From IMG/VR virus record IMGVR_UViG_3300009184_002810, positions 1 to 53,613 of that record: DNA of 53,613 nt; one strand, 5' to 3'. The notes under the pieces were generated by a model that was not told the origin of the DNA, did no database searches, and saw only the letters and a program-made list of their open reading frames with translations. A program made the position numbers and the translations under genes. This DNA is from a virus. Below, piece after piece: positions 1 to 53,613 of this stretch (its first letter is position 1; each line of letters begins with the position of its first letter).

Positions 1-1214
1 CCTTTTCCGTCTGATACTGCATAGTCAATTAGTATTGAATCATATACAACTAAAAGAACTTTACTTTGCTTATCTTTTAGGTAATCTTTTAACTTATTTA
101 GTTTTTTTACGTTATTTACCGTTTCTAGGCATTGAATATAGTAGTTAAATAGTTTTTGAGGATTAGCGTTTTCTTGAGTAAGCTTTCTACCGTTTGGTAA
201 CTCTAAAAAACCGTTATTTGTATATGCAGTCCATATAGCTCTTACCGTATGATATACGTCTTCGAAGAATTCAATGTGCATATACTCCTCCTCTACTCCG
301 TTATACATCTGCCTAAATGTAATTTTCTTAGCTTCTTGGTATTCTTCAGGTGTTAGTTCTTCTTTATTGAAGTATTGTTTACCTAAATACTCGTGAATTG
401 ATTGATCTTGTGGAATATCGGTGTACATTGCATCGGCAATTAACCTTATATGGTATCCATCAAAGTCAAACTCTACAAAAGCGTCGTTTTGCGGTATAAA
501 AGCCGTTCTAGAACCGTTTTCTTTATTAAAAGCAAGGAAGTTTATACTATTAAATGCATTAGTAGGACGTGAAGTAATGTTATATAGGTTATAACTTGAA
601 TAAACCCTACTATCCTTTAGAGATCTCCCTTTCCAAGGAGTTTCAAAGTACTTATCAAAGAGCTTTTCATCTACTAAGATTCCCTGCTCTTCTACCCATT
701 TATATACCCCAGTGTATTTAGCCTGCCATTCAGTATTCAATTCTTTTCCTACGTAGTCTCTAACCATTTCAAACATACATTCACATCTTTCGTAATGTTT
801 TGAGATTGGGATAAAGGTATTTACCTGTGGTGAGTACTTAAACTTCTCATAGAAGTCTAAATGCACTGGAGTATAACAATTAAAATCCTGTATTTTACCT
901 TCTATATCTAAAACAGTAAAGTATAGGTCTATAGAATTAGGTAAATCTAGATAGTAAGAATGCCACTTCTTATCTAATAAGTAAATTTTAGGAATACCCT
1001 TTAAAAAAGTCTGAATTTCATCAACAGGTAGAGAGAAAGCTTCTGAATGATTAATTGGAATAATATAGCCTTTCTCAAAATCATTGTAATATAAGACGCA
1101 CGGTGTAGTTAAGGCCGGATGAGTGTGTTCAGACATCGACATTAACTCGATAAAGCATTTTTCCGGTCTAGGTAGCTGTGAGAGCTGCTCTGCTGTCTCA
1201 ATAATGAAATACAT
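1..1214 (-). CDS. Family A DNA polymerase, N-terminal 404 residues (runs off the window)
   Basis: Translating the minus strand from the ATG at 1214 gives an open frame that leaves the window after 404 residues. The last 160 residues carry the family A polymerase core: motif A as DFDGYHIR (D250), the O-helix motif B as K296-x3-F300-x3-Y304 followed by NG, and motif C as Y391-D392-S. Motif C normally reads HD, so His is replaced by Tyr here. Residues 1-180 match no motif I recognise; they could be a reduced exonuclease-like domain. The enzyme would copy the phage genome. It lies downstream of the baseplate genes, separated by a probable terminator. The start context AATAAAAGTTATG is identical to that of the membrane-protein gene at 12493. 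The family assignment is firm; complete length and C-terminus cannot be seen. Confidence 0.85.
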   Translation of the reverse strand, partial: MYFIIETAEQLSQLPRPEKCFIELMSMSEHTHPALTTPCVLYYNDFEKGYIIPINHSEAFSLPVDEIQTFLKGIPKIYLLDKKWHSYYLDLPNSIDLYFTVLDIEGKIQDFNCYTPVHLDFYEKFKYSPQVNTFIPISKHYERCECMFEMVRDYVGKELNTEWQAKYTGVYKWVEEQGILVDEKLFDKYFETPWKGRSLKDSRVYSSYNLYNITSRPTNAFNSINFLAFNKENGSRTAFIPQNDAFVEFDFDGYHIRLIADAMYTDIPQDQSIHEYLGKQYFNKEELTPEEYQEAKKITFRQMYNGVEEEYMHIEFFEDVYHTVRAIWTAYTNNGFLELPNGRKLTQENANPQKLFNYYIQCLETVNNVKKLNKLKDYLKDKQSKVLLVVYDSILIDYAVSDGK

Positions 1215-1249
1215 AACTTTTATTTACAGTAAAATAAGAAGGTCTTTTT

Positions 1250-1272
1250 AAAAAACCAACTCTTATGGAGTT
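1250..1272 (-). terminator. Probable intrinsic terminator after the baseplate genes
   Basis: On the minus strand AACTC, a five-base loop and GAGTT form a short hairpin that contains the stop codon of the 219-residue gene. It is followed by GG and six T. The stem is only 5 bp, so efficiency may be modest. The position between the tail module and the DNA polymerase gene makes sense for a transcript boundary. Confidence 0.45.
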
Positions 1273-1922
1273 ATTTTTGCAAACTTTGTATAATCTCCTC
1301 CGATAAATTCTATAATACCCCTGAAACTCTTTTGTTTAGCTTCTGTTACTCTTTTATTAGTGTTATAAACTCCTCCTTGAATTTGATACTGAGATTTTCT
1401 CGTATCATTCAAAGGACCAGTTAACTGCCATAACATACTTGTTGACTCATAACCTAAAACCGTGTCACTTATATTTCCATTTTGAATTTTAGTCCAGTCG
1501 AGTTGAGATATTTCAAATACAAACCCAGGACCGCTTACATTCTTAGCAAAATACCTTGTAAAGTATCCTCGTGCATAATCTGAATCTAGAGGGACGGGAT
1601 AATACGGGTTTAGTGAGGTTAATTCAAGGTTAGAATCTACTCCAGGATTTGCAGCAGCATACCCTCTTGCTGAGGTTAACTGTAAAGTACTAGACCTACT
1701 ATTTCCTGTAAAATCAGAATTATACTCATCTGTTACGTTAGCTTTTCTTATCGGAGTCAGTAATATGTTATTTCCTAATACCGGGTTAATACCTGTATAC
1801 GCCTTATCTTCGTAAGTCACATAATACCTGCCGGTATAAGCTTTTCGATCAGGAGTTAAGTACTCATTACCTCTCGTGTATAGGTTTGTTTTTATTCGAG
1901 TTAAAGGAAAATACTTTATCAT
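1263..1922 (-). CDS. Putative virion/baseplate protein, 219 aa
   Basis: I do not recognise a named family. The protein has no signal peptide or membrane segment and is rich in Tyr, Thr, Asn and Gly, as expected of a beta-rich structural protein. Its ATG overlaps the stop of the large hub gene in an ATGA junction, which implies translational coupling and equal supply. It is the last gene of the tail module before a hairpin terminator and the DNA polymerase gene. The late baseplate position suggests a wedge, hub or tail-tip component, but this is inferred from context only. Confidence 0.6.
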   Translation of the reverse strand: MIKYFPLTRIKTNLYTRGNEYLTPDRKAYTGRYYVTYEDKAYTGINPVLGNNILLTPIRKANVTDEYNSDFTGNSRSSTLQLTSARGYAAANPGVDSNLELTSLNPYYPVPLDSDYARGYFTRYFAKNVSGPGFVFEISQLDWTKIQNGNISDTVLGYESTSMLWQLTGPLNDTRKSQYQIQGGVYNTNKRVTEAKQKSFRGIIEFIGGDYTKFAKITP

Positions 1923-4900
1923 AATAATTTACCCGTGTTGTCTATGTAAGTTAAAAGCTTTCCAGTCTTCAATCCTATGTGTAAATGCGGATAACCCTGT
2001 AAGCGGGATGAATAATTACTAGGCCATTGACCTACATACGCTACTAAGTCCCCTTTTTTAACATTAGTACCTGCGGGTACTACTACTGAATCTAAATGAG
2101 TGTAGAAGAAGGTATTATTACTGCTTCCTATTGTAAGACTATACCCCCATACTGTGTTATTATTTTCACTAAACTTGACATTACTTATAGTTCCGTCGGC
2201 AATTGCATAAACTGGTGTTCCTGCAGCAACTCCTAAATCCCAGGCGTTATTATTTTGCCATATTTCCGGCAAATCTCCCCAGTTTGGATGTGCTGGGGTA
2301 TCGTACGCTAACCCGCTTTTTGCAGCACCGAATAGGTAGGTAGAAGTCTTTAGAGAATTTGTAGCTTTAAATAGATCTGTACCTCTTGGGTTATCTGATC
2401 GACTAGATACATTAATTTCTTGACTTTGTATTTCTCCTACAAGAGTTGAAGCTGTAACTTGTTTAACCTCGTTCCTTAGCTTAATCATTTGACCTTTAAT
2501 CTTGGTCAGCCATTGATTATTCTGAATTGTATGAGTAAGTCCAGTCACGATAAAAGCTACCTTTGCAAGCCCGTCTCTGCCTCTCAGTGAAAGCGGTAAT
2601 CTGTTTTGTGGAATAGTAAATGCATTACCCATTATAATACCGCTAATACCATCTAATGTCATCTCTAATTCAGCAGGAATAAAAGGTGCAGCAGATGTAA
2701 TTACATCACCGGACTTAACTTTAGACATTCTTTCAATATAATAGTTCTTAGCAAGGGCAATTCTATCTGTATTTAACTTAAAATTAGAATATATGTTTAT
2801 AATATGGTCGTTAAATAACTCAGCCGCTCTTTGATCATTCGATTCTTCATTATTTTTTGAGTTAGAATTATTACCAGACTCTCCATTAGAAGCATCTTGA
2901 ATATAGGGTTTATACCTATCTTGAAAGTTTTCATTTAAGTAACTTAAAGAGGAATGATCTTTTGCATTCACAGATCCTGTATTTGCTTGTGCTGATATCG
3001 CTATCATACTTGCAAGTTTAGTAGACATTACTGATTTTAACTGAAACTGTCTTGCTAAACCTAGGTTACCTGCAACAGGTAATTCTTGTGGATCGCTAGA
3101 AATAGGTAATAACCCTGCAAGTTTTTTATTGTTTCCTTCTTTTAAGTTGGACTTGTATTTCTCTGCACCAAGTATAGAGGCTTCTGTTCCGTTTAAGCTA
3201 GGTACCCACTGGTCATCTTGAATTTGAATTGTGTTGGAGTCGTCTCTATAAGCAGATCTAAAGGCATTTGTGTTTCCTAGAGATTTATTAATATCAACTA
3301 AAATTTGCTGTAAAAAAGGTTCTAATTTAACAGCATGTTCTGGGTCTGCACCAGCAGAGTTTTTTACAAGTCCTAGTAAATAGTCTACGTTTAATAGAAT
3401 ATCCATTATTCTTCCCTGATACGTATCGGTTTGTGTTTTGTAGGTAAGTCCTGCTTTCTTTATCAGTGTTGATACACCGTTAAATTTACCTGCAGGGTCA
3501 AATATAGGAGTTGCTTTATCAGTCCCTCGCCAGTTCTTTACTACATTTTCAGGAAAAATACTCTCATACTGAGGCTTTGTAGCTTGAAGCGGCACTAAGC
3601 AGGTTAAAGGATCAACGGAAAGTTGTTGGGGTGAGGTTAAGCAGAAATTTGTTTCTGGGTTAAAGTCGATGTAGACGTAAGGTCGTTTTGGAGTTCCTGT
3701 AGCTGCATTATTATTTGTTGTTAATTTAGAATCAGGTGAATCGTAAATTAAGCACATATTATTTAAGAAAGCTAATAGATAGCCGAAAGGTATGTATATA
3801 GGAGAGTACAGTACGGTATCGCTTCCCTCTTCCCCGCCTTGTCCGTATGCAAATGCAAAAGCAGTACATAACTTAGTATAATCTACTTTAGGTATAATAT
3901 CATAAAGGGTCGGGTCAATCATTAAGTTACTATTAAACCCTCTTGATGCATATGCAACTAAGAAATCCTTTTCTTTAAGGTCAGCAAATCTTTTAGGTAT
4001 ATTACTATCATTTAAAACCCCGTTCATTATACCGTCTTGAAAAAATTTTTCTGTTAAAGCACTAATATTAACTGCAAGACCTTTTACATTTGATTTAGCT
4101 ATTGCAACTTGGGCTACTGCCTGTACAATAGTTAGCATTGCTTGTAGTGCTGATGCAAAACCTTCAACAGCTTCTTGTTGATCAGTACTAGCTTTATTTA
4201 CAGTGCCGTTTGTATCTCCAGTGTTAGCTGTGTCTTTAGGTTTAGGATTTGTATCAGCAGGCGGTATAGGGGTTAATACATCAGCTATAAAGCCCGGGTT
4301 ATTAGTAGTTACCTTAAAGGTAATAGGTACTTTTTTCTTACTCTTATCTCCGTTATATCCTGGGTTTAATGCTTCTGAAGCGGCTCTATTAGACTCTAAA
4401 CCGTTGTAGTTTGCTACTATGTAATAAGTAGTGGTGCCGCTTATTTTAAAGTCTGAACCTACTCCAGAGTAAGTCACATTATCTAAACGGCTTCCATCAA
4501 TCTGCCATTGATCTAAAGCTACTAGTATGTCTGCTCTAGTTGGTTGGAAACTAGTATCGGTCCAGGAAGCTTGTATAGTAGTATTAGAAAAAGGAAAAAG
4601 TCTATTAGTCTCGTCGATTCTTACTGGTGCTACTAAGAATGAGTAAACTGCTTCAACTTTCCCGCCAGGTACTACTCCTGTTAAGGGAAGATCTACAGTT
4701 TTAGTACCTATTCCGATTACATTCATTAAGTCAAATGCCGTTAAACTTCCAATACCGGCCTGTCCTTTTAACCATTCTCCAGTAGCTGTTACAGCTTTTG
4801 TAGTATCTGTATTTGCAGCAAAGTATTTAGTAGCTGTTGTAAATGACCAACCTTTAACAGCACCTGTATAGCTGTCCATTTTGTCTTCAAGACTTCTTAT

Positions 4901-6295
4901 TTTCCCTCTAATATCTTCACTATTACCTCCATTTCCTTCTAGTATCCCCCTTATAGCCTTACTGAGTAGCTCTGTATCAAATTTAATTGAAGTTATAGTG
5001 GAGGGAGTATACCTTTTAAAGCCATAAGGCGCTTTATTGAGCCATAAACCTCCATAAGCTACTGAAACTGCGTTCTTAACATCTGGGTTAGTATTCTTGG
5101 TAAACGGTATATTAAAGGCGTAAAAATCTATATTTATATCATCTCCTTTAGGAATATAGACACCAATATTACTCGGGTACAGAAACTGGTATTTTTTAAC
5201 AAGAGGTGCTATTCCGTAAGTCTTAACAAAAGCAGCAAAATCTCCTTGAAGCCCATCGTATTTTTGTGCGCGCGCAAATAATTCTGGTACGGTTACAGGA
5301 ACTGGGTCGATTTGAGTTGTTGATGTAGTTTCGCCTTTAGGAGGATTGTCTTGTAGCTCCTTTAATAATCGTTTTGTTTCTGCTAACTGTGCCTGTATTT
5401 GTGCGTATTCACTTTTACTCTTCTTATACTCCTTTAATAGGCCGTCTGGTAGTTTGTAGGCTTGGTTAATTCTCATAGAATCCATTACAGATCCTAATCC
5501 TACTAGCTTGACGCTGCAGTCGTACCCTCCATCTTGATTCATAGACCAGTTAAAGTTGGAAACTATACCTAACATTCCATCGTAGTTACCAAAAGTGTTT
5601 CTTGCTTGAAATGCAATAGCTTGTTGTATGTTTTCTTTTCTCTGATTACCTTTAAATGGATCATCGATTCCAAATGCAATACGGTTAAAGCCTCCGTTGT
5701 TTTCATAATACTGAGTATGTCCCCATTCAAGTAACATAGAGTATCCTAGTCTAAAATAAAGAGCTTCAATTACATTAAGTTGGTTCATGTTCCAAACCTT
5801 AAACTGTATATTTGCTTGTCTTAAAGATCCTAAACGTCCTGTAGTCTCTATCGTGACTCCTGTTAGTCCAGGTAGTGGCCTATAGCCCATCTCTTCTGTA
5901 CCTCCTAAGCCGTATGCACCATCGGGTCCAATACCTGATCTTAAGTTAATTCCATTTCCTTTTTGTATAGAAGTTCCTGCTTCAAGAATCCAATTTTTCG
6001 CTAGAGAATCCGGTGCATTATAAGATAGTGTAGAATCTAAGTTAAAACGACTATAGTAAGTCTTATAGTCTTTGTCTGTTAATTTAAGTAAATTAGAAGT
6101 CGGCTGTAATTCAATATTCACAGAGGATACAAGACGTGCCGAACCCGTTTTATTAGCTAAAAATAAAATATCGTCATTTGACCTGCTAACTGTACTATTC
6201 TGTGCAGCTCTAATATAAAGCTGTAAAAGGACATAGTCGCTAAATGGTGCACCTATAACATTGGATAACTTTACATTAGTATCGCTAGTAGCCAT
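1919..6295 (-). CDS. Large baseplate hub-like protein with C-terminal M23 peptidase-like domain, 1458 aa
   Basis: The last 110 residues resemble an M23 (LytM-type) endopeptidase: the WDLGVAAGTPVYAIADG block with D1353, a YTHLD block (H1400) and HLH at 1437-1439. The first zinc ligand of the HxxxD motif should be residue 1349 but is Asn. Residues 150-260 contain a compact block typical of phage baseplate structural proteins; a Glu/Lys/Gln-rich helix near 290-315 may be coiled coil; residues 580-665 look like a beta-sandwich; an Ala-rich hydrophobic helix lies near 715-745. The likely role is a hub or tail-tip protein that opens peptidoglycan during injection, as the gp5 lysozyme does in T4. 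It overlaps the upstream LysM-like gene by 11 nt and the downstream gene by 4 nt. Peptidase activity is uncertain because of the Asn. Confidence 0.75.
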   Translation of the reverse strand: MATSDTNVKLSNVIGAPFSDYVLLQLYIRAAQNSTVSRSNDDILFLANKTGSARLVSSVNIELQPTSNLLKLTDKDYKTYYSRFNLDSTLSYNAPDSLAKNWILEAGTSIQKGNGINLRSGIGPDGAYGLGGTEEMGYRPLPGLTGVTIETTGRLGSLRQANIQFKVWNMNQLNVIEALYFRLGYSMLLEWGHTQYYENNGGFNRIAFGIDDPFKGNQRKENIQQAIAFQARNTFGNYDGMLGIVSNFNWSMNQDGGYDCSVKLVGLGSVMDSMRINQAYKLPDGLLKEYKKSKSEYAQIQAQLAETKRLLKELQDNPPKGETTSTTQIDPVPVTVPELFARAQKYDGLQGDFAAFVKTYGIAPLVKKYQFLYPSNIGVYIPKGDDINIDFYAFNIPFTKNTNPDVKNAVSVAYGGLWLNKAPYGFKRYTPSTITSIKFDTELLSKAIRGILEGNGGNSEDIRGKIRSLEDKMDSYTGAVKGWSFTTATKYFAANTDTTKAVTATGEWLKGQAGIGSLTAFDLMNVIGIGTKTVDLPLTGVVPGGKVEAVYSFLVAPVRIDETNRLFPFSNTTIQASWTDTSFQPTRADILVALDQWQIDGSRLDNVTYSGVGSDFKISGTTTYYIVANYNGLESNRAASEALNPGYNGDKSKKKVPITFKVTTNNPGFIADVLTPIPPADTNPKPKDTANTGDTNGTVNKASTDQQEAVEGFASALQAMLTIVQAVAQVAIAKSNVKGLAVNISALTEKFFQDGIMNGVLNDSNIPKRFADLKEKDFLVAYASRGFNSNLMIDPTLYDIIPKVDYTKLCTAFAFAYGQGGEEGSDTVLYSPIYIPFGYLLAFLNNMCLIYDSPDSKLTTNNNAATGTPKRPYVYIDFNPETNFCLTSPQQLSVDPLTCLVPLQATKPQYESIFPENVVKNWRGTDKATPIFDPAGKFNGVSTLIKKAGLTYKTQTDTYQGRIMDILLNVDYLLGLVKNSAGADPEHAVKLEPFLQQILVDINKSLGNTNAFRSAYRDDSNTIQIQDDQWVPSLNGTEASILGAEKYKSNLKEGNNKKLAGLLPISSDPQELPVAGNLGLARQFQLKSVMSTKLASMIAISAQANTGSVNAKDHSSLSYLNENFQDRYKPYIQDASNGESGNNSNSKNNEESNDQRAAELFNDHIINIYSNFKLNTDRIALAKNYYIERMSKVKSGDVITSAAPFIPAELEMTLDGISGIIMGNAFTIPQNRLPLSLRGRDGLAKVAFIVTGLTHTIQNNQWLTKIKGQMIKLRNEVKQVTASTLVGEIQSQEINVSSRSDNPRGTDLFKATNSLKTSTYLFGAAKSGLAYDTPAHPNWGDLPEIWQNNNAWDLGVAAGTPVYAIADGTISNVKFSENNNTVWGYSLTIGSSNNTFFYTHLDSVVVPAGTNVKKGDLVAYVGQWPSNYSSRLQGYPHLHIGLKTGKLLTYIDNTGKLL

Positions 6296-6593
6296 TATTT
6301 ACTAAATTATAATTACTTAAAATTGACTGTACATTAGTAGGAATTCTTAATTGTATGCCGATAGGAGGGTATATAGAATCACCTGGTAGTGCATTTGCAG
6401 ATGCAATAACCCACCATAAGCTTGAATCTTGATAGAAATCAAGAGCCATTAAATCTAATCTATCCTCTACAGTTGTAATAATATAATAGTCGTCGTTAGT
6501 TGGCTGTATTTCAGGGTACACATTAGTTTGATAATAAGTACTTCCTGTTACATTTAACTTTGTAGTTGGTATAGTTTGGTATCTTGATTGCAT
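6285..6593 (-). CDS. LysM-like / gp53-like baseplate wedge protein, 102 aa
   Basis: The core has the pattern TVEDRLDLMALDFYQDSSLW, then WVIA, and ends with the PP-x-G-x-QLRIP block. This is the usual signature of short LysM-like baseplate proteins in contractile phages, such as T4 gp53 and the P2 gpX type. These proteins join wedges around the hub; cell-wall binding is a possible but unproven second role. The length suits the family. It starts two bases after the preceding gene and its 3' end overlaps the hub gene by 11 nt, which supports a shared baseplate role. No signal peptide or membrane segment is present. Confidence 0.7.
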   Translation of the reverse strand: MQSRYQTIPTTKLNVTGSTYYQTNVYPEIQPTNDDYYIITTVEDRLDLMALDFYQDSSLWWVIASANALPGDSIYPPIGIQLRIPTNVQSILSNYNLVNNGY

Positions 6594-6595
6594 AA

Positions 6596-8521
6596 TTATA
6601 GAGCTAAAGAATTAATGTTGTTAGTGAAGACGGAGGTACTAACTCGATTATCAACGAGTGTGATATTCTGCTGCACAGTAGTTCCAACTGCTTGTGCACC
6701 TACTCCTGATCCTTCTGTTGGTACTAGAGGTCCTTGTACCGGTGTTAAAGGAGTTTGATTACTTTTTAATAGTAGTGTTTTCTGTTTATCTATGGTATCA
6801 GCATTTGGATCTAAATAACGGTCTTTATTTGCTATCAATGGTACGAATGAATTTAAAGAACCTCCATAGTTTCCGCTCTCCTTTCTTGGTAAAATATCCA
6901 TAATAGGTTTAAAGCTACATTGAATTGTTAACATATGAGGTAGTTGTCTAACATCGTCGTCAGCATATTCATTTAATAGAATTTCCCAAGGCGTATTACT
7001 GTTATCAATAGTAACGTTCACATTATCTAAAAATCCAGGTACTCTATAAAGATAGTCACCAATTGTCAATCTAACAACATTTCCGCGCATTAAATTATAC
7101 TCCGGAGAGTAGTCGGGGTATACTTGAGAGATTAATTGATTTACTTTCTTATATAAAGGTTGCATTTCTTGTCTACTTTGAGCAAGAATTTTAAAGCTAA
7201 AGCTAATACTTCTATCAAAACCTTGATAAGTTCTGAAGGTTTCCCCTCTACCTAGATACTTAAAGGTATTATATTCTGCAGTATTTGTATCACTAATTTG
7301 CCCTTCTAAAAAAGCTCTAAAAATCAAAGCTACGGAAAAAACAGGATTATTATTATCAATACACTCAAAAGCAAACTTAATAATATCGCTACTGTCTTTT
7401 TTGTTTACAGCCCAAGGGTCTGTTTGAGTCGGATCAAAAAAGAAAGGATTTAGTAGATTTAAACTGTCTTCACCTACTCTAGTACCGTAATCTACATAAT
7501 TTTTTCTTGCATTAGGTGCACCAGGACTACCAATATTTAGTCTATTAATTAAGCTCTTTGTTCTGTAGTCTGATCTAGGGGAACCTGTAGGTAGATAATT
7601 TCTAAAATCTTGTACTGTCGCCGCTATCGGCATTTTATTCTCCTGAGTGTTTTGATCTGCAATCTGCTGATAAGTAAAAGCTATTGTAGAGTAGGGTTGA
7701 GCTAATTTTCCGTTAGCAGTAAAGTTAGGATCTGGTGAAGTTATACTTAAGTAGGTAGCATCTGTATTAGTGGTTCTAAAAATTCTCGTAAAACCAATTC
7801 CGTATACAGATCCAGGTCCTCCTGAGTAATTAAATATTTGATTTTGTAAAGGTGATATGCCCATTCTATCTGCTAAGGAAGGGTCAATGCCGGCTGCGTA
7901 TGTCATATCCGGGTTTACAAGAAAGTTTGTATTCTGTATTAACTTTAAAGCTCGTAAAATAGCTAATCTATTAGTAACTTCTGTGTTATTTTGAGGTGCG
8001 CCTGCAACATACTGATAAGTTGTTCTTACACCTTCGTAGATTGTGGGACTTACTCCGTGTCTATTATAGTGAGCACCGGTTCCTTGAACCCCTACTTGTA
8101 TAAGGGTATTTTTTGGATCATAAACCTGCGTTACAGGTATAACTGCATTATCTAAAGATAATCCTACAAACTGTAATGAATTTGGTACTTGAGTTCTAGG
8201 ATTAGAAAGTTGTAATCCTTTTTGTTTCTGTATAAAAGCAGTACCGCGAGGAGAAGATTTAAAAAACTTTTTAATACGTTCGAAATCCACTAGTGCTGCA
8301 TCAGTAGTATACGTTCCGTTTACTAGAGAGCTTATCGCTCCCCCTCTTATTGGATAATCTAAGCTAGTTCTATTAAGCGTATAGAGGTCCTTAAAATCCG
8401 TAGGAGTATTAACAGTCTCAATAGGAGCTTGAATGAATGGCTGACCGCTATCACCACCTCCAGGTTGATCCATGCCAAATCTAAGACTGGTAAAATTCGT
8501 TTTAAAGTTTATTAATGGCAT
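6596..8521 (-). CDS. Putative baseplate/tail structural protein, 641 aa
   Basis: The C-terminal half (about residues 390-565) contains a block with a GRGETFRTYQGFDRSISFSF strand pattern, a helix with RQEMQPLYKKVNQL and then RLTIGDYLYRVPGFLDNVNV. That alternation of strands and a central helix resembles the tube- or hub-like fold of tail-end and baseplate proteins in contractile systems. The N-terminal half is Asn/Thr/Gly-rich and looks surface-exposed. It sits between the tape measure and the LysM-like gene, the usual place of tube-initiator or hub proteins (T4 gp48/gp54 positions). The fold statement is pattern reading; the exact role is inferred. Confidence 0.65.
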   Translation of the reverse strand: MPLINFKTNFTSLRFGMDQPGGGDSGQPFIQAPIETVNTPTDFKDLYTLNRTSLDYPIRGGAISSLVNGTYTTDAALVDFERIKKFFKSSPRGTAFIQKQKGLQLSNPRTQVPNSLQFVGLSLDNAVIPVTQVYDPKNTLIQVGVQGTGAHYNRHGVSPTIYEGVRTTYQYVAGAPQNNTEVTNRLAILRALKLIQNTNFLVNPDMTYAAGIDPSLADRMGISPLQNQIFNYSGGPGSVYGIGFTRIFRTTNTDATYLSITSPDPNFTANGKLAQPYSTIAFTYQQIADQNTQENKMPIAATVQDFRNYLPTGSPRSDYRTKSLINRLNIGSPGAPNARKNYVDYGTRVGEDSLNLLNPFFFDPTQTDPWAVNKKDSSDIIKFAFECIDNNNPVFSVALIFRAFLEGQISDTNTAEYNTFKYLGRGETFRTYQGFDRSISFSFKILAQSRQEMQPLYKKVNQLISQVYPDYSPEYNLMRGNVVRLTIGDYLYRVPGFLDNVNVTIDNSNTPWEILLNEYADDDVRQLPHMLTIQCSFKPIMDILPRKESGNYGGSLNSFVPLIANKDRYLDPNADTIDKQKTLLLKSNQTPLTPVQGPLVPTEGSGVGAQAVGTTVQQNITLVDNRVSTSVFTNNINSLAL

Positions 8522-8522
8522 C

Positions 8523-8753
8523 TTAGGATTTATTAGAAGCTTTTAAATAATCTAAGTAAGTAGGTTGTGGCTTTGCACCATAAGTAACATCTATTGGATT
8601 TTGACTTACAGGAATTACAGAAGAGGCTAAAGGAACAGAAGAGCCTCTCAATACTGTCGTTACATTTTGAGGAGTACCTTCAAATTGTCCTGTAGGGTTA
8701 GTTCTACCTTGCTTGCTTAATTGCGAATCTTTTATTTGATTTAATACTGACAT
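8523..8753 (-). CDS. Small tail-module protein, 76 aa, function unknown
   Basis: This is a short hydrophilic protein, Ser/Pro/Gln/Thr-rich, without Cys, membrane segment or recognised motif. It is probably largely unstructured apart from the ends, where a basic Gln/Ser helix and a YLDYLKAS segment could fold. Spacing of 1-2 nt on both sides, between the tape measure gene and a baseplate gene, shows it is part of the tail operon. It could be a minor baseplate or tape-measure-terminus partner, but there is no sequence evidence for either. Confidence 0.6.
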   Translation of the reverse strand: MSVLNQIKDSQLSKQGRTNPTGQFEGTPQNVTTVLRGSSVPLASSVIPVSQNPIDVTYGAKPQPTYLDYLKASNKS

Positions 8754-8755
8754 AA

Positions 8756-11098
8756 TTATTTTGTAGTTTGACCGTAAACAGTGGATGAATGCTTTGTAGC
8801 AGACCTAGCTATAACATCTCCGTCTACTGTAGTGTAGACAACAAGTTCGATAGGTGCATTACTGGTCCCGGCATTACTACTTGAACTGTCTCCTGAAGCT
8901 TTATATTGCTTAGATCCATTTTCAACATTATTACTAATAGATCCTGCTGGCGCGCCGCCTAGAGAATTGGTAGTTGCTCTAATACTACCTGCTAATCCGC
9001 CAGAACCAGATCTAACTGATTCAGCCATTCCCTGCCATTTATCTTTATCTGTAAAAGGTAAGTGGCTAATACCGTCAAGCATCGTAGCTATAATTTCGCC
9101 AATCATACTAATTGTACTTGCAAGTTTATCGGCCATTCCTTTGATAAAGTTGTTTACTTTTACTGGATCGGTAATAAATTCAAATAAGCCTGAGTTTCTT
9201 AAGAAGTCTACAAAAGTCTTCTTGATTCTTTCCATTACTTCAGAGAGCTTTTCTGCTGTACTTACTTGAGTATAGGTGTTATATGCATCTTTACCTATCA
9301 TAGCACTAATCTGCTCCTGTGTTTTACCTTGCTTCTCTAATAATTCTATTTTTTTATTAAAAGTTTCTACGTCTGTAGCACCTAGTTTAGAGTATAGCGT
9401 CTGCTTCTTTAAAACATCTGCAAGACTGTCTCTTGACATACCAACAGAGCTAGCAATTGCCTCTTGCTGAATCCTATTCATCTTTAAATAGGCATTTGCA
9501 TCACCTATATTCTTAGTTATCTCTGATGCAAGCTTTGCATTATCGTTATTTAAAGCAGCCTCTCTTGCAGCTGTAAGGTTCATATCCTTACCCGTTAAGA
9601 CCTGTGCTTCCATCTCTTTAGAAATACTTCCTTCAAAGTCTAAGAAACTTTCTGCTGTACTGTCTAGCTGTTTTAAGTCAAATCCAAGAGTCTTTACTGA
9701 TAAAATAGCTTTAGTGAGTTTTTCTGGATATTTAGCGAATGTTAAACCCATTACTCCGGCCATCTTGGAAGCCTCTCCTATAATATCATTAAACTTAAAG
9801 CTAGTTCCTACTAGTTTATTAAATGCACCTACAGTGCCTATTACACCTTGCGTTAATTTAGTTGCATTACGTCCTGTTACGATAGATGATTCTGCAATCT
9901 TCTGTCTTGATTCTGCCTCTAATCCTAAAATATCTCTTAACTTAACGTCGTTTACTAAAATATCGGCGCTTAATTGCTTATTGGTACCTAATTGCTTACT
10001 AATCTCTACTTGAGATTGTAGCATTCTAGTAGAGTTAACTACTATGTTATCACTTGCTGCAGCAATGCCGTCAAATTGCTTTCTCATACTGTCGGCTGCG
10101 CCGGCTGAAATATTTAAAGCTCTACCGACTCTAAAGTTTGCCTGTTCTACGCCTAGTACAGCATCAAGCATTGCTTTAAACCCATCTACTAATCCTCCTA
10201 AAAGGCCACCTATGAATGGAATCTTACTTAAAATACTACTAAGTCCTCCTAGTATACTAGTTGCACCTGATGCTTTAGCTTTACCGCCTCCCATACCTAA
10301 ATCATCACCGGTAAGTAAGCCTGCTGCATCTGCAAGCGGAGCTGACAGTCCTGCTTTAATTTGATTACCCAATTCTTTGAAAGGTGCTGCCATAGCTTTT
10401 ACAGCTTTTACTACTGCTGCTGCTGCCATACCGTATGGTCCTAATGCTCCCGAACCTCCTGCTTGTTCTACAGTATCTAATAACCCACCACCTCCTGCTC
10501 CTCCTTTTCCGCCAGGCGTGCCTATTTGATTACCGCCGCCTGCATTTGCTCTAGCGATACTTACACTGAGGTCTTTTCTTTCTTTTGATCTAAAGAGGTC
10601 CATTATCTTACCCCCAAGACCTCTCTCTTTATTAATATCTTTAATTAACTGTTTTTCAGTCTTAAGGCCCTGTGATTTAATGTCAATTTCTTGCTTGGCT
10701 TTTAGTAAAGCGACTGCTGTTGTCTTCTCTAACTCTGTTCTTTCTAATTGACGAGCTGCTATTATAGCTTGCTGTTGTTGAAGCTGATCTTCTATTTCTT
10801 GTTTTCGAAAACCGTTAGCTGTTTTTAAGTCTCCTTGAAGTTGTCCCTGTTGCCTGAGAGCATTATTTAACTCGTCAGCTCCTCTTTTATAATCCTCAAT
10901 ATCTTCTAGCTGAGATTCGGTGAGTTTATTAATAGCTTCTTGAACTGTCTGAGATTGCCTATCTGCTTCTCTAATCTGAAGTTTTAGACGCAGGATGTTA
11001 GCTAACCCAAGTTCTTCAGCTTGTAAAGCTTTTACTTTGGTAGGATCTGCTGCGTTTGCAAGTCTCTCTTCTGCGGATTTTGGTTTGTTATCAGCCAT
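8756..11098 (-). CDS. Tail tape measure protein, 780 aa
   Basis: Residues 1-180 are Gln/Glu/Lys-rich helix with coiled-coil character. A Gly-rich linker follows near 190-215, then Ala/Gly/Leu hydrophobic stretches around 215-320, long amphipathic helices to about 640, and a low-complexity Ser/Asn/Gly C-terminus. This is the usual make-up of a tape measure, which sets tail length and is threaded inside the tube. At the general ratio of about 0.15 nm per residue the tail would be near 115-120 nm. The gene follows a frameshifted chaperone gene, the standard order in tailed phages. A TATTTATT box lies 18 nt before the start. Residues 650-690 are membrane-like, consistent with a role in DNA passage. 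Confidence 0.82.
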   Translation of the reverse strand: MADNKPKSAEERLANAADPTKVKALQAEELGLANILRLKLQIREADRQSQTVQEAINKLTESQLEDIEDYKRGADELNNALRQQGQLQGDLKTANGFRKQEIEDQLQQQQAIIAARQLERTELEKTTAVALLKAKQEIDIKSQGLKTEKQLIKDINKERGLGGKIMDLFRSKERKDLSVSIARANAGGGNQIGTPGGKGGAGGGGLLDTVEQAGGSGALGPYGMAAAAVVKAVKAMAAPFKELGNQIKAGLSAPLADAAGLLTGDDLGMGGGKAKASGATSILGGLSSILSKIPFIGGLLGGLVDGFKAMLDAVLGVEQANFRVGRALNISAGAADSMRKQFDGIAAASDNIVVNSTRMLQSQVEISKQLGTNKQLSADILVNDVKLRDILGLEAESRQKIAESSIVTGRNATKLTQGVIGTVGAFNKLVGTSFKFNDIIGEASKMAGVMGLTFAKYPEKLTKAILSVKTLGFDLKQLDSTAESFLDFEGSISKEMEAQVLTGKDMNLTAAREAALNNDNAKLASEITKNIGDANAYLKMNRIQQEAIASSVGMSRDSLADVLKKQTLYSKLGATDVETFNKKIELLEKQGKTQEQISAMIGKDAYNTYTQVSTAEKLSEVMERIKKTFVDFLRNSGLFEFITDPVKVNNFIKGMADKLASTISMIGEIIATMLDGISHLPFTDKDKWQGMAESVRSGSGGLAGSIRATTNSLGGAPAGSISNNVENGSKQYKASGDSSSSNAGTSNAPIELVVYTTVDGDVIARSATKHSSTVYGQTTK

Positions 11099-11116
11099 AC
11101 TGTATTAAACTATACA

Positions 11117-11124
11117 AATAAATA
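11117..11124 (-). promoter_or_regulatory. TATTTATT promoter-like box for the tape measure gene
   Basis: The coding-strand box ends 18 nt before the ATG at 11098 and is followed by TGTATA. It matches the box found upstream of about ten other genes here at similar spacing, so it is likely a phage promoter element. Confidence 0.5.
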
Positions 11125-11129
11125 GCTAT

Positions 11130-11417
11130 TTACTTCCTTTTTACCTTAGATGTATAGGTAGGAGTATCGTTTGGCGCCTTTACGTTAGGCTTAGTGATTA
11201 GAGGTTTGTTAGCAGTTACCATTTGCTGGTCGTTTCGGATCTCTTGAAGCTTTTCTAGATGCTCATTAATGAACTGTATATTAAGTCTTCTCTCGCGAAT
11301 AGGCATCTCCATGACTTCAGACCACGAAAAGCCTCCGCCGCCATGGTAAGTAAGTTCAAAAACTTCTTTTTTATAGATTTGTCTGTACTCAGGTCCCGGG
11401 AAAAAAAAATTCCGCCG
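11130..11417 (-). CDS. Frameshift extension of the tape-measure chaperone (GT-like tail), about 88 codons after the shift
   Basis: This frame opens just after a TAA at 11418-11420 and has no start codon before the T run. It encodes PGPEYRQIYKKEV, an ELTYHGGGGFSWSEVMEMPI block, a helical region and a basic end (KVKRK). Entry would be by a +1 or -2 shift on TTTTTTTTTCCC from the overlapping upstream gene, giving a fusion of about 335 residues. That matches the G/GT arrangement of tail assembly chaperones, located directly before the tape measure. An independent start at the ATG at 11312 (60 aa) is possible but would cut off the conserved Gly-rich block. A one-base homopolymer error would also explain the break. 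Confidence 0.7.
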   Translation of the reverse strand, partial: RRNFFFPGPEYRQIYKKEVFELTYHGGGGFSWSEVMEMPIRERRLNIQFINEHLEKLQEIRNDQQMVTANKPLITKPNVKAPNDTPTYTSKVKRK

Positions 11418-12141
11418 TTAAAGGCAAACTTTGTGTAATTTCTTTACCGTTTAATAAGGTAAAATTGATTGTAAGATCGATATCTGGTGATATAGTTGTA
11501 ATATAGGATCGCAGTGGATTAGAGTCTTTGGCGATTAAAAAGTTATCTACAAAATCTCTAACATCTTTAGGTTCGTAATTACCGTTTACAGATAAAATTT
11601 GATGCTTTAAACGGGAAGTAACCTCACCTACTGCAATATTGGCTTTCTTTAAACCTTTTGCTTCGGCTTCAATAGCCTTCTCATCGCTTACAGTAAGTAA
11701 TTTGAAAGTTATAGTGTTTTTAGAATGAGGTAAGTTAAAAGTAAACTCGTTCTTATTATTATATAAAGAATAATCTACTTCTTTATTCTTCAAATCGTTT
11801 AAATCGATGTTAATAGTCTCTTTAGACTCTGATTCTGAATCATAATACTCAAAACTATAGGCAGAACCGTAAGCTAAAATACGAGCTGCAATTAATAGAG
11901 AGTTTCTATCTCCTAATAATAAATCCTCATATTTGATAGGAGACTTAATAATAGACTGTAACATTTTTTCAATTGCTACACCTTGTCTTAATAAGTTAAT
12001 GTTTGTAAGTATATCCTCTTCTCTTGCTGTCATATACTTCATTTCGATAGTACCAGACGATAAAGGATTAGTAATATCGTAGATTTTACCTTGAGAAGGT
12101 AATTCAATCATCTCTGTAGGAAGTGTAAACTTTTCTGCCAT
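11389..12141 (-). CDS. T4 gp26/gp51-type baseplate hub assembly chaperone, 250 aa (G-like short product)
   Basis: The N-terminal pattern LPSQGKIYDITNPLSSGTIE followed by MKYMTAREEDILTN, then a helical region with SLLIAARI, is characteristic of the T4 baseplate assembly family (gp26/gp51 type, PF12322-like). These proteins are not in the mature virion and are thought to chaperone the tape measure and hub. The frame ends in EFFFPGT-stop just after a T9 run, and the next frame continues the protein (see the extension entry). So this gene likely makes a short form by normal decoding and a long form by slippage. A TATTTATT box lies 21 nt before the ATG. The position directly upstream of the tape measure agrees with the assignment. 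Confidence 0.78.
   Translation of the reverse strand: MAEKFTLPTEMIELPSQGKIYDITNPLSSGTIEMKYMTAREEDILTNINLLRQGVAIEKMLQSIIKSPIKYEDLLLGDRNSLLIAARILAYGSAYSFEYYDSESESKETINIDLNDLKNKEVDYSLYNNKNEFTFNLPHSKNTITFKLLTVSDEKAIEAEAKGLKKANIAVGEVTSRLKHQILSVNGNYEPKDVRDFVDNFLIAKDSNPLRSYITTISPDIDLTINFTLLNGKEITQSLPLTAEFFFPGT
11398..11412 (-). other. Slippery sequence T9-CCC at the chaperone frameshift
   Basis: In the upstream frame the codons read GAA TTT TTT TTT CCC GGG ACC TGA. The last TTT can re-pair as TTC by a +1 move, or the ribosome can step back two bases on the T run; both give CCG GGA CCT next. Nine T is also long enough for RNA polymerase slippage. The downstream frame has a stop right before this run, so the switch must occur within about 30 nt here. 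Confidence 0.65.
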
Positions 12142-12162
12142 AATCTTAATTTGTTATATACT

Positions 12163-12170
12163 AATAAATA
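12163..12170 (-). promoter_or_regulatory. TATTTATT promoter-like box for the chaperone gene
   Basis: The box is followed by AGTATA and lies 21 nt before the ATG at 12141, in the 52-nt gap after the small membrane-protein gene. It shares TATTTATTAGTATA with the minus-strand box of the divergent region at 24145. Confidence 0.5.
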
Positions 12171-12193
12171 TATAGGGTTATAATTTTTAGTAC

Positions 12194-12493
12194 TTATTTT
12201 TTAAAAAACTTTATAACCATTCCGAAAATATCTCCTATAATAGTCATATACACGAGCATCATAACTGTATAAAATACAGCGGAATATGCAAAATACATAG
12301 AAAATCCTGTCCAGGTTCCATCTGTACATAATGCATGTATCATTTCAAAGGTAAGTGCGGTAACACCTGCACATACTATAATCCCTAGTATAATGAATAG
12401 GATACCCCCTATAAACATTAACGGTATCCAGAAGATTCTTATGAAAATCCCTAAGCAAACTAGGAGGAAGGTGTATAATAAGAACGTTACCAT
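12194..12493 (-). CDS. Small membrane protein, 99 aa, three hydrophobic segments
   Basis: Residues 1-20, 23-52 and 68-92 are strongly hydrophobic, so a protein with about three transmembrane helices is expected. The end is basic (KFFKK), consistent with a cytoplasmic C-terminus. No family is recognised. It stands alone, downstream of the terminator that closes the tail tube transcript and upstream of the chaperone gene, and has its own variant box (TATTTAG then GTATAAAAAT) about 18 nt before the ATG. A holin or another membrane role in lysis or superinfection control is possible from size and topology, but nothing specific supports it. Confidence 0.65.
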   Translation of the reverse strand: MVTFLLYTFLLVCLGIFIRIFWIPLMFIGGILFIILGIIVCAGVTALTFEMIHALCTDGTWTGFSMYFAYSAVFYTVMMLVYMTIIGDIFGMVIKFFKK

Positions 12494-12550
12494 AACTTTT
12501 ATTTTTATACCTAAATATAAGTACTTTATCTTAATATACCAACTTTTTTA

Positions 12551-12580
12551 CATAAAAAAACCGCCAAAAAGGCGGCTTTC
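12551..12580 (-). terminator. Intrinsic terminator after the tail tube gene
   Basis: The minus strand reads CCGCC, TTTTT, GGCGG and then seven T. A 5-bp all-GC stem with a T tract in an AT-rich genome, starting 20 nt past the tube stop codon, is a clear intrinsic terminator. It closes the sheath-to-tube transcript. Confidence 0.85.
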
Positions 12581-12597
12581 TTAATATTCTTAATCGA

Positions 12598-13083
12598 TTA
12601 GTAGTTAAGGATACAATAATCCATTCCGATTTGTAATTCAATTGTGATAGCATCTTGGTTAGACCAATCGTAAGAACCGAAGTTTGATGTCTTAATGAAA
12701 GCTCCTTTAATAATCCACTCTGATACTACATCGCCTACTGGGCCTAAGATTGATAAGTTCAAATCTTTCTTGTAGAAGTCAGAATAACCATCACGGCCAG
12801 TTACTGATTCATGTGATAGACGAATCCACTCCATTACGGCTTGTTGACCTGAAGGAGAGATTGGGTTGTATAAGTTTAAAGTCATATCTTGCCACTCAGC
12901 CTTACCCTTAATCTTGCGGTAAACGTTGATATGGTCGATTTTAACTTCGTTCAAGTTGATGTTTGGTGCAGTTGCACTTTTAATCATAAATGAAGGTATA
13001 CCGTCAATATACATGATGAAACGGTTCTGAACGGTTGGTTCAAAGGCCGTAAACATTATTTCATTTGGATCTAATACTGGCAT
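12598..13083 (-). CDS. Tail tube protein, gp19-like, 161 aa
   Basis: Length and pattern match the T4 gp19 / phage tail tube family: the N-terminal FEPTVQNRFIMYIDGIPSFM strand pair, a central DHINVYRKIKGKAEW loop that precedes strands, and a C-terminal AITIELQIGMDYCILNY strand. Copies of this protein form the inner tube through which DNA and the tape measure pass. It is the last gene before a strong terminator, with a TATTTATA box 16 nt before the start, so it can be expressed at high level separately from the sheath. The context of sheath, two accessory genes, then tube is close to the gp18-gp19 order. Confidence 0.9.
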   Translation of the reverse strand: MPVLDPNEIMFTAFEPTVQNRFIMYIDGIPSFMIKSATAPNINLNEVKIDHINVYRKIKGKAEWQDMTLNLYNPISPSGQQAVMEWIRLSHESVTGRDGYSDFYKKDLNLSILGPVGDVVSEWIIKGAFIKTSNFGSYDWSNQDAITIELQIGMDYCILNY

Positions 13084-13099
13084 TTTATTCTCTGTTTAA

Positions 13100-13107
13100 T
13101 ATAAATA
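13100..13107 (-). promoter_or_regulatory. TATTTATA promoter-like box for the tail tube gene
   Basis: The box lies 16 nt before the ATG at 13083, in the gap after the upstream gene, and just before an A-rich leader (GAGAATAAAATG). It allows independent, strong expression of a major structural protein. Confidence 0.55.
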
Positions 13108-13126
13108 TCTACTAATGCAAAACTTA

Positions 13127-13828
13127 TTAACGGCAATAAGACATACTAACTACTGTATATTCATGTTCGTCGTTATATCTACGGCATTGACCGTTTACTA
13201 CTCTATAATCGTCATTCTCATACTCTTTTAAAGCATTTTTTTCATTCTGCGGTCCGAAAGTTTTACTTGTATCAACACCATGTCCTTGGCCAGGTGTGTT
13301 ACCTGCTTGTCTGTCCATAGCTGAACTAATTCCTTGAGCTTTCTCAAAGCTTTTTGGATACTTTTTCTTCCACCACTGATGCATTTTATCGATAGCTAAT
13401 GGTGCTAATCCCATAGCTGCCATACCTGCTGCAACTGCTTCCCAAGAAACGTCAACCATTTCATTCATTTGACCTTCTTCTGCTACGTTCGTTTCCATTT
13501 CTTTTTTCAAATTATTGCAGTATGAATGGTGAACTTTTGCTCTTTCTTGTGTTTCAGGATTAATCCTAATACAATTACCGTCTTGTAGACGATACGTATA
13601 GTCGTAGTGGTTGCTAAAATCATTTGCTTCCTCCATTTTTTTCATCTTATCGGTATCCATTTCAGCGTCTACCTCATTATACAAACCCTTAGCCATTTTC
13701 TCTTTAGAAGACATCTTCTCTTTTAAACCTGGCATTGGTGGTGCTTTAGGAGCAGAATTAGCTGATTTATTTGTAGGAACTTGTGGCATTGCAGGAGCTC
13801 CACTAGATAATGTTCTAAGTGCATCCAT
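13127..13828 (-). CDS. Unknown tail-module protein, 233 aa as an ORF; probable 3' part of a frameshifted gene
   Basis: The ATG at 13828 is only one possible start. The frame is open back to 13909 and the upstream codons (KAILDIAQKLQSKEGFKPES and so on) look like real protein, continuing the preceding gene after a -1 shift. The body is Pro/Ala/Met-rich at first. It then has two related Cys motifs, YRLQDGNCIR...HHSYC near residues 79-103 and YRVVNGQCRR...SMSYC near 208-232, suggesting an internal duplication of a disulfide or metal-binding loop. An Ala/Met-rich helix at about 130-145 may be buried. No family is recognised. Location between sheath and tube suggests a virion or tail-assembly role. 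Confidence 0.6.
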   Translation of the reverse strand: MDALRTLSSGAPAMPQVPTNKSANSAPKAPPMPGLKEKMSSKEKMAKGLYNEVDAEMDTDKMKKMEEANDFSNHYDYTYRLQDGNCIRINPETQERAKVHHSYCNNLKKEMETNVAEEGQMNEMVDVSWEAVAAGMAAMGLAPLAIDKMHQWWKKKYPKSFEKAQGISSAMDRQAGNTPGQGHGVDTSKTFGPQNEKNALKEYENDDYRVVNGQCRRYNDEHEYTVVSMSYCR

Positions 13829-13896
13829 TGCTCTTTTAATGTTAGGATTGCTCTCTGGCTTGAACCCTTCTTTGCTCTGTAATTTTTGAGCAATAT

Positions 13897-14244
13897 CTAA
13901 TATAGCTTTTCAAAAGTTTTTGCATCTTTAATCTCCATGTTTGCACCGGCTAAATTTAATTTATCTACAGCGGATTTTCCAGGTACTGGTGGTATTGGTG
14001 GTGCACCAGCTGCTTCTTTTTTACCGTTTTGATGCCAATTACTATCATCTACAACTACACCGCCTGGTCCGATATTTGCTGGATCTAAACCTTCAGTTTT
14101 TTCTTTTACCTGCTTAGGTGCTTTTGGTTGTTTAACTGCTACAGTATAACCGTCGTTAGCTTTTGCTTCTTTGATAATCTCTCTTGTTAGAGATTCAAAT
14201 AATTGCTTAGATAAATGTAATCTAACTTTTGTATTATTCTTCAT
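13897..14244 (-). CDS. Unknown tail-module protein, 115 aa; probable 5' part of a frameshifted gene
   Basis: The N-terminus is a basic amphipathic helix (KVRLHLSKQLFESLTREIIK), followed by a Lys/Pro-rich flexible region and a Gly/Pro-rich linker (AAGAPPIPPVPG). The frame ends in KTFEKLY-stop. In the -1 frame the sequence becomes KTFEKAILDIAQKLQ, a natural helix continuation, so a long product of about 375 residues joined to the 13127-13828 gene is likely. The gene follows the sheath with a short gap. I do not recognise the family; a scaffold-like or tail-completion role is possible but is context inference only. Confidence 0.65.
   Translation of the reverse strand: MKNNTKVRLHLSKQLFESLTREIIKEAKANDGYTVAVKQPKAPKQVKEKTEGLDPANIGPGGVVVDDSNWHQNGKKEAAGAPPIPPVPGKSAVDKLNLAGANMEIKDAKTFEKLY
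13903..13912 (-). other. Candidate -1 frameshift site GAAAAG
   Basis: The upstream frame reads TTT GAA AAG CTA TAT TAG. If the Lys tRNA moves from AAG to the overlapping AAA, the next codon is GCT and translation continues as KAILDIAQKLQ for 260 codons. The downstream frame has TGA immediately before this AAA, so the switch point is confined to a few codons. A missing A in the four-A run would give the same picture. Confidence 0.5.
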
Positions 14245-14265
14245 CGAGTTGTTTTTTATTCTTTA

Positions 14266-16365
14266 TTAACCGAATGTTACTCCAGTTGGTAATACGTTGA
14301 AATCTAATTGGATGTATTCAGCTGTTCTAGTTGGTTGTAAGTAAATAGCACCTACAAGTAAGTTTCTATCAATTACGTCCGGTGTGTTATTAGTCTCATC
14401 CATTACCACTCTGAATGCATATAAACCTTGTCTTTGTTGTACATACTCTAAGTAAGGGTTAACTTGAGATAAGAATTTATTTCTAGTTACAGCAGTATTT
14501 TGTTCGAATACTAATGTTTCTGCAATTTGACCAATATATCCTTTCAATGCAATTAATAATCTTCTAACATTTACTCTATCTAAAGCAGAAGCTCTAGCTT
14601 GTAAAGTCTTTTGACCATATACTACCGTACCTTGACCTGGGAATACTGCGATTGGGTTAACTTTAGCTGTATACAAAGTGTTTCTTTGTGCTACTGTTAA
14701 TCTTCTTTCAGGTTGGATTACTGTTGGTAAACCTCCTCTGTTAAGACCCGCAGGTGCAAACCACTCAGCAGATACCTTATCATTGTATTCGTATACTCCT
14801 GGAATAATAGTAGAAGCTGGTACGAAATGTAATCTACCTGTCTCTTGGGATCTTACTTGAACCCATGGCCAATAAGTAGCGCCGTAAGAATTGTCGTAAG
14901 ATTGAGCTCCAGTTGTTACTGTCGTAATATTTTGATTGTATCCAACCATATCTACTACTGCAACAGCATCACCGCGGTTTTGAACCGTGCTTAATAAAGC
15001 AGATACTTGGCTTGCAGCATTTTGATTAGTAATACCTGGTGCATAAATTGCATTATAAGCATAAGCATCTGAATTTGCAAGTAAGCTAATTGCTACATCG
15101 TAGTCATTATTAACTAAACCTTGAATATTATTAGCAGCAGCGGTTGCAGCTACTGTTGGAATTTGTTCGAATAAATTTAATGCAACAGAAGCACTTCCGT
15201 TTGATAATAAACCTCCGTATAAAGCACCAGTTGCGTTACTGAAAGATCCATTTACAGAACCGCTACCGTTTACAGGTATAGAAGCTGTGTATGCAGCATA
15301 TGCTTGTCCTTGTGGATTTAAATAGTTCGGTGTTGGCGTATTTACGTTAGATACTCTAATGTAATTAGATCTATTAGGGTAGCTGCCTGTTATATTTAAG
15401 TAAGCAGCGCCGCTTTCGTCGTAAGCTACGTTTTGAGCCTGATCTCCAATTACGTATGCAATATAGTTATTTTGATTTGGATCTAAAGATAAATTAGTCC
15501 AAGTCTCTAATACTGTTTGGCCTTGTGTATAATCGTTTCCTTGTCTAACAAGTAAGGTAAAGTACCCTGAAGCTGTATCAGCTTGAGTTACTTGCCATCT
15601 AACGTTGTTAGCAGAACCAGAAGGTAATAAACCATTAGTTGCTGTTGCTGATCCTTGGTTATTATTCATTACTGTACCTACTGATAGTGTTTCTAATTCA
15701 AAAGTATATGTAGGAGATATTCCGTTTGCAAAGGTTGCGGTAATAGAGCTAGTTGTATAGCTGAAGCTGTTACCTGCGGTTCCTTTTTCTTTTGCTGTAA
15801 AACTTACAGTGCTAGCAGAAGCATATGCAATAACACCAAGTGTACTAGTTAAAGTATTAACTTTAGTAGCAATGTTTGTTGCTGTTATTGCTGCTGTTGA
15901 ACCGGTTGTTACGTAGTATGTAGGAGCTGCATCTACCTGTGTAGTACTTGAAGTTACAAAAAATCGACTTACTGCAGATCCAGTTAATTGGAAGAAAGCG
16001 CTGTCTGTATAACTTGCTGATGTAAGCAAAGATGCTGTAAAACCAGTGTTATTAGGTACGTATGCGGTTGCTGCTGTATAAGAACCGCTCGCTACTCTTG
16101 CTACTAACAATGAAGTACCTCCTTGTTGGAAGTAGTTATATGCTGCTTGAGAAGTTAAGTATTCCTGTGTGTTACCTCCAGAAATGAAAGTAGTTCCGTA
16201 CTTAGCCTTATATTCAGAGTATGAAGTTACAAGAGTTGGTATATTTACTTTTCCTACTACTGTAGGGCCTATTAAAGCCGATCCTACTGTAATTGGACCT
16301 GCTGTTATTTGGGAAAGGTCGTTTTCTCTAAGGAAAACGCCAGGACTAATTAATGCTTCTGCCAT
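14266..16365 (-). CDS. Contractile tail sheath protein, 699 aa
   Basis: The start ALISPGVFLRENDLSQITAG and the VGSALIGPTVVGKVNIPTLV block are the standard N-terminal sheath pattern. The C-terminal 200 residues hold the conserved core that interlocks subunits: the NRGGLPTVIQPERRLTVAQR region, RVNVRRLLIALKGYI, and the strand TAEYIQLDFNVLPTGVTFG. The central part (about 120-400) is Ser/Thr/Gly-rich and variable, as in gp18 proteins whose outer domains differ. Length compares well with T4 gp18 (659 aa). It forms the contracting cylinder around the gp19-like tube. A TATTTATT box 20 nt before the ATG suggests strong late expression. Confidence 0.93.
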   Translation of the reverse strand: MAEALISPGVFLRENDLSQITAGPITVGSALIGPTVVGKVNIPTLVTSYSEYKAKYGTTFISGGNTQEYLTSQAAYNYFQQGGTSLLVARVASGSYTAATAYVPNNTGFTASLLTSASYTDSAFFQLTGSAVSRFFVTSSTTQVDAAPTYYVTTGSTAAITATNIATKVNTLTSTLGVIAYASASTVSFTAKEKGTAGNSFSYTTSSITATFANGISPTYTFELETLSVGTVMNNNQGSATATNGLLPSGSANNVRWQVTQADTASGYFTLLVRQGNDYTQGQTVLETWTNLSLDPNQNNYIAYVIGDQAQNVAYDESGAAYLNITGSYPNRSNYIRVSNVNTPTPNYLNPQGQAYAAYTASIPVNGSGSVNGSFSNATGALYGGLLSNGSASVALNLFEQIPTVAATAAANNIQGLVNNDYDVAISLLANSDAYAYNAIYAPGITNQNAASQVSALLSTVQNRGDAVAVVDMVGYNQNITTVTTGAQSYDNSYGATYWPWVQVRSQETGRLHFVPASTIIPGVYEYNDKVSAEWFAPAGLNRGGLPTVIQPERRLTVAQRNTLYTAKVNPIAVFPGQGTVVYGQKTLQARASALDRVNVRRLLIALKGYIGQIAETLVFEQNTAVTRNKFLSQVNPYLEYVQQRQGLYAFRVVMDETNNTPDVIDRNLLVGAIYLQPTRTAEYIQLDFNVLPTGVTFG

Positions 16366-16385
16366 TTTATGTGTTTATTTCTGAT

Positions 16386-16393
16386 AATAAATA
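16386..16393 (-). promoter_or_regulatory. TATTTATT promoter-like box for the tail sheath gene
   Basis: The coding strand reads AGCTATTTATTATC with 20 nt between the box and the ATG at 16365. The same AGCTATTTATT core occurs upstream of the tape measure gene. Confidence 0.55.
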
Positions 16394-16418
16394 GCTGGTA
16401 ACGATGGCAAAACCTAAT

Positions 16419-16673
16419 TTATTGTATTGGGGTAATTACGCCGGTTTCTACATCGATAGAACCGTTACCATACTTAGTGCCAAACCCTGTTAATAAGGTT
16501 TTTTCCTTTAGAGCGTTTTGCTTAATAACGTTGTTTAAATTCTCAATTTCGAACTCTAAAAGAGTCTTTTTGTAATTTAAATCACCTAAAACTCCGATTG
16601 TTTCGAAGATTTCTTCTCTAAGACCTTGGAACTCTTTAAGTTCCTCTTGTGTTAACGTAACTTTTTCTGACAT
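16419..16673 (-). CDS. Small coiled-coil protein, 84 aa, function unknown
   Basis: Residues 5-62 form a continuous charged helix with heptad-like Leu/Ile spacing, so a dimeric or trimeric coiled coil is likely. The end, KYGNGSIDVETGVITP, is a short beta-like tail. Small proteins of this make-up are frequent near structural genes of phages from aquatic Bacteroidota metagenomes, as far as I know, but without assigned function. It starts one base after the membrane-anchored gene ends and lies just upstream of the sheath gene, suggesting co-expression. Confidence 0.6.
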   Translation of the reverse strand: MSEKVTLTQEELKEFQGLREEIFETIGVLGDLNYKKTLLEFEIENLNNVIKQNALKEKTLLTGFGTKYGNGSIDVETGVITPIQ

Positions 16674-16674
16674 T

Positions 16675-16911
16675 TTACTTGTTTTTAACTTGTTTAACTA
16701 CTGCTTTAGCGGTTTTTACGGCTTTTGCAGCTTTTTTTACTGTTTCATTCTTAGGAGCTACTTTCTCTACCTTTTCTACTACTTCTATTACTTCTTCAAC
16801 TGCTGGAGCGATTACTTCTTTTGCGTTGTTAATAGCTTTAGAGATCTTAGACTTGTTTAATAAGTAAACAGCAACTGCTGCTACTACTACAATAATGATT
16901 CCGAATAACAT
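16675..16911 (-). CDS. Membrane-anchored coiled-coil protein, 78 aa
   Basis: From the ATG at 16911 the protein opens with one hydrophobic segment (LFGIIIVVVAAVAVYLL, residues 2-18). A charged Lys/Glu/Val/Ala helix of about 55 residues follows, and then a very basic end. The reading frame extends to an ATG at 16965, but a TATTTATA box lies inside that extension and the shorter start places the membrane segment at the very N-terminus, so I prefer 16911. A one-pass membrane protein with a cytoplasmic or periplasmic coiled coil could act in lysis control or spanin-like bridging; there is no specific motif for either. Confidence 0.6.
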   Translation of the reverse strand: MLFGIIIVVVAAVAVYLLNKSKISKAINNAKEVIAPAVEEVIEVVEKVEKVAPKNETVKKAAKAVKTAKAVVKQVKNK

Positions 16912-16936
16912 AAAATTAAATTTTGGTGTTGTATTA

Positions 16937-16944
16937 TATAAATA
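16937..16944 (-). promoter_or_regulatory. TATTTATA promoter-like box for the membrane-anchored gene
   Basis: The box lies 25 nt before the ATG at 16911, in the short gap after the GNAT-like gene. It marks the border between the accessory genes and the tail module. Confidence 0.5.
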
Positions 16945-16981
16945 TACGTAATAACCTGTAGACAATCAAATTTATTAGGTT

Positions 16982-17425
16982 TTAATTCCTTTTAAATCCT
17001 AGACTATTAAACAGCTTAATAGATTTTTCATTCCATTCATCTACATCGGCGTATATCGGGTACTCGTTTTCGAATCTATTAATTATATCTGAGGTAAACT
17101 CCGTACCGGTGTAGCTCTTTGTTTTAACTCTATTTTTAACAAACAAATTGAATAAGTAACTACCGTTTTTGTAGTCTTTAAACCACACGTGTCCAAATAC
17201 CCCTGAATCTACTAGTCCAATATACATTCTCATATTATCTGAGATTCTACTGTTTGCCTCTTCTAAAGTAAACATCCTATTCCATTCAATCTCTAAGTTA
17301 AAATTATTTATCGAATCTAATATATACTGTCTGTTACTTTCAAAATTAATACAATCTACTTTAATTATCGTATACTCTATTCCTAAGGGAGTAAAATCGT
17401 TTTTGCTTAAACTAAATGATATCAT
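16982..17425 (-). CDS. GNAT-like N-acetyltransferase, 147 aa
   Basis: The order of elements fits a GNAT fold: a central MYIGLVDSGVFGHVWFKD hairpin (beta 3-4), an amphipathic helix after the TGTEFTSDII segment in the acetyl-CoA loop region, and the C-terminal NEKSIKLFNSLGFK motif that is very typical of the family. The usual pyrophosphate-binding Q/RxxGxG/A loop is not clearly conserved, so cofactor binding may be altered. The gene overlaps the upstream sulfotransferase-like gene by 4 nt (ATGA), so it belongs to that transcript. It could acetylate an amino sugar or a protein; the substrate is unknown. Confidence 0.65.
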   Translation of the reverse strand: MISFSLSKNDFTPLGIEYTIIKVDCINFESNRQYILDSINNFNLEIEWNRMFTLEEANSRISDNMRMYIGLVDSGVFGHVWFKDYKNGSYLFNLFVKNRVKTKSYTGTEFTSDIINRFENEYPIYADVDEWNEKSIKLFNSLGFKRN

Positions 17426-17979
17426 ATTAATCTATTTGGAACTAAATCAACTCTATACCTGTGTCCGTAAGGAAAATCTTTATTCTCTAAATCTGGTAAA
17501 TTAATATAGTCTAATAGCCTTTGAAATCCGTTATTATAATACAGTTCTTCATAGGATACTTTAAAGTAATCTTTATCTAGGTAATCTCTCTTAATCCCTT
17601 CTTTTATTTGATTAAAAAAAGCTGCATCTTCATTTTTAACTAAATTTTCCTTAAACACCCACTGTTTATCCCAGCTATTCGTCTTACTTGCATTTAACCA
17701 GGACTGGGATTGTTCGTTTTCATTTTCTCTATATAAAATAATTACTTTATTAGCTATTTCTACTAATTCAGAGAAATCTACGGCTGGATAATAGGTCTCT
17801 TTAACTAGAAGATATTGAGTACTATACTTCCATAGCTTCGGAGATACTCTATTCTGATACCATTTCCTTTGTGGGCCTGTGATTGGTTCATATAGTATTG
17901 TAAACTCTCTCTTGTCTAAAAACCAATTAGCTAAGTTAGTAGATCCACTTCTAGGTTCACATAAAAGTAAGATTACCAT
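17422..17979 (-). CDS. Sulfotransferase-like protein, 185 aa
   Basis: The first residues contain the PAPS 5'-phosphosulfate loop in the form LLCEPRSGSTNLANWF, with RSGST typical of sulfotransferases. Further on, a VIILYREN strand-helix corresponds to the 3'-phosphate binding region, and residues near 135-160 (FKVSYEELYYNN) match the usual late YE-D/E element. It is shorter than most sulfotransferases (about 250-300 aa), but the core is present. With the neighbouring second sulfotransferase, APS kinase and nucleotidyltransferase genes it suggests phage-directed sulfation of a glycan or protein. It overlaps the GNAT gene by 4 nt. Confidence 0.7.
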   Translation of the reverse strand: MVILLLCEPRSGSTNLANWFLDKREFTILYEPITGPQRKWYQNRVSPKLWKYSTQYLLVKETYYPAVDFSELVEIANKVIILYRENENEQSQSWLNASKTNSWDKQWVFKENLVKNEDAAFFNQIKEGIKRDYLDKDYFKVSYEELYYNNGFQRLLDYINLPDLENKDFPYGHRYRVDLVPNRLI

Positions 17980-17981
17980 TT

Positions 17982-18710
17982 TTAAAGTAGAGTTTTAATT
18001 TTTTTATAATCGGCAAACTTCTCATAAATACTATCGTACTTTTTTCTAAAGTTTTCTGTGTTTTTTAAACCGCATTCAAAATGTTGACTTGAATTTATCT
18101 TTTCTAACTTAAACGGCTTACCTAGTTTATTTGATACCCATTCCTCTAATTCTTTTAAATTTTTTATATCAAACCAAATTACGTTATTGTAATTTTCATG
18201 GTACTGTGACAGCGGGGGATACAAAATCTTAATAGCGTTTTCAGTATAAGGGTGCCATGATTTAATATTGAGGCGCTTCATAAAGTCGTAGAATATTCTA
18301 TTAACATCTTCTGGATTAGTTATATCGTTCGAAGTGTAAAAAAGTATATCGTCAACAGTTAGCTCTTTAAATATACTGTAATTAGCTACGTCTCTTACTC
18401 TGTGGATTTCATCTAAAATATGTTTCCATAAAGATATAAACTGGTCGTACCTATCTCTCTTTACAGATATAATGTCATATCCAGTACCAAACTTCCTTTC
18501 TAAGTTAAGTATACTTTCATGACCATGAGTTAAGCTGTCAGCTAACTCTTCATTCGTCATTTTTACTAAATCTACTCGGCGTTGATTTTCTATATCCCAA
18601 AAAGAGTTAAAATGTTCTATCTTAACATCCTGCTTTAAACAGGATATCATAAAGCTAGTAGAAGCACATCTCGGTAAAGAGATAAAATAAAACTTATTAT
18701 CAACTAACAC
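17982..18710 (-). CDS. Sulfotransferase-like protein, 242 aa
   Basis: The N-terminus KFYFISLPRCASTSFM is the 5'-phosphosulfate loop of sulfotransferases. DIISVKRDRYDQFISLWKHI fits the 3'-phosphate site, with Arg followed by a later Ser in the helix. His at residues 63 and 65 of LTHGHES are candidates for the general base. Length is in the family range. The gene is two bases upstream of the other sulfotransferase and shares one base with the zinc-ribbon gene, so it is co-transcribed. The two proteins diverge strongly, so they probably modify different acceptors rather than being a recent duplication. Confidence 0.72.
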   Translation of the reverse strand: MLVDNKFYFISLPRCASTSFMISCLKQDVKIEHFNSFWDIENQRRVDLVKMTNEELADSLTHGHESILNLERKFGTGYDIISVKRDRYDQFISLWKHILDEIHRVRDVANYSIFKELTVDDILFYTSNDITNPEDVNRIFYDFMKRLNIKSWHPYTENAIKILYPPLSQYHENYNNVIWFDIKNLKELEEWVSNKLGKPFKLEKINSSQHFECGLKNTENFRKKYDSIYEKFADYKKIKTLL

Positions 18711-19006
18711 TATAAGAGAGTTTTATTACTTTTATTTTTTTTCTCAAAGTACACTTCTTGATATTGAGTATCAGTATTAAGCCACTTATGTTGTGGACAG
18801 GCACTAAACTTCGGTGAGAATATTTTTTTGCTTAGAGGACATCCGCAATCGTCACAATACTCGTCATGAGTCACTGCCCTTGTTTCTCGGTAATGTTCAC
18901 ATTGTAAGCAGATACTATACCTCTTCTGAGCTATTTCTTTCTGTAGCGGAGATGGGTTGGCTGCTATTAGCCAGGACTTGGCTATTTCTCTTATGTCAAA
19001 ACTCAT
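18710..19006 (-). CDS. Zinc-ribbon-like small protein, 98 aa
   Basis: Two Cys pairs, ICLQCEHY and YCDDCGCPLSKK, and a final CPQHKW give a CxxC...CxxCxC...C pattern that should bind zinc. The first part is a helix (REIAKSWLIAANPSP) and the C-terminus is Lys/Asn-rich. Related small zinc-ribbon proteins are common in large phages next to glycan or hypothetical genes; their function is unknown to me. It lies between the Cys-rich ATP-grasp/Hint protein with its tiny follower ORF and the sulfotransferases, with a 1-nt overlap to the latter. Confidence 0.65.
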   Translation of the reverse strand: MSFDIREIAKSWLIAANPSPLQKEIAQKRYSICLQCEHYRETRAVTHDEYCDDCGCPLSKKIFSPKFSACPQHKWLNTDTQYQEVYFEKKNKSNKTLL

Positions 19007-19018
19007 ATTAGTACTACT

Positions 19019-19108
19019 CTATGAATTAGCAGTAACAACTAGGCTTCCTATTTGAGTCATTACAGCGTTCATACTATTTATTTCTTCTTGTGTAAGTATC
19101 TTTGTCAT
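19019..19108 (-). CDS. Possible tiny protein, 29 aa
   Basis: An ATG-started frame encodes MTKILTQEEINSMNAVMTQI and then GSLVVTANS. The LTQEEI...IGSL pattern resembles the N-termini of small helical phage proteins, such as the 84-aa protein in this window with LTQEELKEFQGL. It fills the gap between the ATP-grasp/Hint gene (18 nt upstream) and the zinc-ribbon gene (12 nt downstream) neatly, which favours a real gene in a genome this compact. Length alone makes the call uncertain. Confidence 0.4.
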   Translation of the reverse strand: MTKILTQEEINSMNAVMTQIGSLVVTANS

Positions 19109-19126
19109 ATAATTTATATTTTAATA

Positions 19127-20617
19127 TTAACAACATGCTCCGCATGTTCCCCAAGGTTGCCACCAAGCAGCACCTTGACAGCAATAACCTTTAGGGCAAT
19201 CAGTGCACTGTTGCCAACATGCTCCGCAGTTAAGACTGTAGTAGTAGCAGCTAATAACGTTGTGCTCTATAGCAACATAGGAACTAGAAGTATCTCCACT
19301 TTCTTTAGTCAAGAACAAGTGAGCTCTTTCTACTGTCATATCCCATCCTTTAAAGAATTTCATTTCAGTTTCAGTACTTTCAATAACTTTTTCAGTAAAA
19401 GAAACTACGTCTGGATTAGAGCTATCGATTAATAGAAACTTATCTCCTGCTACTAGTTGCTGTGATGGAAGGAATCTGATCTCACCGTCTCTTTCAACTA
19501 GGTAGTTTGATACAGCGTAGTCCACCCAATCCGTACTATCCGTAAATTTAAGAGTTACTAGCTGAGTTCTTGCGCTCATTCGTTTCTTAAAAGTTATAGC
19601 GTTAGTGCTATAAGTGGTTCCTGCTACTAGTTCATCGTAAGTTATTCTATAATTTGCTAAGTCGTTTGCGTTATCAACACTAAATGGGTTTGGAATATCT
19701 ATAGTCTTTAATAAATCTCCAACCTGTAATTCAGCTGCTGTTTTAAAAGTCCCGTCAGCCATCTCAACTAAATCTGTATCGTCTAATTTAGGTTTAAACA
19801 CTCTTTCAGTGCCAGTTACGTACTGTTCTCTAAATTCTGATTTTAATTCAGTATTCTCATATTCAGCATTACCGTAAACACTATTTTCGCATATCTTATG
19901 GTAAGCTCCTATAGAAATAGATTCTAAGTCTGGTGGAAATAGTATATTTAAGGATCTAACAACAGATATATGTTCTTCTTGAATATTTTTATCGTTATAA
20001 TAGTATGGCATTAAGAAGTACCCTGCTGTTAAACTAGCGGCTAGGCTGTTTAACTCCTCTTGAGTCGTTATTCTATATAACTTAGGGTACACCTCTTTAT
20101 CGTAACTAGGTAAAATAGCTTTTACTAAAAAATTAGGGTGAATACCATTATCGATTATAGTACTAATATTGTTAACTAATGCTCCTTCTGCATCCAAATA
20201 TGCAAATTCATGTCCAAATGTCGATGTTTTAATCAGGTTTAGGAAATTAACCTTATCTTTACAGTACGTATCGTCTATTAAAGCTGTTGTATCGTATGCA
20301 CTTCTTATGATTAATACATCCTCTGCATCTTCGATGTTAGGTATAGTAATTGCTCCGGCTTTTAATACGTGCATCTCACATGGAATAGTTACGGAACTTG
20401 TAAGTTGATTAAAAAAAGAACTAACATTTCCTATATATTCGATTTTACTAAAAGCTTTCTCATTAACAAAAGCAGATAAAGCTGTTAAATCTAATGTTTC
20501 GGCATCTGACTCCAATTTGTCGTACCCGTTCCAGCCGATACTGGTATTAATCTCTATTGGCTTTAAATTTCCTTCATTGTCATACATGAAGTCTGTACCT
20601 AATAATACTGTTCTCAT
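19127..20617 (-). CDS. Permuted ATP-grasp-like protein with Hint-like domain and Cys-rich tail, 496 aa
   Basis: Residues 6-34 read like the metal-binding end of an ATP-grasp enzyme (GTDFMYDNEGNLKPIEINTS, E22 and N24). Residues 100-225 look like the remaining lobes (VLIIRSAYDTTALIDDTYC, then HISVVRSLN). This order suggests a circularly permuted ATP-grasp fold. From about 275 a Hint/intein-like module starts (DDTDLVEMADGTF, AELQVGDLL) and ends in AIEHN at 449-453. The Cys expected at the splice start is absent and the residue after HN is Val, so splicing is unlikely. The last 40 residues hold 10 cysteines (457, 464, 467, 471, 474, 479, 480, 492, 495, 496). The role is unknown; peptide ligation or a disulfide-rich display tail are options. 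A TATTTATA box precedes it by 16 nt. Confidence 0.55.
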   Translation of the reverse strand: MRTVLLGTDFMYDNEGNLKPIEINTSIGWNGYDKLESDAETLDLTALSAFVNEKAFSKIEYIGNVSSFFNQLTSSVTIPCEMHVLKAGAITIPNIEDAEDVLIIRSAYDTTALIDDTYCKDKVNFLNLIKTSTFGHEFAYLDAEGALVNNISTIIDNGIHPNFLVKAILPSYDKEVYPKLYRITTQEELNSLAASLTAGYFLMPYYYNDKNIQEEHISVVRSLNILFPPDLESISIGAYHKICENSVYGNAEYENTELKSEFREQYVTGTERVFKPKLDDTDLVEMADGTFKTAAELQVGDLLKTIDIPNPFSVDNANDLANYRITYDELVAGTTYSTNAITFKKRMSARTQLVTLKFTDSTDWVDYAVSNYLVERDGEIRFLPSQQLVAGDKFLLIDSSNPDVVSFTEKVIESTETEMKFFKGWDMTVERAHLFLTKESGDTSSSYVAIEHNVISCYYYSLNCGACWQQCTDCPKGYCCQGAAWWQPWGTCGACC

Positions 20618-20633
20618 TTATTCCGATTTTATA

Positions 20634-20641
20634 TATAAATA
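20634..20641 (-). promoter_or_regulatory. TATTTATA promoter-like box for the ATP-grasp/Hint gene
   Basis: The coding strand reads GCCTATTTATATATAAAA, with 16 nt between the box and the ATG at 20617. It sits in the 34-nt gap after the DUF2061-like gene. Confidence 0.5.
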
Positions 20642-20651
20642 GGCCAAGAAA

Positions 20652-20861
20652 CTACTTCCTCACCCCGTATTTGATCCATTTATACCAAACTCTTTCGTGT
20701 ATATAATACTGAATAGGTTTATATATTAATTCCGCTATTCCAAATGCGGCGCCTACCTTAATAGATCCGCTTATCAACCACATTAATAGGAATCCGATTA
20801 AAGTACTTACGATTCTGTAGCTAATTGTCTTAGCTATGTGTCTTTTTCTCTCTACTACCAT
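20652..20861 (-). CDS. DUF2061-like small membrane protein, 69 aa
   Basis: The pattern RHIAKTISYRIVSTLIGFLL, then SGSIKVGAAFGIAELIYKPI and YYIHERVWYKW, is the full DUF2061 layout: two transmembrane helices with a conserved HERxW end. Bacterial members often sit beside sulfate-activation genes. Here too the gene overlaps the nucleotidyltransferase (7 nt), which overlaps APS kinase. The biochemical role is not established; association with sulfate or PAPS metabolism is a context argument. Confidence 0.75.
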   Translation of the reverse strand: MVVERKRHIAKTISYRIVSTLIGFLLMWLISGSIKVGAAFGIAELIYKPIQYYIHERVWYKWIKYGVRK

Positions 20862-21244
20862 AACTTACCCTCCTTTTTCATCTGTTCCCTAATTTGAGTA
20901 GCTGAAATATCGTGTATTTCTTGAGGTGGTACATGTTCTATAACGTCGTACCCGATTCCTCTACCGATATTAACTGATTCAATATCAGGAATAATGATAA
21001 TTTTTACTTTTCCTTCAGATACTAAGTCTATTAACGCTGTAGCGAGATTCATTAGAACCTCGTGTGCAGTCCAAGGATTCTTCTCGTCCGGCTCTACGTC
21101 TCTAATACAGAGTAGTACTTTTTTGCCTTCGTTTAAAGCCTGATCTATTAACCAGCGATGTCCATCATGCCAAGGTTGCCATCTTCCAATAAACATTGCA
21201 TAACCTTTACCGTTACTATTTCCTTTTGCTAGTATATTTTTCAT
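20855..21244 (-). CDS. Small adenylyl/cytidylyltransferase-fold protein, 129 aa
   Basis: GRWQPWHDGHRW carries the HxGH nucleotide-binding motif (H26, H29), and DISATQIREQ near residues 113-122 is the matching ISxTxIR motif. These define the nucleotidyltransferase superfamily that includes NMN adenylyltransferase, glycerol-3-phosphate cytidylyltransferase and ATP sulfurylase. The size fits a stand-alone domain. It overlaps APS kinase by 4 nt, so it could form APS from ATP and sulfate, but it lacks features that would separate this from an NMNAT-like or sugar-related activity. The start at 21244 keeps a flexible N-terminus of about 14 residues. Confidence 0.7.
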   Translation of the reverse strand: MKNILAKGNSNGKGYAMFIGRWQPWHDGHRWLIDQALNEGKKVLLCIRDVEPDEKNPWTAHEVLMNLATALIDLVSEGKVKIIIIPDIESVNIGRGIGYDVIEHVPPQEIHDISATQIREQMKKEGKLW

Positions 21245-21678
21245 AAATTTAATTTTTGTCTTAATTCTTGAAATACTTCGAATTCCCCTCGACTTGTCGT
21301 ATCAATATCTATAAAATTCTCCGATGGAGCTTGATAATCAACTACGAAATAACTTTCTCTACCTCTAATACTCGTAGTATGTACGTATACCTCTTTAATA
21401 CTGGCTCCCATAGCTTCCTTAAAGGAATCTCTTTGATCTTTATAAGGTGATACCAGTGATACAATAGCTACTTCCCCTTTGTGATGAAGAAATTTAGCTA
21501 TGTTTTGTGCAAGTTCTATATTCTTTCTTCTACCTATTTCAGAGTAGTCTTTATTATCAAAGATCGCTCTTATATCATCACCGTCTACAATAGTAGCTTT
21601 ACCTGCAAAATGTGCTTCTAGCCATTTAGCTAGTGTTGTCTTACCTGCTCCGGGCTGTCCTGTTAACCATACTACCAT
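21241..21678 (-). CDS. cysC: Adenylylsulfate (APS) kinase, 145 aa
   Basis: The Walker A loop GQPGAGKTTLAKWLE (residues 7-21) is followed by VDGDDIRAIF, GRRKNIELAQNIAKFL and VSLVSPYKDQRDSFK, the ordered signature of CysC-type APS kinases. The enzyme makes PAPS from APS and ATP. The protein is somewhat shorter than bacterial CysC (about 200 aa) and lacks part of the C-terminus, which is common in phage versions. Together with two sulfotransferase-like genes 3 kb downstream, PAPS supply for phage-directed sulfation is the simplest reading. Its stop overlaps the nucleotidyltransferase start by 4 nt. Confidence 0.82.
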   Translation of the reverse strand: MVVWLTGQPGAGKTTLAKWLEAHFAGKATIVDGDDIRAIFDNKDYSEIGRRKNIELAQNIAKFLHHKGEVAIVSLVSPYKDQRDSFKEAMGASIKEVYVHTTSIRGRESYFVVDYQAPSENFIDIDTTSRGEFEVFQELRQKLNL

Positions 21679-21686
21679 ATTGCTCT

Positions 21687-23243
21687 TTATTTTTTAAAAA
21701 ACATCTGATTATTAATAACTAATATGTCTATATCTGTCTCTAAAAACGTCTTCAAGGCATCTTCAGGATATAGTATCATTGTCTTATCTTTTACATTAAA
21801 AGAAGTATTAAGTAGAATCGGGAAGCCACTTAGCTTTTCAAAACGTGTTAATAACTCGTACATGCTAGTCGCTTGATTGTAAACAGTTTGTATTCTTGCT
21901 GTACCATCTATGTGAGTTACTGCTTTTAACTTATCTCTGTATTCCTCTTTTACCTTTACTACTTGATTCATGTAAGGAACAAAGTCCTCTGATTCAAAAT
22001 ACTTGCTTTGTGCAGACTGAATAACCATTGGTGCAAAAGGTCTAAACATTTCACGCTTTTTAATAAGCTTATTTATTCGGTCTTGCATTCCCGGTAAAGT
22101 TGGATTAGCTAGAATACTTCTATGTCCCAAAGCACGTGCTCCGAACTCAATCCTACCTTCATACCATCCTACTACCTTACCTTTGTATAATTCTTTTGCT
22201 ATAACTTTTAGATCTAAAATTTCTGCGTTACACATCGTAAGGTCGTATCCCGGTCCTAAAAAAGGATCCTGCTCTATACGGTGACCTATAAAATTAGTAC
22301 AGGCACCGATACATGAACCTGCATCAGAAGGTGCAACAGGTATCCAAATATTCTTATAAGGAGTATTTTCTCTTATTTTACCGTTTGCAGAGCCGTTGTA
22401 AGCACATCCTCCGCTTAAGCATAAATTCTCTCCTGGATATTGATTTAAAAAATGAAATAATGCTTTTTCGTATATCCATTGGAGGGATGCTGCAATGTCT
22501 TTGTGTCTTTGTAGTACTGGTTCATCAGGAAGTCTATTATCTCCTAGCAATTCTACTAAATAGTGATTAAACATTACTCTATTACTCTTATCCCAAGTAA
22601 AGTACTTCATGTCTATCTGTAATCCTCTCTTATAGTTTACTAATTTTCTAAACTTTCCTCTATACTTTGTTGAATTTCCGTAAGAAGCTAGTCCCATTAC
22701 CTTATACTCACCTTCGTTTGGTTTAAACCCTAGGTAAGCGGTGATAGCTGAGTATAGTAGCCCTAAAGAGTGAGGATATTTGACAGTAAGTTCAGGAACA
22801 ACCTCTCCATTCACCATTCTTACTACTCTTAACGTCTCTTCTTCCCCGACTCCGTCAATACTAACTAGAGTTGCATCTGTAAAGGGAGAACTATGGTAAG
22901 CATACATTAAATGAGACATGTGATGTTCAGAAAAGAACACGGTATTACTAAGCTTCTTTAGTTTAACCCATGCTTTAATGCCTGTCCATAAAATTCTAGG
23001 TATAGAACTCCAGTTGTGCTTCAAAGCTCTTAATAACTTCAAGTGTGGCTTTTCATAATAACATACTACATCGAATTTATCTGTGTAGTTATCCTTAATA
23101 TACTGTATTGCATTAACGGGGAAAGAAGAATCATGCTTTATTCCTGTAAATTTCTCTTCTTCACATGCAAATACGAGTTTTCCGTCCTGAAATAAGCAAG
23201 CTGCGGAGTCGTGGTAATATGCTGATATTCCTAATACGTTCAT
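21687..23243 (-). CDS. Carbamoyltransferase (NodU/CmcH family), 518 aa
   Basis: The N-terminal half has the Kae1-like domain: MNVLGISAYYHDSAACLFQD, FFSEHHMSHLMYAYHSSPF and VSIDGVGEEETLRV. The C-terminal half has the YrdC-like domain with WYEGRIEFGARALGHRSIL and REMFRPFAPMV, then LLNTSFNVKDKTM. All are hallmarks of O-carbamoyltransferases, which use carbamoyl phosphate and ATP to carbamoylate hydroxyl groups of sugars, nucleosides or antibiotics. Length is near the usual 550. It starts inside the stop of a tiny upstream gene (TAATG). The acceptor is unknown; a sugar made by the adjacent genes or a modified DNA base are both reasonable. Confidence 0.87.
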   Translation of the reverse strand: MNVLGISAYYHDSAACLFQDGKLVFACEEEKFTGIKHDSSFPVNAIQYIKDNYTDKFDVVCYYEKPHLKLLRALKHNWSSIPRILWTGIKAWVKLKKLSNTVFFSEHHMSHLMYAYHSSPFTDATLVSIDGVGEEETLRVVRMVNGEVVPELTVKYPHSLGLLYSAITAYLGFKPNEGEYKVMGLASYGNSTKYRGKFRKLVNYKRGLQIDMKYFTWDKSNRVMFNHYLVELLGDNRLPDEPVLQRHKDIAASLQWIYEKALFHFLNQYPGENLCLSGGCAYNGSANGKIRENTPYKNIWIPVAPSDAGSCIGACTNFIGHRIEQDPFLGPGYDLTMCNAEILDLKVIAKELYKGKVVGWYEGRIEFGARALGHRSILANPTLPGMQDRINKLIKKREMFRPFAPMVIQSAQSKYFESEDFVPYMNQVVKVKEEYRDKLKAVTHIDGTARIQTVYNQATSMYELLTRFEKLSGFPILLNTSFNVKDKTMILYPEDALKTFLETDIDILVINNQMFFKK

Positions 23244-23359
23244 TAGTGGTTGTAGATAAATGGATCACGTTTTTTTAACTCTTCAATCTTCTTTTTAAAG
23301 CGCTTTTTACGCTTACGCTCTTCCCATTTACTCTTAAACCATTCGATAATCTTCTTCAT
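23243..23359 (-). CDS. Possible tiny basic protein, 38 aa
   Basis: An ATG-started frame encodes MKKIIEWFKSKWEERKRKKR followed by FKKKIEELKKRDPFIYNH. It is a very basic amphipathic helix with Trp residues at the N-terminal end, so it may bind nucleic acid or a membrane surface. Its TAA overlaps the ATG of the carbamoyltransferase in TAATG, and it begins 20 nt after the dioxygenase-like gene, so it occupies the gap exactly. Coupling supports that it is translated. Confidence 0.55.
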   Translation of the reverse strand: MKKIIEWFKSKWEERKRKKRFKKKIEELKKRDPFIYNH

Positions 23360-23379
23360 AACTGTAATATATGCTTTTT

Positions 23380-24126
23380 TTAAATTAATTCCAAATATTT
23401 TTGTATTTCTTCTCGTAAAAAGTAAGGATTCATTGGAAATTGTATACTAATCCCCCAGCTTTCTAGGAAAGTATCATGGTAATCACGGGCATTAAATACA
23501 GCCGCTACCGAATTAAGGTTGTGTATTTCGTCTTTAACATTATCATATACAAATAACGTCTTTTCATCTGACATAACCATGTGTAGTTTGTAGGTATGCT
23601 TTATTGTTTGCCAGTACTCCTCGCCAAGCTTTGCCTTTTCCACTGCTTCGAAGTCTAGGTCTATTGCATTATACTCTGGATTAACATCTTCAAGCTTAGT
23701 TACAATCTTAAAGTCCGCTTTATTCTTTAACAACTCCCAATATCCTGTTTTGAGGTGTTGTTTATAGTCTAGAATTAAAGAATTACATGCAGTTATATTT
23801 GGAAGTGCAGGTTGCCAGTCGTGATGTAATAAGACGGAGTTATGTTCTTTGCTACTCCACCTAATGTTGAAAGGAACTACTTCTTTAGCAAACACTGAAA
23901 TATACTCCCAAGTTTTAGGTAATGCTTCTCTCTGTCTTTTTTGAAACTCTTCATCTGCATTCCAATCAGTTCCATTAAAACCTACGAAAGTTTCTACGTT
24001 TTCTTCGTCTTGCTTCTGTTTGTACTGTGCAAGCTCTTGTTTTGCCGCTATAAACTTACTATTCTCAACAAAATCTTGTAGAGATATAAACGGAACCTTA
24101 ATACTGTTTTTAATTAGTCCAATCAT
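23380..24126 (-). CDS. 2-oxoglutarate/Fe(II) dioxygenase-like protein, about 248 aa
   Basis: I take the ATG at 24126 (MIGLIKNSIKV). An upstream in-frame ATG at 24204 would add a hydrophobic stretch that overlaps the promoter region. LLHHDWQ (HxD) near residue 100 and a distal His in FNARDYHDTF near 222 could be the iron ligands of a cupin-type hydroxylase. WGISIQFPMN at the end fits a closing strand. Aspartyl- or prolyl-hydroxylase-like proteins of this size are common in large phages. Other parts are not diagnostic, so this is a moderate call. It starts the minus-strand transcript that carries the carbamoyltransferase and APS kinase. Confidence 0.45.
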   Translation of the reverse strand: MIGLIKNSIKVPFISLQDFVENSKFIAAKQELAQYKQKQDEENVETFVGFNGTDWNADEEFQKRQREALPKTWEYISVFAKEVVPFNIRWSSKEHNSVLLHHDWQPALPNITACNSLILDYKQHLKTGYWELLKNKADFKIVTKLEDVNPEYNAIDLDFEAVEKAKLGEEYWQTIKHTYKLHMVMSDEKTLFVYDNVKDEIHNLNSVAAVFNARDYHDTFLESWGISIQFPMNPYFLREEIQKYLELI

Positions 24127-24144
24127 TTTTATTGTTTTTATACT

Positions 24145-24160
24145 AATAAATATATTTATA
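24145..24160. promoter_or_regulatory. Back-to-back divergent promoter boxes
   Basis: AATAAATATATTTATA is two adjoining 8-mers: read on the minus strand it gives TATTTATT (24145-24152), and on the plus strand TATTTATA (24153-24160). Each lies exactly 18 nt before a start codon, at 24126 (minus) and 24179 (plus). This is the only divergent intergenic region of the window and the best single piece of evidence that the box drives transcription. Confidence 0.65.
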
Positions 24161-24178
24161 TACAGTAATAAGTTATAA

Positions 24179-24724
24179 ATGAGTAATAAATGGGATGAGT
24201 TCATAGAAACTCCATCAAATAAGTTCGGTTATGAAGTACCAGTATTCACTCCCTCAATCTACAGGGAATATAGAGGTGAGATATTCACTACATTCCATAG
24301 TGAAGAGCATCCTGTAATGAGACATGTACATTATGAAAAAAGTGAGCTTAGTATTCACGGTAGATTCTCTAAATCTTATAAAGGCGTCTTAAGAGGATTG
24401 CACTACGACAACAAAACTTGGAAATTAGTCCAAGCACTTGTTGGTGATCTTTACTTAGTAGTACTAGATGTAAGAGAAGCGTCTTCAACATACGGTGAAT
24501 GGGAGTCTTTTTTACTAACTGAAAGGAGTAGGAATCAAGTTTTAGTTCCTCCTGGTTTTGCTAACGGTCATTACGCTTTAACTGACTGTGTTTTCCATTA
24601 TAACTTACTGTACAAAGGAGAATATGTTGATTCTATAGATCACGGAGTTGTTAAGTGGAATGATCCAGAGTTTCAAATAGAATGGCCTACAGATAATCCA
24701 ACTCTACAAAAGAAAGACAAATGA
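24179..24724 (+). CDS. dTDP-4-dehydrorhamnose 3,5-epimerase-like protein (RmlC family), 181 aa
   Basis: GVLRGLHYDNKTWKLVQALV carries the substrate-binding Arg and the catalytic His (RGLH), followed by GDLYLVVLDVREAS, VPPGFANGHYAL and WNDPEFQIEWP. This is the full RmlC cupin pattern. The family epimerises 4-keto-6-deoxy sugar nucleotides. Length matches (about 180). It starts the plus-strand four-gene operon and overlaps the next gene by 4 nt (ATGA). With the GMD-like dehydratase two genes on, it may act on a GDP- rather than dTDP-linked keto sugar. Confidence 0.85.
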   Translation: MSNKWDEFIETPSNKFGYEVPVFTPSIYREYRGEIFTTFHSEEHPVMRHVHYEKSELSIHGRFSKSYKGVLRGLHYDNKTWKLVQALVGDLYLVVLDVREASSTYGEWESFLLTERSRNQVLVPPGFANGHYALTDCVFHYNLLYKGEYVDSIDHGVVKWNDPEFQIEWPTDNPTLQKKDK

Positions 24725-25302
24725 TACAAGATTTAATTGCATTTGAAAGAAAAATAGCAGATCACTGGGAAGCTGGTAGGATAAAAGGTCCAGTACATCT
24801 TAGTGGAGGTAATGAAAAAGAGCTTATTGAAATTTTTAAAGACGTAAAACAGGGTGATTGGGTATTTTCAACTTGGAGATCTCATTACCATGCATTATTA
24901 AAAGGCATAGACCCTTCTTGGCTAGAAAAAGAGATACTAGAAGGTAGGTCTATTACTATTGTTAATCAAGAACATAACTTTTACTCTTCGGCTATTGTAG
25001 GAGCTATTATACCTATAGCGGTAGGTGTTGCAATGCAATTAAAAGCTTCAAGCAGTGAAAATAAAGTATGGGTCTTTATAGGTGATATGGCTTTTGAAAC
25101 AGGTCAATTCTATGAGATGCATAAATACGTTACAAATCACGGGTTACCGGTACAGTTTGTAGTTGAAGATAATGGTGTATCAACAAATACTCCTACAGTT
25201 GAAACATGGAAGGTTCAAAAACCTATTCCAGATAATGTAATTTATTACAAATACGAAAAACAGTGGCCGCACTACGGAACAGGAAAATGGGTAATGTTTT
25301 AA
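24721..25302 (+). CDS. Thiamine-diphosphate enzyme, E1-alpha / transketolase-N-like subunit, 193 aa
   Basis: The ThDP motif is seen as IGDMAFETGQ then, 27-28 residues after GD, EDNGVST (G-D-x25-28-N type). Upstream VFSTWRSHYHALLKG and SSAIVGAIIPIAVGVAMQL match the E1-alpha pattern of alpha-ketoacid dehydrogenases. It is only half the usual 330 aa of E1-alpha, so it carries the cofactor pyrophosphate domain and little else. The partner Pyr-domain subunit lies two genes downstream, after a sugar dehydratase. Such split enzymes can transfer two-carbon units to keto sugars, which suggests a branched sugar; this is inference. Confidence 0.75.
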   Translation: MIQDLIAFERKIADHWEAGRIKGPVHLSGGNEKELIEIFKDVKQGDWVFSTWRSHYHALLKGIDPSWLEKEILEGRSITIVNQEHNFYSSAIVGAIIPIAVGVAMQLKASSSENKVWVFIGDMAFETGQFYEMHKYVTNHGLPVQFVVEDNGVSTNTPTVETWKVQKPIPDNVIYYKYEKQWPHYGTGKWVMF

Positions 25303-26297
25303 TCACAGGTATTACAGGTATGGTAGGTTCTCACCTAGCTGATTTCTTATTAGAGAATACAGACTGGAAGATTTACGGTTTTCTAAGGTGGAATGATAAC
25401 TTAGAAAATATAGAGCACTTATCTGATACTATAAATAAAGGTAAAAGAATCAAATTAATATACGGAGACTTAAATGACATGTGTTCTTTAATAAATGCTG
25501 TTAATATATCCAAGCCAAATTACGTCTTTCATCTAGCAGCACAGTCTTATCCTCAAACAAGTTTTATATCTCCTATTGAAACGTTACAAACGAACATTAT
25601 AGGTACAGCTAACCTACTTGAAACACTAAAAAACTCTAAGTATAGTGATGCTAAGATACATGTTTGTTCTTCCAGTGAGATATTCGGTAAGGTTTCAAAA
25701 GATAAACTTCCAATAAACGAAGAGTGTTCAATACACCCAGCATCTCCTTATGCTATTTCAAAATGCGGTACAGATTTACTGGGTAAGTACTACGCTGAAG
25801 CATTCGATATGCAGATTATGACTACTAGAATGTTTACTCACACTGGTCCAAGACGTGGTGATGTATTTCATGAGTCTACTTTTGCAAAACAAATTGCAAT
25901 GATTGAAGCAGGATTACAGGAACCTAAGATCTACGTTGGTAATTTACAATCTTTAAGAACTTATGCTGATGTGAGAGATGCAGTTAAAGCTTACTACTTG
26001 CTTTTAACAGTTAATCCTACTGCAGGTGAGTATTACAATATAGGAGGAGAGTATACTTGTACAGTAGAAGAAACTTTATACCATTTAGTTAGACTTTCTA
26101 CGGTATCTAATATTCAAATAGTTGTTGACCAGGAAAGGTTAAGGCCTATAGATGCTGATTTGCAATTACCAGATACTTCTAAGTTTAAAAACCATACAGG
26201 TTGGAAGCCAGAAATATCTTACGAAACAACTATGCTAGATTTATTAAATTATTGGAGAGATAAAATAAAAACCGGACGTAAATTTTTAAGACGATGA
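25287..26297 (+). CDS. GDP-mannose 4,6-dehydratase-like SDR, about 336 aa
   Basis: The Rossmann start VLITGITGMVGSHLADFLLE (GxxGxxG), the HLAAQSYPQTSFISP block, CSSSEIFG, and YAISKCGTDLLGKYY (catalytic YxxxK) define an extended SDR of the GMD/NDP-hexose dehydratase type. RMFTHTGPRRGD is close to the GMD FNHxSPRRG element. I choose the ATG at 25287, which follows AGGAA and gives a 16-nt overlap with the upstream gene; an ATG at 25263 would add eight residues with no family match. It would turn GDP-mannose or a similar nucleotide sugar into its 4-keto-6-deoxy form, feeding the epimerase and the ThDP enzyme around it. Confidence 0.82.
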   Translation: MGNVLITGITGMVGSHLADFLLENTDWKIYGFLRWNDNLENIEHLSDTINKGKRIKLIYGDLNDMCSLINAVNISKPNYVFHLAAQSYPQTSFISPIETLQTNIIGTANLLETLKNSKYSDAKIHVCSSSEIFGKVSKDKLPINEECSIHPASPYAISKCGTDLLGKYYAEAFDMQIMTTRMFTHTGPRRGDVFHESTFAKQIAMIEAGLQEPKIYVGNLQSLRTYADVRDAVKAYYLLLTVNPTAGEYYNIGGEYTCTVEETLYHLVRLSTVSNIQIVVDQERLRPIDADLQLPDTSKFKNHTGWKPEISYETTMLDLLNYWRDKIKTGRKFLRR

Positions 26298-26836
26298 GTA
26301 CACCGCAATATACCCCTTATAAAGATGCTTTAACTAAAGCAATGGATACTTTAGGGCAATTCAGCTTCACTAATTTTATAGGTCAACAAATATTATGGCC
26401 AGGTAATCCTATGAGTACTACTTTAGGAGGAGTTCCTAAGCATAAAATGGTTGAAGTACCAGTTATGGAGGAATCTCAAATGGGAATGTCTCTCGGTTTA
26501 GCAATGGCAGGTAGATTTGTAATTACCTTCTATCCTCGTTGGGACTTCTTAATCTGTGCTACTAACCAACTAGTTAATCATGTTGATAAATTAAAACCGA
26601 TGAGTGGTTGGAATGTAGATATGATCATTAGAGTAGGTAAAGGATCAGATAAGCCCTTAGATCCAGGACATCAGCATAAAGGTAACTACTTAGAAGAGTT
26701 TAAATCAATGTGTAAGAATATAGAATTTCATAACTGCCTTACTTGGCAAGATATAGACTTGGCTTACGCTTACGCTACAAACTCCGGAGGTATAAATGTT
26801 ATTGTTGAGTATCCGGAGTTGTATTATTCCAGCTAA
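26294..26836 (+). CDS. Thiamine-diphosphate enzyme, E1-beta / transketolase-Pyr-like subunit, 180 aa
   Basis: YKDALTKAMDTLGQFS, the VEVPVMEESQMGMSLGLAMAG block and TFYPRWDFLICATNQLVNH follow E1-beta and transketolase-Pyr sequences in order. The catalytic Glu that activates the cofactor is probably in PVMEE. It is shorter than E1-beta (about 330 aa) and lacks the C-terminal transketolase domain, in keeping with a reduced two-subunit enzyme together with the alpha-like gene. The start overlaps the dehydratase stop by 4 nt. The 3' end overlaps the convergent minus-strand gene by 38 nt, which is unusual. Confidence 0.75.
   Translation: MSTPQYTPYKDALTKAMDTLGQFSFTNFIGQQILWPGNPMSTTLGGVPKHKMVEVPVMEESQMGMSLGLAMAGRFVITFYPRWDFLICATNQLVNHVDKLKPMSGWNVDMIIRVGKGSDKPLDPGHQHKGNYLEEFKSMCKNIEFHNCLTWQDIDLAYAYATNSGGINVIVEYPELYYSS
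26780..26820. repeat. 9-bp inverted repeat in the convergent gene overlap
   Basis: AACTCCGGA (26780-26788) and TCCGGAGTT (26812-26820) form a perfect 9-bp stem with a 23-nt loop. It spans the region where the plus and minus transcripts collide. There is no T tract, so simple intrinsic termination is doubtful, but it could act as a barrier or RNA-end protector for either strand. Confidence 0.4.
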
Positions 26837-27230
26837 CTTCCCAAACTTGCATATCAGCTGCCAAACAGTCAATCTTATAGTCCTTTCTACCGCCTGCTAC
26901 TTCTTGAATCTTATTCTTAGCTGTATTACGAATACCGTTTAGTCCGTGGGTTAGTTCTAAAGTGTTACCGTCTTTAATTCCTTTACGTACATTAGATTCG
27001 TTATGCCAGATATGCAAATTCATCTGTGCAAGGACTATAATTGCTCTAATTGTTTCTGCTGTTACTACTCCTTTCTGTTCGTTAAGCGCTAATTGTACGT
27101 CATGAGTGATATCTGCAATCTCTTGTGCATATTCAGCTTTATGTTCAGGTATGAAAACCTCTTTTAACTGTACAATACTTAATCTGTCTACTAATTCACT
27201 TAAGGTAGGTAAATACTTTCTGTCTGTCAT
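26799..27230 (-). CDS. Helical phage protein of unknown function, 143 aa
   Basis: The LPTLSELVDRLSIVQLKEVF start, LAQMNLHIWHNESNVRKG in the middle and LNGIRNTAKNKIQEVAG followed by KIDCLAAD make a mostly helical protein. The pattern somewhat resembles DUF4254-like sequences, often found near glycan genes, but I cannot place it with certainty. It is the last gene of the 20-kb glycan operon and shares one base with the HAD gene upstream. Its 3' end overlaps the plus-strand E1-beta-like gene by 38 nt. Confidence 0.6.
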   Translation of the reverse strand: MTDRKYLPTLSELVDRLSIVQLKEVFIPEHKAEYAQEIADITHDVQLALNEQKGVVTAETIRAIIVLAQMNLHIWHNESNVRKGIKDGNTLELTHGLNGIRNTAKNKIQEVAGGRKDYKIDCLAADMQVWEVSWNNTTPDTQQ

Positions 27231-27589
27231 TATATGTTTATTTTATTAATTCCAAAATCTCGTTCTAAAGTTATTGCTACTGCTGTCTCTTCAGTGCTAT
27301 TAGGTTTATAGTCGTTAATTAGCACTCTTACTCCTCCTCCTATACCCATAATCAATTGATCATAGAATATTCCTGCTGATTCTAACTGTTCTACGGTAAT
27401 TTTTCTCATAGACTCTTTTCTTCCTGTAGTTAGGATAATGTTATACCCTTTCTTATCCCATTCTAATAACTTCTCTACAGTACCAGGTAGAACTTTAGGT
27501 TTAAAACCGTAAAAGCTTGCTCCTGGGGGGAAATGCTCGAGTAATGTTCCGTCTATATCGCAAAAAATTGTTTTAGGCCTAATATCCAT
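27230..27589 (-). CDS. HAD-superfamily phosphatase, 119 aa
   Basis: IFCDIDGTLLEH is HAD motif I (DxDGT, the nucleophile being the first Asp), LTTGRKE is motif II (T/S), and LINDYKPN is a late acidic motif. The short length suggests a capless phosphatase of the KdsC / sugar-phosphate type. In this operon it may remove phosphate from a sugar intermediate before activation by the cupin/nucleotidyltransferase/kinase fusion. It overlaps the upstream aldolase-like gene by 11 nt and the downstream gene by one base. Confidence 0.75.
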   Translation of the reverse strand: MDIRPKTIFCDIDGTLLEHFPPGASFYGFKPKVLPGTVEKLLEWDKKGYNIILTTGRKESMRKITVEQLESAGIFYDQLIMGIGGGVRVLINDYKPNSTEETAVAITLERDFGINKINI

Positions 27590-28511
27590 TTAATCTATGT
27601 TTTATTGTATCTTTAACAATGTTATTTATGTCTTTCTTTAAGGTTAGCTTACCGTAATTATAATGTCCGCATACTCTTATTACCGTATCTTTATCGTTTA
27701 TATCAAACTCCGGCGTAACCCATCGCTCCCACTTTCTAGACTCTACACACACCTTATAAAAAGCGTTTTTTTCTACTTCGCTCATATGTTCTAGATATAC
27801 TTCTGTTTCAAGCTGTATTAATTCAGGCCCTATATTAATAGCATCTATTCCAGCATGGAATCTCATATCTTTTTCTTCCTTTGATAAGTAATCACCGTTA
27901 TGCTCCTTAGTCTTTTTTCCGTACTCTTTACATACCCTAACCATAGCTGATAAAGGTTCTGTTAAAAACTTACTTGTATTCTTTCTGCTTACTAAATCTA
28001 TCTTAACTCCAGACTGTACTACTACATATTCTATATTATCAAACGCTTCTGCAGAAAAAAACCTTAGGTCTGAAAGTATAGCTCGGTATTCTTTATAATT
28101 GAATTGCTTAATAGCAGCTTCTGTTAGTACTTCGTATTTTACTTTAGGATTATGCTGATATAACTCTAGCAAAGTATTATTAGTTAGGCTTAATCCTTCT
28201 GAAATAGACTTAGCTTGCTTCCAGGGGTCAATATGTATTATATCAAAGTAGTTTAAATCATCTCTATAAGAAACAAGTCCGTTATCCTCAACTGTTCCTT
28301 GAGAAGGTCCTCCATGGTCTCTCTCTAATATAATACTACTATTTTTACTTTTAACGTAATCGTAAAAACTTTTCGTATTCCATCCGTTAACATATCCGCC
28401 GTCATAATCTACTTGACGTCTAGTTACTGCAAAGCCAAAGTCAGTAGAGTCTAGCACACAGACAGTATCTACAATATTTTTCGACATCGGACAAATAAAG
28501 TACTTAGCCAT
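27579..28511 (-). CDS. TIM-barrel aldolase-like protein (GatZ/KbaZ-like), 310 aa
   Basis: ICPMSKNIVDTV at the start, SIILERDHGGPSQG near residue 60-73, YFDIIHIDPWKQA near 90, and a late IDAINIGPELIQLETEVYLE segment follow the spacing of D-tagatose-bisphosphate aldolase GatZ/KbaZ-type barrels (DHxGP, IHxD, xxGPxL). Catalytic residues are not proven, and GatZ itself acts as a chaperone-like subunit. It is placed between the HAD phosphatase and the shikimate-dehydrogenase-like gene (8-nt overlap), which suggests they act on the same carbon skeleton. Another barrel enzyme of sugar-acid synthesis is possible. Confidence 0.5.
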   Translation of the reverse strand: MAKYFICPMSKNIVDTVCVLDSTDFGFAVTRRQVDYDGGYVNGWNTKSFYDYVKSKNSSIILERDHGGPSQGTVEDNGLVSYRDDLNYFDIIHIDPWKQAKSISEGLSLTNNTLLELYQHNPKVKYEVLTEAAIKQFNYKEYRAILSDLRFFSAEAFDNIEYVVVQSGVKIDLVSRKNTSKFLTEPLSAMVRVCKEYGKKTKEHNGDYLSKEEKDMRFHAGIDAINIGPELIQLETEVYLEHMSEVEKNAFYKVCVESRKWERWVTPEFDINDKDTVIRVCGHYNYGKLTLKKDINNIVKDTIKHRLNGY

Positions 28512-29124
28512 TTATGTATAGTTTATATTGTTCTTCTGCTTGTAACTTAGATATCTCTTTTCCTACTTCTGTAAAGCCTCTAGCATCAAAGATAGTATTG
28601 ATTTCAGATTTAATCTCAGCTGGTGTTGCATTTATAAAATATTCTCCAGTTACTTCGTCTATAGTATTAATATCTTTTCTACTTACTATTGAAAAATTTA
28701 TGCCTAGTTGAGTAAAAGCATACATTATTGCTTTAGCAAAGCCGCCTGTCCCTATAATATTAATATGTTTTAAGCCTTTATCTTTAAAAAAGTTAAATAC
28801 TCCTACCCAATCTGTATTATAAGCTTTAAAATGTCCGTTATTATTCACAACAGTATTAGCAGCGCCTATTACTTGAGCTATAGGATCTACTTCGTCCACG
28901 TACTTTAATACTTCTGTTTTAAATGGCATACTAACAGCAAAGCCGCTAAAGTTTAATATTCTAGCAGCAAAAACAGAATCTCTTATATCCTCCGAGTAGA
29001 AAGATTTATAGATAGCATTTATACTGTCTTGTTCAAACTTGGGATTAAAGAACATAGATCCGTTGTTGCCTGGGTCTGAAGAAAATGATCCGTATAGTCT
29101 TGTATGTTTATTTACTGTAGTCAT
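28504..29124 (-). CDS. Shikimate dehydrogenase-like protein, shortened, 206 aa
   Basis: RLYGSFSSDPGNNGSMFFNP, FAVSMPFKTEVLKYVDEVD and IGAANTVVNNNGHFKAYNTD are the AroE substrate domain, including the catalytic Lys (PFK) and Asp (NTD). IIGTGGFAKAIMYAF is the NADP-binding GxGGxA loop. AroE is usually about 270 aa; here the end of the cofactor domain is reduced. Phage copies are unusual. With an aldolase-like and a phosphatase gene it might form a cyclitol or carbasugar branch rather than aromatic amino acids; this is inference. It overlaps both neighbours (8 and 17 nt). Confidence 0.75.
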   Translation of the reverse strand: MTTVNKHTRLYGSFSSDPGNNGSMFFNPKFEQDSINAIYKSFYSEDIRDSVFAARILNFSGFAVSMPFKTEVLKYVDEVDPIAQVIGAANTVVNNNGHFKAYNTDWVGVFNFFKDKGLKHINIIGTGGFAKAIMYAFTQLGINFSIVSRKDINTIDEVTGEYFINATPAEIKSEINTIFDARGFTEVGKEISKLQAEEQYKLYING

Positions 29125-31021
29125 TTAATATTTCAATTGCTTTAAACCATAACATCTTTCCGAACTTCTCATCATGCAACGGAGACATGTTTAAAAATAT
29201 CAAGCCCGTTATTAATTTTACCTTATCTAAGTCGAATCCATTTTTAGTAATCCAGTTCTCATACTGTAATCTAAACTCTCCTAAATCTTCGCTAACAAAG
29301 TAATTGTACACAATCTCAGTAGACCCTTCTACTAATTCGATAGCATTATATTCCTTCATCATATCGTAAGGAATAATAGTACCGCCGTACAACTTAGCTA
29401 AGTCATAGTAGATGTCTCCGCCCTTTGTTGAACCCCCGAACGACTCTCTCCAATCAATATAAGTAAATTTACCCGAAAAGCTATGCCAAATTATATTATC
29501 AAACTGCAAATCGCCGTGAAATAAAGTATACATCGGATTGTCGTAGAGTACCTGTGTATCAAGTTGAGTTAGTATAGAGTCCATTGAACTATACTTCTTA
29601 CCGTTAATACTGTAGTTTTTATTAAAGTACTCTGAACCAAACCTATCTAGAAAAGCTAATACTCTATTAGTAGTCTTTGTACCGTAGAATTTATCAAATA
29701 ACTCCTTATCTCCTTTATATTTTTCACTACTATTAATATTAACCTCTAATTGATTTAAAAATTTACTATAAAGAATACTCGAATCATGTCTATATAGAGT
29801 ATCGCCCTGCTCCCAATGATAGCTTATAAAATTATCTGTCGATTTAAAGTTTGACGGAATTAAATCCTTTAGTATCTCTGCTCTTTCAGCCTTATTCCTG
29901 TTAAACTCTCTATCCGGACTAAATTTAATAAAATTACCCATTTTATAAGTTACTTCCTCTGTTACTTTATATAGAGATAAAGGGTTATCGTGAAAATATT
30001 CCTTAGCTCTATTTAAATCATCTAGGTTACCTGTATCTAACCACTTTAAATGCTTAGCTTTAAACTTAGTATACTTATTTGTATTTTCAAATGCAGATAC
30101 TAGCTCTCCATTCTTCATATTAGCCTCTAATTCACTCCAGAATATCTCATAATCCCAGATGCTAGCTAAGCCTATAAACGCATTATCGTAACCTTTAGCG
30201 TCTTTGTTTGTAAATGCTAAAATATTATCGTCTTTATCAATTTGAATTGTCGAATACTTCTCAGGATAGGCTGTAGGATGTACAGCTAACCAGTTTCCGT
30301 CTAAATGAGGCATTTTAGAATCGATAATACAATCTGCTACTGCAAAATAAAAGGGTCGTTGTAAATACTCTTTGCATTGTAGTGCTGAATAACCTGGACC
30401 AGAACCTTCTCCTTCGTACTTGTCTATGTTTACAAATGTAAAGTTATGCTCTGGGTAGGCTAATTGGCAGTACTGCTTTAACTCACTTCCTTTATAACCT
30501 AAAGACATTACAAATTCATACTCTTTAGGAAATTTATCAATAATATAAGAGATAATAGCTCTGTTGTTAATTGGTAACATTGCTTTATTCATACTCTTTG
30601 TTAAATCACCTAAACGGGTTCCTAATCCTGCAGCAGCAATAAATACAGCAGGTGTTTTATGCTCTGCTTCAATTTTACCATCGGTTCTATTAAATTCGTC
30701 GTTTATTCTAATAACATCATCTACATGAGGTGTAGATACTTCCTGTAAAATAATATCTGTAAGAGCTATTACTCTATGCTTTCTAGGAGGTACTACGTTA
30801 AAGAAATCTCCTGCTTTCATTATCTTCTTCTCAACAATTCCACTTTCGTTTTCAAGCCATATTTCAGCTGTTCCTTCAATTATATAGTTAGTCTCTCGTT
30901 TAAACTCGTGGTATTGATAGCTAGTCTTATAGCCAGCGTTAATATAAATGCGCTTATAGCAATAAGCATCATTTAATTCAAGCCATTCTTCCTTTCCCCA
31001 CGGTTTATGTACTACTTTCAT
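29108..31021 (-). CDS. Three-domain fusion: cupin, sugar nucleotidyltransferase and APH-like kinase, 637 aa
   Basis: Residues 1-115 are a cupin like the end of mannose-6-phosphate isomerase type II (HKPWGKEEWLELNDAYCYKR, YHEFKRETNYIIEG, PPRKHRV). Residues 122-355 are a nucleotidyltransferase with FIAAAGLGTRLGDLTKSMNK then AMLP and YFAVADCIID. Residues 370-637 match aminoglycoside/choline kinase-like enzymes, with FHGDLQFDNIIW (HGDxxxxN) and TYIDWRESFGG (D). A single chain could isomerise, phosphorylate and activate a sugar or choline-like compound. Fusions of LicC-like and LicA-like parts are known. Genes overlap on both sides (17 and 4 nt), so it is fully embedded in the operon. Confidence 0.8.
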   Translation of the reverse strand: MKVVHKPWGKEEWLELNDAYCYKRIYINAGYKTSYQYHEFKRETNYIIEGTAEIWLENESGIVEKKIMKAGDFFNVVPPRKHRVIALTDIILQEVSTPHVDDVIRINDEFNRTDGKIEAEHKTPAVFIAAAGLGTRLGDLTKSMNKAMLPINNRAIISYIIDKFPKEYEFVMSLGYKGSELKQYCQLAYPEHNFTFVNIDKYEGEGSGPGYSALQCKEYLQRPFYFAVADCIIDSKMPHLDGNWLAVHPTAYPEKYSTIQIDKDDNILAFTNKDAKGYDNAFIGLASIWDYEIFWSELEANMKNGELVSAFENTNKYTKFKAKHLKWLDTGNLDDLNRAKEYFHDNPLSLYKVTEEVTYKMGNFIKFSPDREFNRNKAERAEILKDLIPSNFKSTDNFISYHWEQGDTLYRHDSSILYSKFLNQLEVNINSSEKYKGDKELFDKFYGTKTTNRVLAFLDRFGSEYFNKNYSINGKKYSSMDSILTQLDTQVLYDNPMYTLFHGDLQFDNIIWHSFSGKFTYIDWRESFGGSTKGGDIYYDLAKLYGGTIIPYDMMKEYNAIELVEGSTEIVYNYFVSEDLGEFRLQYENWITKNGFDLDKVKLITGLIFLNMSPLHDEKFGKMLWFKAIEILNDYSK

Positions 31022-31794
31022 ATTTTATCTTTTATAAAACCGTAAAATCCATCGGCAAAGCTCTTATGCCATGCTGTTCCTGGATGTTGGTTGTCTGCAG
31101 CCTTGTGATCGTTCTGATAACAGTCTTCTGGCTCGTAAAATGTACGGTAATTAATTGTATTTTCCAACTTTGATTTTAAATTCTTATAAATTTCGTAATA
31201 ATAACCGGCTACAGTGTGGAAGGTCTTTATTCTGTATACTCTTGAGAGAGCTTCTACGAATTGATATGCTTCCCAGAATTCCATTAAGTCTTGATTGTCA
31301 TTTCTTAGCTGTAAAAACAGTAAATCCTCTTCGTTATTACGCCAAACAGGGTCTTCATTAGTAGCTGTTCTAAAACCTCCTATCTTTCGAAATTCCCCCG
31401 TCTCTGTTATGTAGTCCCTTCTAGAAAACCCAGGCCACATTATTAAGGCTATATCTGGAGTTATTTCAGAGTTGAGAAACTTGTAAAAGGTCTTAGCAAC
31501 AAAAGAAACAGATGCACCGTACATTCCGTAGTTATGAACTCTACCTAATTTATTTCCTATAAGGCTAGGCCAGATTAAATTGTTATCAACACCTATTCCC
31601 ATTGTCCAGGAACATCCTAAAGTTAGTACGTTGTATTGAGGTACTGTTTTAAAAGGTTTAGAAGCACGATACCCGTATTCGTTCATTTCATACGTAATAA
31701 GACCGCTATTATCACTAGCTAAAGTGCTTAGGGTCTTGTTTACATACTGCGGATGTACAATAATATTATTTGATAATACTGACTCTATGTTCAT
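31018..31794 (-). CDS. SGNH-hydrolase-like protein 1, 258 aa
   Basis: VLTLGCSWTMGIGV has the nucleophilic Ser in block I form GCSxT instead of GDSL. HNYGMYGASVSF supplies the block II Gly, and DNQHPGTAWH near the end has the DxxH Asp-His pair. So a complete SGNH triad is plausible. The family deacylates or transacylates sugars and lipids. No signal peptide is seen, so it acts in the cytoplasm or on the virion. It is the first of five SGNH-like genes in this operon (the others lie at 33.2-36.3 kb). It overlaps both neighbours by 4 nt. Confidence 0.72.
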   Translation of the reverse strand: MNIESVLSNNIIVHPQYVNKTLSTLASDNSGLITYEMNEYGYRASKPFKTVPQYNVLTLGCSWTMGIGVDNNLIWPSLIGNKLGRVHNYGMYGASVSFVAKTFYKFLNSEITPDIALIMWPGFSRRDYITETGEFRKIGGFRTATNEDPVWRNNEEDLLFLQLRNDNQDLMEFWEAYQFVEALSRVYRIKTFHTVAGYYYEIYKNLKSKLENTINYRTFYEPEDCYQNDHKAADNQHPGTAWHKSFADGFYGFIKDKI

Positions 31795-33209
31795 ATTAAC
31801 TTATTAACGATATCGCTAAACTCTTTTATTACAGCCTCTCCAAATAATCTGTTTTTATGATGATTTATAAGGTGGTTGTGGTTATGAATGAGTATATCTT
31901 TCATTCCCCAATACCAGTTATGTAGTTCTTCTTTAGACATACTACAAAGTCTTTTAATTTCAACATATACCTTCTTTAATCTAAGATTCGCATCTTCTAT
32001 CTCATCATAACTTTCGTCAATATAAGGAGAAAATGTCTTGAAACCTAATTCTCTTAGTAACTTTAACGCTCCAGGATAGGCTACTAATATAAAAGGAGAG
32101 TAATTTACTAAAGGCTTAAATACTTTTTCCGTGAAAGACTTATGTTCCCCGTGAATGAAAGTTTCGAAACATATTTCAAAGTATGAATCGCTATAAGATT
32201 TAAAATCAACGTCGGTCCATGCATTTACGCTATACTGTGATATAGCCTGTTCGTTTTGTAAGAAATGAGGTGCAGTATCGTGTAACTGCTTTACAGTTTC
32301 TAAATTAACATCTGTGAAGTCGTAGTGATCTAACGTACCTACAGCTGCAGTTTCGTTATAAGGACTGTTTAGTAAAAAAGACCAATCCCCGTACTTTAAT
32401 AAATCGTCAGTAGCCATTTTATACAGGAATGCTAATCTTTGGCTTCTGCCGTTTCTTATTTTCATTAAAAAATGATTCCTCCTAATAGTAGAGTGTGTAG
32501 ATAAAAAATCCTGCTCATTCATACAAAGAGGAATATTTTTTTCTAAAGCATCACTGTAGTACCAGGAACTATGATCGTAACAAAAAGGTAGGTTTCTAAC
32601 TTTTAATTGTCTTTCTTCTTCTGGAAACCAGTTTTCGTAACACTGTTGTGCGTTAAAGCTATTAACGCATATGAAAACTGATTTAGAGGGTATATCGCTG
32701 AGTTTTAAACATTCGTGTAATGCAATATAAGTTTCTCTATCGATCCATGGTTCCATGGAATAGTCTAAATAGATAGTAGCTCTTCTGTCTTTAATGTATT
32801 CCATTGCTCTTTTAGAAATGTACTTCCAGAAGAACTCTCCATTCATTCTATTTCCTTGTCCTGTATTATAACCTGCAAATTGATTTAATATAGCGTTAGG
32901 TTTGATAGGGTATATAAAATCTCGATAAGAGGGTATATTCAAATACAGAGCTTTTTCTTCGCTTTGTACTAAAGACTTATACACTTGTGCTTGATAAAAA
33001 TAACCTGTTGCAGAATTTGGCATTCCTCCAAGTTCGTTATCAAATAGCTCTCCTAAAGAAATCTGCTGTTCAAATAAGGTTGCATTCTGTGCTTTAGTAG
33101 AATGCATAGAAGACAAGTAGTTAATTACTCCAACCTCCGGCATAGTAGCATTCGGGAGTATAAATGTAGGAAAAACGTAGTCAAAAATAAAGTCTATTTT
33201 ATATTTCAT
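31791..33209 (-). CDS. Glycosyltransferase-like protein, 472 aa
   Basis: The C-terminal region SFTEKVFKPLVNYSPFILVA, then YPGALKLLRELGFKTFSPYI and DESYDEIED matches the donor-binding part of GT10/exostosin-like transferases: TEK, PF, GFxTF and DESYD. The first 250 residues are not diagnostic. No membrane segment is visible, so it is cytosolic. It is located among SGNH-like genes and carries a C-terminus reminiscent of the 411-aa protein at 36.3-37.5 kb (ITEKTLKAI). The sugar donor and acceptor are not known. Confidence 0.6.
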   Translation of the reverse strand: MKYKIDFIFDYVFPTFILPNATMPEVGVINYLSSMHSTKAQNATLFEQQISLGELFDNELGGMPNSATGYFYQAQVYKSLVQSEEKALYLNIPSYRDFIYPIKPNAILNQFAGYNTGQGNRMNGEFFWKYISKRAMEYIKDRRATIYLDYSMEPWIDRETYIALHECLKLSDIPSKSVFICVNSFNAQQCYENWFPEEERQLKVRNLPFCYDHSSWYYSDALEKNIPLCMNEQDFLSTHSTIRRNHFLMKIRNGRSQRLAFLYKMATDDLLKYGDWSFLLNSPYNETAAVGTLDHYDFTDVNLETVKQLHDTAPHFLQNEQAISQYSVNAWTDVDFKSYSDSYFEICFETFIHGEHKSFTEKVFKPLVNYSPFILVAYPGALKLLRELGFKTFSPYIDESYDEIEDANLRLKKVYVEIKRLCSMSKEELHNWYWGMKDILIHNHNHLINHHKNRLFGEAVIKEFSDIVNKLI

Positions 33210-33985
33210 TAGAATAGCGGGTAGTTTAGGGCTTTGTTATAAGGTTTGTTTAAATGAGTAAAAAACGAAGTAGCTTGCGTTTGATGAGATCTTAAATCTA
33301 AAGTGCTTTCTAATAGTTCGTAAATTTCTCTAGTTTTATTTGTATTAAATTCAGGTAATTTTTCTTTTACGAATTCGTAATGCATTAACTGAGTCGGATG
33401 TCCGTCTTCGTGCTGGTCGTGTTCAAATCTATAGTAATCTTTAGGGTAGGTGTACCTTTTATTCTTCCAGGTATCCATAGATTCTTTATCGTCAAGTAAA
33501 TTTATAAACTCTTCGTAGTATTTCTTAGTAGGTTCTTTAATTTCTTCATAAAAGGAAGAATATATTATAGAATTATCTAGAGAAGAAAGAAATTTGTACT
33601 TTACCTTTTTAAGATCTAGTATAGTTTTTATAGTACTAGCAGCAATCCAGGTATTATAGACTCCCCAATCTATTGACCACATATTATCTATAAAGCCTTT
33701 ATCTATGCCTGCATGATATACATTACCGTTACATACCCAGCCGTCTTTATTATAAAATGAGAACCTTGTTATACCAGTAAACATAATTATAACATGGTCC
33801 TGCTCGTTTAAATTAAGTAGTTTATCTACCTCTATAAATTTATTCATTAAATAGGTATTACACGCTCCACCGCGGCCAAAATTATAGTACTCTTTAAAAT
33901 TAGGTCCTATTAAGTCTGCCCAGGTAGCAAACCAGCAACCGGTATAACTACATCCAAACGTAAAAAGTCTATTTAAGCCATCCAT
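33209..33985 (-). CDS. SGNH-hydrolase-like protein 2, 258 aa
   Basis: RLFTFGCSYTGCWFATWADL is block I with Ser, and YYNFGRGGACNTYLMNKF is a good block II (Gly in GRGGACN). HVIIMFTGITRF takes the place of block III, with Thr-Gly rather than the usual Gly-x-Asn. The final block HEDGHPTQLMHYEF has Asp and His close together. Most of the catalytic set is thus present. A 17-nt overlap with the upstream SGNH-like gene and a 1-nt overlap with the glycosyltransferase show tight co-expression. Confidence 0.68.
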   Translation of the reverse strand: MDGLNRLFTFGCSYTGCWFATWADLIGPNFKEYYNFGRGGACNTYLMNKFIEVDKLLNLNEQDHVIIMFTGITRFSFYNKDGWVCNGNVYHAGIDKGFIDNMWSIDWGVYNTWIAASTIKTILDLKKVKYKFLSSLDNSIIYSSFYEEIKEPTKKYYEEFINLLDDKESMDTWKNKRYTYPKDYYRFEHDQHEDGHPTQLMHYEFVKEKLPEFNTNKTREIYELLESTLDLRSHQTQATSFFTHLNKPYNKALNYPLF

Positions 33986-34763
33986 TAGTCTCTACTTTTT
34001 TAAGTATAGTTTCGTATACAACTTTCTGACCTTCTGCAGATGTGTGTAAGGTGTTTAAATCGTCTGGAAATTTACTTGATAACTTATACCAGTCTACATT
34101 TACTAGATTTTCTCTAGGTACAAATTGAGTAAATTCACTATCATATGTTAAAATTAAATGATTAACTCCCTTACTCTTTAATAAGTTATGAGCCATTGTA
34201 ATAATACCAACATCAAAGTACCGTTGTATCTTTTCATCAAATATTTCAGCATAGTACTCTCTTAGTAACTTCATTCTTTCCGGTCTCTCTCCTTTAAACT
34301 TAGCAAAATAATCTCCTGCGCCTCTCTTACCGCTTAGGATGTTATCTACATAATCCACCACCCCGTAGAAGTTCTCTGTAAGCATCTCTCCCTTGTACTT
34401 AGGATCATCTTTCATTGGATTATCTAAAAGGTAGGCATACGTGTCTTTACCGTAGGGCGGATACTGGTGATAATTCACATTAGTTAGTCTAAGTTGTCCG
34501 TCTTTTAGGTTTATATCTTCAGGAAACCAATCCACTCTGTTGTAAGATGTAACTCCGATACAGAGTAAGTCTATATTATTTAAATTTTCTAAAGCATACT
34601 TTACTTGTAAAAAGATAGATAGATTTGTACTAGATCCTTTAGCATAGTTATAAAGTTTCTTATTAAAGTTTTTCGCTAGTAAAGACCCGAAAGGCTCATT
34701 ATGTAAATCATGGCAACCTATCCCAATACTAAACGAATCGCCACACACAACTATATTGCTCAT
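33969..34763 (-). CDS. SGNH-hydrolase-like protein 3, 264 aa
   Basis: IVVCGDSFSIGIGCHDLHNE is a classical GDS block I. LYNYAKGSSTNLSIFLQVKY is block II, and NTLHTSAEGQKVVYE contains the block V His, with an Asn/Asp nearby rather than a strict DxxH. Ser-His catalysis is therefore likely, with a less certain Asp. It is one of four contiguous SGNH-like genes, each overlapping the next by 1-17 nt. Their different sequences argue for distinct substrates rather than recent copying. Confidence 0.7.
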   Translation of the reverse strand: MSNIVVCGDSFSIGIGCHDLHNEPFGSLLAKNFNKKLYNYAKGSSTNLSIFLQVKYALENLNNIDLLCIGVTSYNRVDWFPEDINLKDGQLRLTNVNYHQYPPYGKDTYAYLLDNPMKDDPKYKGEMLTENFYGVVDYVDNILSGKRGAGDYFAKFKGERPERMKLLREYYAEIFDEKIQRYFDVGIITMAHNLLKSKGVNHLILTYDSEFTQFVPRENLVNVDWYKLSSKFPDDLNTLHTSAEGQKVVYETILKKVETNGWLK

Positions 34764-35635
34764 AACAAATTATTTTCATTAATGTATTTAACTAATTCTT
34801 CTGCCCATAATCTATGAGACTTAGGAGAAGGATGCCAACCGTTGTACGGGTCTTCTGTATTTTTAAGCTCCATAAAGCTCTTAAAAGTACTTACAGGTAG
34901 GTCTTTTTTATAAAATCTCACTTTATCTATAGTATCCCATAAACTAAGATACTCGTACATGTGATGCTTTCTGCCTTGCTCAGTAGAAGTCTGGTATGGT
35001 GTTCCATGTAAGTTTAATTGTTCTAATTCTCCTTTAACATCTAAATCATTCCACTCTTTAGGATTTTTACCTGGTGTTTGATAGAATGAATTGTAGCACA
35101 TCCACTTAATATTATGTGCATTTAAAAAATTCTGTAACTGTAATACGTTCATTACATAACGAGGTAAGTACTCTTCAGGATGCCATAGGTATGTTACATA
35201 TAGTTGCCAAAAGTCTTCTTGTGGAGGGCTATCGAAATGCCTTACTTGAGGCCATAATCTAAACTTACCGTCATATTTTTCATCTTTATACCAAAAAGAG
35301 TTCCTTTCAGGAGAAGACCAACCTACGATTACAAATAAATCGTCTGTCGGTAATCCTTTAGCTATGTAGTTGGTTGTAATATATGTAATAGTTCTATTCA
35401 AAATAGTTCCATTATCGTCAGCAGGCCATGCTAAATTTATTACTTCTGCATCCATTAACTCAGACAAATGAGTTGTGAATATTTCAGGTATTCTATAGGA
35501 ATCGTTTTCTTCCATCCAATCGTACTTACCGGGATGAACTTTTCCGTCATATCTCATACTAATATTAGGGTCTGCTATTTCAGATCCAAAGGTCCAAGAA
35601 TCTCCATCGCAAATAACTTTCAATTTTTTACTCAT
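34760..35635 (-). CDS. SGNH-hydrolase-like protein 4, 291 aa
   Basis: KVICDGDSWTFGSEIADPNI is block I (GDS), VINLAWPADDNGTILNRTIT is block II, LFVIVGWSSPERNSFW occupies block III, and YNGWHPSPKSHRLWAEEL is a good block V with the His in WHP. The acidic residue expected three positions before it is replaced by Asn. It overlaps the neighbours by 4 nt and 1 nt. A role in removing or adding acyl groups on the glycan made by this operon is the simplest idea. Confidence 0.7.
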   Translation of the reverse strand: MSKKLKVICDGDSWTFGSEIADPNISMRYDGKVHPGKYDWMEENDSYRIPEIFTTHLSELMDAEVINLAWPADDNGTILNRTITYITTNYIAKGLPTDDLFVIVGWSSPERNSFWYKDEKYDGKFRLWPQVRHFDSPPQEDFWQLYVTYLWHPEEYLPRYVMNVLQLQNFLNAHNIKWMCYNSFYQTPGKNPKEWNDLDVKGELEQLNLHGTPYQTSTEQGRKHHMYEYLSLWDTIDKVRFYKKDLPVSTFKSFMELKNTEDPYNGWHPSPKSHRLWAEELVKYINENNLL

Positions 35636-36306
35636 TATACTAATTTTTTTATTGCTACTATTTCTAAAGGCGCTGCTTTTATTTTATTCAGCATTACATT
35701 AGCAAAAGCCCTATGTCCTTTATAAGACCAGTGTGCATCTACAATTTTTCCATCGGTTGCTTCATGTATTCTCTCATAATTTTTCTTATCGTGATAATTC
35801 AAAACGTCCCATATAAGACACTTCTGTACTCTTTTAGATAAAAACAACTTTTTCATAAAGTTAAACCTACTATCTACTCGCATATCATTAAATTCTCCAT
35901 CCATAAGCCAAACTGCATGCATTATACTGTTTATTTCATCGTTGTCATACCCTTGTTGTTTTAATAACTCTTCACAGTGAGGTGTCACTGTTAGTCCTCG
36001 TCTGGCATAAGGTTCGTTTTTTTCTCTTCTATAGGTGATATCGAATCTATGAGTAAAGGTTTTTTGTATTATTACAATATCTCCTTCTTGAACTTCGTCT
36101 AGAGATTCAATCATGGTATCAAGTATCTTATCATTAGAAAAAGCCCCCATTCCATGGTTAAATAATGTAAGGCCTAGTTCTTTTGCAACAATTTCGGGCC
36201 ATATTAAATCGTCTTCTAATTTTCTATACTTTTTATAGTAGGAATCGTAAGGTAAGCATCCGTTTCCGTTAGTAAAAGAGCATCCGTACGTAAATAAATT
36301 ACTCAT
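35635..36306 (-). CDS. SGNH-hydrolase-like protein 5, 223 aa
   Basis: LFTYGCSFTNGNGCLPYDSY is block I with GCSxT, LFNHGMGAFSNDKILDTMIE is block II with Gly-Ala-x-x-Asn, GDIVIIQKTFTHRFD is block III-like, and VDAHWSYKGHRAFANVML the last block with Asp and His. It is the shortest of the set. It overlaps the glycosyltransferase-like gene upstream by 8 nt. Block I is closest to those of SGNH proteins 1 and 2 (GCS), while 3 and 4 carry GDS, so two subgroups exist in this array. Confidence 0.68.
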   Translation of the reverse strand: MSNLFTYGCSFTNGNGCLPYDSYYKKYRKLEDDLIWPEIVAKELGLTLFNHGMGAFSNDKILDTMIESLDEVQEGDIVIIQKTFTHRFDITYRREKNEPYARRGLTVTPHCEELLKQQGYDNDEINSIMHAVWLMDGEFNDMRVDSRFNFMKKLFLSKRVQKCLIWDVLNYHDKKNYERIHEATDGKIVDAHWSYKGHRAFANVMLNKIKAAPLEIVAIKKLV

Positions 36307-37534
36307 ATAATATAAAATCTAATAGGTTATTTGAATTTTTGGGTGTTTTTAGGTATTCCATGAAAATATTAAAGTTATTTTGCATTTTTTCTGAATATAA
36401 TTCTGTTAACTTGTCGTGAGTCTGCTCTAAGGACTTTGTTTCGTTATGTAATCCTAAGATAAACTCTATACTTTTAAATATAGAGCTTTTCATATTTTGA
36501 GATATATTCTCATCAGAATCTACCTGTTCAAAATTAAAAAATTCTGTGTTTAAAAACCAAAAACCTAGTTTATTTAGTTCTACAAAACTGTAAGGGTTCA
36601 TATCTACTATAAAAGCAATATTAAGCTTTGAATATAAAATAGCTTTTAAGGTCTTCTCTGTTATATAATGTCTTTCTTTGCTATTAGAGGGCCATTGAAA
36701 TTCTGAATAATTAGAGGTCTCAAATACAAATCCACATACTGAGGTTATATAGTCCAGGTACGATGTTATATGGTTTTTATCCCATCCTGTAGGTATATGT
36801 AACGTCTTCAAATCAGTAAGGAACTCTGGTCGCGGTTCAACTCCGTAAATCTCTAATAGTTCTTTCTGGTCAAATAGCTGCTTTATTTCTTCGTATAAAT
36901 TATCTCTTAGCGGCTTGTAGTTTTTTCTTAAGTACATCCCTAGCAAATTCGTCTTTTTTACTTCTAGCTGTTTAAAAGGTAGAAAATCAAAACCATACGT
37001 GTAGTAGAAGTAAAGTAAATTTAAAAACGGATCATAGTAAAATTTTCCACTAGAATGTTTAAATTGACTTGCAGAAATTACTTTATGTTCCTGTAAGAAC
37101 TGCTTCATAATATCATCCGTGTCATGAAAAGTCTCTATTACGTTTAAGTAGATCACTTCTAATGCTTCTTTATCAGTAAAATTCCATTCCTTCCAGTTAA
37201 AATCTTTTTCAAACATCTTTCTTATAAAAGCAAAGACTTTATCGTAACCTTGCTCTTCTTTTTGCTGTCTAGCAAAGGCTTCATAGCTAGGGGCATCACT
37301 ATGTCTAAAATTAACTATCTTATAGTCTATTTCAATCCCATGATACAAAAACTTATAATGCTTCTCTAAGTTTTCTAAGCTCTGTGCTTTATTCTCGTAC
37401 CAGCTCTTAACAGGTGTATTATAGGCATATACATCTACTACCTCTGAGTGACCTCTTTCGACTTGGTAAGGCATTAAATAAGATAGTAGTATACTTTCTT
37501 TGTCAATAGGAGATAAAAATAATACTTTTTTCAT
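36299..37534 (-). CDS. Putative glycosyltransferase-like protein, 411 aa
   Basis: MKKVLFLSPIDKESILLSYL is a Rossmann-like start. The C-terminal part contains RHYITEKTLKAILYSKLNIA followed by FIVDMNPYSFVELNKLGFWF, which parallels the TEK...PF...GF region of the glycosyltransferase-like protein at 31.8-33.2 kb. The middle is Lys/Glu/Phe-rich with no clear motif. This makes a GT-B or GT10-like transferase likely, but it is less sure than its relative. It overlaps the SGNH gene by 8 nt and shares one base with the next glycosyltransferase gene. Confidence 0.5.
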   Translation of the reverse strand: MKKVLFLSPIDKESILLSYLMPYQVERGHSEVVDVYAYNTPVKSWYENKAQSLENLEKHYKFLYHGIEIDYKIVNFRHSDAPSYEAFARQQKEEQGYDKVFAFIRKMFEKDFNWKEWNFTDKEALEVIYLNVIETFHDTDDIMKQFLQEHKVISASQFKHSSGKFYYDPFLNLLYFYYTYGFDFLPFKQLEVKKTNLLGMYLRKNYKPLRDNLYEEIKQLFDQKELLEIYGVEPRPEFLTDLKTLHIPTGWDKNHITSYLDYITSVCGFVFETSNYSEFQWPSNSKERHYITEKTLKAILYSKLNIAFIVDMNPYSFVELNKLGFWFLNTEFFNFEQVDSDENISQNMKSSIFKSIEFILGLHNETKSLEQTHDKLTELYSEKMQNNFNIFMEYLKTPKNSNNLLDFILYE

Positions 37535-38418
37535 TATTTAAAGCTTTCATTTGCTGCGTAGCCAGTATTATACCAGTCCCAATGTAAGTCGTGTATTTGT
37601 TTCCAATCCTTTATGCTATGTAACCCTAGGTCTAACGCTGTCTTTCTAACAACGTAGTATGGATTAGCATGCTCTGCATAAGGATGTATATTCCAGTTTA
37701 CTAAATGTTTGTAAAGTAAAGTCCCGGGTCCGTAATAGTATTCAGCATCTTCTACATACTCACCTGCTTGTTTTTTAATTAATCCTCTAACGGTTATGTC
37801 TTTATACCAATCATATACAAGAGCTATTAAATCCATTGTAGGGGAATCAGCATAAAAGAATACATCGTCGAAAGAATTATAATAGAATTCCACGGGGAAT
37901 TTGGTAGGAGTAAAGGATGAAGCATAAGCTGTTAAAGGTCTACAGATATGTGGATAAAACCTGTTTATAGGTAAGCTATACTTATTTATGCCTTCTTGAG
38001 GAAAGTTTATATCAAATCTCGTCTTAACGACCATATCATAGACAATGTCGTGCTTTAGCTCATACTTCCTCTTAAGCATAACACTTCTCATAAAGCTATA
38101 AAGTAATCCAGACCAAGCGTGTAGATGTGTTTCAGAATCGTAAGCTTCATATTCCATAGCTGCTGGAATAAAAGTAAATTTTATATCGTCCTCTTCTGAA
38201 GGATCTATTTTATAATCAGCATTCTCCCACCTCGGTTGTGTCTTATCTCTATAACTGTTAGTGTCCCAGGTATGTATAAAGTAATCTACGTTAACCTTTA
38301 CTCCAGGACGTTGCTCTATTTCTTTTATATTCAAATAATTTAAAATATTCTCTTTAGCAGAGCGCCATGTTCTTGACTGTCCGCTAATACAGACAGCGAT
38401 ATTAAATACATCTTTCAT
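37534..38418 (-). CDS. WavE-like glycosyltransferase paralog 1, 294 aa
   Basis: NIAVCISGQSRTWRSAKENI, VDYFIHTWDTNSYRDK, LLYSFMRSVMLKRKYE and YDMVVKTRFDINF define a family related to WavE-type lipopolysaccharide transferases. The GQxRTW and FIHTWD motifs are shared with the next gene at 38.4-39.2 kb, as are YDMVVxxRxD and the late FFYADS element. The pair is a tandem duplication that has diverged. Acceptor and sugar are unknown. The genes are separated by one base, so the order is transcribed together. Confidence 0.65.
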   Translation of the reverse strand: MKDVFNIAVCISGQSRTWRSAKENILNYLNIKEIEQRPGVKVNVDYFIHTWDTNSYRDKTQPRWENADYKIDPSEEDDIKFTFIPAAMEYEAYDSETHLHAWSGLLYSFMRSVMLKRKYELKHDIVYDMVVKTRFDINFPQEGINKYSLPINRFYPHICRPLTAYASSFTPTKFPVEFYYNSFDDVFFYADSPTMDLIALVYDWYKDITVRGLIKKQAGEYVEDAEYYYGPGTLLYKHLVNWNIHPYAEHANPYYVVRKTALDLGLHSIKDWKQIHDLHWDWYNTGYAANESFK

Positions 38419-38419
38419 A

Positions 38420-39208
38420 CTATCTTTGAACTTTAGGGTCGAGCTTTAATCTCATATTTTTAAAATTAAACATCCTCATAAAATACACAAGCATCTCTTC
38501 TATCCTGAAATCAACTCTAAAAATATGAGGGTCCATTTGAGAGAGCCAATTATACAAAGAAGACATCACATCGTAAGTCTCTGAATCAGAATAAAAGAAG
38601 ATGTCTCCTGCTGCATCATGTGGAAATTCGTGAGTAGCAAAACTATGACAAGAATATACCGTTTTTGACTTAAGCGGCGTAAAATCATTAGCTAAGATAC
38701 GTCTGTTCAATTCGTTAAAGTGTAAATCGGGTCTTAGTCTAACGACCATGTCGTATTTAAAACCGTTTTCTAATTCGTATTCTTTTTTTAACCAGCCGGC
38801 CATCATCAGACCGTATAGTTGACTACCAGACCAACTTAAAGGAGGCCATTTAGTATCGTCTAGTCGAAATCTAGATCTTTCATCTAATTTTATTTTCCTA
38901 GAATCGCTCTTTTCTTCGTTTTCAATTAAGTACTTTTTAGGCTTAACAAGGCTTAGAAAATCCTCTAATTCTTTCTGATCATGTAACTCAGCAGGAGGGG
39001 CTTGAAAACCGTTTATGCCTTGTCTCTCTAAAGTCCATTGAGAATAAGGCTTACTGTTAAAGTCCCACGTATGAATAAAGTAATCTATCTCTATAATCTC
39101 GTTTTCTAAGTGTTTAGACTTCTCTAATCCTTTAAATAGTAGATCCCAAGACTCATAACACTGTCTCCATGTTCTTAGTTGTCCACTTAAACAAACAGCT
39201 ATCTTCAT
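38420..39208 (-). CDS. WavE-like glycosyltransferase paralog 2, 262 aa
   Basis: KIAVCLSGQLRTWRQCYESW, IDYFIHTWDFNSKPYSQWTL, SGSQLYGLMMAGWLKKEYEL and YDMVVRLRPDLHF copy the motif order of the neighbouring gene, including DIFFYSDSETYDV. It is 32 residues shorter. The Asp residues in FIHTWD and RLRPD are candidates for nucleotide-sugar or metal contact. A two-base gap separates it from the concanavalin-like gene upstream. Duplicated and diverged transferases in one operon suggest two successive linkages in the same glycan. Confidence 0.65.
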   Translation of the reverse strand: MKIAVCLSGQLRTWRQCYESWDLLFKGLEKSKHLENEIIEIDYFIHTWDFNSKPYSQWTLERQGINGFQAPPAELHDQKELEDFLSLVKPKKYLIENEEKSDSRKIKLDERSRFRLDDTKWPPLSWSGSQLYGLMMAGWLKKEYELENGFKYDMVVRLRPDLHFNELNRRILANDFTPLKSKTVYSCHSFATHEFPHDAAGDIFFYSDSETYDVMSSLYNWLSQMDPHIFRVDFRIEEMLVYFMRMFNFKNMRLKLDPKVQR

Positions 39209-39210
39209 AA

Positions 39211-39954
39211 TTAATCTTTAATAAATAATTCTGGATAATATCCGTTAAAGGCATAATTCCAAACTTTGTAACGGTTTGTATCTTTGAAGTCACAGAAAAA
39301 AGTAAAGTACTTAGTTAGTTCCCAATCTGGCTTGAAGGCAGCGTATTTTTCAAATACAGGCATACTATACTTTAAGCGATAATTTTCTAGTAAATCTTTT
39401 ACTTCTTCTACGCTTAAAGGTTTCCTGATAGAGAAGGCGATATCGTATTCAAAATCTCCTACTTGCTTTTCTCCTTCATTAAGCATATTTCCGCATCCGA
39501 ACCAGTAGGGAGCATCGTCGTAAAAAGCTTTAAGTTTTCCTTGGTAATTCATAGTACCTGCTAATTTACCGTTGCAGTAACAGTCTATTTTACTTTCTTC
39601 TTGATTATTAACCATCCATAAGTTTATATAGTCGCTTAACTCTTCTTCTTCTAATTTAAAATGTATCTGTTGTACGTCTAAAATATCTTTTTTAGCAGTC
39701 TTTTCCCAAAACCAATACGAATACTGTACATAAAGGTTATAATTATAATCATCCTTTACTATCGATATGCCGGAGTGAGCTCCGTTTCTTGCTATTACAA
39801 ACTTATCTATTCCTTCAAGTATATCCTGGTCTGTAACTTTAATTCTAGCAAATAAAGTAAAATCATCGCTCATTGAATCCTCTTCTAATTTATCGAAAAA
39901 AGGAATTTTAGCAGATACTTTATAAATGTTATCTTTATTTATTCTTAAACTCAT
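39211..39954 (-). CDS. Concanavalin/LamG-like domain protein, 247 aa
   Basis: DDFTLFARIKVTDQDI, LYVQYSYWFWEK, DYINLWMVNNQEESKIDCYC and GDFEYDIAFSIRKPLSVEEV give the strand order of a concanavalin-A-like jelly-roll (LamG) domain, with ending helix VKDLLENYRLKY. No catalytic residues are apparent, so carbohydrate binding is the likely role. Similar domains are inserted in the two GT7-like genes upstream. The protein overlaps the radical SAM gene by 4 nt and has no signal peptide. Confidence 0.55.
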   Translation of the reverse strand: MSLRINKDNIYKVSAKIPFFDKLEEDSMSDDFTLFARIKVTDQDILEGIDKFVIARNGAHSGISIVKDDYNYNLYVQYSYWFWEKTAKKDILDVQQIHFKLEEEELSDYINLWMVNNQEESKIDCYCNGKLAGTMNYQGKLKAFYDDAPYWFGCGNMLNEGEKQVGDFEYDIAFSIRKPLSVEEVKDLLENYRLKYSMPVFEKYAAFKPDWELTKYFTFFCDFKDTNRYKVWNYAFNGYYPELFIKD

Positions 39955-41357
39955 ATTTGAATCGTTTTACAAAAGTTATAGAAATCTTCTAATTCAGGAA
40001 AAGTTTTAATAAAGTCTGTCCCTCTACGTTTATCATGTTCTTCAAAGAACTTATGAAAACTATACCTATTTTTCATCTGCTGATCTAGGTCTTGTGGTGC
40101 TATCATCCAATCGTAAATTCTCTCTACTTTCTGTACCTCTACATCAGCGTATCCTATATGACGTGTATCAAAGGAAGGTGCTGCAAGATAACTTACTAGC
40201 TTGGCTTGATCTAATACTAATTGGGAGAAATCATAAGGTAATATCTGTACTGTTTGATGTAGCGGATACCTTAAGTAAGAGGAGTCTAAGAATGTAGCTG
40301 AGTTCCAATATCTATCAGGACTAGCATACATTTCTTTTAGTTTGTAGACTTCTTCAATAAGTCTTCCGTAGTTGAATACGCTTAAAGCATTATATGTTAC
40401 CATAAATGTAACAACGACTCTAGGACATGCTGTTAAAATTTTATTAATGTTATCCCAAAATCTATTAAACTCTAACCCGGATCTAATATACTCAGCTTGT
40501 TCTCCCCAAGTATCGCAAGAAGTAAATACAACTAATTCCTCTACTCTACCTTCATCTTCAATACGCTTTATTTTTTCAATAAATTTATTAATCAACTCGT
40601 CAGGAGCTCCTAAGTTAGAGTTGATAGCTAACTTTAGCTTTTTATTTGGGTCTGGATGATCGATAATATAGTCTAATACCTTCCAGGTATCTTTTGCTAA
40701 TAAAGGCTCTCCTCCTGTAATCCTAAAAGTATGTAGGTCCTTATATAATTCAGGCCACCATTTCCAGAAAGCTTCAGTATAGGGATTATCTTCACTAGCT
40801 AAGATAGGCATTTTATCTTCTCTTGTCATCCAATCTGTAGAGTTAAAATTATCTAATGTCGGATATCCTCCAAACTTATTAATTTCTTCCATCCACTTAG
40901 TACTAAAAGAAGGTCCACAATATGAACACTTAAAGTTACACGTACTAGAAAAAGCAACTTCTACGTACTTAGGGTTATAATCTTCTCTCCAATCTGATTT
41001 AAAAATCTCCTCTTTAAACGGAAAGGACCAGGATTCAGCTGATTTAAAGACTCTATCGCTAAATAACTTAGAACTATCTTCTACATTCCAACAATAATCA
41101 CATTCTGCAGGTCTCTCTCCCATTAACATCTCTCTTCTACGTAATTTTTTATAACGAGTATTGTGTAGAGCAGAAGGATTTCTCTTAATCTCTTCTTTAG
41201 AAATTTTATGAGTAGTAGGGTGGTGACAGGAGTGGTTATGCCCGCTCTGCAGCTGTAAAGTTACTTGCGTCCATTTAGCTAGACACATTCCATGTCCTAC
41301 GCTATCAAGCTCTTTTTTAACATTCCTAAAGAATGGATTCTCTAATGCTGTTGACAT
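39951..41357 (-). CDS. Radical SAM protein with twitch/SPASM-like extra Cys, 468 aa
   Basis: TCNFKCSYCGPSF is the CX3CX2C iron-sulfur motif (C140, C144, C147). RITGGEPLLAKDTWKVLDYI is the GGE S-adenosylmethionine motif. Extra cysteines before the core, C25, C44, C86 and C89 (ECDYCW), resemble a reduced auxiliary cluster site seen in phage twitch-type radical SAM proteins. The family carries out radical chemistry on peptides, sugars or nucleotides. Neighbouring concanavalin and GT7 genes suggest a sugar or glycopeptide substrate; it could also mature a peptide. It ends 4 nt into the concanavalin-like gene. Confidence 0.82.
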   Translation of the reverse strand: MSTALENPFFRNVKKELDSVGHGMCLAKWTQVTLQLQSGHNHSCHHPTTHKISKEEIKRNPSALHNTRYKKLRRREMLMGERPAECDYCWNVEDSSKLFSDRVFKSAESWSFPFKEEIFKSDWREDYNPKYVEVAFSSTCNFKCSYCGPSFSTKWMEEINKFGGYPTLDNFNSTDWMTREDKMPILASEDNPYTEAFWKWWPELYKDLHTFRITGGEPLLAKDTWKVLDYIIDHPDPNKKLKLAINSNLGAPDELINKFIEKIKRIEDEGRVEELVVFTSCDTWGEQAEYIRSGLEFNRFWDNINKILTACPRVVVTFMVTYNALSVFNYGRLIEEVYKLKEMYASPDRYWNSATFLDSSYLRYPLHQTVQILPYDFSQLVLDQAKLVSYLAAPSFDTRHIGYADVEVQKVERIYDWMIAPQDLDQQMKNRYSFHKFFEEHDKRRGTDFIKTFPELEDFYNFCKTIQI

Positions 41358-41358
41358 A

Positions 41359-42792
41359 TTATAATATTACGTTTATCATGAAACAATTTTTTGCAATTTC
41401 TTCTTTACTTACTAAAGTATATTTTAAGGTATTCATACCGTCTTTTTTATGGTTTATCTTGCCTTGCTGCATTCCCATGATGTATCTAAACTCATTTCGT
41501 GCAGTAGTTTCTCCTTTAGCCCATTTTCCATCTACAAGCCCTTCATCTACATGCGGTAAACATTCCATTCTACCGGGAGTTCTATGCGGTACTATAGTAT
41601 AAGGAATTTTAATGTCTTCTTCAAACTTTTTACAGTTAAAAACTAAACTGTTATTACTATTACCGGATAGATCTTCTAGAGAATCTTCGCTATTGAGTTC
41701 GTAATCTAATATAAGACCTTCTACTTGATTGCTAAGGGAATCTAGTATTTCTTTTTGATCTAAACACCTATCCCATATCTTTACTTTAGCTATGTCTCCT
41801 TTAAAAAACTTTGCAGGATGCTCTTCATCTACTGATAAAGTTGTACCTAAGTAATAGTCTATATTATGATACTTTTTTAAACCTCCTTTGTAAGAGGCTG
41901 GAGAATCTACTCCTGTACCGTTAGATGCTTGAGACTCTATTCCGTTCATATAGACGTGAATCTTCTTCTCGTAAGAATCAACAGTAAATGTAACCCAGCT
42001 CCACTGATTCTCGTACCTTTTCATCCATTGGTAGATAGGTTTATTAAATAGGTCCCATAGCATTACTGTATAGGCTCTAGAATTATTATAGGAAATACCG
42101 TAATCGTATCCAGGTCTTCTGAATATAGGGTACTCAATAAATTGTTTATCTTCAGCGCCAATTAAGTAGATTGGCATTTTTTCTTGTTGGTGAAAAGACC
42201 TTACTAGTATAGAAACTGTATGGCTTTTTTGAGTAAGTAAATTTAGAGTATTACTTGAAGGTATCTTTACATATGAACTACGTCCATCGAATCTTAAAAA
42301 AGGCTTAGTTTCTTTATAATCTACGTACTTAATATCAGCGTACCCTTCTAATACACATCTCCAGAATAAGTCATCATCTTCCATACCCCAGTCCCAGTAA
42401 TCATTAGAGTATCCGTTAGTACGTTCTACTTGTTCTTTTGTGAATATAACTGCGCCGCCAAAGTAATCTTCGTACTTTAAATGGTAGTCTGTTTTTGAAA
42501 TATGAATAGCAATATGTCTTGGATTATCTTTTGGATAAGAATAATCACAATCATCGTCTAGAGGGATCATATCAATGTCATGCCATACAATGTAATCGCA
42601 TCCGTCTTTAAAAGCTTGTTCAGCTGCTACGTTTTTCATAGCACCTCTATTAAATAACTTATCGTCTACCTGATGTCCAAAGTACATAGCATACTCTATA
42701 CCTCTCTCTTCTAAAAATTTTCCTACTCGAGGTACAAATTCTTTGAGATGTTCTTCTCTGTTTCTATATGGTACACATACTCCTAATTTCAT
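41359..42792 (-). CDS. GT7-type galactosyltransferase interrupted by a LamG-like domain, copy 1, 477 aa
   Basis: Residues 1-155 follow beta-1,4-galactosyltransferases: VCVPYRNREEHLKEF, LFNRGAM (47-52), VWHDIDMIPLDDD (69-81) and YWDWGMEDDDLFWR (132-145). Residues 165-390 are a concanavalin-like domain (LRFDGRSSYVKIPSSN, KIHVYMNGIES, FKGDIAKVKIWDRCLD). Residues 400-477 return to the GT7 end, with RTPGRMECLPHVDEG, ARNEFRY and KDGMNTLKYTLV. So the lectin-like domain sits inside the catalytic domain. Metal contact would be through HDIDM and EDDD. It shares one base with copy 2. Confidence 0.72.
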   Translation of the reverse strand: MKLGVCVPYRNREEHLKEFVPRVGKFLEERGIEYAMYFGHQVDDKLFNRGAMKNVAAEQAFKDGCDYIVWHDIDMIPLDDDCDYSYPKDNPRHIAIHISKTDYHLKYEDYFGGAVIFTKEQVERTNGYSNDYWDWGMEDDDLFWRCVLEGYADIKYVDYKETKPFLRFDGRSSYVKIPSSNTLNLLTQKSHTVSILVRSFHQQEKMPIYLIGAEDKQFIEYPIFRRPGYDYGISYNNSRAYTVMLWDLFNKPIYQWMKRYENQWSWVTFTVDSYEKKIHVYMNGIESQASNGTGVDSPASYKGGLKKYHNIDYYLGTTLSVDEEHPAKFFKGDIAKVKIWDRCLDQKEILDSLSNQVEGLILDYELNSEDSLEDLSGNSNNSLVFNCKKFEEDIKIPYTIVPHRTPGRMECLPHVDEGLVDGKWAKGETTARNEFRYIMGMQQGKINHKKDGMNTLKYTLVSKEEIAKNCFMINVIL

Positions 42793-44087
42793 TATATTCC
42801 AACGTTTAAATGTATTATATTACCTTGATTAGCTTTACCGTGTATTTTATATTTTCCTAAAGTTGTTAGGCCGTCTATTTTTCTATCTCCGGAACCTGTT
42901 TGTATTTCATTATTATATCTTAATTGATTCCATCTACTATTATCATCTTGCCACCTACCATTATTAAACCCACAGTCTTTGTGTTCTAATTTTACCAGTT
43001 TACTATTTCGTCTAAATGGAATATATGAATAATAATTTATAAATGGTTTAAAGTAGTCAATATAGATATTAAAAAACTCTCCGTGATTTTCATTACTAGA
43101 AATATCAGTAAATTTATATTCATTAATATCATAGTTTTTGTAGTGTATTTTTATTTGATCATTTTGCTCTAATAAAAACTCATTTATACTGCCTTTAAAA
43201 AAATGTTTCTTTTCATCATCAGAACCTACTATTATACTTTCTTCTTTTGAATAATTGTATATACTATTTGATAGTTCGACACTACCTAAAATACCGTTTA
43301 CTGAAAAATTAACGATATTTTTTTCCTTGTTATATTCGATTAATATCTTATTATTTGATGCTGTTACAATATCCGAATGAAGATCATAATAATTACCTTT
43401 TTTATCAAATAACTGTAAATAAAATCTATTAAAAGAATTGTAAAATAATTTAAAATCGTAGCCTTTTATTGATAAAATAGGAAATATATCATATTGCAGA
43501 TTTTCATTATAAACAACTCTAGCCAAATTGATATCTAATTCTATTTTAAAACTTTTATTATAATTTACAATATTAGGAATTTTTGCGTAAGCATTGACTC
43601 CATTAAAAATAGGTAATTTTTGTTTAGTAAATGTATCACTTATAGTTTTTTTAAATGGTACATTTTTTTTTACACATCTATAACGTAAATCATCATCTTC
43701 AAATCCCCATCCCCAATATAAATTAGAAAACCCATTTATTTTTTCAAATATATCAGTAGGGAACATAGTCATTCCGCCAAAATAAGATTCAAATGGAATA
43801 TTATCAGTTGCTAAATGCACGGGTACATTTGAATACGAATAATCCACATCAACTGGTATCATGTCAATATCGTGGATTACTATATAATCACAATTTTCTT
43901 TTTGTGCTTCTATAAACCCAATGTTGCATAACATTCCTCTATTAAAAAGTTTAGCATTGTCTTGTTCGACGATGATAATTTTAAAATCCATATTTTTAGA
44001 TTCTAAATATTTTACTATACTTTTTTTAAACTCTTGCAAATGCTCATACCTGTTTCTGTATGGAACTATTACACCAAGTTTATGCAT
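42792..44087 (-). CDS. GT7-type galactosyltransferase interrupted by a LamG-like domain, copy 2, 431 aa
   Basis: It repeats the layout of copy 1: GVIVPYRNRYEHLQEF, KLFNRGMLCNIGFIE, VIHDIDMIPVDVD and YWGWGFEDDDLRYR, then a LamG-like block starting FNGVNAYAKIPNI and holding HFFKGSINEFLLE, then the GT7 end NQLRYNNEIQTGSGDRKIDG. The WGWGxEDDD motif is closer to classical GT7 than in copy 1. The DNA is clearly more AT-rich than the neighbours and the protein richer in Lys, Asn and Ile, suggesting separate acquisition. It overlaps the downstream gene by one base and the upstream small gene by 8 nt. Confidence 0.72.
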   Translation of the reverse strand: MHKLGVIVPYRNRYEHLQEFKKSIVKYLESKNMDFKIIIVEQDNAKLFNRGMLCNIGFIEAQKENCDYIVIHDIDMIPVDVDYSYSNVPVHLATDNIPFESYFGGMTMFPTDIFEKINGFSNLYWGWGFEDDDLRYRCVKKNVPFKKTISDTFTKQKLPIFNGVNAYAKIPNIVNYNKSFKIELDINLARVVYNENLQYDIFPILSIKGYDFKLFYNSFNRFYLQLFDKKGNYYDLHSDIVTASNNKILIEYNKEKNIVNFSVNGILGSVELSNSIYNYSKEESIIVGSDDEKKHFFKGSINEFLLEQNDQIKIHYKNYDINEYKFTDISSNENHGEFFNIYIDYFKPFINYYSYIPFRRNSKLVKLEHKDCGFNNGRWQDDNSRWNQLRYNNEIQTGSGDRKIDGLTTLGKYKIHGKANQGNIIHLNVGI

Positions 44088-44280
44088 TAGTTTTTTCTTT
44101 TGGTACTAACTTATGAAATTCAGACAAATAATACTGGATTCTATCACTCCATTCTTGTTTATCTACTTCTTCAAACCAAACTGTAAGAGCATCTACGCTG
44201 TTTGCAATTTTTTCTAACGCTTTTACTTTTCTTGTTTCAAGAAGTAATAAGTCGTTATCTGTTTCTTTTTTTGTACTCAT
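44080..44280 (-). CDS. Small helical protein, 66 aa, unknown
   Basis: The sequence is a charged helix (LLLLETRKVKALEKIANSVD, then WFEEVDKQEWSDRIQYYL) with a short basic end. No motif is recognised and no membrane segment is present. It overlaps the GT7 copy 2 start by 8 nt and follows the GT2-like gene by 10 nt, so it may be a partner of one of those transferases. Function cannot be assigned. Confidence 0.55.
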   Translation of the reverse strand: MSTKKETDNDLLLLETRKVKALEKIANSVDALTVWFEEVDKQEWSDRIQYYLSEFHKLVPKEKTNA

Positions 44281-44290
44281 ATTAATTGTA

Positions 44291-45130
44291 TTATATTGAA
44301 ATTATTAAGTTAAGTAATCTATCCCAGTTTTTATAGTCCCAAACTCCAACCTCTTCTATCATAAAACGAGGATCCGTTATGTCAATTTTAAACCTAGACT
44401 TTGCTAACTCTCTATACATTTTTCTATACTCTTCCGAGTATGCACTTTCTCTATTTGTATTTGCTACTGCTCTAATCCTGTCACCACAAGTAGCATCCCA
44501 TTTAAAATGGTTTACTATAACGTTAAATTTTCTATGAGGAGCAATTAGTGGATGGTTCCAACCTTGCCATTTCCAAGTTACATGTCCGTCTATCTTTGCA
44601 TAATGTTGTCCAGGAGTTAATTCTACATAACCTTTCATAATACAAATCTTATTTGGACATGCTCCTGATAAAGGATATCTAAAGAATCCTGCTAGAGGAA
44701 ATTGCTCAAAGATATCTTTTTCTGGTTGTAGTTCTGGAAACGTTCCACCTGGTCCTATTCTATCAACAAATCCTCCTCTTACTAAATCCCATCCATTTTC
44801 TTCACAGTCATGTATAATATATTCTAAAGATTCGGAGTATTCGTGAAACTCATCATCATCAGCAACAATCCACCAATCTTCAGGATGCTGATTTTTTATT
44901 TCATTGTACATGTTAGTTACAGTCTCCCAATTATACTTTTCAGCTGTACGTCTTAGAACTATTTTTGCTTTCGGAAACTCCTCTATTATTTTTTCTACTT
45001 CTTTAGAGAGCTCTTTATCGCTCCAATCGTAGACACCTACACAAATCTCATCTACTATATCAGAGTAGTAAGTTAAAAAATGCCAAAGTATATTTGTTCT
45101 AGATCCAACAACAGTTGCTAGTCTAATCAT
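44291..45130 (-). CDS. GT2-like glycosyltransferase, 279 aa
   Basis: The N-terminus is a GT-A fold (RLATVVGSRTNILWHFLTYY), with DEICVGVYDWSD as second strand and DWWIVADDDEFHEY as the DxD metal/nucleotide site near residue 90. Later IDGHVTWKWQGWNHPLIAPH and VNHFKWDATC provide His and Trp as possible acceptor-side residues. Length fits GT2 or DUF23/GT92-like enzymes. It overlaps the methyltransferase gene by 4 nt. No membrane segment is visible, in contrast to processive polymerising GT2 enzymes. Confidence 0.68.
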   Translation of the reverse strand: MIRLATVVGSRTNILWHFLTYYSDIVDEICVGVYDWSDKELSKEVEKIIEEFPKAKIVLRRTAEKYNWETVTNMYNEIKNQHPEDWWIVADDDEFHEYSESLEYIIHDCEENGWDLVRGGFVDRIGPGGTFPELQPEKDIFEQFPLAGFFRYPLSGACPNKICIMKGYVELTPGQHYAKIDGHVTWKWQGWNHPLIAPHRKFNVIVNHFKWDATCGDRIRAVANTNRESAYSEEYRKMYRELAKSRFKIDITDPRFMIEEVGVWDYKNWDRLLNLIISI

Positions 45131-45849
45131 TTCTTATTAATTATTGTAATACCAGTTGAAGACGGTTTATCCTTCAATATACGAAAATTAAATAGATTTA
45201 CCAAATTCCATTCGGGATTTTCTTGTAATTCTTTAACAAATTTTGCAGGTCCATCGAAAGAATGGTAATCTTTCTTAGCATCTTCGGAAATTATCAGGGA
45301 ATTAGAGTAATTTTCATCAGAATCATGTAGTATTACTACGCCTTTTGGGGCTAAAAGTTTCGAATACAATTCAAAATCAAGTTTTACCCCTTCGTAAGAG
45401 TGGTCTCCGTCGATAAACAACACGTCTATTTTAATATCTTGTGGAACAAAGAAGTTATAGTAGGCTTCCTCTGATGTAGACTTAATAAAGCGAGGTTGGA
45501 ATACACTACGGAAAAACGAAGTCTCCCTTTCAAGATCATTAGGTCCTCCAACACCGTTACAAGCATCTACTACATAGGTTACCCCTATATCTCCCCAGGA
45601 TATCCCAGGATCTCCCGTAAAAATCCCTTGTTCATGTAGGTCTTTACGTGCTTGAGTCATGATTCTCGGTATAAACCCGCCGCCAGACCCTATACATACA
45701 CAGTTTTTGGCTCGCATATGCTGAATTAGAGCATAAAGCACCAGTCCGTCTCCTAAATGTAGATCGGTTGCACCATGAGTCCACCTATAAGGAATAGGTT
45801 CGTCTAGGTTATTGGTAAGATGAGTCTTTAGATATTCATAATTAAACAT
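45127..45849 (-). CDS. Class I SAM-dependent methyltransferase-like protein, 240 aa
   Basis: CVCIGSGGGFIPRIMTQAR is a glycine-rich motif I, VTYVVDACNG a second strand, KIDVLFIDGDHSYEGVKLDF the conserved motif of the Methyltransf_24 group and KGVVILHDSDENY the last core strand. The family methylates sugars and small metabolites. The acidic residue after motif I is less standard, so cofactor contact may differ. It overlaps both neighbours (4 and 8 nt), among glycosyltransferases, so O-methylation of a glycan residue is the likely use. Confidence 0.72.
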   Translation of the reverse strand: MFNYEYLKTHLTNNLDEPIPYRWTHGATDLHLGDGLVLYALIQHMRAKNCVCIGSGGGFIPRIMTQARKDLHEQGIFTGDPGISWGDIGVTYVVDACNGVGGPNDLERETSFFRSVFQPRFIKSTSEEAYYNFFVPQDIKIDVLFIDGDHSYEGVKLDFELYSKLLAPKGVVILHDSDENYSNSLIISEDAKKDYHSFDGPAKFVKELQENPEWNLVNLFNFRILKDKPSSTGITIINKK

Positions 45850-46714
45850 AACCAGTTTCTAATAAGTTTAAAACATTTACACTTAAGTGCGGAAAGTACT
45901 TAAAGAACACTTCTAATACATTTTGCTTGCATTCTAAGTAGTATCCATCGCTATCATCAAAAGACCTTCTTTTATTAGGTCCGAAATGAGTTGCATAATC
46001 GTATTCATCCTTTTTATCAAATAATCCTAATCCGTTTTTAATCCATTGATCTTTCCAGCAGATTAAAGTTTCGTCAAATAGGAATTTATGACTTAAATTA
46101 CGGTGTTTAACCAGTTGCCACAGTAGTTTCTGCTCACAAAAGACCATATTAAGTCCGTTCACAGTTCCACCGTTCTTAGTCATGATCTCCATCCACTCTA
46201 AAGCTGTTTTTGCATACTCTGCTCTTAACTCTTCACTGTTTATATAAAGAAAAGCTACATTTATAGCTTTATCATCCCATTCATAGTTAGGAAGGTCCAT
46301 ATACTTCTTAATCTTGTAGGGTTCTAGGTAATGATTCTTAGTTATTTCCATAAAGTTACCTACAACGTCATATTTCCAGTAATCTTCCGGTATAAACTTT
46401 GTCTTAATGAATAAATCAAGGTCTAGGATAACAAATGGAGCTTCAATTTCATTAATTACCTTTAACTTTGAAGAAGCCCAAAAAGCGGTCTGATCAAACT
46501 CATACTTCTTCTTGTTAAGAACGTCTGTATTAACATTATCCCATAAGTCAAGTATACCCATGTTCTGGATAATAGCTTTGCTATGGTCGTCACAGTAAAG
46601 ATTTGTAGTATGTTCAGGATAAAAATGCTTCCAAGTAAGAACGGAAGTATAAAGGAATGCCTTTTCTAAATTAGAATAAAACTGTATGTGCTCGGCACAC
46701 CATATTACGTTCAT
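45842..46714 (-). CDS. DxD glycosyltransferase-like protein, 290 aa
   Basis: APFVILDLDLFIKTKF has the DxD-type motif in GT32/DUF6734-like enzymes. INVAFLYINSEELRAEYAKT and MVFCEQKLLWQL follow, as in that group, where Glu-Gln residues lie at the active centre. The final part THFGPNKR is a further shared element. The protein is cytosolic. It is the first gene of the 20-kb glycan operon, 12 nt downstream of a TATTTATT box and 20 nt from the structural gene upstream, so the operon probably starts here. Confidence 0.65.
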   Translation of the reverse strand: MNVIWCAEHIQFYSNLEKAFLYTSVLTWKHFYPEHTTNLYCDDHSKAIIQNMGILDLWDNVNTDVLNKKKYEFDQTAFWASSKLKVINEIEAPFVILDLDLFIKTKFIPEDYWKYDVVGNFMEITKNHYLEPYKIKKYMDLPNYEWDDKAINVAFLYINSEELRAEYAKTALEWMEIMTKNGGTVNGLNMVFCEQKLLWQLVKHRNLSHKFLFDETLICWKDQWIKNGLGLFDKKDEYDYATHFGPNKRRSFDDSDGYYLECKQNVLEVFFKYFPHLSVNVLNLLETGYV

Positions 46715-46726
46715 AACTGATTTATT

Positions 46727-46734
46727 AATAAATA
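46727..46734 (-). promoter_or_regulatory. TATTTATT promoter-like box at the head of the glycan operon
   Basis: The box lies only 12 nt before the ATG at 46714, inside the 20-nt gap that follows the fiber cluster. Because nearly all genes down to 26.8 kb overlap or abut, this may serve about 20 kb of coding sequence. Confidence 0.5.
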
Positions 46735-47226
46735 TTAAGAGAACACAGCATAAATCGTTGTATAACTTTCAGCATCAGTTGTATTGAAGTTGTAAGTGTA
46801 CACGATTGGAGATGCTGCAGTACCGTAAGGTTGGTTAGCACCCGATGTTGTTCCTCCGGTCAAGATTGGAGTTACTCCACCTGAAGTAGTTGCCCATCTT
46901 CTAAAATAGAAAGGGTAAATTGAAGTAGCTACGATAGTAATATAAGCATATGCTTTTGAGATTACAAATACGCCTGTACCTGCGCCTTGTCCGCTAGCTG
47001 AAAAAGGATATGTAATAGATACTGTTCCTTGTGCTACGTTACTACTCTGTACTATAACTTGAAATAAGCTAGTACTTTGTAACATAGTATTCATAGATGC
47101 TGCACCTGTATTATAGAGAGGGAAAGTTTTACCTCCTACAGTACGTAGAGATTTTGGCGAAGCTCCTACATAGGTAGCAGCCTGATTTAAAGAAACGTTA
47201 GTCGCTCCGAAAGTACTTATGCCCAT
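46735..47226 (-). CDS. Putative virion surface/adhesin protein, 163 aa
   Basis: The protein is rich in Thr, Ser, Gly, Ala and Tyr, with short beta-like segments (YAYITIVATSIYPFYFRRWA), and has no Cys. This fits a surface or fiber-associated virion protein. No family is recognised. It shares one base with the upstream 177-aa gene and ends the fiber cluster before the glycan operon. A fiber tip, spike or decoration function is a context guess. Confidence 0.55.
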   Translation of the reverse strand: MGISTFGATNVSLNQAATYVGASPKSLRTVGGKTFPLYNTGAASMNTMLQSTSLFQVIVQSSNVAQGTVSITYPFSASGQGAGTGVFVISKAYAYITIVATSIYPFYFRRWATTSGGVTPILTGGTTSGANQPYGTAASPIVYTYNFNTTDAESYTTIYAVFS

Positions 47227-47759
47227 TAGTCGTCTATTATGTTTTCGTCTCCAAATATTGCTCCAAACTCTCTTTTAATCTGCTCGTAAGCAAAAGAGTA
47301 AATATTACCGCTGTTCTTATTAATGTCTATCTTCTGCTTTACTATTGTTTGAGTACCTGTTTGAACAATTTTCTTAGCTTCAGTCTGTTTTTCTCTTTCT
47401 ACTATATTACCGTCTTCGTCGAAATCGTAATACTTACTTATTTTAGTCTCAGTTACTTCTTCAAATACCGGTATCTCTACTTCTTCATCTTTAACAAGAG
47501 GTATTTCAAAATAGGTAGGATACTGTATTTCTTGATCGTTATATACAAGACTCACTCCTATAATTTGAGATGGATGTGGATTAACCTCTCCAAAGTATAT
47601 CGGAAAAGTTTCTAAAGCTGCTTGTCTGCTAGGATACATTGCAATAGTTGTATGTAATAATCCGTAGAACATATCTACTATGTACATTTCAATTCTTACA
47701 TAAGCCTCGGTTAAGAGGCCTTGGTTTGTCTCCAAGGGCTGCTTTACAATAAATCCCAT
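47226..47759 (-). CDS. Putative fiber-cluster structural protein, 177 aa
   Basis: The N-terminal part reads like beta strands with a helix (YVRIEMYIVDMFYGLLHTTI). The middle has an acidic stretch (EIPLVKDEEVEIPVFEEVTE), and a Lys/Gln/Thr-rich region follows. No known domain can be named. It follows the S74 fiber gene by 3 nt and shares one base with the adhesin-like gene, so it belongs to the fiber cluster. A fiber connector or assembly factor is possible. Confidence 0.55.
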   Translation of the reverse strand: MGFIVKQPLETNQGLLTEAYVRIEMYIVDMFYGLLHTTIAMYPSRQAALETFPIYFGEVNPHPSQIIGVSLVYNDQEIQYPTYFEIPLVKDEEVEIPVFEEVTETKISKYYDFDEDGNIVEREKQTEAKKIVQTGTQTIVKQKIDINKNSGNIYSFAYEQIKREFGAIFGDENIIDD

Positions 47760-47762
47760 AAC

Positions 47763-49979
47763 TTATTTATTTAAAATTGCTTTTACTTCTTCTAATTGTT
47801 GTTGTAAGAAATCTATTTGCGCCTGTTGTGCTTTCATACCTTCAATTAATAAAGCATTTAATTTTTCATATTTAACAGCTTTGTACCCATTATCACGAGT
47901 AGTAACAGTGTCAGGTAAATTAATAGCTTCAATTTGTTGTGCTATAACTCCAGTATCGCTGCCTGTATGAGAATGTACTTCTTCAAATCCTCCTTTCCAG
48001 CTAAAAGTAACACCGTCTATTGCTTTAATTTTAGCAATTGGGTCTTCAATTCTAGTAATATTCTCTTTTAATCTTTCATCTGAAGAATAGTAAGCTGTAA
48101 TATCGGCAGTTGCTCTAATTTCACCTACTGTAGCAGATCCTGCTGTACCAACTCCTAATGAGTTAAATTGTACGTTAGAAGAAGTAGCTACTGCTTGACC
48201 GATAGAGATTGTTACTGCGCCAGTTGCACCACTTACGCTAACACCTGTTCCTGCTACGTTTGAAGTTACACCCGTATTATTAATTGTTACCGCACCTGTA
48301 GCTCCAGATACTGAAATTGCAGTACCAGCTACTGCTGAAGTTACACCCGTGTTAGTAATAGTTACTGCTCCTGTAGCTCCAGATACTGAAATACCAGTAC
48401 TTGCTACGTTTGAAGTAACACCCGTATTGGTAATAGTTACGTTTCCTGTTGCAGAAGCATTTGTACTTAAGCCTGTATTTGTAGTTAATGAAGTTACACC
48501 TGCGTTAGTTAATGTTACTGATGATCCTAATGCAACAGCACCGCCACCTAACATACCTGTACCTGCTGTTACTGTTACTGAACTATTTGCTAATTGAGCG
48601 TTTGTAATACTTGCAGCTGGTATTTGAACTGACCCGCTAAATACTCCTGTACTTGTTAAAATAGTAGCTGCTGTAATTGAACCGCCTAAAGAAGTTGAAG
48701 TACCTGCGATTGTGATTGCACTATTTGTTAATCTATCGTTTGCTACAGATCCGGCTATTAAATTAGATCCGTTTAATGAACCTGTTAAATTAGTTGCAAT
48801 CAATGAACCTGTAACTTGTAATGGTCCTGAAGGTAAGGTAACTGTACCCCATAAAGTTTGTACATCATTAGATGCATCTCCAAGCTGGTTGCTACCAGTA
48901 GAGAATATTATAGAAGAAGTTTCATAAACAACATTTAAGTATTGAATTGAAGCAGTATTAAATTGAGCATTAGATGCTGTTATATTGCCAAATACATTAT
49001 TACCTGTAAAAGTATTACTTACTACTAATTGTGGAAATTGGCTTGAGCTTAATGAGTTAAATAACGTTGAGTTATCTGCACTAGCTGCACTTGTTGCTCT
49101 TGAAGCACTTACTGCATTTGCTACATAAGAAGCTGTTGTAGCAGTTCCTAATAAAGAACCAGTAATACCACCATTTACGTTTAACGAACCTGTTATATTG
49201 GTTGAGCCTGTTATATTAACACTTGTACTAGTAACGCGTATTCTTTCTATATTGGCTCCATAAATGGTTGTATAATATGGATTTCCAAATCCGCCCATCT
49301 TAAATTCACCACTGAAAGCATTCAATGTAAATCCAGCGGCTAGAGTTGGTGTTACAACACTGTCATAGAAATATAAGCTACCGGTGTATTGAGCTCCTCT
49401 TGTACCTGCAATTGCAATATTTTGGTTTACTGTTAAATCATATCCTGCTATTGAACTAGTATTAATTGAAAATCTAGTAGAATATGAAGAAGTATTAGCG
49501 TATGATGCACTTACTGCGTTTAAGACATAGGAAGCTGTGTCAGCATTAGCTGCGCTTGTTGCACGAGATGCGCTTGTTGCATTTAAAGCATAAGAACCGC
49601 TTAATGCATAAGATGCGCTCGTTGCGTTATCAGCATTAGCTGCTGAAGTAGCACGAGATGCACTTGTTGCGCTATCTGCTGTTGAAGCATTTAAAGCATA
49701 AGATGCACTTGTTGCTGTATCTGCACTAGCTGCACTAGTTGCTCTTGAAGCACTTGTTGCACTATTAGCAGTTGTTGCATTTAAAGCATAAGATGCACTT
49801 AGTGCGTAGGATGCACTTACAGCGTTTGTAATAGAACCGGTTATAGCACCAGAAATTGGGCCATTTACGTTTAAACTACCGGTAATACTAACGTTACCTT
49901 GTAAGTTACTGCTGCCTGTTACGATAAGAGATCCGCTTACTTGAAGTGATCCGGTTATTACGCCACTATCTATGATCAT
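47763..49979 (-). CDS. Tail fiber with S74 self-cleaving chaperone domain, 738 aa
   Basis: Residues 1-50 are Ser/Gly/Val repeats with ITGS turns. Residues 50-165 are SASYALNA/TSASRATSAA repeats that suggest a trimeric helical or beta stalk. The middle has four 24-residue repeats (NTGVTSNVAGTGISVSGATG type). The C-terminal 107 residues are the S74 intramolecular chaperone: SSDERLKENI with Ser633 and Lys638, GVIAQQIEAI and a coiled coil (QAQIDFLQQQLEEVKAIL). Such domains trimerise fibers and then cut themselves off. It has a TATTTATA box 18 nt before the start. The fiber probably recognises a host surface glycan. Confidence 0.85.
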   Translation of the reverse strand: MIIDSGVITGSLQVSGSLIVTGSSNLQGNVSITGSLNVNGPISGAITGSITNAVSASYALSASYALNATTANSATSASRATSAASADTATSASYALNASTADSATSASRATSAANADNATSASYALSGSYALNATSASRATSAANADTASYVLNAVSASYANTSSYSTRFSINTSSIAGYDLTVNQNIAIAGTRGAQYTGSLYFYDSVVTPTLAAGFTLNAFSGEFKMGGFGNPYYTTIYGANIERIRVTSTSVNITGSTNITGSLNVNGGITGSLLGTATTASYVANAVSASRATSAASADNSTLFNSLSSSQFPQLVVSNTFTGNNVFGNITASNAQFNTASIQYLNVVYETSSIIFSTGSNQLGDASNDVQTLWGTVTLPSGPLQVTGSLIATNLTGSLNGSNLIAGSVANDRLTNSAITIAGTSTSLGGSITAATILTSTGVFSGSVQIPAASITNAQLANSSVTVTAGTGMLGGGAVALGSSVTLTNAGVTSLTTNTGLSTNASATGNVTITNTGVTSNVASTGISVSGATGAVTITNTGVTSAVAGTAISVSGATGAVTINNTGVTSNVAGTGVSVSGATGAVTISIGQAVATSSNVQFNSLGVGTAGSATVGEIRATADITAYYSSDERLKENITRIEDPIAKIKAIDGVTFSWKGGFEEVHSHTGSDTGVIAQQIEAINLPDTVTTRDNGYKAVKYEKLNALLIEGMKAQQAQIDFLQQQLEEVKAILNK
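48200..48490 (-). repeat. Tandem 72-nt repeats in the S74 fiber gene
   Basis: About four near-identical 24-codon units of the form NTGVTSNVAGTGISVSGATG plus AVTI follow one another. At DNA level the segments with CACCCGTATT and CCAGATACTGAAAT recur. Repeat copy number could change by recombination or slippage and so alter fiber length. Confidence 0.75.
49487..49832 (-). repeat. Short-period SASYAL/ATSAA repeats in the S74 fiber gene
   Basis: Codons for SASYALNA, TSASRATSAA and close variants recur many times. On the plus strand this is seen as repeated GCATAAGATGCACTTGTTGC-type segments. The same elements occur in three more genes between 50.2 and 52.9 kb, so cross-gene recombination is possible. 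Confidence 0.75.
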
Positions 49980-49997
49980 TGTTGAAATATTATTTGT

Positions 49998-50005
49998 TAT
50001 AAATA
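49998..50005 (-). promoter_or_regulatory. TATTTATA promoter-like box for the S74 fiber gene
   Basis: Coding strand AGATATTTATAAC, with 18 nt to the ATG at 49979. AGATATTTATA is also found before the tail tube gene. Confidence 0.55.
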
Positions 50006-50030
50006 TCTAAATTCTAGGAATAAAATGTGC

Positions 50031-50531
50031 TTATATAACCCTTGCATAACCGCTAATAGCCGTTGAAAATGTAACAGTCACTGTGTTAGTATTGGTTCCT
50101 ACTATTGTTGCAGGAATTATAACAGCATCACTTGAATCATATATCTGAACTAAAGGATATTTGTTGTTCAAGTTATGATTAATTGTCCATGTACTTGAAG
50201 GTGAGCTTTGTACAAAATTAATTCCAACGCTAGCTGCATAAGAAGATGTTAAAGCATAAGAAGCGCTTACAGCGTTTAATACATAACTAGCTGTATCTGC
50301 GTTAGCTGCACTCGTAGCACGAGATGCGCTTACTGCAACAGCTACATAGCTTGCTGTCTGTGCTATTAATACATAAGAGGCTGTTACAGCGAAAGTAGAA
50401 TAAGAAGAAGAAGCTACACTAGCTACATAAGATGCAGTTAATGCAAATGATGCGCTATCTATAATTGCTCCTTCTATATATACCGAAGTCCCTGTTAAGG
50501 GTATAATTCTATTAACCTGTAAAGTACTCAT
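50031..50531 (-). CDS. Short fiber-like protein, 166 aa
   Basis: The first 30 residues (STLQVNRIIPLTGTSVYIEG) resemble a fiber attachment start. Residues 28-105 are the same SASYVAS/SASRATSAANADTA repeats as in the S74 fiber. The end is a small beta domain (WTINHNLNNKYPLVQIYDSS, then NTVTVTFSTAISGYARVI) that recurs inside the 607-aa fiber as WVFNHFLNDQFPVFQVFNAS. So the gene looks like a minimal fiber: anchor, stalk and one head domain. A TATTTATA box lies 27 nt upstream. Confidence 0.65.
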   Translation of the reverse strand: MSTLQVNRIIPLTGTSVYIEGAIIDSASFALTASYVASVASSSYSTFAVTASYVLIAQTASYVAVAVSASRATSAANADTASYVLNAVSASYALTSSYAASVGINFVQSSPSSTWTINHNLNNKYPLVQIYDSSDAVIIPATIVGTNTNTVTVTFSTAISGYARVI

Positions 50532-50558
50532 CTTGTTTTATTTTGTTTTTATACCTAT

Positions 50559-50566
50559 TATAAATA
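50559..50566 (-). promoter_or_regulatory. TATTTATA promoter-like box for the short fiber gene
   Basis: The box is followed by ATAGGTATAAAAACAAA and lies 27 nt before the ATG at 50531. The AGTATAAAAACAA extension is nearly the same as at the divergent region (24126 side), so the conserved part may be longer than eight bases. Confidence 0.5.
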
Positions 50567-50586
50567 TTTCGTTTTATACATTAAAC

Positions 50587-50994
50587 CTATAGTATTATTA
50601 AGCGTGATCCAATCTCTACGCTACTTGTACCCTGTAGCTGCACTGGTGTTAATAGTAGTCCGTTATATCCAGCAGGAACCACTACATTAGAGGCGGTTTG
50701 TGGATATAAAAATATATTCGCAGACGCACTTCCTGTAACAGTTAAGCTACCAGATATAGTTTGACTTCCAGAAAATGTATTTGATCCTGTTGTGGCGCCG
50801 CCACCTGATCCTCCATTTAAAACATATGAAGCAGTCAGGGCGTAAGAAGAAGAAACAGCTTGGGAAGCAGTTCCATATAAAGAGCCGGTAAATTGATTAG
50901 CACTAATTATAGAGGCAGATATAGAAGTATCTACACTAAGAGATGATAGGTTTCCGGCACTGCCAGAGACAATGAGTTTTTTCCAATTCGGCAT
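50587..50994 (-). CDS. Short fiber-like protein, MPNWKKL type, 135 aa
   Basis: I choose the ATG at 50994 (MPNWKKLIVSGSAG) over 51003 because the paralog at 52922 begins MANWKKLAVSGSAT. The sequence continues with LSVDTSISASIISANQFTGS and SSSYALTASYVLN, the same anchor-plus-stalk pattern as the 607-aa fiber, then a short Gly-linked beta region ending VQLQGTSSVEIGSRLIIL. It looks like a truncated or alternative fiber sharing the attachment end. It has an unusually long leader of about 83 nt with a hairpin. Confidence 0.65.
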   Translation of the reverse strand: MPNWKKLIVSGSAGNLSSLSVDTSISASIISANQFTGSLYGTASQAVSSSYALTASYVLNGGSGGGATTGSNTFSGSQTISGSLTVTGSASANIFLYPQTASNVVVPAGYNGLLLTPVQLQGTSSVEIGSRLIIL

Positions 50995-51021
50995 TTTATA
51001 CAATTTGTATTGTGGTTAGAT

Positions 51022-51044
51022 ACATACACTTATGCCGTGTATAT
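51022..51044 (-). promoter_or_regulatory. Leader hairpin of the MPNWKKL fiber gene
   Basis: ATACAC and GTGTAT pair around a 7-nt loop, extended by wobble and A-T pairs to about 8 bp. It lies between the promoter-like box and the start codon, 28 nt before the ATG. No T tract follows, so it is not a simple terminator. Confidence 0.35.
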
Positions 51045-51077
51045 GCCTACTTCCTGTTAAGGCCTACAATATTCTAT

Positions 51078-51085
51078 TATAAATA
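51078..51085 (-). promoter_or_regulatory. TATTTATA promoter-like box with long leader
   Basis: Coding strand CTCTATTTATAATAG, the same 8-mer as the other boxes but about 83 nt before the ATG at 50994 instead of 12-27 nt. Confidence 0.45.
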
Positions 51086-51098
51086 GAGCCTTTATTGA

Positions 51099-52922
51099 TT
51101 AAAAATATATGAAAAGCTCGTCGGTAGCAGTATTTATCCACATGTTACCTTGACCTAATCCCGTACCGCCAAATTGTGGAACAGCATTTCCAGGTGTAGA
51201 TCCTGAAATCAAAGCAGTTACTGCATATTCTGCAGCTGTTGCTGCTGTTGCATCAGGTAAGACGCCGCTTGCTACTGCAAAACGTCCGTTTAAGGCGCTA
51301 GTACCTGTAGTAGTACCTGCTGTTTCTAGGAAGAAAGCTGAGCCGGAATTTGCACTATTACCAGTGTTGATTACGATACCTGAATCTTGGAATGTAGTTG
51401 AACCGGAGTTTAATAAAATAAACTGGTCTACGACTGCTAAGTTTTGTACGTTTTGGAACGAAGCGGTACCGTTTACAGTTAAGTTAGCCTGCATTACCAC
51501 ATTATCGTGGAATGTAGAAGCACCTGTTACATATAAGCCTCCTGCTTGAACTAAAACTCCGCCTGCGTTATTAATAGTAACGTTAGCAGCATCAGTAATA
51601 CTAGAATTTGCAAATGCAGCTCCTGTCCATTTTGTTACTAATCCAGTAGTTAAAGTAGCTGCTCCTGATACTGCTACTGCAGCTGTAGTAGATCCATCAT
51701 ATGTGAAAGCGCTAATACCAGTACCTTGAGTCAAGTCAGGTAAGTTACTAGTACCTACAAAGTTACCAGCAAAGCTTCCGGTAAATGAACCAGTTAGGCT
51801 AGAGTTAGCACCTGTTGCAACTACGTTTCCTGCACTATTAATGTTACTAGATACTATTAAAGATCCAGTAATTTGAGAATTTGTATTTACTGTAAATCCT
51901 AAATCAGGAGAAATTGAAGCAGTTGCTGAACCACTAGCAATTCTAGATAAATTTAATCCTGTAATTCCTGAAGCAGGTATATTCGTTAATCCACTTCCGT
52001 CTCCTTGGAAGGAACCGCTAAATGAACCGCTAAATGTACCGTTTCCTGTTGCTGCAAATGATGCCGAAGTTGCATTGTCAGCATTAGCTGCTGAAGTTGC
52101 TCTAGATGCACTTACTGCATTTAAAACATAAGATGCAGTTTGTGCGGTTTCAACATAAGATGCAGTAAGAGCAGAAATTGCGCATGAAGCAGATAATGCA
52201 TAAGAAGATGATAATGCATAAGAAGATGATAATGCATAAGAAGCTGATATTGCAAAAGAGGCTGTAGCAGGAACATTTAGAGCATAAGATGCTGTTAAGG
52301 CAAAAGAAGCTGTATTAGCATATGATGCACTTACTACTGTTGGTGCACTACCTGTAAATCCACCAATACTAGCTACAGCTGTACCGGCAGTTGGAACGCT
52401 AAAAGTAATTGTAGCAGTAACAGTATTGTTTGCTGTAATTGAAGTTGGTATGATTACCTGATTACTTGCATTGAATACTTGGAATACAGGGAATTGATCG
52501 TTTAAGAAGTGATTAAATACCCATGTACTTGCAGGAGTAGGCTGTACAAATGTAGCATTAGAACCTGTAACAATAGTTTTATCTAAAACATATGAAGCAG
52601 TTAATGCAAAATTGGAATAAGAAGAAGATAAAGCATAAGATGCACTTGTTGCATTAGCTGCACTTGTTGCACTATTAGCAGTTGTTGCATTTAAAGCATA
52701 AGATGCACTTAAAGCATAGGAAGCACTTATTGAAGAATCAGATCCTGGTGCGTAAGAGGCACTTAAAGCATAAGAAGAACTTACTGCTGCTGAAGCAGTT
52801 CCAGCTAAAGATCCAATAAATTGAGATCCGCTAAAGATAGAAGCGGTTATAGATGTATCTACCTTAAGTTGAGGGAAAGCTGTAGCACTACCTGAGACTG
52901 CGAGTTTTTTCCAATTTGCCAT
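51099..52922 (-). CDS. Tail fiber, MANWKKL type, 607 aa
   Basis: The MANWKKLAVSGSATAFPQLK start and DTSITASIFSGSQFIGSLAG are an anchor shared with the 135-aa gene. Stalk repeats (SASYALSASYALNATTANSA and similar) span residues 40-100 and 195-290. A beta domain lies near 125-170 (WVFNHFLNDQFPVFQVFNAS). The C-terminal 130 residues (ASTFHDNVVMQANLTVNGTA, FILLNSGSTTFQDSGIVINT, PQFGGTGLGQGNMWINTATD) are nearly repeated at the end of the next gene upstream at the window edge. No S74 domain is present, so trimer folding must use another route. Length and content support a receptor-binding fiber. Confidence 0.78.
   Translation of the reverse strand: MANWKKLAVSGSATAFPQLKVDTSITASIFSGSQFIGSLAGTASAAVSSSYALSASYAPGSDSSISASYALSASYALNATTANSATSAANATSASYALSSSYSNFALTASYVLDKTIVTGSNATFVQPTPASTWVFNHFLNDQFPVFQVFNASNQVIIPTSITANNTVTATITFSVPTAGTAVASIGGFTGSAPTVVSASYANTASFALTASYALNVPATASFAISASYALSSSYALSSSYALSASCAISALTASYVETAQTASYVLNAVSASRATSAANADNATSASFAATGNGTFSGSFSGSFQGDGSGLTNIPASGITGLNLSRIASGSATASISPDLGFTVNTNSQITGSLIVSSNINSAGNVVATGANSSLTGSFTGSFAGNFVGTSNLPDLTQGTGISAFTYDGSTTAAVAVSGAATLTTGLVTKWTGAAFANSSITDAANVTINNAGGVLVQAGGLYVTGASTFHDNVVMQANLTVNGTASFQNVQNLAVVDQFILLNSGSTTFQDSGIVINTGNSANSGSAFFLETAGTTTGTSALNGRFAVASGVLPDATAATAAEYAVTALISGSTPGNAVPQFGGTGLGQGNMWINTATDELFIYF
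52055..52340 (-). repeat. SASYALSS stalk repeats in the MANWKKL fiber gene
   Basis: Repeated codons for SSSYALSASYA and TASYV, on the plus strand AAGAAGATGATAATGCATA twice in direct succession near 52200-52240, with a second repeat tract at about 52625-52805. They are DNA-level homologs of the tracts in neighbouring fiber genes. Confidence 0.7.
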
Positions 52923-52945
52923 TTGTTATATTTTATATTGTACTA

Positions 52946-53167
52946 CTACCTAGTAATCGTAGTATAATATTGTTGAAGTTTTAAAATTAAATTATAAACT
53001 CTTTCGATACTCTCCCCTTTAAACGTTGCATCTCTAACTGTAATTAGAAGTATCTCTACTTCCTCTTTTGTTAAACTAAGGTACTGTTCCTTAGGCGTTG
53101 AAAGAAGAGGAGTTGTCGAAGACTCCTCTTTATTATTATTATTAATATGTTTTGTTAAAAAAGCCAT
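52946..53167 (-). CDS. Small helical protein between fiber genes, 73 aa
   Basis: The first 25 residues are Asn/Ser/Thr/Lys-rich and probably disordered. The rest is a compact helical unit (LSLTKEEVEILLITVRDATF, then IERVYNLILKLQQYYT). LTKEEVEILL...V..ATFKG is a pattern I associate with small phage proteins of unknown function near structural genes. It lies between two fibers with duplicated C-terminal domains, so it might have moved with one of them. No function can be assigned. Confidence 0.55.
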   Translation of the reverse strand: MAFLTKHINNNNKEESSTTPLLSTPKEQYLSLTKEEVEILLITVRDATFKGESIERVYNLILKLQQYYTTITR

Positions 53168-53189
53168 AACTGTATTTTATTTAACCTAA

Positions 53190-53613
53190 TTAAGCATAAA
53201 TCCAAATATCACTAGTTGATGTATCAACCCATGTGTTACCTTGACCCAATCCTGTACCTCCAAATTGTGGAGTAGCATTACCTGGAGCAGATCCTGAAAT
53301 TACAGTTGTGTTAGCATATTCAGCAGCTGTTGCAGAAGTTGCATCCGGTAGAACATTAATTCCTACTGCGAAACGACCGTATAATCCGTTAGTACCAGTT
53401 GTTGTACCTGAAGTTTCTAAGAAGAAAGCAGATCCTGAGTTAGCAGCGTTGCCTGTATTGATTACAATACCTGAATCTTGGAATGTAGAAGAACCAGAGT
53501 TTAATAAGATAAATTGATCTTTAACTGCTAAGTTGTCAACATTTTGGAACGATGCAGTACCTTGTACAGTTAAGTTACCTTGCATTACCACGTTATCATG
53601 GAATGTAGATGAA
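53190..53613 (-). CDS. Tail fiber C-terminal part (starts outside the window)
   Basis: The frame is open through the right edge, with SSTFHDNVVMQGNLTVQG as the first readable residues. An internal GTG at 53588 could look like a start but is not needed. The 140 residues match the C-terminus of the 607-aa fiber almost throughout: FILLNSGSSTFQDSGIVINT, SGSAFFLETSGTTTGT and PQFGGTGLGQGNTWVDTS. Differences cluster in a few loops and the very end (IWIYA versus LFIYF). It is the 3' end of a second fiber of the same family, whose stalk and anchor lie beyond the window. Confidence 0.75.
   Translation of the reverse strand, partial: SSTFHDNVVMQGNLTVQGTASFQNVDNLAVKDQFILLNSGSSTFQDSGIVINTGNAANSGSAFFLETSGTTTGTNGLYGRFAVGINVLPDATSATAAEYANTTVISGSAPGNATPQFGGTGLGQGNTWVDTSTSDIWIYA

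Follow-up and report, generated by a model that had tools for sequence, protein, structure and literature searches.

Predicted +1 frameshifting on TTT codons for short and long tail assembly chaperones in T4-type phages

The phage genome studied here, a stretch of 53,613 nucleotides that we call the window (IMG/VR record IMGVR_UViG_3300009184_002810), carries a gene that probably encodes both forms of the tail assembly chaperone of a T4-type contractile-tailed phage, a short form that ends by normal termination and a long form that would arise by +1 programmed ribosomal frameshifting. This reading is drawn from sequence comparison. The layout of the locus is conserved among relatives, the extension is under purifying selection in the +1 frame, the slip codons are constrained at the nucleotide level, and the gene is homologous to T4 gp26 and, via cyanophage extensions, to the tail of T4 gp51. 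The host is probably a member of the Bacteroidota, judging from an isolate relative.

Layout of the chaperone locus

The short ORF (250 aa; 11389..12141, minus strand), predicted to be the short form of a T4 gp26-type tail assembly chaperone (TAC-N), closes with a TGA stop (11389..11391, minus strand) located 12 nt past the end of a run of nine T (11401..11409, minus strand). The run, hereafter T9, reads TTT TTT TTT in the 0 frame and is directly followed by CCC (11398..11400, minus strand), the proposed slow A-site codon. Both the distance and the coordinates had been given correctly in the preliminary description for the minus-strand sequence, which from 11415 to 11389 reads GCG GAA TTT TTT TTT CCC GGG ACC TGA. 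In the +1 frame the same region reads (TAA) CGG CGG AAT TTT TTT TTC CCG GGA CCT GAG TAC AGA, that is FFFPGPEYRQIYKKEVFELTYHGGGGFSWSEVMEMPI..., and this frame is open from the TAA (11418..11420, minus strand) over the T9 run down to 11130 and encodes FFFPGPEYRQIYKKEVFELTYHGGGGFSWSEVMEMPIRERRLNIQFINEHLEK....

The +1-frame extension (TAC-C; 11130..11399, minus strand) comprises 89 aa and a stop codon at 11130-11132 (minus strand); it is supported by an alignment with 36 relatives, by dN/dS and by a helical model, and its conceptual fusion to the short ORF is 336 aa long. In the alignment the conserved region starts right at the T9 run. As had been described, the extension frame has no start before the run and a TAA just upstream of it: no ATG, GTG or TTG is present in the +1 frame between this TAA, which sets the 5' limit for a shift, and the conserved motif, and the first start codon, at 11312, lies within the motif. 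Because the +1-frame TAA is upstream and the first +1-frame start is already inside the motif, the shift junction is confined to 11391-11418.

The locus sits between the tail tube and tape measure genes, as a tail assembly chaperone of the G/GT type requires. On its upstream side lie genes for a tail sheath protein (14266..16365, minus strand; phrog_23, E 2e-65) and a gp19-type tail tube protein (12598..13083, minus strand; phrog_4542, E 2.8e-23), with a small hydrophobic ORF (12194..12493, minus strand) between the tube and chaperone genes. The gene for the 780-aa tape measure protein (8756..11098, minus strand), recognized by its similarity to the annotated tape measure of Flavobacterium phage immuto (371 aa aligned at 30% identity, E 1e-30), starts 31 nt downstream of the extension. 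The lambda-like order proposed earlier (short form, shifted extension, tape measure) holds, and the tube gene precedes it.

Conservation and selection of the +1 layout

A scan of IMG/VR with the window protein and its counterparts from immuto, a huge phage and SP-15, together with S-PM2 gp26, yielded 267 classified loci. In 176 of them (99 distinct junctions) the +1 frame holds the extension and is open across the 0-frame stop, although neither number counts independent events, since the loci are related by ancestry. By nearest query, 27 of these loci belong to the window, 133 to immuto and 15 to the huge phage, in addition to SP-15. In each of the 176 loci (99 distinct junctions), the stretch that separates the last +1-frame stop from the 0-frame stop contains an in-frame TTT with T or C as the next base, against a background of 5.2% of the 12-codon windows elsewhere in the same ORFs; elsewhere, TTT makes up 69% of the Phe codons in the window group, 77% in the immuto group and 92% in the huge-phage group. 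The junctions take forms such as TTT TTT TTT CCC (the window clade), TTC TTT TTT CCC, TTT TTT TGG, TTT CTA TGG, TTC TTT TGG and TTT CTT CTC, with TTT CTT TGG in the isolate immuto and TTT TTT CAC in the isolate SP-15. The isolates immuto, SP-15 and Mel-JY01 share the frame relation without a long run, and a Winogradskyella metagenome-assembled genome also has the +1 layout. Among near relatives, 17 of 22 distinct junctions are without a start codon ahead of the motif. Homologs with the two parts in one continuous frame and no run, which the preliminary description had named as the refuting case, were not found among the relatives examined; the exceptions are separate ORFs with their own ATG. 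The existing annotations of immuto, SP-15 and Mel-JY01 show a small hypothetical ORF, treated as unrelated, that is in the frame of the extension and covers it or its C-terminal part.

The slip site is also constrained at the nucleotide level, as expected of a programmed +1 frameshift, both across the family (the 176 of 176 loci above) and within the T9 clade. In the 15 sequences of this clade, the last 200 codons of the short ORF include 39 with an invariant amino acid (other than Met or Trp), and only three of these 39 are codon-invariant, exactly the three TTT of the run. The extension shows a dN/dS of 0.05 in the +1 frame vs 1.6-1.7 when read in the other two frames (T9 clade), and its residues G25, G26 and R40 are invariant over 33 extensions. 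Within the window, Pro is encoded least often by CCC, the codon that follows the run (30 of 484 Pro codons, 2.2 per 1000).

Alternatives to a +1 ribosomal shift

The alternative that survives best, though we regard it as unlikely, is transcriptional slippage, in which RNA polymerase would yield mRNAs with eight (or eleven) U's that ribosomes then read in one frame. The protein product would be identical, runs of eight or more T are scarce in the rest of the window (5 octamers found vs 16 expected), and the run, with its three invariant TTT codons, is exactly nine throughout the T9 clade, as a check of related genomes showed. The same check revealed that the +1 layout is kept in relatives with shorter runs: the longest T run among the 99 distinct junctions is 3-4 in 35, 6 in 3, 7 in 48 and 9 in 13, so a long run is not needed, and a long homopolymer is conserved only within the T9 clade and not across the family. 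Since 38 of the 99 have no run longer than six (e.g., TTTCTTTGG, TTCTTTTGG, TTTCTTCTCCC and AATTTTTTCAC), neither polymerase slippage nor a −2 shift can be the general mechanism; as family-wide explanations both are ruled out by the relatives with short or no T runs. Moreover, the T9 run is not an essential element, as T7 or just TTTC/TTTT is what most relatives carry, and transcriptional slippage is therefore at most an addition, restricted to the T9 clade; the earlier suggestion of RNA polymerase slippage as another route keeps that much and falls as a general mechanism. As for the three frozen TTT of this clade, where elsewhere a single TTT[C] is enough, either each of them may slip or RNA polymerase slippage may add yield. 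The run length itself may be selected, because a single-site slip needs no TTT at the first codon of the run, and a selected length would also suit polymerase slippage.

Far less probable is that the extension is a separate gene, expressed through re-initiation or internal initiation with no fusion. Such an arrangement does occur in relatives: the extension has its own start codon in L087, and in L020, L028, L278 and L283 it is a separate ORF with an ATG just past the short-form stop. Three of the latter (L028, L278 and L283) have lost the TTT[T/C] and show the forms TTC TTC TTC, TTC TTG TAT and TTC CTT TGG, and L020 has separate ORFs yet keeps its TTT codons. In the window, by contrast, an internal start was rejected, as the +1 frame has none before the motif, its first start codon falls inside it, and the conserved region begins at the T9 run itself.

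The last two alternatives can be dismissed briefly. A sequencing or assembly error hiding a true run of eight T, and hence a single long ORF, is scarcely credible: homopolymers are error-prone and one base fewer would rejoin the frames, but the same frame relation recurs in many metagenomes (176 loci) as well as the isolates without a long run (immuto, SP-15 and Mel-JY01), which refutes it for the family. Equally hard to credit is a −2 ribosomal frameshift as in phage Mu, which would reach the same frame and for which T9 permits re-pairing after a two-base backward slip; relatives with ACA TTT CTT TGG or GGC TTC TTT TGG allow no such re-pairing, whereas the +1 move from TTT to TTC or TTT works in all. 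The shift had been described as +1 or −2, and because relatives with TTTCTTTGG or TTCTTTTGG cannot re-pair after −2, only the +1 part is borne out.

Relationship to T4 gp26 and gp51

The short ORF matches PF12322 (T4_baseplate) with 41.6 bits, above the curated cut-off of 24.5 (E 1.5e-10), and phrog_150 'baseplate hub' (E 6e-14), which confirms its earlier assignment to the T4 gp26/gp51 type. In T4, gp26 and gp51 are two diverged genes on opposite strands; both are members of PF12322 and they are paralogs (BLASTP 2e-6; profile comparison probability 99.5). They have been listed as hub assembly chaperones, and gp51 as essential, of unknown function and missing from the final particle (PMC3004832).

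The extension can be linked to gp51 in two steps. The window-type extensions match the cyanophage extensions (hhalign probability 92.5, E 5e-7), and these in turn are similar to T4-type gp51 in its C-terminal tail (hhalign probability 97.6, E 4e-12), while T4 gp26 aligns with the cyanophage fusion only as far as about the slip site. Compared directly by hhalign, the window-type extension and T4 gp51 give a weak match (P 3e-4 to 4e-3), though at the right place, and in a direct HMM search with the extension gp51 sequences were the top two of 1414, again with weak scores. In addition, the relative L051 matches phrog_634 'baseplate hub assembly catalyst' (E 1.3e-5). The chain from window-type to cyanophage extensions to the gp51 tail therefore suggests that the short form has its counterpart in gp26 and the long form in gp51. 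Both systems would thus have a PF12322 short form, an N-terminal domain common to the two forms and an extension equivalent to the gp51 C-terminal tail, but T4 uses two separate genes where the window would use one gene and a +1 shift for both forms.

The short form and the extension were folded as separate chains. The short-form model (pLDDT 91) matches many predicted T4-like hub assembly proteins, and its best two matches among solved structures (VIA-align) are YqbN (Z 5.2, 96 aligned residues) and HK97 gp13 (Z 4.8, 99 of 104 aligned), a chaperone-like phage-element protein and a tail assembly chaperone, respectively; both Z values are modest and below the level where Z alone convinces, and the next match has a Z of 2.4. 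The extension model (pLDDT 73.5) consists of three helices and a disordered tail, and one of its Foldseek matches, a Citrobacter phage Moogle protein annotated as a tape measure chaperone (probability 0.98, E 0.53), is a lead only.

We also observed a weak but recurrent similarity of the extensions to DUF6760 (PF20546): with a limit of E 1, 11 of 37 members matched, the best at 0.0022. This family may represent the domain of the extension as a stand-alone gene elsewhere. The window's extension is no more than a tentative candidate for it, its own match lying below the cut-off; a search for DUF6760 in G001 and the control genomes gave nothing above the cut-off, and NCBIfam gave no useful match.

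Proposed mechanism

The ribosomal event, its efficiency and the chaperone role of the products are inferred. Most ribosomes would stop at the TGA and release the short, gp26-type form of 250 aa, and a minority would undergo the +1 programmed frameshift and make the long form. In the latter, the peptidyl-tRNA-Phe on UUU would slip one base forward onto UUU or UUC during a pause at the A site, where the presumably slow codon is CCC in the window and UGG or CUU in relatives; the codons found after the slip site in other clades are TGG, CTT, TAC and CAC. A slip of tRNA-Phe from TTT to TTC had been suggested for the +1 case, and by our comparison of junctions no event other than the +1 re-pairing from TTT to TTT or TTC could take place in all relatives. 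By analogy with lambda G/GT, copies of the short form would cover the tape measure protein, and the scarcer long form would serve to recruit the tube or the baseplate initiator.

With regard to stimulators, a search downstream of the T9-clade sites revealed no RNA structure, pseudoknot or hairpin (mean z −0.08), and the anti-Shine-Dalgarno signal near the T9-clade site is weak, about 19% of background windows being equally good. Bacteroidota ribosomes depend little on Shine-Dalgarno pairing. A 6-bp hairpin (GCCGAT...ATCGGC), absent from the T9 clade, lies just 3' of the slip site in L021 (2219-2260) and L022-L025 with a mean fold z of −3.3, and could act as a stimulator there.

A close mechanistic parallel is prfB (RF2), at which a P-site tRNA also slips +1 on a U-rich codon ahead of a slow A site; its CTT|T is present in part of the window's family, and at the prfB site UUU and CCC are reported to rank directly behind CUU in +1 slipperiness (Curran 1993, as cited in PMC10274946). 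It differs in that the A-site codon of the window is a sense codon and no clear Shine-Dalgarno stimulator was found, and autoregulation is not implied. With lambda G/GT and HK97 gp13/gp14 the window shares, at the sequence level, the position before the tape measure gene and a short plus a frameshifted long form, but no sequence similarity to them was detected for the window gene, and the lambda shift is −1 (PMC5009743) where that of the window family would be +1. Tail-chaperone shifts other than −1 do exist, very likely +1 in HSTV-2 and −2 in Mu (PMC5009743); these belong to other phage families, and the part of that review available to us describes a TTT slip for neither.

Recoding in cyanophages and other relatives

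In cyanophages of the S-PM2 type the arrangement is alike in that one gene is followed by a shifted, homologous extension, but the shift would be −1 on T_TTT_TTC instead of +1 on TTT[T/C]. The extension is in the −1 frame at 80 loci (51 distinct junctions); T_TTT_TTC stands one codon ahead of the gp26 stop in 51 of 51 distinct junctions, and 19 of the 51 are without an ATG within 36 nt past the stop. The genes now called gp26 and 'gp51' at these loci (L106:972-1864 and L107-L186) appear as a −1 frameshift pair, and the annotated cyanophage 'gp51' is probably the extension and not a gene of its own. The cyanophage gp51 had puzzled because it is without the first ~200 N-terminal residues yet C-terminally similar, as noted in 2010 (PMC3037559). 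A further recoding mode was seen in the jumbo Xanthomonas phage XacN1 (L086:2953-4300), where a PF12322 gene is followed by a −1-frame extension with a slippery CTTTTTTTAT.

It is conceivable, though we would put it forward only as a tentative and rather doubtful picture, that the chaperone gene switched its recoding mode repeatedly (+1 ribosomal in Bacteroidota phages, −1 ribosomal in cyanophages and the jumbo phage XacN1, split ORFs, and gene duplication in T4), with both kinds of slippage acting on one run in the T9 clade. Ribosomal and transcriptional slippage on the same T9 run would explain why all three TTT are frozen.

Implications

This family has, at the sequence level, a short and a frameshifted long form in T4-type phages, and the direction of the shift, +1 on TTT, is unusual. 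Vladimirov and colleagues are said to have described, in a 2022 abstract, frameshifting as conserved in several T4-like groups. The short/long principle is not new, since the T4 pair has already been published as tail assembly chaperones, and T4-like phages with the short and long chaperone as separate genes have been reported (Vladimirov, Gautam, Davidson, Virology 2022, as cited in PMC10274946); a +1 shift on TTT in this large clade has, as far as we have checked, not been described. T4 was listed as an exception to the tail-chaperone frameshift rule in a 2016 review (PMC5009743), and the layout reported here links T4, with its two separate genes, to the rule followed by other long-tailed phages. 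The +1 layout occurs in well over 100 environmental phage contigs and an isolate, where current annotation reduces the extension to fragments or hypothetical ORFs. Together they offer a large natural data set for the rules of +1 slippage, probably in Bacteroidota, and the cultured isolate would allow them to be measured.

Finally, three minor observations concern other parts of the window. The only other 9-base A/T run, at 43663-43671, is an A9 on the coding strand of a 431-aa minus-strand ORF whose frame is open. A large tail protein (1919-6295, minus strand) carries an M23 peptidase domain at its C-terminus (PF01551, E 5e-13) and is probably a cell-wall-cutting hub protein. At 19127-20617 (minus strand) lies a gene for a protein with an intein/Hint-like stretch (VEMADGTFKTAAELQVGDLL) and a Cys-rich C-terminal tail (CGACWQQCTDCPKGYCCQG...CGACC).
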